A DNA stretch of 35,182 bases from Vicinamibacteria bacterium. Lineage in GTDB: Bacteria; Acidobacteriota; Vicinamibacteria; Marinacidobacterales; SMYC01. The stretch is taken from positions 1 to 35,182 of the forward strand of contig DASPGQ010000103.1 in NCBI GenBank assembly GCA_035620555.1. The letters run 5' to 3'. The position numbers and the translations under genes were made by a program. Of this stretch, positions 1 to 35,182 are shown in pieces (position 1 is the stretch's first letter; the number at the start of each line of letters is the position of its first letter). Under the pieces are notes generated by a model. The model saw nothing but the letters and a program-made list of their open reading frames with translations. It did no database searches and was not told the DNA's origin.

Positions 1-417
1 CGCTTCGCTTCGGAAGCTTTCCATGAGCTGCGCCTGGGAGGCGGGGTCGAAGCCGGCTCCCGGTCGAAACAGGTTGACCAGCAGAAGACCCAGCGTGGCG
101 GATGCCGCTGTCGTGGCCACGAAGTAGAGGAAAGTCTTGACCGAAAGCCGCCCCAGCTTTCCAACTTTACCGAGGTTGACGACCCCCAGGACGAGGGAGC
201 AGAAGACGAGGGGGATGACGACCATGAAGAGCATGTTCAGGAAAATCTGCCCGAGGGGCCGCGTCAGGTAGCGAACGACCCAGGCGACCCCATCGGGGTC
301 GATCCGGCCGGCGCCGACCAGGAGATTGACGGCCACACCGGCGACGGCGCCTGCGACGAGGCTGAGAACGATGAGCGTGTGTTGCGAGAGCCTGGGTCGG
401 GCGTCGATCGGACTCAC
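1..417 (-). CDS. Dicarboxylate/amino acid:cation symporter (SDF family), N-terminal part
   Basis: The first 139 codons of a gene that runs off the left edge of the window. The reading frame gives a short polar start, a first membrane helix (LIVLSLVAGAVAGVAVNLLV), the segment YLTRPLGQIFLNMLFMVVIPLVFCSLVLGV, and then LGKLGRLSVKTFLYFVATTAASATLGLLL. This order and wording is typical of the N-terminal third of the DctA/GltP (SDF) family, which couples uptake of C4-dicarboxylates, glutamate or aspartate to H+ or Na+. Two adjacent GTG codons (418-420 and 415-417) are possible starts; no ATG is available. The gene begins about 20 nt after the tetR stop, so the two are probably cotranscribed and the symporter is then under TetR autocontrol. 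The substrate cannot be read because the substrate-binding C-terminal half is missing. Confidence 0.85.
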   Translation of the reverse strand, partial: MSPIDARPRLSQHTLIVLSLVAGAVAGVAVNLLVGAGRIDPDGVAWVVRYLTRPLGQIFLNMLFMVVIPLVFCSLVLGVVNLGKVGKLGRLSVKTFLYFVATTAASATLGLLLVNLFRPGAGFDPASQAQLMESFRSEA

Positions 418-438
418 CACGCCGGCCGTTCTTTCGAC

Positions 439-1116
439 TCAGCTCTTGGAGCGCACGCCGTCGAGCCAGATCGCCGTCAAGCTTTTCGCGACCTCGCGAA
501 CGTCGCGCGTTTCTCCCTGCTTGACGCCGAAGATCGCCTGGCTCTGGATGGTGTAGATGAGCATTCCGATGAAGGCCCGAGCCGCCAGAAAGGGCTCGAC
601 GGGACGGAATCTGCCTTCCTCGATCCTTCGATCCACGTGACTCGCAAGCAGCTCGCGATACCGGGCGACGTAGGTGTTGAAGAACCGCTGAGAGAGGCGA
701 TGATTCTCGAGGGCACTGTAGAGCAAGAGCCGCATCAGCGTGCTGTCTTCGTCATAGAGGTTCAAGATCTGCTCGGCGATCGCGGAAAAGACTTCTTGGT
801 CGTTCTCGGATTTCTCCAGCATCTCCTGGAGCCTCTCCGGGCCTCCCGACATCCGACACTTGCGTTCGATGGAGGCCCAGTACAAATCTTCTTTGCTCTG
901 AAAATGGCGGAACAGGAGAGCTTCGTTGATGCGCGCCCGCTCGGCAATCTGCCTCGTGGTGGTCCCGTCGAATCCCTGAGCGGCGAAGAGTTGAGTAGCG
1001 ACCGAGAGCAGTTGCTCGCGCCGATCTTCCGAGGAGAGCCGCTCGCGCTTGCCCCTTGCATTCGAGCGCGCCGGGGCTTTGCGGGTTCCCGTCTTCAACC
1101 GGGCGCGTTTCGGCAT
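439..1116 (-). CDS. TetR/AcrR family transcriptional repressor
   Basis: 225-residue protein. After a basic 30-residue N-terminal tail comes a classical TetR_N helix-turn-helix, roughly residues 34-80 (EQLLSVATQLFAAQGF, then TTRQIAERARINEALLFRHF, SKEDLYW). The C-terminal ligand/dimerisation domain carries no ligand-specific signature I can name. The start ATG is directly preceded by a perfect 14-bp palindrome (1117-1130) and there is no room for a Shine-Dalgarno site, so the transcript is probably leaderless or nearly so. The same palindrome lies in front of the MatC-like/potABC operon, which makes that operon the likely target in addition to tetR itself and the symporter downstream. The inducer is unknown; a polyamine, a dicarboxylate or a related metabolite would fit the genes controlled. 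Confidence 0.93.
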   Translation of the reverse strand: MPKRARLKTGTRKAPARSNARGKRERLSSEDRREQLLSVATQLFAAQGFDGTTTRQIAERARINEALLFRHFQSKEDLYWASIERKCRMSGGPERLQEMLEKSENDQEVFSAIAEQILNLYDEDSTLMRLLLYSALENHRLSQRFFNTYVARYRELLASHVDRRIEEGRFRPVEPFLAARAFIGMLIYTIQSQAIFGVKQGETRDVREVAKSLTAIWLDGVRSKS

Positions 1117-1156
1117 AGTAAGTACTTACTTATATGATCGGCGATGTTGCTGTCAA
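1117..1156 (-). promoter_or_regulatory. tetR promoter with overlapping palindromic operator
   Basis: Read on the minus strand: TTGACA (1151-1156), a 16-bp spacer, then TATAAG (1129-1134), a near-consensus sigma-70 promoter. The perfect palindrome AGTAAGTACTTACT occupies 1117-1130. It overlaps the last two bases of the -10 box, covers the expected transcription start and ends at the base before the tetR ATG. A repressor bound here would block RNA polymerase. The predicted 5' leader is about 5-7 nt. Confidence 0.82.
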
Positions 1157-1348
1157 GGCGAGACGGCTGCAACCTGCCCCTCGAGACGCACTCGGTGTAC
1201 CGTCATTCCAGTCTCTGGAGTTGGACGTCCATGCTATCCAACATCAACCCGGGCGAGGCGGCGAGGAGATTGCGGCGCTGCGCTACCCCGATTCCACGGT
1301 ACCAAGCGAGGGGTCGACGCCGCGCTTCATCGGGCAACTCGACGACGC

Positions 1349-3172
1349 TCATTGCGCGGTCTTGACCTCGGTCCAGAGACGGTCGTACAAAAGGGTCGCC
1401 TGCCCGATGTCGTGAATGAGCTCCACCCGCTCGAGCACGTCGTCTCCGGGGAAAATCGCAGGGTTCGTCCGAACGGGCTCGGGCAATAGGCGTCGCGCCG
1501 CTTGGTTGGGGGAGCTGTACTGCATCGTGGCGCAGATCTCCGCGGCAATCTCCGCCTCCAGGGTGAAGTCGATGAAGGCATGGGCGAGCTCGGGATTCCG
1601 AGCCGATGATGGAATCACCAGGCTGTCGATGAAGAGACTCCCGCCTTCTTCGGGAATCACGTAGGCAATGTCCGGGTCGATATCCATCACCCGGGCGAAC
1701 TGGCCGTTCCAGCCGTGGGCGATCCAGACGTCGCCCGCGAGAAGGACGTCCTGGAAGTTGGCCGAATCGTAAGCTTTCACCAGCCGCTTCTGTCTCAGCA
1801 GAAGCTCTTGCGCCATTCGAAGCGTGGCTTCATCGGTTGTGTTGAGACTGAAGCCCCTCCACTTCAGCGCGGCTCCGAAGGTCTCGCGAGGATCGTCCAG
1901 CATCAAGATACGTTCGGCGTAGCGCTCGTCCCAGAGCGATTCCCAGGACTCCACCAACCCCACGCGGCTCTTTCGGTAGGCGATCCCCGCCGTCCCCCAG
2001 AAGTAGGGAACGGAGTAGCGGTTCCCCGGATCGTATTCCGGGTCCAGAAAGCGGGGGTCTAGATTCACGAGGTTTGGAAGCGCCGAGTGATCCAGGGGAA
2101 GCAGCAGGTTCTGTTTCTTCAGGATTTCGACGCCATAGTTGGTGGGACAGAGGACATCGTAGTCGATGTTCCCCGCCTGAACTTTCGCCAACAGAGCCTC
2201 GACGCTGTCGTAGAGATCCACGTTGACTCGCGCACCGTAACGATCTTCGAACTTCTTCAGGGTCTCGGGGGCGATGTAGTTCGACCAGATGTAGACGTTC
2301 AGGATCTTGTCGGAATCGGGGCGAGGCGGCACCAGAGCGAATGGCAGCGCGAGGATGCCGAGACCGGCGGCGGCGGGAATGGCCGCCTTCCAGAGCCTGA
2401 CGCCATGCTCGATCCACCACGAGGCGAGAAGAATGAGCGCCGTCGCCGTCAGGAGAACCGTGGACACGGCGTTGATCTCGGGAGAGACCCCGCTACGGAC
2501 CATGGAATAGACCTGGATTGGCAGCGTGGTCGAGCCGACGCCGGCGACGAAAGATGTGATGACGTAATCGTCGATGGACAAAGCGAACACGAGAAGAGCC
2601 GCTGCCAGCACTCCGGGCGCGATATTGGGGAGAGTGACCATGAAAAAAGTACGTCCCGGAGACGCCCCAAGATCCATCGCCGCCTCCTCGAGGGCGCGGT
2701 TGAGACCGGCGAGACGTGCCCGAACAACCAGGACCACGTAAGAGACCGAGAATGCAACGTGGGCGAAGATCACGGAGGCGAACCCGAGACGGATCCCGAG
2801 GGCGGCGAAGAGAAGAAGGAGGGACGAGGCCATCACGATCTCGGGAACGACGATGGGGAGGGTGACGAGTGCTCGAAAGGAAGCCTGTCTCCGGAAACGG
2901 TGGCGATGAAGAGCTAGCGCGGCTGCGGTGCCGGCCACCGTCGAAAGGACCGTGGCGGCGAGAGCCACGATGAGACTGTTTCGAAGCGATCTGAGGACCG
3001 CGGTGTCAGCGAGAAGTTTGGCGTACCACTGAAGCGTGAACCCCTCCCAGGCAGAGGTCAACCTACCTCGATTGAAGGAGAACGCCGCCAGGACTGCGAG
3101 AGGAGCGTAAAGAAACGAGTAGACGGCGAGACTTCCGAGACCCAGGGTGCGGGAGGTAAGATGCCTTCGCAT
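1349..3172 (-). CDS. PotC-PotD fusion: polyamine-type ABC permease joined to its substrate-binding protein
   Basis: 607 residues. Residues 1-260 are a PotC-like permease with six predicted helices and the EAA loop (EEAAMDLGASPGRTFFMVTLPN, about 162-183). Residues 263-283 form an additional hydrophobic segment (AAIPAAAGLGILALPFALVP). Residues 289-607 are a complete PotD-like binding protein: NVYIWSNYIAPE, PTNYGVEILKK, DDPRETF, GWNGQ, FIDSLVIP and QYSSPNQAARRLL line up with the polyamine-contacting segments of E. coli PotD as I remember them (W34/Y37, Y85, D168/E171, W229, D257, Y293). The W255 position reads F and the Q327 position is not conserved, so the exact substrate is open. The extra helix would carry the binding domain to the periplasmic side, replacing a signal peptide. 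Start is ATG; the gene is last in the operon, 147 bp after potB. Confidence 0.9.
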   Translation of the reverse strand: MRRHLTSRTLGLGSLAVYSFLYAPLAVLAAFSFNRGRLTSAWEGFTLQWYAKLLADTAVLRSLRNSLIVALAATVLSTVAGTAAALALHRHRFRRQASFRALVTLPIVVPEIVMASSLLLLFAALGIRLGFASVIFAHVAFSVSYVVLVVRARLAGLNRALEEAAMDLGASPGRTFFMVTLPNIAPGVLAAALLVFALSIDDYVITSFVAGVGSTTLPIQVYSMVRSGVSPEINAVSTVLLTATALILLASWWIEHGVRLWKAAIPAAAGLGILALPFALVPPRPDSDKILNVYIWSNYIAPETLKKFEDRYGARVNVDLYDSVEALLAKVQAGNIDYDVLCPTNYGVEILKKQNLLLPLDHSALPNLVNLDPRFLDPEYDPGNRYSVPYFWGTAGIAYRKSRVGLVESWESLWDERYAERILMLDDPRETFGAALKWRGFSLNTTDEATLRMAQELLLRQKRLVKAYDSANFQDVLLAGDVWIAHGWNGQFARVMDIDPDIAYVIPEEGGSLFIDSLVIPSSARNPELAHAFIDFTLEAEIAAEICATMQYSSPNQAARRLLPEPVRTNPAIFPGDDVLERVELIHDIGQATLLYDRLWTEVKTAQ

Positions 3173-3186
3173 TCTAGTGCCTCAAT

Positions 3187-3224
3187 GCCGTGGCGGGACC
3201 CGTAATCGATCGTGCCGCCACGGC
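3187..3224 (-). other. Inverted repeat (10-bp stem) between potB and potCD
   Basis: The sequences gccgtggcgg (3187-3196) and ccgccacggc (3215-3224) are exact reverse complements, separated by 18 bp. The hairpin lies inside the transport operon just before the potCD start. No T-run follows in the direction of transcription, so it does not look like a terminator. It could be an RNA-processing or stability element that sets the ratio of the subunits; that role is inference. Confidence 0.6.
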
Positions 3225-3226
3225 TC

Positions 3227-3258
3227 GGGCTGCTTACGGCGCGGGCTGCTTACGGCGC
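3227..3258. repeat. Perfect 16-bp tandem duplication
   Basis: gggctgcttacggcgc occurs twice back to back (3227-3242 and 3243-3258) in the potB-potCD intergenic space, next to the inverted repeat. It is non-coding and probably a local slippage duplication. Confidence 0.85.
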
Positions 3259-3319
3259 GGCAAGCGCGCCGGGCTCGCTCCGCTCGCGCAGGCTGAGCCG
3301 AGTTTTTCATCACCCTGCT

Positions 3320-4159
3320 CTAGAGCTCCTCGGCCGCGCGAAGAGGCTTCCGGAAGACGAAGAGCAGCGCGATCACGGTGAGCGAGAGGAGAAACGAAAG
3401 GGCAGCGCCGAACGGTACGTCGCGGGCGACGGCGAACTGGCTCTGAATCAGGTTCCCCACGTACATGGTCCTGCCGCCCCCGAGGAGGTCCGGGGCGAGG
3501 AAGGCGCCGAGCGAGGGGATGAAGACGAGGACCGAGCCTGCGGCGATGCCCGGTGCGGTCAGAGGGACCGTGACCTTCCAGAACGTTCTCGTCGGGGTCG
3601 CTCCGAGATCGGCGGCCGCTTCGAGAACGGATCGATCGAGCCTATCGATGGCGACGTAAAGAGGCAGGATCATGAAGGGGAGCTCGCCATAGACCTGGCC
3701 GAGGAGAACGGCGAAATCGTTGTACAGCAGGGGAAGCCGGGGGAGCCCCAGTCTCTGGAGCGTGAGATTGACGAGGCCCTCGTCACGGAGGATGAAGATC
3801 CAGGCGTACATGCGCACCAGCATGCTCGTCCAGAAGGGCAGAATGACGAGCACCACGAGCGCGTTGCGCCAGGCTTTGGGAGCGCGAAGCCCGAGCCAGA
3901 GGGCGACGGGATAAGCGGCGAGGAGACAGAGAGCGGTCGTGAGACCGGCGAGGAGGAAGCTTCGAGCGAGAATGTCCAGGTAGATGGGCTCGAGCGCGCG
4001 GAGATAGTTATCGACGTTCCAATCCCGAACCACGCCGCCGTAGGCGCTTCGCCGCCCCAGGGAAGCGCCGAACATCAGAATCTGAGGCAGAACGAAGAGC
4101 GCAACCAGCACCAGCAAGCAAGGCATCAACAGAAGGAACGCCTGTCTCCGGCGGTTCAT
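3320..4159 (-). CDS. potB: Spermidine/putrescine-type ABC transporter permease (PotB-like)
   Basis: 279 residues with a basic N-terminus, six predicted membrane helices and the inner-membrane permease EAA loop at about residues 180-205 (LEAAADLGATPTRTFWKVTVPL), which docks on the ATPase. LPFWTSMLVRMYAWIFIL and GLVNLTLQRLGL are typical of the PotB/HisM-type permeases of polyamine systems. The ATG overlaps the potA stop codon in an ATGA arrangement (4156-4159), showing tight translational coupling. It is the partner of the PotC half of the fusion protein encoded downstream. Length matches PotB of other bacteria. The substrate assignment rests on the PotD domain. Confidence 0.92.
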   Translation of the reverse strand: MNRRRQAFLLLMPCLLVLVALFVLPQILMFGASLGRRSAYGGVVRDWNVDNYLRALEPIYLDILARSFLLAGLTTALCLLAAYPVALWLGLRAPKAWRNALVVLVILPFWTSMLVRMYAWIFILRDEGLVNLTLQRLGLPRLPLLYNDFAVLLGQVYGELPFMILPLYVAIDRLDRSVLEAAADLGATPTRTFWKVTVPLTAPGIAAGSVLVFIPSLGAFLAPDLLGGGRTMYVGNLIQSQFAVARDVPFGAALSFLLSLTVIALLFVFRKPLRAAEEL

Positions 4160-5244
4160 GACTCGAGCCGAAAAACGTCCGACGGAAGGAAGCGGATGGT
4201 GATTGGCTCACCCTTTTTCCTCTGCTCGACGACGGCCGCGCTTTCGGCCACCTGGAAGAGCTCATCCGCCACCCGCACCCTCCACTCGGTTCGATCACCG
4301 AGATAGACCTCGTCAGTTAGAATCCCTTCGAGCTTCTGGATCGCGTTACCGGACGGAGCGTGGGTGGTGATGCGTTCCGGGCGGATCCCGATCGTTACGT
4401 TGTCTCCTACGCGGAAGCCTCCATCGTCGGCGGCGCGAACGCTGACGCCTCCCCGAGTGCGGACGGTGGCGAAGCCACCTTCGATTTCGAGCACGACGGC
4501 ATCGAAGAGGTTCTTGACTGCCATGAAGTCGGCTACGAATCGCGTTCGCGGGCGCTGGTAGAGAGACTCGGGAGTATCGAGCTGCTCGATGTGTCCGTCG
4601 TTCATGACCGCGATTCGGTCGGCCATGACGAGAGCCTCTTCCTGGTCGTGAGTGACGAAGAGGAACGTGGTCCGAAGACGTTGCTGAAGATTCTTGACCT
4701 CCAGCTGCATCTCTTTGCGGAGCTTCAAGTCGAGGGCCGCCATGGGCTCATCGAGGAGCAGGACGTCCGGTTCGAGCACCACGGCCCGAGCCAGGGCCAC
4801 CCGCTGCTTCTGCCCTCCGGAGAGCTGGTCGATGCGCCTCTGACCAAGCCCGGAGAGTCGCACCATGTCGAGGACACGAGCCACTTTGCTTTCGATGTCC
4901 GTCCTCGAGAGCCCCGCACTTTCGAGACCGAAGGCGACGTTTCCGGCGACGGTTCGATGGGGGAAGAGTGCGTAGTCCTGGAAGACGGTGTTGGCCGGTC
5001 TCTGGTAGGGAGGACGCCCGTCCATGTTCTGCCCCGAGATCCAGATCGAGCCGGCATCGGGTGACTCGAAGCCCGCGACGAGACGCAGGAGCGTCGTCTT
5101 TCCGCAACCCGAGGGACCCAGTAGGGTGAGAAACTCGCCTGGCCGCACTTCGAGCGAGACGTCGTCGAGCGCCAGCACGTCGCCGTAGACTTTGCGCACT
5201 CTTTCGATTGCGACGGCTCCCCGCGTCGGTGTCGCTCCGGCCAT
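4156..5244 (-). CDS. potA: Spermidine/putrescine-type ABC transporter ATP-binding protein (PotA-like)
   Basis: 362 residues from the ATG at 5244. An in-frame TTG at 5271 would add nine residues that overlap the upstream gene and is less likely. The ATPase core is complete: Walker A GPSGCGKTT (about 43-51), Q-loop VFQDYALFPH, signature LSGGQKQR, Walker B VLLLDEP with D-loop AALD, and switch histidine THDQEEA. The C-terminal third is a TOBE-type regulatory domain (VTIGIRPERI, LTDEVYLGDRTEWRVRV) as in PotA/MalK-type importers. The gene follows the carrier stop codon by 7 nt and overlaps potB by 4 nt, so it is the energising subunit of the operon's importer. Confidence 0.93.
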   Translation of the reverse strand: MAGATPTRGAVAIERVRKVYGDVLALDDVSLEVRPGEFLTLLGPSGCGKTTLLRLVAGFESPDAGSIWISGQNMDGRPPYQRPANTVFQDYALFPHRTVAGNVAFGLESAGLSRTDIESKVARVLDMVRLSGLGQRRIDQLSGGQKQRVALARAVVLEPDVLLLDEPMAALDLKLRKEMQLEVKNLQQRLRTTFLFVTHDQEEALVMADRIAVMNDGHIEQLDTPESLYQRPRTRFVADFMAVKNLFDAVVLEIEGGFATVRTRGGVSVRAADDGGFRVGDNVTIGIRPERITTHAPSGNAIQKLEGILTDEVYLGDRTEWRVRVADELFQVAESAAVVEQRKKGEPITIRFLPSDVFRLES

Positions 5245-5251
5245 TGCTTGG

Positions 5252-6499
5252 CTAGATGCCCAGAAGGCCAAAGAAGACGTAGCACACCGCGGCGCCGACG
5301 ACGCTCATCGAAAGGCCCCACAACAGCAGCTTGTTGAACAGGCGGGTGCGGTTCTCGTGAGCCGGTGCGACGGCGATACAAAGAGCGCCGAGGGTCGAAA
5401 GCGGCGAAACATCGACCAGGTGGGCTCCCACGTTGATCGAGGAAGCAATGGCCAGGGCATCGCCTCCTCCCAACTTCTCGATCAGGCCGGGAATGGTCGG
5501 AAGAAAAGACGGGAGCACGACGCCCGAGGAGCTGCTATAGACCGAGATGACACCCGTCACGAAGGCGATGACACCGGTGATGCTCCGCGGTGTCGAGAAA
5601 CGAGTCAGAAACCCGGTAAAGAGGTCCATGCCGCCGGTTTTCTCGAGCACCGAGATAAGCACGGTCACGCCCGCGACCATAAGGATGGTGTTCCAGGGGA
5701 TCGCCTTAATGGCCTGTTCTTCGTCGGCGGCTCGCGCGAGCGTAAGCACCGCGGCGGCGATGAAGGCACTCATTCCCACATCCAGACCGAAGACGACTAC
5801 ACTCAGAATCCAGGTCGCAATGGCCGCGAGCGTCAAGCTTTGCCGCCAATCGAACGGCGCATCGGGCGCCGCGTGCCCCGCCGTCACCTCGCGTGCCAGG
5901 AGCCTCGTCCCTCCGAGTAGGAAATAGCCCGTGATGCCGACGAATGTCTGGGCGATGAGGTTGCTCGAAAAGATACGCCATTCGACCGATGTGATCCCGA
6001 TGCGCGCCAGCTGCCCATTGGCGATGATCCCCGTCGGAGCGAATGGGGAGAGGGCGCCGGAGTTCGCCCCGGTCGCAACCATGATCGTCATGAGGAAGGC
6101 GCTTACGCCGATCCTGCCCGCGACGCTCATGGCCAGGGGAGCGAGCGCCGCCGTCGCCGCGATGTTTCCCGCGCCGATCGTGGAGAGCGCCATGGCCAGA
6201 AAGAAGAAAACGAGGGGGACGATTCCCGGATTGCCGCGAGCGAGGCGAACGCTTCGGTTGACGACGGGGTCGAGGGAGCCGTTGACCTTGGCCTGGGCGA
6301 AGAGGAGGGAAACGCCGACGAGGACGAGGAAGAGGCTCGAGGGGAAGCCGGCGGCGACGTCTGAGGCCTTCATCCCCGCAAAGAAGACGCCCACGAAGAA
6401 GGCGAAGGCGATTGAGAGGAGTCCGACGTTGATGGGTGTGAAGCAGCTGAAGAGGATCGCGATTGCAAAGGCGGCGAGGGAGAGAAAGGCAGCGCTCAA
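5252..6499 (-). CDS. MatC-like dicarboxylate carrier (ion transporter superfamily)
   Basis: 415 residues, strongly hydrophobic with about 11-12 predicted helices. The N-terminus (FTPINVGLLSIAFAFFVGVFFAGMKASDVAAGFP) resembles the MatC N-terminal domain of malonate/dicarboxylate carriers. STIGAGNIAATAALAPLAM and the C-terminal SSSSGVVLPSFLPTIPGL plus SSINVGAHLVDVSPLSTLGAL look like the paired substrate/cation loops of the ion transporter superfamily. The start is a TTG with an AGGGG ribosome-binding site (6510-6514) 10 nt ahead; no in-frame ATG lies nearby. It is the first gene of the carrier-potA-potB-potCD operon, unusual company for a polyamine importer. MatC-type function is a family-level call; malonate, succinate or another acid is possible. 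Confidence 0.78.
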   Translation of the reverse strand: MSAAFLSLAAFAIAILFSCFTPINVGLLSIAFAFFVGVFFAGMKASDVAAGFPSSLFLVLVGVSLLFAQAKVNGSLDPVVNRSVRLARGNPGIVPLVFFFLAMALSTIGAGNIAATAALAPLAMSVAGRIGVSAFLMTIMVATGANSGALSPFAPTGIIANGQLARIGITSVEWRIFSSNLIAQTFVGITGYFLLGGTRLLAREVTAGHAAPDAPFDWRQSLTLAAIATWILSVVVFGLDVGMSAFIAAAVLTLARAADEEQAIKAIPWNTILMVAGVTVLISVLEKTGGMDLFTGFLTRFSTPRSITGVIAFVTGVISVYSSSSGVVLPSFLPTIPGLIEKLGGGDALAIASSINVGAHLVDVSPLSTLGALCIAVAPAHENRTRLFNKLLLWGLSMSVVGAAVCYVFFGLLGI

Positions 6500-6599
6500 G
6501 AGCGACGGACCCCTGGCCGGATCACGGGTATCGCAGGACGGTGCGCGAGAACCTGGGAAAGTCGTCCCGCGCCCGAGCGGGCGACGCGCTTCGGCGCAT

Positions 6600-6638
6600 A
6601 GTAAGCACTTACTTACACGCTTCGCAGGGCTCTGTCAA
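6600..6638 (-). promoter_or_regulatory. Promoter/operator of the carrier-pot operon, second TetR site
   Basis: On the minus strand: TTGACA (6633-6638), a 15-bp spacer, TGTAAG (6612-6617), and the imperfect palindrome AGTAAGTGCTTACT (6600-6613; half-sites AGTAAG and CTTACT are exact). The operator sits in the same register against the -10 box as the one in front of tetR, and an ATG follows at the same distance. Here that ATG opens only a 25-codon frame (6599 down to a TGA at 6522-6524). The carrier gene begins about 100 nt further on. Confidence 0.78.
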
Positions 6639-6715
6639 GATCGCACTGCGTCACGACTTCCTGGGCCCCTCCCTCGTTGCTCGGCGAGTTCCGAGCCGCG
6701 TTAGACTGGCTCGAC

Positions 6716-7663
6716 ATGTCTCAGACTCTGGTGCACTCCCACCGCGGCACCAACGCGCTCCACACCTTGCTGCTGCTCGCGTGCATGGGCCTCCTGATGC
6801 TCGTCCTGGGTTACGCCCTTGCCGGCAGAGGCGGAGCCGCCGTCGCGGCGGGCTTCGGTGTCTTCGCCCTCTGGGTGAGTCCGCGCATCGCACCGAACGT
6901 CATCATGCGGCTCTACGGAGCGCGTGCTCTCTACCCGGGGGAGCTGCCGGCACTCGAGAACGTCCTGGCGGCACTGACGCAGCGCTCGGGATTGGCTTCG
7001 GTGCCGCGCCTGTACTACGTGCCCTCGCAGGTGATGAACGCCTTCACCGTGGGCGATCGGGAACGAGCGGCCATTGGCGTCACCGACGGGTTACTGAGAG
7101 CGCTGAATCTCCGCGAGCTCACTGGCGTACTGGCTCACGAGGTCAGTCATCTGCGAAACAACGACCTCCGGGTGATGACGCTGGCGGACATGGTGAGCCG
7201 GATGACGACGAGCCTCTCGTTCGTGGGGCAGCTTCTGTTGCTGATCAACCTGCCCCTGCTTCTTATGGGTCGCGTCACTGTGCCGTGGCTTCTCGTGTTA
7301 CTGCTGCTCGCCGCTCCAAGCCTGGCGACCCTGCTCCAGCTCGCGCTTTCCCGGACGCGAGAGCACGACGCCGATATCGGCGCTTACGAGCTTACTGGCG
7401 ATGCCCGCGGGCTCGCTTCGGCCTTGGCGAAGATGGAGCGCTACCAGAGGCGCTTCCTGGATCTCGTGGTTCCCGGGCGCAAGATTCCCGACCCGTCTCT
7501 GCTGCGAACGCATCCTAACGCCGAAGAGCGCATCGAAAGGTTGCTCCGCTTGGAGGGCGCTCCGCCCGAGCCCGTCCCCGAAACCGTGAGACTTGCCGTT
7601 CCCGTCCGTTTCCCGAGGGTCGAGCACGGACCTCGCTGGCATTGGACAGGCCTGTGGTATTGA
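6716..7663 (+). CDS. M48 family membrane zinc metalloprotease (HtpX-like)
   Basis: 315 residues from the ATG at 6716; a TTG at 6677 would add 13 residues with no better signal. Two membrane helices lie near the N-terminus (about 15-35 and 40-55) and two more at about 165-205. The zinc site HEVSH is at about 141-145, and the third ligand is the Glu of SRTREHDAD (about 216), both hallmarks of M48/HtpX. The SHLRNNDLRVMT segment after the active site is also typical. HtpX proteins degrade misfolded inner-membrane proteins with the active site on the cytoplasmic side. It is transcribed divergently from the transport operon and convergent with the phosphatase gene (13 nt between stops). It carries a C-terminal tail rich in Pro and Arg with no recognisable domain. 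Confidence 0.9.
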   Translation: MSQTLVHSHRGTNALHTLLLLACMGLLMLVLGYALAGRGGAAVAAGFGVFALWVSPRIAPNVIMRLYGARALYPGELPALENVLAALTQRSGLASVPRLYYVPSQVMNAFTVGDRERAAIGVTDGLLRALNLRELTGVLAHEVSHLRNNDLRVMTLADMVSRMTTSLSFVGQLLLLINLPLLLMGRVTVPWLLVLLLLAAPSLATLLQLALSRTREHDADIGAYELTGDARGLASALAKMERYQRRFLDLVVPGRKIPDPSLLRTHPNAEERIERLLRLEGAPPEPVPETVRLAVPVRFPRVEHGPRWHWTGLWY

Positions 7664-7676
7664 TGGCCCGAGGCTC

Positions 7677-10600
7677 TCAGGGAGCCACGACGCAAGAGCC
7701 CGTGCCCGTGTCGGTGAAAGTGCTTCCCGCCACGGGGACGAACTCCCATTCGTAGCTCGTCGGATGAAGCGTCAACTTCAAAACCCCGTGTGAATCCCGG
7801 TAACGGACTTCGCTGTTCGGCTCGATGGTCGCGAACTCATAGAGGGAGGCACCTCCGGTGCCGACGACAAACTGACGGATGCCGCGGGTCCCGTCCAGAT
7901 TCCCATTCGAGTCCTGAGGTGCGAAGCGCTCGTAGTCGTGATCGTGGGCGGTCAGGACCACATCGGCACCGGCTTGATAGAGCATGTCGAACAGGTCCAC
8001 GGCGGCGGCAGCGTTGCCATGGGGGCCGGAGCTGAATCGTGGATGATGCCAATAGGCGAGGGTGCAGGTGCTCGGGTTCGCCGCCAGGTCGGCCTGCAAC
8101 CATTGTCCCTGAGGCGACCCGGGCCCACAACCACCCACATCAGAGCAATTGCTGTTGAGAGCGATGATGTGCCACGACCCCAGGTCGTAGCTGTAGTAGC
8201 CCTCTTCCGGATTGCCCGCGGCGGCGCCGAAGTAGACGAAATAAGCGGATGCACCCGGAGTGTGGTAATCGTGATTCCCCGTCGAAGGGCGCGTCCGCCA
8301 TTTGTGACGCCCCCAGGTCGGGTCGTAGCAGTTGGTGAATTCCTGCGCCGTGCCATCGGGGTAGACGTGATCACCAAATGTGACCACGGTGCCGGAAATG
8401 CCGTCGAGAAGCGCGGCCGTCGCCTCGTCGTTCTGAGAGCTGCAGGTAGCGATGTCTCCGGCTCCCACGACCACGATCCCTCCCGGAGACACCGTCAGCA
8501 CAGCCTGATCGAAAGCCGTGAGGCCATCCGTGTCGATCGCTGTCGCGCTAACGATGTGCGTGCCCTCCGAAAGATCGAAGCGGACAAAAGCGCCTCCCGT
8601 TCCGATGACACCGTCGAGATTGGACTCCCACGTTAGACCGGACGTCAGGTCCCCGTCCTCGGGGTCGGTTGCGCCACCGGAGAAGACAATGTGTTCTCCT
8701 GTTTCGAACGTCGCTCCATTCACGGGAGTGGTGATCGTTACCTGGGGTGGGTTGTTCTCGAGAATTCCCGTGTATTCGACATGCAAGAGCGGTGCGCCGC
8801 TCGGAAGGCCGTCGTAGGCCTCCGCCGTGCGTCTACCCGTGCCGGTGATGATGACCGACAGGGCGTTTCCACTCGACCAGCCGGGCCGGCTCACGATCTC
8901 CTGTATCACGGGAGTGAGATTAGGAGTTCGCTGGCCTGACCCCGCCTCGCCCGCGGTCGTCCACGCCGGTGCGGTCCAAAGGACCGAGGCTAACGTCCGT
9001 GGTCTCGTGGATACCTCACCGCTGGACGCGACGAACGCAAAGGAATGATCAGCCGATTCGCCCTCGATGAGAAGAAGCGTCGGAGCGCTGCCCGTTTCAT
9101 CGGTTTGAAATTGAATGTAAGCATTCGAGATGGCGGCATCCCGAGGGAGGTCGACCCCGTCGAAGCGAATCCCGACCGTCTGGGTAGATGCTTCCTCGAC
9201 GAGCTCGAGATCGCTGCTGGTGAGCCGAACGATGCCGCTCTGATCCTCTTCGGCGTCGTCCGAGCTCGATACAACTCGGGCCTGGACGATCGTCGCCGCC
9301 GGATCGCCCACGGACAGGTTGACCGAGGCCTCTCCCATCAGGCCCTCGCCATCCACGGCGGAGGCGGTGATCGTGTGACTCCCCGATGAAAGCGTGGTCG
9401 TCGAGATCGAGCCGCCCATGCCTAGGCTGCCGTCCCGATCGGACTCCCAAACGAGGCTCGCGGTAAGGTCCCCATCCTCCAAGTCGCTTGCCGTCGCGGA
9501 GAAGTCCACGTTCTCGCCGAAATCGAAGCTTGCCCCGTCGACCGGCAGAGTGATGGCCACCGTCGGCGGCGTATTGTTCACCGTCACGATGATTTGATCC
9601 GAGCCGGTAAGCCCCTCGCTATCCGTCACCGACGCGGCAATCGTGTGCTGGCCGAGAGAGAGCGCGGAATGGCTGAACGAGCCCCCGGTTCCGATCTCTC
9701 CATCGACGTTCGAGGTCCAGGAGAGTGCGGCGGTGAGGTCCCCGTCCTCCACATCGCTAGCCGTCCCCGAGAAATCGACGTTCTCGTCGAAATCGAAGCT
9801 CGCCCCGTCCACCGGCAGAGCGATGGCCACCGTCGGCGGTGTGTTGTTGACCGTCAAGATGAGTTGATCCGAGCCGATAAGTCCTTCGCTGTCGATAACC
9901 AAAGCGGTAATCGTGTGCTGGCCGAGTGAGAGCGCGGCATGGGTGAACGAGCCGCCCGCCCCGATCTCTCCATCGACGTCCGAGGTCCAGGAGAGTGCGG
10001 CGGTGAGGTCCCCATCCTCTAAATCGCTCGCTGTCCCCGAGAAAAAGATGGCCTCGCCGAAATCGAAGCTCGCGCCGCTCGCAGGTGAAGTGATGCTCAC
10101 ACCGGGTGGTGTGCTGGTGAACACCTGCAGCGTGATTTGGTCGGTTGCGGTGAGCCCCACGCTATCCGTCACCGAGGCGGTGATCGTGTGCGGGCCAGGA
10201 GAAAGCAGGCTCGTGATGAAAGACCCCCCGGAACCGACGCTACCGTCCAAGTCCGAGATCCAGGTGAGGCTGGCGGTGAGATCGCCGTCCTCGGGGTCGC
10301 TTGCCGTACCGGCAAAATCGATCGCCGTCCCGAGCTCGAAACTCGACCCTCCGGAAGGTGACATGATGCTCACGCTCGGGGGCGTGTCGTGCACCGTGAT
10401 CGTGATCTGATCCGATCCGACGAGTCCTCCGTCGTCAGAGGCTCGGGCCGTGACCCGATGCAGTCCCGAGGACAGACCCGTTACCGAAATGGCCCTGCCC
10501 GATCCGATGCTTCCGTCCCGGTCCGACACCCATGACAGATTGGGACTGAGATCGCCGTCTTCCTCGTCCGTGGCAACGCCCACGAAATCGACCGGCACGC

Positions 10601-12617
10601 CGGGACCAAAGCTTGATCCATCGGCGGGCGCATCGATCGAGACGAGCGGCAACGCGTCGACGGTGCATGCCGGGTCGAGCTGCATCGTGACCCACGCGCC
10701 GCTTCCCACGGAGAAACCGTTCTCGATGATGATGCGACTGCCGGCGCGGAAGACCACGGAGCCGGGGTCCATGATGTGGAAATCCGGACCCAGGACGATC
10801 GTGTCGCAGGCGAGGTAGAAGCGATTGTCGGTCACTAGATCGCTCGTCAGTACGCGATCGGTGAACAGGAGGCTCTGGTAACTCACGTGAAGCGAGGGAG
10901 CGTTCATCGGATCGCCGTCGTGGGCCCGCGCCATCCTCGTGCCGGTGCCGGTGACGATCAGAGACAACGAATGGCCACTCTCCCAACCGGGCCGGGAAAC
11001 GATCTCCTCGAGAACGGAGGCGATATCCGGCGTACGCTGATCGATGCCGGCCTCGCCCATCGCCAGCCAATCGGGTGGAGACCAGGAAACCGCGGCGCTG
11101 GTTCGCGGCCGCGACGACACGTTTGCGCCCGACGAGCTGAACGTAGAGGCATCATCGACCGCCTCTCCCTCGATGGTGAGTGAACCTGGCCCGGTGCTGA
11201 TTCCGCTCGCCTGAAACTGAACGTAGGCTTCGGAAACGTTCGCGCCTCGAGGAATCCCGACCTGCGGAAAACGTAAGCCGACCGTTTGGGGCGTGCCACT
11301 GGCCTGGTCGTGCACCAGATCCAGGTCGAAGCTGCCGAGGGCCACGCTTCCGGTTGCCGACTCCTCGGCGTCGTCGGACGATGACGCGACGCTCGCTTCG
11401 ACCAACGTCGTTTCGCCCGCGGTCGCGGTCACGGTGATGGTGATCAGGGCGACACCACTCAGGCCCCCCGAGTTCGTTGCCGAGGAGCTGATCTCGTGGG
11501 TGCCCGCCGAGAGCGTCGTCGTGGAGAAAGAGCCCCCGGTTCCCACGAGACCGTCACGGTCCGAGGTCCAAGTGAGACTTCCAGTGAGGTCGCCGTCCTC
11601 GAGGTCGTTCGCTGCGCCCACGAAGCTCACTGGCTCGCCAACCATCAATACCGCGCCGGCGGAAGGCGAGCTGATGGTCGTCGCCGGTGGTTGACGAGGC
11701 TCGATGCAATCCCCCCTGCCCGAGTCGGTAAACGACATGCCGGCGATGGGAACGAAATCCCACTCATACGAGGTCGCGTGTAACGTCAGCTTCAAAACAC
11801 CGTGCGTGTCGGAGTTTCTCACCTCGCTGTTCGGCAGTACGCTCGCGAACGGTTGAAGCGGTGCCCCCCCGGTCCCGACGACGAACTGGCGAATCCCGTG
11901 AGCCAGATCGAGCGTTCCATCGGGATCTTGAGGGGCGAATCGTTCGTAGTCGTGGTCGTGGCCGTTCAAGACTACGTCGGCACCGGCGTCGTAGAGGATC
12001 TGAAAGAGATCACCGGCCGAGGCCGAGCTTCCCTCGGCGCCCGAGCTGAATCGGGCGTGATGCCAGTAGGCGAGCGAACAGGTGCTGGGGTTCGAAGCGA
12101 GGTCAGCCTGCAGCCACTGCCCCTGAGGGGAATCGGCGTCGCAGCCTCCGACTTCGAGACAGTTACTGTTGAGAACGATGATATGCCAGCTTCCCAGGTC
12201 GTAGCTGTAGTAGCCTTCTCCGGAATTGCCGGCCAGGTCGCCGAAATAGCCGAAGTAGCCTGACGCGCCCGCCGTGCTGTAGTCGTGATCGCCCGCCGAG
12301 GGGCGCGTGCGGTCTTTGTGCTGCCCCCAGCTCGGATCGTAACAACTCGCAAATTTCTGGGCCGTGGCGTTCGGATAGGCATGGTCGCCGAGGGTGAACA
12401 CCGTGCCCGGAATGCCGTCCAGAAGCGCCGCCGTCTGGTCGTCGTTTTGAGGACCGCAACCGGCAATATCGCCGGCACCGACCAGGACGATCGGATCGGG
12501 GTCGACCTCCGCGGAAGAGTCCGGGACGGTCGCGAGCGAAAGCGGTAAGGCCAGAATCCAAGAGCCGCTAGAGCGTTTCCAACCAAAGATGCCAGTCGTC
12601 GCGGTGCGAAAACGCAT
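7677..12617 (-). CDS. Giant exported protein with two metallophosphatase domains and Ig-like repeats
   Basis: 1646 residues from the ATG at 12617, which has a GGGGG stretch just ahead; a TTG at 12638 is the alternative. A signal-peptide-like segment (WILALPLSLATVPDSSA) is at about 20-37. Domain order: purple-acid-phosphatase-like metallophosphatase (about 40-300), Ig-like repeat (310-397), beta-sandwich domain with the SSSDDAEE start (403-580), a short Cys-containing linker module (583-651), five Ig-like repeats of about 90 residues (656-1104), a second SSSDDAEE sandwich (1106-1283), a seventh Ig-like repeat (1287-1374) and a second metallophosphatase (about 1377-1646). Visible motifs are GDHAYP, GDHDY and GHDHDYERF in the first head, and GDHVYP, GNHDY and AHDHDYERF in the second. 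A cell-surface or secreted phosphoesterase is likely; no anchor motif is seen at the C-terminus. Confidence 0.9.
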   Translation of the reverse strand: MRFRTATTGIFGWKRSSGSWILALPLSLATVPDSSAEVDPDPIVLVGAGDIAGCGPQNDDQTAALLDGIPGTVFTLGDHAYPNATAQKFASCYDPSWGQHKDRTRPSAGDHDYSTAGASGYFGYFGDLAGNSGEGYYSYDLGSWHIIVLNSNCLEVGGCDADSPQGQWLQADLASNPSTCSLAYWHHARFSSGAEGSSASAGDLFQILYDAGADVVLNGHDHDYERFAPQDPDGTLDLAHGIRQFVVGTGGAPLQPFASVLPNSEVRNSDTHGVLKLTLHATSYEWDFVPIAGMSFTDSGRGDCIEPRQPPATTISSPSAGAVLMVGEPVSFVGAANDLEDGDLTGSLTWTSDRDGLVGTGGSFSTTTLSAGTHEISSSATNSGGLSGVALITITVTATAGETTLVEASVASSSDDAEESATGSVALGSFDLDLVHDQASGTPQTVGLRFPQVGIPRGANVSEAYVQFQASGISTGPGSLTIEGEAVDDASTFSSSGANVSSRPRTSAAVSWSPPDWLAMGEAGIDQRTPDIASVLEEIVSRPGWESGHSLSLIVTGTGTRMARAHDGDPMNAPSLHVSYQSLLFTDRVLTSDLVTDNRFYLACDTIVLGPDFHIMDPGSVVFRAGSRIIIENGFSVGSGAWVTMQLDPACTVDALPLVSIDAPADGSSFGPGVPVDFVGVATDEEDGDLSPNLSWVSDRDGSIGSGRAISVTGLSSGLHRVTARASDDGGLVGSDQITITVHDTPPSVSIMSPSGGSSFELGTAIDFAGTASDPEDGDLTASLTWISDLDGSVGSGGSFITSLLSPGPHTITASVTDSVGLTATDQITLQVFTSTPPGVSITSPASGASFDFGEAIFFSGTASDLEDGDLTAALSWTSDVDGEIGAGGSFTHAALSLGQHTITALVIDSEGLIGSDQLILTVNNTPPTVAIALPVDGASFDFDENVDFSGTASDVEDGDLTAALSWTSNVDGEIGTGGSFSHSALSLGQHTIAASVTDSEGLTGSDQIIVTVNNTPPTVAITLPVDGASFDFGENVDFSATASDLEDGDLTASLVWESDRDGSLGMGGSISTTTLSSGSHTITASAVDGEGLMGEASVNLSVGDPAATIVQARVVSSSDDAEEDQSGIVRLTSSDLELVEEASTQTVGIRFDGVDLPRDAAISNAYIQFQTDETGSAPTLLLIEGESADHSFAFVASSGEVSTRPRTLASVLWTAPAWTTAGEAGSGQRTPNLTPVIQEIVSRPGWSSGNALSVIITGTGRRTAEAYDGLPSGAPLLHVEYTGILENNPPQVTITTPVNGATFETGEHIVFSGGATDPEDGDLTSGLTWESNLDGVIGTGGAFVRFDLSEGTHIVSATAIDTDGLTAFDQAVLTVSPGGIVVVGAGDIATCSSQNDEATAALLDGISGTVVTFGDHVYPDGTAQEFTNCYDPTWGRHKWRTRPSTGNHDYHTPGASAYFVYFGAAAGNPEEGYYSYDLGSWHIIALNSNCSDVGGCGPGSPQGQWLQADLAANPSTCTLAYWHHPRFSSGPHGNAAAAVDLFDMLYQAGADVVLTAHDHDYERFAPQDSNGNLDGTRGIRQFVVGTGGASLYEFATIEPNSEVRYRDSHGVLKLTLHPTSYEWEFVPVAGSTFTDTGTGSCVVAP
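9550..10090 (-). repeat. 270-bp tandem repeat units within the phosphatase gene
   Basis: The segment encoding Ig-like repeats 4-6 is repetitive at DNA level with a 270-bp (90-codon) period. For example gtgtgctggccgag recurs at 9643 and 9913, and gagagtgcggcggtgaggtcccc recurs with the same spacing. The high identity points to recent duplication or recombination-driven homogenisation of the repeats. Confidence 0.8.
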
Positions 12618-12898
12618 GTCCCCCAAATCCCGATGCAATCGTTGGGGGATGGACCAACGTCTGGCGAACGAGAGCTCAAGGGTGGCTAGCTCGGTCTCGC
12701 AGGATTAGCGCTGAAAGAAGGTGCGCTGTCTGCAACCCAACCCGCTATGCCCCCGAACCCGGTCGGACCGCTTCAGACAGGAAAAATTGTAGCACACTCT
12801 CGGCGAATGCCGTCCTCCCCAAATGCGTCGCTCTACCGGGCCTCCCATCATTTGCGCGGTCGACAGCGGAATTGCTAGCCTTCAGAGGAGCTGGAGCC
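12618..12898. other. Divergent intergenic region, phosphatase gene / metal-uptake genes
   Basis: 281 bp between two divergent genes. I see a possible -10 (TACAAT, minus strand, near 12784-12789) for the phosphatase gene but no convincing -35. No known riboswitch, Zur box or terminator could be recognised by eye. The minus-strand leader would be about 160 nt, long enough for an RNA regulatory element. Confidence 0.4.
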
Positions 12899-13180
12899 AT
12901 GAGCCTTCTTGATCGGTTCCGTAGGTCGGCGAGGTCGCTCGCCCTGGCCATGGGGCTCGCCAGCTTGCTCGTCGGGCTCATTGGGCTCGCGCCACACGAG
13001 GACGGGGACGGAAGAACGTGCCTCGTCTGCAAAGTGCGGCAGGAACCGTTCGAGGCGCACTCGGCCGAAGCGGTCCTGGGAGGGCCGCCGCTGCGGGCGA
13101 CCGATGCCCCCGTTCTGGGCGTATCCGCTCCGCGGCCAATCGTCTTCGACGCGAGTTCTCCTCGCGCACCTCCCGCCTAG
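12899..13180 (+). CDS. Small exported Cys/His protein upstream of TonB receptor
   Basis: 93 residues from the ATG at 12899, which has a good AGAGGAG site 8 nt ahead. One hydrophobic segment (about 12-30, SLALAMGLASLLVGLIGLA) acts as signal or anchor. It is followed by a potential metal-binding stretch, PHEDGDGRTCLVCKVRQEPFEAHS, with a CxxC pair and flanking His/Asp/Glu. The layout (short, one helix, His then CxxC, then low-complexity tail) resembles DUF2946-like proteins that often precede TonB receptors for metals, but I cannot confirm the family. It lies 73 nt before the receptor gene on the same strand and is probably cotranscribed; a periplasmic metal-handling role is inferred from this. 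Confidence 0.72.
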   Translation: MSLLDRFRRSARSLALAMGLASLLVGLIGLAPHEDGDGRTCLVCKVRQEPFEAHSAEAVLGGPPLRATDAPVLGVSAPRPIVFDASSPRAPPA

Positions 13181-13253
13181 CTTCGAACCGACCCTCGTGG
13201 ACGAGGGTTCCGTACATTCAAGCTGGGTTTTTCGTTATCAAGGGAGGACTCCA

Positions 13254-15575
13254 TTGAAACCGTTTATTCGTATCGGTCCATCATTCTCGGTCGCTCTCAC
13301 GTTTTTCGTCTCGTTGGCAAAGGCGCAGGAAACGGGCTCGGTGAGCGGCACCGTTACCCTTGCGGCGACGGGCGATCCCGTCCACGGCGCAATCGTGCTC
13401 GTCATCGGGTTGGGAGAATTCACGACGACCGACAGCGAGGGGCACTTCCGCTTCGACCACATCCCCGCGGGCACTCATTATCTCCTCGTTCAGCGCGAGC
13501 ATCTCACCGCGGAGAGACAGCAAATCATCGTGACGCCAGAACAGAACCTGGAAGTCGAATTCGCACTTGGGCTCTCGCCGATTCACGAGAATGTCACCGT
13601 CACCACGAGCGCTCGAGGGGAAGCCACGGCATTGGAGCAGTTCAATGCGGTGACCACCCTCGATTCCTTCGAGCTGTCGAAGGACATGTGGGGAAGCCTC
13701 GGTGAGGTCCTGCAAAACGAGGCGGGAGTCGCGAAACGGAGTTTCGGACCGGCTTCGAGCCGCCCCATCATCCGCGGCTTCGATGGCGACCGTGTCCTCA
13801 TCATGGAGGACGGCATTCGCACGGGAGATCTCTCGAGCCAATCCGCGGATCATGGCGTGACGATCGATCCGGCGAACCTGGAGCGGATCGAGATCATCAA
13901 GGGACCGGCCACTCTGCTTTACGGCTCGAACGCCGTGGGAGGCGTGGTGAATACCATCACGCCTCACGATAGCTTCCGGCGCTCTCAGCCCCAGGGTATG
14001 AGAGGACAGGTCGTGCTCGACGCCGGTAGCGCCAACGATCAGCTCGGTGGGAACGCGAACCTCCGTTACGGAAACGGAGGCTGGATGTTCTGGGGGAGCG
14101 GGGGCGCGCGTCGAACCGGCGACTATGACACGCCCGGGGGCAGGATCGAGAACTCCGCATCCGAGCTGGCGAACGGCAGCGCCGGGGCCGGTTTCTATGG
14201 CGATCGCGCGTTCATCAGCCTGGGATATGGAATCGAGGACGGGCGGTTCGGGATCCCGGGAGCCGGCGAGCTGCACGGCCACGAGGGAGAAGAAGGAGAG
14301 CATGCGGGAGAGGAGGCATTCTTCGTCGATAGCTCGCCGCGGCGACAAAACGTTCGCTTCGACGTCGGATTGAGCGAGCTCGACAGCGCCTTTCTCGATT
14401 CGACACGCGTGACCTTCCAGTACACCGACTGGAACCACGACGAGATCGAGATCGCCGACGGAATCGAGGCCGTCGCGACCTCTTTCATGAACGATGTCTA
14501 TCTTCTCCGTGCGGAGCTCGAGCAACGGCGGAGCGCCAGGCTCTCGGGCCGCTTCGGCCTCTGGTTTCAGAACCGGGACTACGAGGTGATCGGAGAAGAA
14601 GCGCTGGCGCCGCGCACGAAGCAGAATGCTTTCGCCGGCTTCGCCTACGAAGAGCTCACTCTGGGATCGGCGACGACGCTCTCCTTCGGCGGGCGGGTCG
14701 AGTACAACGACTATGACCCCGCGGCGCGGGAGGGCGGGCAGGATACCAACTCGCACGAGGGCGAAGTGCCGGTTGCCGGACACGAGGACGAGCCGCCAGA
14801 AAGCATCGCTCGATCGTTCACGGGATTGTCGGGCTCGGTCGGGTTGCGCCACGACCTCACGAGCTCCGCCGCCTTGGTGGGAAATTTCACGAGCTCGTAC
14901 CGAGCTCCGGCTCTCGAGGAGCTCTACAACTTTGGCCCTCACGTGGGGAATCTCGCATTCGAGATCGGCGATCCCAACCTCGGCCGCGAGCGCATCAACG
15001 GCATCGACCTCGCCCTTCGCGGACGTTCGAGCGGTCTCGATACCGACGTCAACTTCTTCTATTACGACATCGGAAACTTCGTCTATCCGGCCTTCCAGGA
15101 GGAGATCGTGAACGGACTGCGCCTGGCGGAGTACCGGCAGGACGACGCGCGATTCGTCGGCTTCGACGCACAAGCGAATCTTCGCGTCACCCATTTCCTG
15201 TGGATCAAAGCGGGCTTCGGCTACGTCGACGCGAAGTTGACGGATATCGCCGAGTACGTGCCCCGTATTCCTCCATTCCACGGCCGGGTAGAGATCGAGA
15301 TTCCGTACGAAGCTTTCACGATCACGCCAGAGATCATCTGGTCGGCCAGGCAGGACAGGATCTTCGGGACGGGCGAGACTCCCACCGACGGCTACATTGT
15401 GCTGAATCTCAAAGCGCATTACACGCTGGCGCGGACCCACCAGGCGCACATCTTTTCCGTGAATGCGTATAATTTGACCGACGAGCTCTACCGGATGCAC
15501 ACGAACTTCATCAAGGATTTCGCGCCTGAGATCGGCAGGGGAGTCAAGTTCACGTACTCCCTGCGGCTCTTCTAG
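13254..15575 (+). CDS. TonB-dependent outer-membrane receptor with His-rich loops (ZnuD-like)
   Basis: 773 residues starting at a TTG (13254) with a strong GGGAGGA site 6 nt upstream; the frame stays open further upstream but lacks signals there. A signal peptide (about 1-25, ending AKAQ) is followed by a carboxypeptidase-regulatory-like domain (about 26-105, SGTVTLAATGDPVHGAIV, GHFRFDHIPAGTH). Next is the plug (about 110-240, RPIIRGFDGDRVLIMEDGIR, RIEIIKGPATLLYGSNAVGGVVN) and a beta-barrel ending in the aromatic C-terminus YSLRLF. Two acidic His-rich stretches sit in predicted extracellular loops: LHGHEGEEGEHAGEE (about 340-354) and HEGEVPVAGHEDEP (about 501-514). Such loops are known in ZnuD-type zinc receptors. 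Zinc or another transition metal is the most likely substrate. Confidence 0.9.
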   Translation: MKPFIRIGPSFSVALTFFVSLAKAQETGSVSGTVTLAATGDPVHGAIVLVIGLGEFTTTDSEGHFRFDHIPAGTHYLLVQREHLTAERQQIIVTPEQNLEVEFALGLSPIHENVTVTTSARGEATALEQFNAVTTLDSFELSKDMWGSLGEVLQNEAGVAKRSFGPASSRPIIRGFDGDRVLIMEDGIRTGDLSSQSADHGVTIDPANLERIEIIKGPATLLYGSNAVGGVVNTITPHDSFRRSQPQGMRGQVVLDAGSANDQLGGNANLRYGNGGWMFWGSGGARRTGDYDTPGGRIENSASELANGSAGAGFYGDRAFISLGYGIEDGRFGIPGAGELHGHEGEEGEHAGEEAFFVDSSPRRQNVRFDVGLSELDSAFLDSTRVTFQYTDWNHDEIEIADGIEAVATSFMNDVYLLRAELEQRRSARLSGRFGLWFQNRDYEVIGEEALAPRTKQNAFAGFAYEELTLGSATTLSFGGRVEYNDYDPAAREGGQDTNSHEGEVPVAGHEDEPPESIARSFTGLSGSVGLRHDLTSSAALVGNFTSSYRAPALEELYNFGPHVGNLAFEIGDPNLGRERINGIDLALRGRSSGLDTDVNFFYYDIGNFVYPAFQEEIVNGLRLAEYRQDDARFVGFDAQANLRVTHFLWIKAGFGYVDAKLTDIAEYVPRIPPFHGRVEIEIPYEAFTITPEIIWSARQDRIFGTGETPTDGYIVLNLKAHYTLARTHQAHIFSVNAYNLTDELYRMHTNFIKDFAPEIGRGVKFTYSLRLF

Positions 15576-15590
15576 CTGCACGCTAACGAC

Positions 15591-16421
15591 GTGAAGATCA
15601 CACAAGCGCAGAAAGCGGAGCGGTTTCGTGCTCTGCACCGGCGAGAGGGCGCCTTTGTCATTCCGAACCCTTGGGACGTGGGATCGGCGCGCCTTTTGGC
15701 CGCGCTCGGCTTCGAGGCTTTGGCCACGACGAGCTCCGGATTCGCCAACAGCCTCGGGCGCACCGACGGCGAAGTCACGCTCGATGAGAAGCTCGAACAC
15801 TGTCGGGCACTGAGCGCGGCGACGGAGGTTCCCGTGAGCGCGGACCTCGAGAATTGCTTTGCCGACGATCCGGTAACTGCGGCCGAAACCATTACGCTGG
15901 CGGCACAGGCCGGCGTCGTCGGCGGATCGATCGAAGACTACACTGGTGATGACTCGAAGCCGATCTATGACCTCGGTCTGGCGGTGGAACGGGTAGCCGC
16001 TGCGGTCGAAGCGGCACGAAGGCTGCCCTTCCCCTTCACTCTTACCGCCAGGGCCGAGAACCTGCTGCACGGCCGGAACGATCTGGACGACACCATCGAG
16101 CGCCTGATGGCTTTCGAAGCCGCGGGCGCGGATGTGTTGTACGCCCCTGGGCTCGAGACGCTGGATCAGGTGAGCGAAGTGACGCGCGCCGTCGGCAAAC
16201 CGGTGAACGTCCTGGCCCCGCCGTTGAGGGCCGCCACTCTCGCGCAACTGGCCGAGGCGGGGGCGAAGCGGGTCAGCATCGGTGGCGCGCTGTGCCGCGC
16301 GGCCTTTTCACCGGTGATTCGCGCAGCCGTTGCGATGCGGGATTCGGGAAGCTTCGGATGGACCGCGAACCTGGTGTCGAGCGCGGAGATCGAGCGGCTG
16401 TTTCGCAAGTTGGGAACTTGA
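15591..16421 (+). CDS. PEP mutase / isocitrate lyase superfamily enzyme
   Basis: 276 residues, GTG start 15 nt after the receptor stop, so probably in the same transcript. The TIM-barrel signature of the superfamily is present: NPWDVGSARLLAALGF, ATTSSGFANSLGR, PVSADLENCFADDP, GVVGGSIEDYTGDD and LTARAEN. The acidic metal-binding residues lie in ADLEN and SIED. The KxCGH catalytic motif of isocitrate and methylisocitrate lyases is absent, so it belongs to the broad PEPM-like branch (phosphonomutase, oxaloacetate or phosphonopyruvate hydrolase-like). The precise reaction is not readable. Its position after a metal-uptake receptor may be incidental. Confidence 0.88.
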   Translation: MKITQAQKAERFRALHRREGAFVIPNPWDVGSARLLAALGFEALATTSSGFANSLGRTDGEVTLDEKLEHCRALSAATEVPVSADLENCFADDPVTAAETITLAAQAGVVGGSIEDYTGDDSKPIYDLGLAVERVAAAVEAARRLPFPFTLTARAENLLHGRNDLDDTIERLMAFEAAGADVLYAPGLETLDQVSEVTRAVGKPVNVLAPPLRAATLAQLAEAGAKRVSIGGALCRAAFSPVIRAAVAMRDSGSFGWTANLVSSAEIERLFRKLGT

Positions 16422-16534
16422 GCCAACCGCTCCGGAATCGCTTCACCGGGCGACCCCGCGCGGCGCGCGACGAGGTCCTCGCCTCCGGGGGGACGCACGG
16501 GGGTATATGATGTCCCGCTCGACGAGGAGGAGTC

Positions 16535-19500
16535 ATGCACCCATTGAAGTCGCTGGTGGTCACGGTTTTGGTTTTTTCCCCCTGGACCCGGATCGTTGCG
16601 GCGCAGCCCGGGCCCGCCATCGACCCGGTATTCCTCGAGTCGCTGGAGTACCGGAACATCGGACCCTATCGGGGCGGTCGGGTGACGGCGGTCGCCGGCG
16701 TGGCCGATCAGGTGCACACCTTCTACATGGGATCGACGGGAGGCGGTGTCTGGCGGACCGACGACGCCGGTCAGACGTGGAAGAACCTCACCGACGGGCA
16801 GATCGCCGCCGGCTCGATTGGTGCGATTGCCGTCGCCCCTTCGGACGCAAACGTCGTCTACGTGGGAACGGGCTCTGCGTGCCCGAGAGGTAACGTGTCC
16901 GCCGGAATCGGCATGTACCGTTCGACCGATGCGGGAAAGAGCTGGGCTCATATCGGTCTTCCCGAAGCCGGGCAAATCGGCAAAGTCCTCGTTCACCCCA
17001 ACGATCCCGACCTCGTCTACGTTGCGGCACTCGGCCACATCTTCGGTCCGAACGAAGATCGCGGTGTCTATCGGACCCGTGATGGCGGAAAGACCTGGGA
17101 GAAGGTGCTCTACATCAGCGAGAAGACGGGTGCGAACGATCTTTCCATCGACCCGAGAAACCCGCGGATCCTCTACGCGGGGATGTGGCGGGCGGAGCGC
17201 AAGCCCTTCACGATGTTGAGTGGCGATCCGGATGAGGGTGGCCTGTACAAGTCGACGGATGGTGGTGACACGTGGAACGAGCTCACCGAGGGTCTCCCCA
17301 AGGGTCCCACGGGCAAAATCGGCGTATCGGTCTCCCCTTCGAATCCGGACCGTGTCTTCGCGCTCATCGAGGCGGAACCGGCGGAAGCCGGGCTCTATCG
17401 TTCGGACGACGGGGGGAAGTCGTTCCAGCTCGTCAATACCGACCGGAGCTTCGTGCAGCGAGCCTGGTACTACACGCATGTGTTCGCCGATCCTCTCGAC
17501 GCCAATACCGTCTACGTCCTCAATGTCTTGATGCACCGCTCCGTCGACGGCGGGAAGAGCTTCGATACGATTCGAGTCCCCCATGGGGATACCCACGACC
17601 TCTGGATCAATCCCCATGACAACCAGGTCATGGTCTATGGCGACGACGGGGGCGCCGCGGTAAGCCTCACTGCCGGAGCGACCTGGTCGCCTCAGTCCAA
17701 TCAGCCCACGGCGGAGTTCTACCGGGTCACGACGGACCATCGCTTCCCCTATTGGGTCTACGGAGCGCAGCAGGACAACACCACCGTGCGCATCGTGAGC
17801 CGCACCAATGGTCTCGGCATCTCGACGAAGGACTGGCACCAGGTCGGCGGATGCGAGAGCGGGCACATCGCTATCGACCCGCGCGACGCCGATGCGAACA
17901 TCGTCTTCGCGGGATGCTACGGCGGGTCCATCACCCGCTACGACCACCGTTCGGGACAGGTCCGGGAGATCACGACCGCACCGCAGCTCGCCCTCGGACA
18001 CGCCGCCGAAGACCTCGACTATCGATTCCAGTGGAACGCCCCGATCCGGATCTCGAAGCACGACCCGCGCGTGCTCTACCACACGTCCAACTACGTGCAT
18101 CGCTCCACGGACGAGGGCCAGACCTGGCGGATCGTGAGCCCCGACCTGACCGTGGCCAACCCCGAGATGCTCCAGGACGCGGGCGGCCCCATCACGAAGG
18201 ACCAAACCGGTGTCGAGGTCTATGCCACGATCTTCGTCTTCGAGGAATCGCCGCTGACGCCAGGAGAGCTGTGGGCCGGAACGGATGATGGACGCGTTCA
18301 CCTCACGCGGGACGATGGGGTCACCTGGAGCGAGATCTCCCCTGCCGGCATACCCGAGTTCGGGACGGTGAACTCGATAGATATCTCGACGCATCAGGCG
18401 GGCCGCGCGACGATTTCCGTCTACAACTATCGTTTCGATGATTTCACGCCCTATATCTTTCGCACCAACGATTACGGGAGCTCGTGGGAGCGCATCGCCG
18501 ACGGCACGCGAGGGATTCCGGAGAAGCATTTCGTTCGCGTCGTTCGCGAGGACCCCGATCGACGCGGACTCTTCTACGCCGGCACGGAATACGGAATGTA
18601 CGTCTCTTTCGACGACGGGAGGAGCTGGCAGACGCTTCAGCTCAACCTTCCGGTGACCCCCGTCACCGATCTCCAGATCAAGGACCAGGATCTCGTGCTC
18701 TCGACCCAGGGGCGTTCGTTCTGGATTCTCGACGACCTCACGCCGCTTCATGAATTGACCGAAGAGGTGACGCAATCCCGCTATCACCTGTTGAAGCCGC
18801 GCGACGCCTACCGGATACGCGGTGGCGGGTTCGATATACCATCGGGTCCGCAAGGAAAGAACCCGTCCGCGGGCGCCGCCATTTATTACACCCTCTCAGA
18901 GGACTTGCCCGAGGACGAGGAGCTGACGCTCGAGATCCTGGATGCCTCGGGTGAGGTCATCCGCACCTTCTCGAGCAAGACGCCGGAGAAGCGAGCGCGG
19001 AATCTGTTCGCGGAGTTCTTCGGTTTCGGTGATGCCGCCAAAACGCCTCCCGCGAAAAAGGGTCTCAACCGATGGACCTGGGATCTCGGCTATCCCGACG
19101 GACGCACCGCGCCCGACACGATCATGTGGGGCGCGATCACCGGGCCACCGGCGCCTCCCGGTCGCTACCAGGTTCGAATGACCGTCTCTGGCTGGTCGGC
19201 TACCGAGCCGTTCGAAATCAGGAAGGATCCGCGTGTGGACGCGACCGAGGCCGACCTGGAGGAGCAGTTCCGGCTCGCCATCGGCGTTCGGGACCTCTTC
19301 TCCGAAAGTCACGACGCTTTGATCAAGACGCGGAGCGTTCGCGACCAAGTCGATGGGCTCGTCGAGCGTCTCACGGCGGCCGATCGGGCACAGGGTCTCG
19401 AAGAGCCCGCGACCGCTCTCACCGAGGCGCTCTCGTCGATCGAGGAGAAGATCTACCAGACGAAGAACGAATCCATGCAGGATCCGTTGAACTTCCAGCC

Positions 19501-19714
19501 CAAGCTCGACAATCGGATTGCCAACCTCTATGGAATCGTCCTCAGCGCCGAGGCCAAGCCGACGGCTGCCGCACGCGAGCACTACGAGAGTCTGAAGCTG
19601 GAGTTGGCTGATGTCCAGCAGGAGCTCGACGCCGTGCTCGCGAACGAGCTCGTACGATTCCAGGACGCGGTGGCCTCGAAGGGTGTCGGGCCGGTGATCG
19701 TGCCGACGCCGTAG
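16535..19714 (+). CDS. Secreted VPS10/BNR-repeat beta-propeller protein
   Basis: 1059 residues, ATG with an excellent GAGGAGGAG site. A signal peptide covers about 1-23 (VVTVLVFSPWTRIVAA). The first two-thirds are Asp-box (BNR) repeats of two propellers: TDDAGQTW, STDAGKSW, TRDGGKTW, STDGGDTW, SDDGGKSF, STDEGQTW and TRDDGVTW can be picked out. The opening EYRNIGPYRGGRVTAVAGV is typical of the sortilin/VPS10-like 'glycosyl hydrolase' family that is expanded in Acidobacteriota and related phyla. The last 200 residues are an Ig-like segment followed by helical sequence (about 915-1040). No catalytic residues can be assigned; a peptide- or glycan-binding role outside the cell is likely. It stands alone: 113 nt after the PEPM gene and convergent with the permease gene. 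Confidence 0.88.
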   Translation: MHPLKSLVVTVLVFSPWTRIVAAQPGPAIDPVFLESLEYRNIGPYRGGRVTAVAGVADQVHTFYMGSTGGGVWRTDDAGQTWKNLTDGQIAAGSIGAIAVAPSDANVVYVGTGSACPRGNVSAGIGMYRSTDAGKSWAHIGLPEAGQIGKVLVHPNDPDLVYVAALGHIFGPNEDRGVYRTRDGGKTWEKVLYISEKTGANDLSIDPRNPRILYAGMWRAERKPFTMLSGDPDEGGLYKSTDGGDTWNELTEGLPKGPTGKIGVSVSPSNPDRVFALIEAEPAEAGLYRSDDGGKSFQLVNTDRSFVQRAWYYTHVFADPLDANTVYVLNVLMHRSVDGGKSFDTIRVPHGDTHDLWINPHDNQVMVYGDDGGAAVSLTAGATWSPQSNQPTAEFYRVTTDHRFPYWVYGAQQDNTTVRIVSRTNGLGISTKDWHQVGGCESGHIAIDPRDADANIVFAGCYGGSITRYDHRSGQVREITTAPQLALGHAAEDLDYRFQWNAPIRISKHDPRVLYHTSNYVHRSTDEGQTWRIVSPDLTVANPEMLQDAGGPITKDQTGVEVYATIFVFEESPLTPGELWAGTDDGRVHLTRDDGVTWSEISPAGIPEFGTVNSIDISTHQAGRATISVYNYRFDDFTPYIFRTNDYGSSWERIADGTRGIPEKHFVRVVREDPDRRGLFYAGTEYGMYVSFDDGRSWQTLQLNLPVTPVTDLQIKDQDLVLSTQGRSFWILDDLTPLHELTEEVTQSRYHLLKPRDAYRIRGGGFDIPSGPQGKNPSAGAAIYYTLSEDLPEDEELTLEILDASGEVIRTFSSKTPEKRARNLFAEFFGFGDAAKTPPAKKGLNRWTWDLGYPDGRTAPDTIMWGAITGPPAPPGRYQVRMTVSGWSATEPFEIRKDPRVDATEADLEEQFRLAIGVRDLFSESHDALIKTRSVRDQVDGLVERLTAADRAQGLEEPATALTEALSSIEEKIYQTKNESMQDPLNFQPKLDNRIANLYGIVLSAEAKPTAAAREHYESLKLELADVQQELDAVLANELVRFQDAVASKGVGPVIVPTP

Positions 19715-19837
19715 TCAGCTATCTGTCCGGCCTCCCAGACGGCGGCGGCGACGCCCCCGCCGAGTCACGATTCGGATTCCGCCGAGCACGTCGACGGCTC
19801 GACCGCACCCGAGCACGGAGCCCTTTGGAAGTAACGA

Positions 19838-22597
19838 CTACTCGACCCGGAGTCCCTCGACGGGGTCGACCCGCATGGCGCGGATGGCCGGGGGTACGCA
19901 GGCGAGGATCGCGGCGATGACGAGGAGCCCGCTGGCGGCCAGCGTCGAGCCGGCGTCGCTCGGGGATACGCCGAACAGGACGTGAGTGAGCGTGCTCTCG
20001 GCGAGGCGAATGACGACGAGTCCGAGCAAGACACCCACCGCGACGAGCGCGGCACTCTGGCGTACGACCATACGGCCGACGCTCGCGGGGCGAGCGCCGA
20101 GGGTGAGCCGAATCGCCAGCTCCCGTTTGCGGAGCGCCACCGACCAGGAAAAGAGCCCATAGACGCCGAGCGCGGCAAGAATGGCCGCCAGGGCTCCGAA
20201 GAACAGGAGCACGGTCATAAGGAGCCGCTGTTCGGAAGTGCGGGCCGCGAGCCGGTCGGGCCAGGTTCGGGCAGCCGCCATCGGAACCCCGGGTGCCACC
20301 TCTCTCAGCGCCGTTCTCACGGCGTCGAGGGCGATGGCCGCATCCGCGGAGCGCACGGCGAGAAACAGCTCACGGAACGTGAACTGGCGGGTTGTAAGGT
20401 ACAACGCGGCCTCCACGGGCTGGCCCAGCGGGGCGTTTCGGATGTCCCCGACCACGCCCACGACTTCCATCGGGTAGGGCCCGTCGCGGCCGAGAAGGTT
20501 TCGTCCGAGCGGACCGATACCCCGCGAGTAGAGCACGAGGATGCTCCCCACGGCATCCCGGTCCGACAGATACTGCCGTGCGAACGACTCATTGACGATC
20601 AGAACGCCCGGTGCGTCGGATCGATCGAGCGAGGTGAACCTGCGCCCGCGAATGAGACTGGCCCCCATGGCCTCGAGGTAGCCTTCGCTGACGCTGTGCA
20701 TCTGCACTTGCGGCAGGTCGTTGACGTCGGCGACGGCATCTTCGCCCTGGATCGAGAAGGGATTTCTCCAGCCGACCTCGAAGGGGAGGAAGTTGGTCGC
20801 TCCCACGGCTTCCACGCCCGGCTGCTCGCGGATTCGCTCGACGATTCGGTTGTGGGTGTCGGCGACGACGTTCCAGTCGTTATAGGCGTCGCTCGCCAGC
20901 TGGATCGTCGTGGTGAGCACGGAGTCGGCATCGACGCCCGTCGGTGTCTCCATCATTTCGCGCACGGTGCGCACGAGCAGCGCCGAGCTCGTCAAAAGGG
21001 CGCAGGCGAGAGCGACTTCGCCGGCGACCAGAAGCGAGTAGATACGCCTCGCGCCTCTCGAGCTGCCTCGCTCACCGGACTTGAGGTCGGTCGTCAGCTT
21101 GCCGCGGAAGAGCAGAAACGCTGGCAGGAGACCGAAGAACAGCGTCGTCCCCGCGGCAATCGCGAGACCCACTCCGAGTGATTCCCAGCCGATTCGTGCT
21201 TCCACCAGGCGCGGAATCTCGACCGGGGTGAGCCGAACCAGAAGCGGCAGGGCCGCCGCCGCGGCGGCGACTCCGGCGGCGGCGGCCACCAGCGAAAGGA
21301 GGAAGCTTTCAGCCATCAATTGAGAGATCAGCTGCTTCGGTGAAGCGCCCAGGGCGATGCGAAGGGCGATCTCCCGCTCGCGCGACAGGGCGCGGGTCAC
21401 CAGGAGCGTGGCTACGTTGAGCACGCCGATAACGAGAAGCAGTCCGACGGCGCCGAAGAGCACGAAAAGAGCGGGGCGGTAGTAACCGAGCTGCTCTTCG
21501 AGCAGCGGAATCAACCGGGAGCCCCAACCGGGACCGGTGGTGTTCGTCGTTCCCGCGGTCTCGGTCTCTAGCCGGGTCCAGAGCGAGTCGATGGCGCTTT
21601 GCGCCTGCTCGATCGTCGTTCCCTCCGAGAGCCGGGCGACCGCTTCCATGAAATGGGCCTGGCGGCTGTGCTGGGTCATGTCCCAGCGAAGCCGCTCCCA
21701 GACGTCGATGTCGTCCGGATAGTGAAATCCAGCCGGCATCACGCCCAGGATGGTGTACGGCGTATCGTTGAATCTCAGCTGCGTGCCGACGATGGAGGGA
21801 CTGGCACCGTATCGCGACCTCCACAAGCGGTCGCTGATGACGGCGACGAGCTCGTTGTTCAAGAACAGCGGCCCACCCTCGGGAAATCCGGGGCCGATTT
21901 GCGGGCGAACGCCGAGGAGATCGAAGAGGTTGCCGCTCACCTCGATGGTGTTGACGCGGATCGGATCGAGCCCGGGATCGGCAAGGTTGATTCCGGGACG
22001 CCACCACGCCGCGGCGTCCTCGAAGACCTCGAGCTCACGCTGGTCACTGAAGTTCACCGGGGAAATCGGATCGTGAAAACGCCCCTTGCCCACGTGGGTA
22101 TCCCAGATCGTCACGAGTCGGTCCGGCTCCTCGTACGGGAGAGGCCTCAGCACGACCGAATCGACGACGCTATAGATGGTGGTGGCCGCCCCTACCCCCA
22201 GGCCCAGTACCAGCGTGGTGATGACGGCGAAAGCCGGCCGCTTTAGGAGGTGGCGAAGAGCGATGCGAAAAGCAAGAGTCGGTTGGATGCTTCTCCCTCT
22301 CGCGAGTCGGGCGGTGTCATCGGCCAGTCGCCCTTGGAGCGTCCGGGTGTGGCCCAAGGGGGAGTGCTTCAGTTGACGCAGAGAGGAGGCCTCGAGCGAC
22401 GTCAGCTCGTCCAGAACGCGCGCGCGGGCGCGAACGGGCTCGAATCCGTCGGATAGCGCGGCGCGGTAGAGATCCTCGAGATGCTGCGCGAGCTCTTCCA
22501 CGGTGGATTGCGGCAAATCGACGCCCGTGAGCTCGGCCTTCTGAAGCACGGCGGCCCGCCAGTCGATGGCGGGGTCGGACGCCGGATCGGTCGACAT
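19838..22597 (-). CDS. ADOP-type FtsX/MacB permease
   Basis: 919 residues from the ATG at 22597. An N-terminal soluble domain (about 1-95, helical, TVEELAQHLEDLYRAAL) is followed by MacB_PCD/FtsX architecture in duplicate: helix 1 in FAVITTLVLGLGVGAATTIYSVVDSVVLRPLPY, a large periplasmic domain, three helices with the EREIALRIALGASPKQLISQ motif, then a second copy with RKRELAIRLTLGARPASVGRMVV near the C-terminus. This is the layout of the Acidobacterial duplicated orphan permeases, which lack their own ATPase gene nearby. The role is thought to be export or mechanotransmission and is not settled. The start codon lies 5 nt after the padR stop. Confidence 0.93.
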   Translation of the reverse strand: MSTDPASDPAIDWRAAVLQKAELTGVDLPQSTVEELAQHLEDLYRAALSDGFEPVRARARVLDELTSLEASSLRQLKHSPLGHTRTLQGRLADDTARLARGRSIQPTLAFRIALRHLLKRPAFAVITTLVLGLGVGAATTIYSVVDSVVLRPLPYEEPDRLVTIWDTHVGKGRFHDPISPVNFSDQRELEVFEDAAAWWRPGINLADPGLDPIRVNTIEVSGNLFDLLGVRPQIGPGFPEGGPLFLNNELVAVISDRLWRSRYGASPSIVGTQLRFNDTPYTILGVMPAGFHYPDDIDVWERLRWDMTQHSRQAHFMEAVARLSEGTTIEQAQSAIDSLWTRLETETAGTTNTTGPGWGSRLIPLLEEQLGYYRPALFVLFGAVGLLLVIGVLNVATLLVTRALSREREIALRIALGASPKQLISQLMAESFLLSLVAAAAGVAAAAAALPLLVRLTPVEIPRLVEARIGWESLGVGLAIAAGTTLFFGLLPAFLLFRGKLTTDLKSGERGSSRGARRIYSLLVAGEVALACALLTSSALLVRTVREMMETPTGVDADSVLTTTIQLASDAYNDWNVVADTHNRIVERIREQPGVEAVGATNFLPFEVGWRNPFSIQGEDAVADVNDLPQVQMHSVSEGYLEAMGASLIRGRRFTSLDRSDAPGVLIVNESFARQYLSDRDAVGSILVLYSRGIGPLGRNLLGRDGPYPMEVVGVVGDIRNAPLGQPVEAALYLTTRQFTFRELFLAVRSADAAIALDAVRTALREVAPGVPMAAARTWPDRLAARTSEQRLLMTVLLFFGALAAILAALGVYGLFSWSVALRKRELAIRLTLGARPASVGRMVVRQSAALVAVGVLLGLVVIRLAESTLTHVLFGVSPSDAGSTLAASGLLVIAAILACVPPAIRAMRVDPVEGLRVE

Positions 22598-22602
22598 CGG
22601 CT

Positions 22603-22953
22603 TCAAGCGGGTTCGAGGCCCGCCGCCTCCGTGAGCGCGCTGATGAATCGCCGCCAGTCTTCCCGCTGCGCGGCGAGCACTCTGCGACCCGTAGCGGTGA
22701 TGCGGTAGTAGCGGCGGCGGCGCTGGCCGGCGCGCTCGACCCAACGGCCGCGAATCCATCCCCGTGCCTCGAGCCGATAGAGGGTGGCATAGAGCGACGC
22801 GAGAGTGAAGCTCAGCGTGCCGCCCGAGCGCGCCTCGATGCGGCGAGCGATGTCGTAGCCATGGAGAGCGGCTTCATCGAGTAGCGCCAGAATCAGCAGA
22901 TCGGCGCTGCCCTTCTTTGCGGCATCGAGGGCATTTCGCGAGGACCGTCCCAT
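22603..22953 (-). CDS. PadR family transcriptional repressor
   Basis: 116 residues, typical PadR length. The winged-helix domain shows LLILALLDEAALHGYDIARRIEARSGGTLSFTLASLYATLYRLEARGWIRGRW and the wing RRRYYRITATGRRVL, followed by a short dimerisation helix. In Acidobacteriota such regulators sit directly upstream of ADOP permeases, as here (5 nt gap). It most likely represses its own operon through the repeat that forms its promoter. The ATG lies only 9 nt after the -10 hexamer and has no Shine-Dalgarno site, so a leaderless transcript is predicted. Confidence 0.94.
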   Translation of the reverse strand: MGRSSRNALDAAKKGSADLLILALLDEAALHGYDIARRIEARSGGTLSFTLASLYATLYRLEARGWIRGRWVERAGQRRRRYYRITATGRRVLAAQREDWRRFISALTEAAGLEPA

Positions 22954-22962
22954 CGGTGGTTT

Positions 22963-22992
22963 AGTATATAGGTAAACAGTATATAGGTAAAC
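22963..22992 (-). promoter_or_regulatory. padR promoter built from a 15-bp tandem repeat (probable PadR operator)
   Basis: agtatataggtaaac occurs twice without a gap (22963-22977, 22978-22992). On the minus strand the upstream unit supplies TTTACC (22986-22991) and the downstream unit TATACT (22963-22968), with a 17-bp spacer, so the two repeats together make a sigma-70-like promoter. Each unit also contains the palindromic core TATATA, suited to a dimeric regulator. AT-rich sequence stands out against its GC-rich surroundings. Confidence 0.78.
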
Positions 22993-23051
22993 AGAATATT
23001 GCGCCCTCGAGCCCCAGCGCGAGATGCCGTGGGCTCATCGCCTCGGGCCGA

Positions 23052-24521
23052 CTAATCCAGATTGCGAATGGAGTAGAGACGCGTCTGCGTCCGGATGATG
23101 AGACGGTCGCCGACGATGGCCGGGCTCGCCATGGCCCACTCGTTGAGAGAGTTGACGGCGAGCAGCCGGTACTCGTCTCCCGCCTCGATCACGAAGGTGT
23201 CTCCTTCTTCACTCAGGGCGAAGACCTTGCCGTTGTACGCCCACGGGGAAGCGGTGAAAGCCGCGGCACCGGGGGCGATTCGGGACCGGTACTCCCGCTC
23301 TCCGGTCTCGATGTCGTAGCGTGCGAAGATTCCCTTCTCGTAGAGCACGTATATGGCGCCATCGTAAATCACGGGCGTGGGGAGATAAGTTCCTCCGGCG
23401 AGCCGGTTGTACCAGACGACGTGCTCGTTCTTGTTCTCTCGCTCGGGCGGCGTGATGTCTCCCGACCCGCCTGGACGGATTGCCACCATCGGCCGGTTCT
23501 CCCCGCCGGAGCTTCCCGCGGTCACGTACAAGATGCCGTCCCAGGCAAACGGGCTCTGAATGCTAACCGCGGCCATGCGTTTCATTTGCCAGAGCTCGCG
23601 GCCGTCGAGGTCGTAGCTGATGACCACGCCCGGCCCGACCGTGACGAGCTCGGTCCGCAGGACGTTCTCCCACACGAAGGGAGTGGACCAGCCCGTCTTC
23701 CGGCGCTCCTCCATCGAGCGGAGTGTACGCCAGACTTCCTTTCCCGTTTCCTTGTCGAAAGCGGCGATGAATCCCTGGTCTTCGTTGTCGTTCAAGACGA
23801 ATAGTCGGTCTTTGTGGAGCGCGGGCGAGGCCCCCGCACCGTAATCGCGAATCGTCTGGTGGGGCTCGAGAGGAGTCACCCATGCCGGGTTCCCGTCGAG
23901 TTCGTAGGCGTACAGGCCCAGATGGGTGGAATAGACATATATTTTCTCGCCGTCGACGACGGGCGTCTCCGACGCGAAACTGTTCTTGCGGTGACGTCCG
24001 CCCTTGGGGTTGCCCTGATAAATCTGTCGCTGCCAGAGGAGCTTCCCCGTCTCGAGGTCGTGACAGGTGAGCATCAGGCGGATCACGATCTCGTCGGGCA
24101 TTTCCCGGTCGCGTTCCCAGAGTCGTTTCTCGATCTCTTCGGGCGGGAGTCCCTCGGCTCGCAGCTCGGCAATGTAATCGTTGCTGAAGTCCGTACCGAG
24201 CGAGGGCTGTTTCATCGGTTGCTCGCTGGTCGCAGAGGTCAGGAAGATTCTTCGTCCCCAGACGACGGGCGACGACCAACCGACCCCGGGAACCTCCGTC
24301 ACCCACTCGACGTTCTGGGTGGTGGACCAGCGCTCGGGAAGCTTGGGATTGTTCGAAACCGGAAGTGATCCGGGGCCACGAAAACCCGGCCAGTTGTTGG
24401 AGCCATCCGAGGTTGCCGGGTTGCTCCAAGCCGTCGCTAAGATGACTAGCGCCAACACGCCGGATCGTCGGGTTGGTGTGGGCGGATCCCAAGAACGTTC
24501 CAGCTCGGCCACGGGTCCCAT
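23052..24521 (-). CDS. Exported PQQ-type (BamB-like) beta-propeller protein
   Basis: 489 residues. A basic N-terminus and hydrophobic stretch (about 19-33, RSGVLALVILATAW) suggest export. The mature part opens with NNWPGFRGPGSLPVS, usual for PQQ-like propellers of this group, followed by repeated blades such as GWSSPVVWGRRIFLTS, ETPVVDGEKIYVYSTH, GAGASPALHKDRLFVLND and ASPAIVGDRLIIRTQTRLYSI. No quinoprotein dehydrogenase catalytic motif is visible, so a scaffold or binding function is more likely than alcohol oxidation. The ATG begins 2 nt after the upstream stop (one base between), which indicates translational coupling with the GT-C-like membrane protein. Confidence 0.87.
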   Translation of the reverse strand: MGPVAELERSWDPPTPTRRSGVLALVILATAWSNPATSDGSNNWPGFRGPGSLPVSNNPKLPERWSTTQNVEWVTEVPGVGWSSPVVWGRRIFLTSATSEQPMKQPSLGTDFSNDYIAELRAEGLPPEEIEKRLWERDREMPDEIVIRLMLTCHDLETGKLLWQRQIYQGNPKGGRHRKNSFASETPVVDGEKIYVYSTHLGLYAYELDGNPAWVTPLEPHQTIRDYGAGASPALHKDRLFVLNDNEDQGFIAAFDKETGKEVWRTLRSMEERRKTGWSTPFVWENVLRTELVTVGPGVVISYDLDGRELWQMKRMAAVSIQSPFAWDGILYVTAGSSGGENRPMVAIRPGGSGDITPPERENKNEHVVWYNRLAGGTYLPTPVIYDGAIYVLYEKGIFARYDIETGEREYRSRIAPGAAAFTASPWAYNGKVFALSEEGDTFVIEAGDEYRLLAVNSLNEWAMASPAIVGDRLIIRTQTRLYSIRNLD

Positions 24522-24522
24522 C

Positions 24523-26841
24523 CTATCGGCAAACGACTTCGACGTCGATGGGGTTTTGACCCTCGCGAAGCGCTACTTTCAAGACGGAGAACTCTCGACG
24601 CCCCTCGCTTCCTAAGGCGCGGATGGGCTCGAGTGAAACGCCGAGCTCCACCGATCGCGAAGCAGGCACGTGCAGCTCGCGCTCGAACCCGGGCCCGCTC
24701 ACGGTGGCGGCATGGGACCCTCCGGTTCCCTCGACCTTCAAACGGGGGAAGCCCGAACCGCACTCGGGAAGGACCAAGTAGAGAGGTCGTGCCCCTCGAA
24801 GGCGGATCGCACCAGTGGAACGCCTTGGCGGAATCCAATCTTCGGGCTCGCTCCTGCTCGCAGCGAGGCTTCCCATCACGATGAGCATTATCACCATTGC
24901 CGCCGTGATCGTGGTGGGGTTGGCTCGCCAACCCTTCCGTTCCCAGAGCCAGATGCCTCCAAGACATAGAGCGAGGAAGGTGGGGAAGGCGCATCGCACG
25001 ACCAGCGGCTGCGGAGCATCGACCGAGCCCAGCGCCGGCGACGGATCCACCACCCCCGCCGCGAGAAAAGCGGCTCGATCGTAGACGAAGTTCCTCTCCG
25101 TCAGCATGCTCTGGCCGGTCCAGAACCCTGCCGCCGTGCCGATCAGCAGGGAGAACCAGCGCAGCGACGACGTTATTGGATGACGCAGCCAGGCTGCAAT
25201 GCCGACCGCCATCACCGGGACCAGAGGAACGATGTAGCGTCCCGGGGGGGCCCAGGCGCCCGCGCCCCCGCGGTCGTGCGAGGCGGCTGCCAGTAAATAG
25301 GGGAGAGCGATTGCGAGGCTCAACCCGAAAGCGAAGGGCGACTCGCGTCTTAGGGCGATCAAGCCAGGAAGGGTGAAAAGGTACAAAGGCGCGTAGATCA
25401 GGACGCCTTCCGAGCGGCCGAGAAGAAGGTGGTAGAGACCCGACAGGGTCTCGGCGTTGAAGAGCGTCTCACCGCGAGGATAGCCTCTCGCGACCCACAA
25501 GGCGTCGGGAAGGAGACTGCCGGTAATTTGAAAGACGTACAGACATTGAAGCCCGAGGCCGAGGCAGGCGGGGACCAGGGCGGTCCCGAGAACCCGCCAT
25601 CGCGGCGCTGATCGAAAACCTTTCCAACAACAGCCAACCAGCAAGGCTCCCCAGATCGGCAGGTATTTGGTGTGGAGCCATGGGAGTAACGCTCCCGCGA
25701 GGCCGAAGGCAACGGCACTTCCAAGCGTGAGCCGCTTGGCGAGAACCGCCGTTAGCATCAAGGTGATGCAAATCGTTGCCACGATCTCGGTGTAGACCTG
25801 GAAATGATAGAAGAAGAGCGGCGGGGTGATGCCAACCGCGAGCCCGAGAGCCAGGGCTCCCCGTCGAGTCCCGATTGTGGGCTCGACCAAACGAGCGATC
25901 AGCAACGTGCACGCGGTGCCAAAGAGCAGGCAGGTAAAGAGCGTGACGACGAGCCGGTCAGGATGGAAGTACGCATCGATGGCCATCGACGGCGTCAAGA
26001 GAAGGGGAAGGCCGGGCAGGAAGACGTAGAAGGTGCCACCCTTCCTGCCTTCGAGCACCGGGCCTCCAATCCACCGGGCGCTCGCCGCCGGCTCGATTCC
26101 CAAGAGGGACTTCCAGGCATCGATCGAGGTCGTGATCGCCGCCGGTATCCAGCGAGCGATTCGTGCACCGGCTCGTCCCGGTTCCAGTCGTTTTCCGATG
26201 AGATCTTCCGCGTTGCCGATGTCCGTGTCCCCGTCGTGAAGCAGGCTGGCGGTAAGGCGTATGTATCGGGGCTCGTCCCCGGTCCCCCATCGATCGTCGT
26301 AGGGCTGGGAGAACCTTCGCTCCGGTGTCCAGGCAAAGAGCGCCAGCATCAGCATGGCCGCGAAACCGGGAATCACGAGCCTCGAGCCTTGTCTCAGCAG
26401 AGCGCGGCCCAGGGGATCTAAGGGCGCGAACCGATTCACCTTGAGAAGGATGACGGATGCCACGACGAGCGTGACCAAGAAGCGATGCGCATCCAGAACA
26501 AGCCACCACAAAACCTGAGGAAACACACCTCGGCCGGGAAGCAGGAGGATTGCGAACGGGAGCAGCAGAACGAACGGATCGTAAGTCGTCAGGGTCTCGC
26601 CGCACGAGACCCTAAACCCGCGACGAGTCACACGCTGAAAGAGGAAGGATTCGACCATCCAAATGGCGACGAATCCGAGAACGAGGAGAATCACGATACG
26701 CAGCCCTCGCGGCGGGAGGAGAAAAGCGGGCTCCGAGAGAAGTATCTGAGGCCGTGCCCGGTAGAGCGGTTCGACCAGCCGGCTCAGCCCAAACGCGATA
26801 ATCCCACCGACGATCAGCAGCGCACGTCCGGCCAAATGCAT
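24523..26841 (-). CDS. Polytopic membrane protein, putative GT-C glycosyltransferase
   Basis: 772 residues with about 12-13 predicted membrane helices over residues 1-690 and an extracytoplasmic beta-rich tail (about 690-772). After the helix near 156-171 comes WGTGDEPRYIRLTASLLHDGDTDIGN, an acidic GDE-type loop resembling the first-loop catalytic motif of GT-C enzymes (dolichyl- or polyprenyl-phosphate sugar transferases). WAPPGRYIVPLVPVM near 520 is also common in this group. The ATG at 26841 is abutted by a GAGGGAG motif; a TTG two codons later (26835) would have better spacing and may be the true start. Donor and acceptor cannot be deduced. It heads the operon with the PQQ-propeller gene and is divergent from the AftB-like gene. 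Confidence 0.72.
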   Translation of the reverse strand: MHLAGRALLIVGGIIAFGLSRLVEPLYRARPQILLSEPAFLLPPRGLRIVILLVLGFVAIWMVESFLFQRVTRRGFRVSCGETLTTYDPFVLLLPFAILLLPGRGVFPQVLWWLVLDAHRFLVTLVVASVILLKVNRFAPLDPLGRALLRQGSRLVIPGFAAMLMLALFAWTPERRFSQPYDDRWGTGDEPRYIRLTASLLHDGDTDIGNAEDLIGKRLEPGRAGARIARWIPAAITTSIDAWKSLLGIEPAASARWIGGPVLEGRKGGTFYVFLPGLPLLLTPSMAIDAYFHPDRLVVTLFTCLLFGTACTLLIARLVEPTIGTRRGALALGLAVGITPPLFFYHFQVYTEIVATICITLMLTAVLAKRLTLGSAVAFGLAGALLPWLHTKYLPIWGALLVGCCWKGFRSAPRWRVLGTALVPACLGLGLQCLYVFQITGSLLPDALWVARGYPRGETLFNAETLSGLYHLLLGRSEGVLIYAPLYLFTLPGLIALRRESPFAFGLSLAIALPYLLAAASHDRGGAGAWAPPGRYIVPLVPVMAVGIAAWLRHPITSSLRWFSLLIGTAAGFWTGQSMLTERNFVYDRAAFLAAGVVDPSPALGSVDAPQPLVVRCAFPTFLALCLGGIWLWERKGWRANPTTITAAMVIMLIVMGSLAASRSEPEDWIPPRRSTGAIRLRGARPLYLVLPECGSGFPRLKVEGTGGSHAATVSGPGFERELHVPASRSVELGVSLEPIRALGSEGRREFSVLKVALREGQNPIDVEVVCR

Positions 26842-26939
26842 CTCCCTCAGACGGCTTGATGGGATCAGGAGCGTGGCAGGATAGCAGATCGTGGAAACGG
26901 AAACAGTCGTGGCGACGCCGATCGAATTCGATCAGGTCG

Positions 26940-26969
26940 TTGCGCTGCCATTCGGTGAGCCGATAGAAT
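26940..26969 (+). promoter_or_regulatory. Possible promoter of the AftB-like operon
   Basis: TTGCGC (26940-26945), 18-bp spacer, TAGAAT (26964-26969) in the 179-bp divergent region. The -10 is good and the -35 is poor; no ribosome-binding site is seen ahead of the ATG at 27021. Confidence 0.4.
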
Positions 26970-27020
26970 CCTCGCGTTCGCTCGCGGCCGGCCCGTCTCG
27001 ATGAAATCACGTATTGTGCC

Positions 27021-28931
27021 ATGACGCGGGGTGATGTAGCGCTAACGGGCGGGAGGGGAAAGCCCGAACGTCATCCCGTCCTCCTGCTGCTGCTCGCGGC
27101 GTTCTTCGTGGTGCTCCTTCGGACAGCATGGATTTGCGACGACGCTTACATCACCTTTCGCACCGTCGAGAATCTTCTCGACGGCTTCGGCCTGCGTTAC
27201 AACCCGGCCGAGCGGGTCCAGACCTATACCCATCCGCTGTGGCTGTTCCTCCTCTTACCCTTTCGACTCCTCACCGGCGAGCTCTACTTCGCGAGCCTGG
27301 CCCTCGGTCTTGTCTGTTCGCTCGCCGCGGTCGGAGTGCTGGCTTTCGGTGTGGCACGCGATTTCTGGGCGGGAGCCTTGGGGCTCGCGGCCCTCGTTTT
27401 CTCCAAATCGTTCGTAGACTATTCCACTTCCGGCATGGAGAACCCCCTCGCACACTTGCTCCTGGCACTGTTCTTTCTCGTTTACACGAGCGACGAGGCG
27501 GACTCCAACCCTCGGAGACTCTACTTCCTTGCAGGCCTCCTGACTCTCACGCGGATGGACCTTGGCTTACTCGTTATTCCGCCGCTGTTCGACGTGATCC
27601 GCCATCACCGCCTTCGTCGCGGCTTCTCGCAAGTGATCATTGGCCTTGTGCCACTCCTTCTGTGGGAGGTATTCTCCCTCGTCTACTACGGGTTCGCGTT
27701 TCCCAACACCGCCTATGCCAAGTTGGGCGGGGGGATACCGCGCCTCGAGCTCGCCGCGCAGGGTGGTCTGTACGTTCTCGACTCTCTCGCCGCGGATCCC
27801 CTGACCCTGACGATGGTCTGCGGAGCGCTGCTGTTTGTCTTTGTGGAAAAGAATCGCCACGGCGCCACGGCGATGCTGGGCGCGGGGCTCTACCTTTCTT
27901 ATGTGGTGGCCATCGGCGGCGACTTCATGTCGGGACGGTTCTTTTCGGCGGTTGGTTTCGTGGCGGTGCTGACCCTCGTTCATCGTGTGGCGCTCGAAGG
28001 ATGGATCCGAGCGGCAGCCTTTGGCGTGGTGTTGGTCGTCGGGTTCTCGGCGCCCCACCCGCCGATTCTCAGCGGCTCTCGTGAGGGCATCGGCGGAGAG
28101 GGACGGCGAGCTATTCGAGGTATCGTCGACGAGCGGGCCTTTTACTTCCCCTACACGGGGCTTGTCGGCGCAAGCCGGCCGGCCGGCATGCCTCGGCATC
28201 CGTGGGCCATGCAAGGGCTGCGGGCGCGCGAGAAGGGTGATGCCGTCGTCTTCAGGGACACGATCGGCATGTTCGGTTTCTACGCCGGCCCGAGCGTTCA
28301 CGTCGTGGATTATTACGGGCTGGCCGACGCGCTTCTGGCGCGGCTACCTTCTCGCGCCGATCCGAATTGGAGGCCAGGTCATTTCGCACGCGCCATCCCC
28401 CCCGGTTATCGGGAAACTCTGTCGCAGGGCTCGAACCGGCTCGACGATCAACAGCTCCTCCCCTACTACGAGGCCTTGCGGAAGATCACCCGCGAGCCCC
28501 TGTTCTCCCGAGAGCGTTGGCTCGCGATTCTGAGTATGAACCTCGGGACTTGCTCCGACCACGTTCCCTTCGACCGATATCGGTATGCGGGCCGTGAGCG
28601 CGTGAGACTCACCGAGATCACGGTCGAGACGGGCGATGTCCGCGAGCTTTCGGGGGCCGGTCTGCGGATCGAGCTCAGTAGTGTCCGGCATGCCCCACTC
28701 ATCGAAGTCAGTCTCGATTGCGACGACGACTACGAGCTCCGCTATCTGAGAGCTGGTGAGCCCCTTGGCGTGTCCGAGGTCTCGAAACTCTGCCAGGCCG
28801 GTGGAGGAATCATCCGCAGGACTGTCGAGGTTCCCGAGGCGGCTCGCACCGAGGGCTACGACGTGATCTGGCTCGTTCCCACGAGAGGATTCAGGCCTTT
28901 TCGTACGGCTCAGCTGCGCCTTCTTCGATGA
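27021..28931 (+). CDS. AftB-like GT-C glycosyltransferase
   Basis: 636 residues with about 9-10 helices in the first 345 residues and a soluble C-terminal part. Just after the first helix lies ICDDAYITFRTVENLLDGFGLRYNPAERVQTYTHPLWLF, with the double Asp at 40-41, as in the AftB-type arabinofuranosyltransferase-like GT-C proteins. Further family-type segments are FSKSFVDYSTSGMENPL, AFPNTAYAKLGGG and VHVVDYYGLADALLARLP with GHFARAIPPGYRETL. AftB itself adds terminal arabinose in mycobacteria; in this Gram-negative-like setting only the GT-C fold and polyprenyl-linked donor can be inferred. The start ATG has no clear ribosome-binding site. Its stop overlaps the next gene's ATG (ATGA). Confidence 0.8.
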   Translation: MTRGDVALTGGRGKPERHPVLLLLLAAFFVVLLRTAWICDDAYITFRTVENLLDGFGLRYNPAERVQTYTHPLWLFLLLPFRLLTGELYFASLALGLVCSLAAVGVLAFGVARDFWAGALGLAALVFSKSFVDYSTSGMENPLAHLLLALFFLVYTSDEADSNPRRLYFLAGLLTLTRMDLGLLVIPPLFDVIRHHRLRRGFSQVIIGLVPLLLWEVFSLVYYGFAFPNTAYAKLGGGIPRLELAAQGGLYVLDSLAADPLTLTMVCGALLFVFVEKNRHGATAMLGAGLYLSYVVAIGGDFMSGRFFSAVGFVAVLTLVHRVALEGWIRAAAFGVVLVVGFSAPHPPILSGSREGIGGEGRRAIRGIVDERAFYFPYTGLVGASRPAGMPRHPWAMQGLRAREKGDAVVFRDTIGMFGFYAGPSVHVVDYYGLADALLARLPSRADPNWRPGHFARAIPPGYRETLSQGSNRLDDQQLLPYYEALRKITREPLFSRERWLAILSMNLGTCSDHVPFDRYRYAGRERVRLTEITVETGDVRELSGAGLRIELSSVRHAPLIEVSLDCDDDYELRYLRAGEPLGVSEVSKLCQAGGGIIRRTVEVPEAARTEGYDVIWLVPTRGFRPFRTAQLRLLR

Positions 28932-30601
28932 CCCGGCTTGCGTTGAGACTTCTTCATGTGTTCGGTGTAGCCGCCTTGCTGCTCCTGGCTCTCGGTTTGG
29001 TTCTCGAGAGCGGTAAGCGGGGGTTCCTTGCAGCCGACCAGTCCATCCTGTTCGATGGTGGCTACCGGGTCGCGCTCGGACAGGTACCCTACCGTGACTT
29101 TTTCATCCCTACGGGCCCGGTTCCCTTCTGGATCCAGGGACTGTTTTTCGCAGGCTTCGGCGTCAGCTACGGGACCTATATCCTCCACGCGGCGGTCATC
29201 AACGCGGCCGTCGCCCTGCTGGCCCTCTTGTGGTTTCGGACGGTGTTTCCGCAATCGCGCCTGCACGGCTATTTCGCGGCCGTGTTGACCGCGTTTTGGT
29301 TCTACCCACCCTTCGGGACTCCCTGGTTCGAGCAGACGGCGTTCTTCTTTCATTTCGCCGCGATGTTTCTCCTCGTGCGATCGCTCGCCGCCGCAAACCC
29401 GTCCTGGCGTTCCCTTCGGATGAATCGGCGCGGCTACCTCTTGCTCGTGGCCGCTGGTCTGGCGGACGGTCTGTCCTTCCTCTGCAAACAGAACGCCGGG
29501 CTTCTGGCGGTCGCGGCGAGTCTCGGGGTTCTCGGTATGGGTGTCTCGGCTCGACTGCGTCAGAGACTCGTGCTGGCGACCTGTTTCGCCGCGGGAGTCG
29601 CGCTCGCGTTCGTCTCGTTCGCGACCTGGCTCCTCTTCGCTTCCAACGTGGATCTTTTTCGACTCTTCTTCCTCGAGATCCCATCGCAGGAGGGTTTGCG
29701 CCGCCTGGGGCAGCTCGGGGCGATGGACCTCCTCTCGGGCGCTTTCTCGATGACGACTCCGGTCAGGACGTTCAGCGCTCTTTCGGCCGTTGTTGCCGCA
29801 GGAGTCTTTCTTACCGATGGATACCTGCGCGTCACCGGGCGGGACGGCCCTCTCGCTCCCCAAGGACGTATGGCTGCGGGCACGCTCCTGTCGCTCTTCG
29901 TGCTCCAGAGCGTCTTCATCCCGCTGACGGTCAACGAGCCGGAGAACGGCTTCTCTTTCTGCGGAATGATGGTCGCACTCGCAATGCTCCTCGTCCGTGA
30001 CATGTCGCCAAACTCTCTCGGATCCGAAGCCTCTCGCCGCGCCACTCCATTCGCCGTCACCTACTGGCTTGGGTCGCTCTTGATGTTCTTTGCTCTCGCG
30101 CAGCAAGCGCGGAGTGTAGCGCTCAACCGTGGCGTCCACGACGTTTTCTCGCGATCCCGATTCGACGCGAATGTGGTGTCCCGCGCGATGCATCCGGTGC
30201 AGTGGGCCATCCCCACGCCGGCCGCGCGGCGGTCCGAAGAAGAGATCCCGGTCGAAGACATCGATCGCTTGACCGAATTTCTACGACGGTCCGAGGATTT
30301 CTTCGTCTTTCCCGATTTCACCGTCCTGTATGGTCTCGTCGGTGCAACCCCCCCGCAGCCGCTTCTGTGGTTTCACCGAGGACTCACCTATTCCCTCGAG
30401 AAAGCACCATGGTTGGACCGCCGCCTCGTGCAAGAGCTCCATGAGCGTCGTGTCGAGTATGTCGTCGTCGAGGCGGTCTCCTTGGGGGGCACCGACCGAC
30501 GGCTGGCTCATTTCCCGTCGCTCGCCCGCTATATCGCGGATGGTTTCGAGCCCGAACGAGAGTTCGGTATTTTTCGAGTCCTGCGTCGTCGCGCTCGATA
30601 A
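28928..30601 (+). CDS. Putative GT-C/GT39-like membrane glycosyltransferase
   Basis: 557 residues with about 11 predicted helices. The first extracytoplasmic loop reads FLAADQSILFDGGYRVALGQVPYRDFFIPTGPVPFWIQ (about 33-70). D37 is in the position of the catalytic acid and QVPYRDF, with PTGP, is a recurring motif of this hypothetical family. The last 130 residues form a soluble domain with helices and strands (IDRLTEFLRRSEDFFVFPDF, ERRVEYVVVEAV). The gene overlaps its upstream neighbour by 4 nt, so the two enzymes are coexpressed and may act in consecutive or alternative steps of surface glycan assembly. Specific donor and acceptor are unknown. Confidence 0.75.
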   Translation: MTRLALRLLHVFGVAALLLLALGLVLESGKRGFLAADQSILFDGGYRVALGQVPYRDFFIPTGPVPFWIQGLFFAGFGVSYGTYILHAAVINAAVALLALLWFRTVFPQSRLHGYFAAVLTAFWFYPPFGTPWFEQTAFFFHFAAMFLLVRSLAAANPSWRSLRMNRRGYLLLVAAGLADGLSFLCKQNAGLLAVAASLGVLGMGVSARLRQRLVLATCFAAGVALAFVSFATWLLFASNVDLFRLFFLEIPSQEGLRRLGQLGAMDLLSGAFSMTTPVRTFSALSAVVAAGVFLTDGYLRVTGRDGPLAPQGRMAAGTLLSLFVLQSVFIPLTVNEPENGFSFCGMMVALAMLLVRDMSPNSLGSEASRRATPFAVTYWLGSLLMFFALAQQARSVALNRGVHDVFSRSRFDANVVSRAMHPVQWAIPTPAARRSEEEIPVEDIDRLTEFLRRSEDFFVFPDFTVLYGLVGATPPQPLLWFHRGLTYSLEKAPWLDRRLVQELHERRVEYVVVEAVSLGGTDRRLAHFPSLARYIADGFEPEREFGIFRVLRRRAR

Positions 30602-30623
30602 TACCGAGAGTGTTTACGTCTTC

Positions 30624-31013
30624 CTATCGCGGCCCTCGGGCTCCGATCGCGAAGAGAGCGCAGAGTCGCGCCTCGGTCAGCGCGAGGCCCCAGCCCCGGA
30701 GGCGTACGACCCGCTCTTTGCGGAAATCTTCTCGAACGCGATGAGCGACGGCTTCCCGGAGATTCCCGTGGAGGAGAATGTCCCACTCGATGTCGGAAAA
30801 CAGGTGTTCGCTCAGAAGCTGAACGTCGTTCTCCGCCGGAACACGGCTCAAATAGGCCTGTCCAATCTCGATCGAGCCACTGGCATTGCCGAGAAGCGTC
30901 TCGAGCTCGAGGACCACGCTCTCTTTCCTCCTCCGAGAGTGGACGAGAGCGAGAGATCCGCCGGCAATTGCCCCGACCGCACCAAGGTAAGCGAGAAATC
31001 GGCGTCGCCTCAT
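30624..31013 (-). CDS. Small Tat-signal protein, probable GMC dehydrogenase partner subunit
   Basis: 129 residues. The N-terminus MRRRRFLAYLGAVGAIAGGSLAL matches a twin-arginine signal (RRRFLAYLG then a mildly hydrophobic stretch). The remainder is helical and contains no cofactor motif I recognise. It begins 3 nt after the stop of the GMC oxidoreductase gene. Gluconate 2-dehydrogenase and FAD-dependent glucose dehydrogenases have a small Tat-exported subunit that carries the flavoprotein across the membrane, since the large subunit lacks a signal; the same pairing is inferred here. Sequence similarity to that subunit family is not obvious by eye. Confidence 0.75.
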   Translation of the reverse strand: MRRRRFLAYLGAVGAIAGGSLALVHSRRRKESVVLELETLLGNASGSIEIGQAYLSRVPAENDVQLLSEHLFSDIEWDILLHGNLREAVAHRVREDFRKERVVRLRGWGLALTEARLCALFAIGARGPR

Positions 31014-31016
31014 GGG

Positions 31017-32522
31017 TTACTCGTTGCTCAGGCTCGCCTTCAAATGATCCGCCAATCGAAGCGAGAGCGCGACGAGGGTCAAGGTCGGGTTCGCGAACCC
31101 GCTGGTGGTGAACACCGAGCTTCCGGCAACGTAGAGGTTTGAGACCGAGTGCACCCGGCAGTGGGTATCGACGACTCCTTTGAGAGGGTCCGAGTGCATT
31201 CGTGTGGTACCCATGTGGTGGGAGCCACCGTAGGTTCGCGGCCAGGATCCATCCAGAGTGGGGTCCACCCAGACACGAGCCCCTCCCGCCTGTCCCATAC
31301 ACCGTCCCATACATTCCAGCGTTTTTTCAACGCTGGTGCGGTCCAGCTCACTCAGACGCCACTCGAGCCGGGCGCGCCGCTTGCCGAACGGATCGGTCTC
31401 GTCACTCAGGCGAACCCTGCTTTCCGGGTTAGGGGCCTGTTCGGCACGGACGAGAAGACGCCCGTAAACCGGCTCCATGGCCTTGCCTGGCCCCAAGTCG
31501 ATGTCGGCAACCAGGGAAGCCACCCCTTTCATGAAAGACCCCACCTTCGTTCGACGAGCCATCTTGAAGGGCTCCACGGCGCAGTTCAGCAGCCGATGTT
31601 CTTCCTGCAATCGCTCGGACACTCCGATCGCTGTTCTCGATCTCGGAGAGCTTCCCATGAGCTCCTCCAGCGAGCGGGACGGTGAAGTCGACGGAGGCAA
31701 ATAGCAAAACGCCCCGGCGACCAGGTGCGGATGCTCCATGAAGAATCGTCCCACGAGATCGTGACCGTTGCCCAGCCCTCTGGTGTCCGCAGTGTTCGAG
31801 GCGAGCAGCAAGCGAGGGTTCTCGATCCCACCACAAGCCAGAACGAACTTCCTCGCCCCGACGGTGAAGCCTTTCCCCGTCAAAGACCGAGCTTCGACGG
31901 TCTCGATTCGATCGGCGCCCGCATTAGTGCTCAGCTCCACCGCGTTGGCGAAAAGGACGACGGTGACGTTGGCGGCTTCGACCAGCTGTTTGCGGTAGAC
32001 CTCCCCGAAGCGGGTCGGCGGGCTCAAACTGAATAGCAGGTGGCGCAGGCCGCTCGCGCCTCGCAGGAATCGAGGGAGCTCGCTCGGTTGGGCCGAGTCG
32101 GCGGTTGGAATCGAGAACGATTCCAGCTGGCAGAGCTCGGCCGCTCTTCGGTAGTAAGGGACGATGTCGGAGAAAGGAATCGGCCAGCCGCTGAAGGGTA
32201 CCCAGTGGCGCTCACGGAAATCGATGGCATCGAGGGGGCGACACATTCCTTCCCAGTGGTTGGTGGATCCACCGAAATATCGAAGGCGCGACTTCGTCAA
32301 ATAAGGACTGTGCTCTTCCAGCACGGTTCCTGTTGCCCCCCCAGCGTACAGGGATTGTGTCCCGCGCTCGAAGTCCAGACCGCCGCTTTCTAGCAGAAGG
32401 ACCGACTGGCGCTTGTCGATGAACTCTCTTGCCAGAGCAATCCCCGCCGCTCCCCCGCCGAGAATGCAAAGGTCGACCTGGAGAAGGGTTCGGTCGGGGA
32501 TGGTGCGGGCGTCGCGCAACAT
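31017..32522 (-). CDS. GMC family FAD-dependent oxidoreductase
   Basis: 501 residues from the ATG at 32522; homologous proteins usually begin with the same M-x-x-D-A-R pattern. A GTG at 32546 with a GGGAAG site is an alternative. The Rossmann FAD site is LCILGGGAAGIALAREF followed by LLLESGG (about 18-45). GGSTNHWEGMCRPLD is a GMC signature. The C-terminal block SHHMGTTRMHSDPLKGVVDTHCRVHSVSNLYVAGSSVFTTSGFANPTLTLVALSLRLAD has the His of the active site (SHHMG) and the Asn of ANPTLT. No signal peptide or haem motif is present. Substrates are usually alcohols or sugars; the small Tat protein encoded next suggests a periplasmic dehydrogenase. Confidence 0.93.
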   Translation of the reverse strand: MLRDARTIPDRTLLQVDLCILGGGAAGIALAREFIDKRQSVLLLESGGLDFERGTQSLYAGGATGTVLEEHSPYLTKSRLRYFGGSTNHWEGMCRPLDAIDFRERHWVPFSGWPIPFSDIVPYYRRAAELCQLESFSIPTADSAQPSELPRFLRGASGLRHLLFSLSPPTRFGEVYRKQLVEAANVTVVLFANAVELSTNAGADRIETVEARSLTGKGFTVGARKFVLACGGIENPRLLLASNTADTRGLGNGHDLVGRFFMEHPHLVAGAFCYLPPSTSPSRSLEELMGSSPRSRTAIGVSERLQEEHRLLNCAVEPFKMARRTKVGSFMKGVASLVADIDLGPGKAMEPVYGRLLVRAEQAPNPESRVRLSDETDPFGKRRARLEWRLSELDRTSVEKTLECMGRCMGQAGGARVWVDPTLDGSWPRTYGGSHHMGTTRMHSDPLKGVVDTHCRVHSVSNLYVAGSSVFTTSGFANPTLTLVALSLRLADHLKASLSNE

Positions 32523-32554
32523 CGGCAGGATCTTACTCGAACTCACATTGGCTT

Positions 32555-32569
32555 CCCGCTGAGAGCGGG
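32555..32569 (-). other. Short hairpin in the DUF1028-GMC spacer
   Basis: cccgct and agcggg form a perfect 6-bp stem with a 3-nt loop, just upstream of the GMC gene on the minus strand. No T-run follows, so it is unlikely to terminate transcription; the DUF1028 and GMC genes may share a transcript. Confidence 0.4.
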
Positions 32570-32626
32570 TGGCGTCCCGAGAGAACGCGAGATTCGAAAA
32601 GGACCACCGTCTTCGATCTCCGCCGG

Positions 32627-33493
32627 TCAGCGCGGTTTTGTCTCTTGGGGCATTCCCGTACGGGTGCTTCCCGCGTTCTTCCAAGCATCGTAGCGAAGGC
32701 GCAGGGTCTTGACCGGGTTGGCGTTCTCGTCCGGGCGGATGTCCTCGTCGGTCACGCTGAGGTAAGCGAAATAGTCGCCGTCATTGTGCGATTGGCCAGT
32801 CGGGTCGTCCTTGTTGGCGATCGCGATGTAGGCGACATGGGCGGTCTTGGCGTCGCAAGGCGCCGCCGGCTTGGGCTCCTCTTCGCAGGTGCAGCGTTTG
32901 TCACCACCCATTTCGTCGGCGCCCTCCATCGCCGCCATCACTCGATCCGCTAGAGTTCCTTTGGCTCGGGTGAACGCGAGAGCGGCGTTTTGGGCCACGT
33001 TGTCGCTGAACAAGATGTTGCCCTGAACTTGAAAGAAAATGTCCTCCCCAACCCGTCCCGAAACGTAGAGCGCCGCCGGATTGTTGTCTTCTCCATTGAA
33101 TCCGGCACTGCGTCCCTCGAGATCGAGAATCCCGAACTGGCGACGTTCCATCGAGGGCTCGTCCTTGGTGCTCTCGTGCTCACGCAAGAGCTCGATGATT
33201 CGCCCCGGGTCGGTTCCCTTCTTCAATTCCTCGTACACGATCATCTGGTTCGCCCGGGTGTTGTCGACCCCCGCCTGGCAGGCGGCAACTCCGATGCCGG
33301 GGACGATCACTGCTTGGATGTCCATCAGATCCCGCGCCGGACGGGGTGGAAATCGCGACTGAGGTACGCAGGTCGCCGAGGCGATAATGACTTGTCCCGT
33401 GCTTCGGTCGACGGCAATCACCGACCAGGTAGCGAGAGCGGATGACTGCAAGCAGGATACGATGCCGAGCGTGAGGAGGCCGCGTTTCACCAT
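32627..33493 (-). CDS. Secreted DUF1028 family protein
   Basis: 288 residues from the ATG at 33493, with GAGGAA 5 nt ahead. A signal peptide (about 1-21, GLLTLGIVSCLQSSALA) is followed at once by TWSVIAVDRSTGQVIIASATCVPQSRFPPRP, the conserved N-terminus of DUF1028. Also typical are MDIQAVIVPGIGVAACQAGVDNTRANQMIVYEEL and RQFGILDLEGRSAGFNG. The family is, to my knowledge, grouped with N-terminal-nucleophile hydrolases. Cleavage after ALA would expose Thr as first residue. A short Cys-rich insert (RCTCEEEPKPAAPC) sits near 197-210. The activity is unknown. It is divergent from the creatininase-like gene and upstream of the GMC gene. Confidence 0.88.
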   Translation of the reverse strand: MVKRGLLTLGIVSCLQSSALATWSVIAVDRSTGQVIIASATCVPQSRFPPRPARDLMDIQAVIVPGIGVAACQAGVDNTRANQMIVYEELKKGTDPGRIIELLREHESTKDEPSMERRQFGILDLEGRSAGFNGEDNNPAALYVSGRVGEDIFFQVQGNILFSDNVAQNAALAFTRAKGTLADRVMAAMEGADEMGGDKRCTCEEEPKPAAPCDAKTAHVAYIAIANKDDPTGQSHNDGDYFAYLSVTDEDIRPDENANPVKTLRLRYDAWKNAGSTRTGMPQETKPR

Positions 33494-33535
33494 GGAATTC
33501 CTCCGGGCTGCCACGAAAACCGATCGTTCCGGCGC

Positions 33536-33564
33536 ACGATACAGACTCCGGGGTGCGGTGACAA
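33536..33564 (-). promoter_or_regulatory. Probable promoter of the DUF1028 gene
   Basis: On the minus strand TTGTCA (33559-33564), 17-bp spacer, TATCGT (33536-33541). The predicted start lies about 35 nt upstream of the ATG, leaving room for the GAGGAA ribosome-binding site. Confidence 0.6.
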
Positions 33565-33637
33565 CCGCTCGAGGACCAGCCAGGGGCTTGCAGCGGGGGA
33601 GCGCCTCGTGTGATTCTACGTCCTCGGAGGACTCCCG

Positions 33638-34543
33638 ATGGTGTTTAGACGATCGTTTCTCGTCGCCTTGGCCGTCTCGGCCGGGCTTTCCACCCAGGTT
33701 GCGGCACCCCAGGGGCAGCGGAATCTAACGCCCGAGCAGCGAGCCGAGCGCGAGCGGCGGCTCCAGGAAGAGCTGACGATGCCACGACCCATCCCCGCAC
33801 TCGATTCGATATGGATCGAGGAGCTGACCTGGATCGAGATCCGCGACGCCATCGCGTCGGGCAAGACGACCGCGATCGTCCCGACGGGTGGCATCGAGCA
33901 GAATGGCCCCTATGTGGCGATGGGAAAGCACAACTACATCTTGCAAACCGCCTGTGAGGACATTGCCCGGGAGCTGGGCAACGCCCTCTGTGCGCCGATC
34001 ATCAAGCTCGTGCCCGAGGGCAATATCGAGAAGCCCTCGGGTCATATGAGGTACTCGGGGACGATCAGTGTCCGCGAGGAAACCTTCGAAGCGATGCTGG
34101 AGGATGTGGGAAACAGCCTGAAAGCCCATGGCTTCGAGAACGTCGTGTACATCGGAGACAGCGGGGGGAACCAAGACGGCATGGCGGCCGTAGCCGAACG
34201 GCTCAGCGCACGGTGGGCCGACGCGCGAGCCCATCACATCGCCGGTTTCTATGACAACGACGGGGTAATTGCCTACATGAACAAGGAGCTGGGAATCGCC
34301 GAGCCCAAAGACGACGGCTTTCACGACTCTTACTGGATTACCGCCCTTCAGATGGTGACCGACCCCGCCACCGTACGATACGAAGAGCGCGTCGCCGCCG
34401 GCAAGGCATCGATCAATGGGGTCAGCATCGCGAACCTGGATGAGACGGTCGCCGTCGGGCGCAAGCTGATGAAATGGCGGGTCGATCGGACGGTCCAATT
34501 GATTCGCGAAGCCATCGGGACACCCTCTGGCACGCAGCACTGA
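33638..34543 (+). CDS. Secreted creatininase-family protein with altered metal ligands
   Basis: 301 residues, ATG with a GGAGGA site 6 nt upstream. A signal peptide covers about 1-23 (RRSFLVALAVSAGLSTQVAA). The creatinine amidohydrolase fold is recognisable from IVPTGGIEQNGPYVAMGKHN (about 80-99), SGHMRYSGTISV and VVYIGDSGGNQDG (about 169-181). In classical members the ligands come from EQHGPHLPxxTD and NGHxxN. Here E87 is kept, but the His two residues later is Asn, the Asp is His98, and the His of the second loop is Ser. The same variant wording occurs, as I recall, in other exported homologues of this group, so it may be a distinct hydrolase branch rather than an inactive protein. Confidence 0.85.
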   Translation: MVFRRSFLVALAVSAGLSTQVAAPQGQRNLTPEQRAERERRLQEELTMPRPIPALDSIWIEELTWIEIRDAIASGKTTAIVPTGGIEQNGPYVAMGKHNYILQTACEDIARELGNALCAPIIKLVPEGNIEKPSGHMRYSGTISVREETFEAMLEDVGNSLKAHGFENVVYIGDSGGNQDGMAAVAERLSARWADARAHHIAGFYDNDGVIAYMNKELGIAEPKDDGFHDSYWITALQMVTDPATVRYEERVAAGKASINGVSIANLDETVAVGRKLMKWRVDRTVQLIREAIGTPSGTQH

Positions 34544-34794
34544 ACGCGACTCATCGGCGGGCACGTCGTACGATCCCTTCGCCTGGGCACGTTGGCTGTC
34601 TCGCGCAGCGTGCCAATGAGTCTTTCAACGTTTGCTCGTGCTAAAGAGAGATTCTAGCCCGAGGCGAATTCGCTCGGTCGTGGTAGGAGCGGAAACGTCT
34701 TTGCTATCGCCGGGTTCGCCTGGTAATGAAGGCTACTGCCAGTGCGCAGTTAAGTAGAGAAGCCTGTCACCGATCACAGGATCATGGGACGAAG
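34544..34794. other. Intergenic region between convergent genes
   Basis: 251 bp without a supported gene. A weak inverted repeat (GGCACG 34586-34591 and CGTGCC 34609-34614) follows the creatininase-like gene by about 45 nt. It has no T-run, so a terminator is possible but not convincing. Nothing else is seen. Confidence 0.4.
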
Positions 34795-35182
34795 TCAACG
34801 GGCCGTACGGCACGATTGCGTCGGCGCCGCCGCGGCTAGAGCAGCCAGGTCTCTCATGGCGGCGTTGATATCAGGACGTCGGAAGTATTCAAAGTCCTCG
34901 TACGCTGAACCCGGTGTCTCATAACGCCACATCCCGAACGCACAGGCTTTGGTTCGCTGGAGCATCGTTGACCCGTAGGTGCGTATCTCGTCAGGAGACA
35001 TGGCCCAATTTCCCTGTACCGGGCTCGAGATCCCGCTCGAGCCATCACCGCCGACGAAGACATTGAGACCCACGACAACCGCGAGGTTCTGTCGTTCCGC
35101 GGAAGCCTGCTCATCCACTGCGAATTTCGCTACTGGACCCTTGCGCGCCAAATAACGAGCCCAAGCCGCATCGAGATATCTC
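34795..35182 (-). CDS. C-terminal end of an unidentified protein, possibly a TIM-barrel hydrolase
   Basis: The frame is open from the right edge (RYLDAAWARYLARKGPVAKFAVDEQ...) to a stop at 34795, giving at least the last 128 residues. VVVGLNVFVGGDG, the SPDEIRTYGSTMLQRTKACAFGMWRYE segment and a closing helix (DINAAMRDLAALAAA) read like the last strands and helices of a TIM barrel, and the C-terminus resembles uncharacterised glycosidase-like exported proteins. This is a tentative assignment. The gene is convergent with the creatininase-like gene. Confidence 0.65.
   Translation of the reverse strand, partial: RYLDAAWARYLARKGPVAKFAVDEQASAERQNLAVVVGLNVFVGGDGSSGISSPVQGNWAMSPDEIRTYGSTMLQRTKACAFGMWRYETPGSAYEDFEYFRRPDINAAMRDLAALAAAAPTQSCRTAR

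Follow-up and report, generated by a model that had tools for sequence, protein, structure and literature searches.

A two-headed purple acid phosphatase-like protein of a Vicinamibacteria bacterium with an Asn-to-Asp change at a predicted metal ligand of one head

Organization of the two-headed gene and its surroundings

The window, i.e., the whole stretch of 35,182 nucleotides from a Vicinamibacteria bacterium that was analysed, contains a gene whose product carries at each end a head resembling purple acid phosphatases (PAPs) (Table 1; N-head and C-head below). The presence of a metallophosphatase domain at both ends of this protein had been noticed in an earlier sequence-only reading, and it holds: both heads match PF00149 (28.4 and 24.0 bits) above the cut-off of 21.5 bits taken as the criterion for calcineurin-like metallophosphoesterases, and they are 73% identical to each other (191/263 residues, E = 9e-146; 72% at the DNA level). 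The four motifs quoted in that reading are all found in the protein. The polypeptide runs in the order leader, head, Ig, S1, coathanger-like strip, five Ig, S2, Ig, head. The mirrored order of phosphatase, Ig-like and sandwich domains described earlier is thereby retained; the earlier description gave neither the strand nor the coathanger-like strip, nor did it give the number of Big_7 Ig-like domains, of which Pfam finds seven. The leader is probably a Sec signal peptide.

Table 1. Features of the two-headed gene and of the segment preceding it (positions are those of the window)
Feature	Residues	Position	Strand	Basis or remark
Gene of two-headed PAP-like protein	1646 aa	7677..12617	minus	Start codon (ATG) at 12617, stop codon at 7677
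Leader with hydrophobic stretch SWILALPLSLATVPDSSAEV	1-38	12504..12617	minus	Sequence reading; homologous to leader of C25
N-terminal PAP-like head (N-head)	43-305	11703..12491	minus	PF00149; AF2 pLDDT 95.9; PAPs are best PDB fold matches
GDHDY of N-head	109-113	12279..12293	minus	Asn to Asp at predicted M(II) ligand; motif reading and head alignments
GHDHDYERF of N-head	219-227	11937..11963	minus	Canonical; motif reading
Ig-like (Big_7) domain 1	309-399	11421..11693	minus	Pfam
Sandwich domain S1	402-580	10878..11414	minus	No Pfam match
Coathanger-like strip	590-652	10662..10850	minus	Weak GCX_COOH match, E 0.069
Five Ig-like (Big_7) repeats	656-1105	9303..10652	minus	Pfam
Sandwich domain S2	1108-1282	8772..9296	minus	54% identical to S1, 72% to S domain of C25
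Ig-like domain 7	1290-1376	8490..8750	minus	Pfam
C-terminal PAP-like head (C-head)	1379-1646	7680..8483	minus	PF00149; 8/8 scored active-site residues canonical
GNHDY of C-head	1447-1451	8265..8279	minus	Canonical; motif reading
AHDHDYERF of C-head	1557-1565	7923..7949	minus	Gly to Ala beside ligands; motif reading and head alignment
Upstream segment TGTGCTACAAT...GAAGCGGTCCGAC		12733..12800	minus	Common only to two-headed gene and paralogue C25

Two paralogues are encoded in the same genome. The C25 paralogue is a 928-aa frame with a single, C-terminal head (GNHDY and AHDHDYER) that is 80-82% identical to the C-head. The C565 paralogue, a 1566-aa frame (locus L113, G000:C565, positions 9344-14041 of its contig), differs in its N-terminal half, which is repeat-like; behind this half lie a degenerate head (GTNEY, GNDQIYER) and then one Ig domain. 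The coathanger-like strip is also found in both paralogues, and the sandwich domain of about 175 residues is conserved in four copies across the three proteins. Pfam and PDB sequence searches with the sandwich domain returned no match, and its AF2 model is poor (pLDDT 58.8); the Foldseek neighbours of this model, a TGF-beta prodomain and a chondroitin-binding CBM, are a hint only.

Downstream of the two-headed gene and convergent with it lies an M48 peptidase gene (6677-7663, plus strand), and a gene of a TonB-dependent receptor with a CarboxypepD_reg domain (about 12909-15575, plus strand), which may be co-regulated with it, is located upstream in divergent orientation. Further genes of the window encode a set of ABC transporter components, a carrier of the MatC-like kind and a MacB-like permease; one ABC gene (1349-3172, minus strand) encodes an inner-membrane permease fused to a solute-binding protein and is adjoined by separate permease and ATPase genes. 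No hint of a specific substrate was found among the genes neighbouring the phosphatase gene in the window.

It is extremely unlikely that the arrangement arose through an assembly error which fused two genes, or that the Asn codon was altered by a base error. The genome is a draft of 835 contigs, and an exact repeat of 33 bp within the Ig stretch might in principle have led to a misjoin, but this repeat, the longest exact one in the gene, is located in the Ig array and not in the heads. The two halves of the gene agree in codon usage (r 0.93) and in G+C, and multi-headed relatives exist in many genomes. The misjoining of two genes, which the sequence-only reading had named as a threat to its own interpretation, is further made unlikely by C25, which has a homologous promoter region, leader and C-terminal half as well as a sandwich-domain remnant.

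Active-site residues of the two heads

PAPs are the best matches of the heads among PDB chains, with wheat and kidney-bean PAPs found in profile searches at E values from 5e-14 to 3e-13. The structure prediction proposed in the sequence-only reading was run for the N-head with an alignment of 54 sequences (A1) and gave a PAP-like fold (pTM 0.94), whose top Foldseek matches are wheat, lupin, human and kidney-bean PAPs (E 9e-16). As their best sequence and fold relatives among solved structures are PAPs, the heads are classed as PAP-like.

From kidney-bean PAP, we take the Fe site to consist of two Asp residues, a Tyr and the second His of GHxH, and the M(II) site to consist of the bridging Asp, the GNH Asn, a conserved His in the fourth motif and the first of the two GHxH His residues; the His of GNH is catalytic. 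In the fourth motif, it is the first and not the second His of a WHH pair that is conserved (101/102 heads). A head was called canonical when all eight scored residues (Fe site, M(II) site and catalytic His) were present. By this measure the C-head is canonical, with every metal ligand of the five motifs, including the Tyr of GDxxY, in place. The N-head has seven of the eight residues and so does not possess the full PAP ligand set: its sole change is that of the GNH Asn to Asp, which is predicted to touch the divalent-metal site and leaves the other seven scored residues as they are. The Asn of GN(H/E) is normally a metal ligand, as had been stated in the sequence-only reading and as is supported for the superfamily (PMC4334965; the PAP motif is given as GNH[D/E] in PMC12999176), and it is therefore fair to infer, as that reading did, that the N-head may differ in metal use or activity.

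The frequency of this change was assessed in a head set assembled from 79 loci of a collection of genome contigs, from relatives, from whole-phylum draws and from stretches around multi-headed places. Among 228 full-length heads, the GNH Asn column holds Asn in 198, Asp in seven and other residues in 23; among the first 102 aligned heads, Asp was seen once, in the N-head of the window. Only the N-head and L152, a single-headed frame of another genome, combine Asp with otherwise intact ligands. In the single-headed L162 and L164, both M(II)-site motifs are changed (GDHD and GDQH, with Asp replacing the first His of GHxH); these two are 0.07 apart in the tree, which means that the double change has been retained in at least two genomes. 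The other Asp-bearing heads, L217 head 1, L209 (frame 4797) and L215, have lost several ligands. The GDHD heads of intact sequence (the N-head, L152 and L162/L164) occupy three separate positions in the tree. Many single-headed GDHD homologues with full activity, which the sequence-only reading had named as counter-evidence, were not found: GDHD does occur in single-headed frames (L152, L162/L164), but rarely.

The same reading counted the change of Gly to Ala in the GHxH motif of the C-head among the altered motifs, and a functional meaning of this change is not supported. The Gly is not a ligand, and Ala or Ser takes its place in nine fully canonical heads, among them the C-head itself, that of C25 and some from single-headed proteins, so that loss of function through this change was rejected.

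Duplications in the history of the gene

In the head tree, the N-head, the C-head and the head of C25 form one group (support 0.978), away from the heads of multi-headed Gemmatimonadota proteins, and the C-head and C25 are placed together within it (0.951). By this grouping, the two heads are duplicates that arose within their own lineage, which upholds one part of the internal duplication proposed earlier. The other part, duplication of a single block, was rejected: the domain order is mirrored, and S1 and S2, at 54% identity as against 73% for the heads, are either older or faster-diverging than the heads, so that one block duplication fails to explain the layout.

The relation to C25 extends beyond the heads. 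When the leaders of the two-headed protein and C25 were aligned, none of 2000 shuffles was better, and the same holds (0/2000 shuffles) for a sandwich-domain remnant of 14 residues in C25. The upstream DNA of the two genes is 76% identical over 70 bp (E 5e-8), and the core of this segment is matched in the genome, with up to 3 mismatches allowed, only in front of these two genes. The upstream element was therefore rejected as a regulon site and is better regarded as a trace of a whole-gene duplication that would have included the promoter region. The history is most simply read as a duplication of the head giving rise to the two-headed gene, after which the whole gene was duplicated and C25 lost its N-head. 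It is unlikely that C25 is instead the ancestral, single-headed form and that the N-head was inserted behind the signal peptide of the window gene. Proteins with a single head do predominate, and the single-headed C565 also has a sandwich domain in front of the coathanger-like strip, but the N-head branches outside the pair of C-head and C25, which makes the head duplication older than the split of that pair, and the insertion would require a donor that is now lost.

The dN/dS ratio between the N-head and C-head is about 0.10, a rough mean over both branches since dS is saturated at 1.76. The N-head is thus not simply decaying, and the ratio is still compatible with a recent relaxation in one of the heads.

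Multi-headed relatives and the roles of the heads

The search for other proteins with phosphatase domains at both ends, suggested in the sequence-only reading, showed that the multi-headed arrangement is not unique to the window protein: the genomes of some Gemmatimonadota commonly encode 2-4 heads in one frame. No other multi-headed protein was found among 297 sampled genomes of the window's own phylum, and no paper on multi-headed or pseudo PAPs of Gemmatimonadota was found in the literature collection searched. Some Gemmatimonadota genomes (G543:C132 with L209, G561:C28 with L201, G440:C140 with L206, and G406:C46 with L215-L217) encode roughly ten PAP-like heads or even more, many of them in adjacent multi-headed genes, and one frame in these PAP-rich genomes carries four heads in 1585 aa.

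Exactly one canonical head is present in 17 of 23 distinct multi-headed proteins (the window's included), none in six and two in none; the window protein, with 7/8 and 8/8 scored residues in its heads, fits the class with one intact head. This pattern is drawn mostly from a small number of Gemmatimonadota lineages. Their extra heads have degenerated much further than the N-head and mostly lack two or more ligands, often those of the Fe site. Of the full-length heads, 147/176 are canonical in single-headed frames and 17/52 in frames with several heads (Fisher p 9e-12, a value that ignores relatedness and overstates independence, with some frames ending at contig ends). Between orthologous heads of one triple-headed lineage, dN/dS is 0.05-0.19 for degenerate and 0.10-0.18 for canonical heads, which means that these extra heads are not decaying but are under purifying selection.

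We give an even chance to the following account. The protein would be a secreted PAP-like phosphohydrolase, probably bound to a surface or polymer, with the Ig/sandwich stalk keeping its two heads apart. The C-head, in which no ligand of the Fe(III)-M(II) centre is missing, would be the main catalyst. The N-head, a product of the lineage duplication that keeps the fold and most scored residues, would be expected to hold two metals as before, but its M(II) site would carry one more negative charge and would lack the Asn amide that can contact the substrate phosphate. For these two reasons the N-head is predicted to work more slowly or to show another metal or redox behaviour, and its retained role may lie in attenuated or retuned catalysis, in substrate binding or in partner binding. 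The closest precedent found for the replacement of Asn by Asp is human PP1 N124D, changed at the same position, which is still assayable with an unchanged pKa of 7.2 and is more inhibited by H2O2 (PMC4741303). Replacement by Ala is strongly damaging in two superfamily members: N110A lowers the catalytic efficiency of one of them 30-250 fold (PMC4334965), and Rv0805 N97A was described as catalytically inactive (PMC3776917).

Asp can, however, coordinate metal as well as Asn does, and the N-head might then be fully active. Both heads would then work, the change being nearly neutral or tuning substrate or pH preference, and two heads would provide avidity or a double dose. We consider this somewhat unlikely. 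The intactness of the other scored residues, the low dN/dS, the existence of L152 with the same GDHD and its remaining ligands in place, and the measurable activity of PP1 N124D all agree with it, but the conservation of the Asn across the full-length heads, the lack of a second complete head in any of the multi-headed proteins and the strong damage caused by Ala in two superfamily members argue the other way.

At the opposite extreme, the N-head would be a pseudoenzyme serving solely as a binding or structural module. Plasmodium GAP50 and Vps29, which are among the structural neighbours of the N-head model found with Foldseek, are regarded as modules of this sort, and clearly degenerate heads do occur in multi-headed relatives, where those tested are under purifying selection. 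Nevertheless, the N-head has only one changed ligand, and Asp remains a residue of ligand type, whereas the degenerate relatives have mostly lost more than one ligand, so we regard a pseudoenzyme as quite improbable and keep to an attenuated or retuned N-head. A broader proposal, which we advance only as a tentative possibility, is that multi-headed secreted PAP-like proteins are recurrent and have evolved repeatedly, with one head as the catalyst and the others selected as metal-altered or metal-free partners for substrate binding or allostery; the window protein would be an early, minimal case in which the roles were split by the Asn-to-Asp change.

If these proposals are true, a single fold offers a natural series that starts with an intact binuclear centre, passes through the exchange of one ligand and ends with heads that are fully degenerate yet conserved, in chains that mostly retain one intact head. 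The window genome supplies a natural control in C25, which has a leader, stalk and C-head like those of the two-headed protein and no N-head. With the series and this control, the purpose of a non-catalytic or retuned second head becomes directly testable.

Among known systems, metallocarboxypeptidase D offers an analogy only: it has repeated catalytic domains in one chain with one predicted to be inactive (PMC5683605), but its fold and chemistry are unrelated to those of PAP-like heads. The PAPs themselves (wheat phytase 6git/6giz, kidney bean 1kbp, mammalian PAP/TRAP) share with the heads the five motifs GD, GDxxY, GNH(D/E), H and GHxH, including the Fe-binding Tyr, and are their top sequence, profile and fold matches; the heads are about 20% identical to them, lack the plant N-terminal PAP domain and sit on an Ig/sandwich stalk, and the N-head has Asp in place of the GNH Asn. 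Mycobacterial MmpE (Rv2577) is likewise a PAP-like phosphatase that is secreted by bacteria; it has the motifs GNHX and GHXH, and its activity is reduced by H348A/N359A, but it has one catalytic domain and another architecture (PMC12999176). The single-headed PAP-like metallophosphoesterases of Chloroflexota, Acidobacteriota, Gemmatimonadota, Rubrobacter and others (most of L007-L085) show 56-67% identity over the whole head and differ in having one head per protein and in keeping GNH nearly always. The multi-headed proteins of Gemmatimonadota (L074, L077, L080, L201, L206, L209 and others) resemble the window protein in having 2-4 heads per chain, at most one of them intact and often parted by Ig/PKD-like repeats, and differ from it in their other stalk domains, their more degenerate extra heads and their separate place in the head tree.
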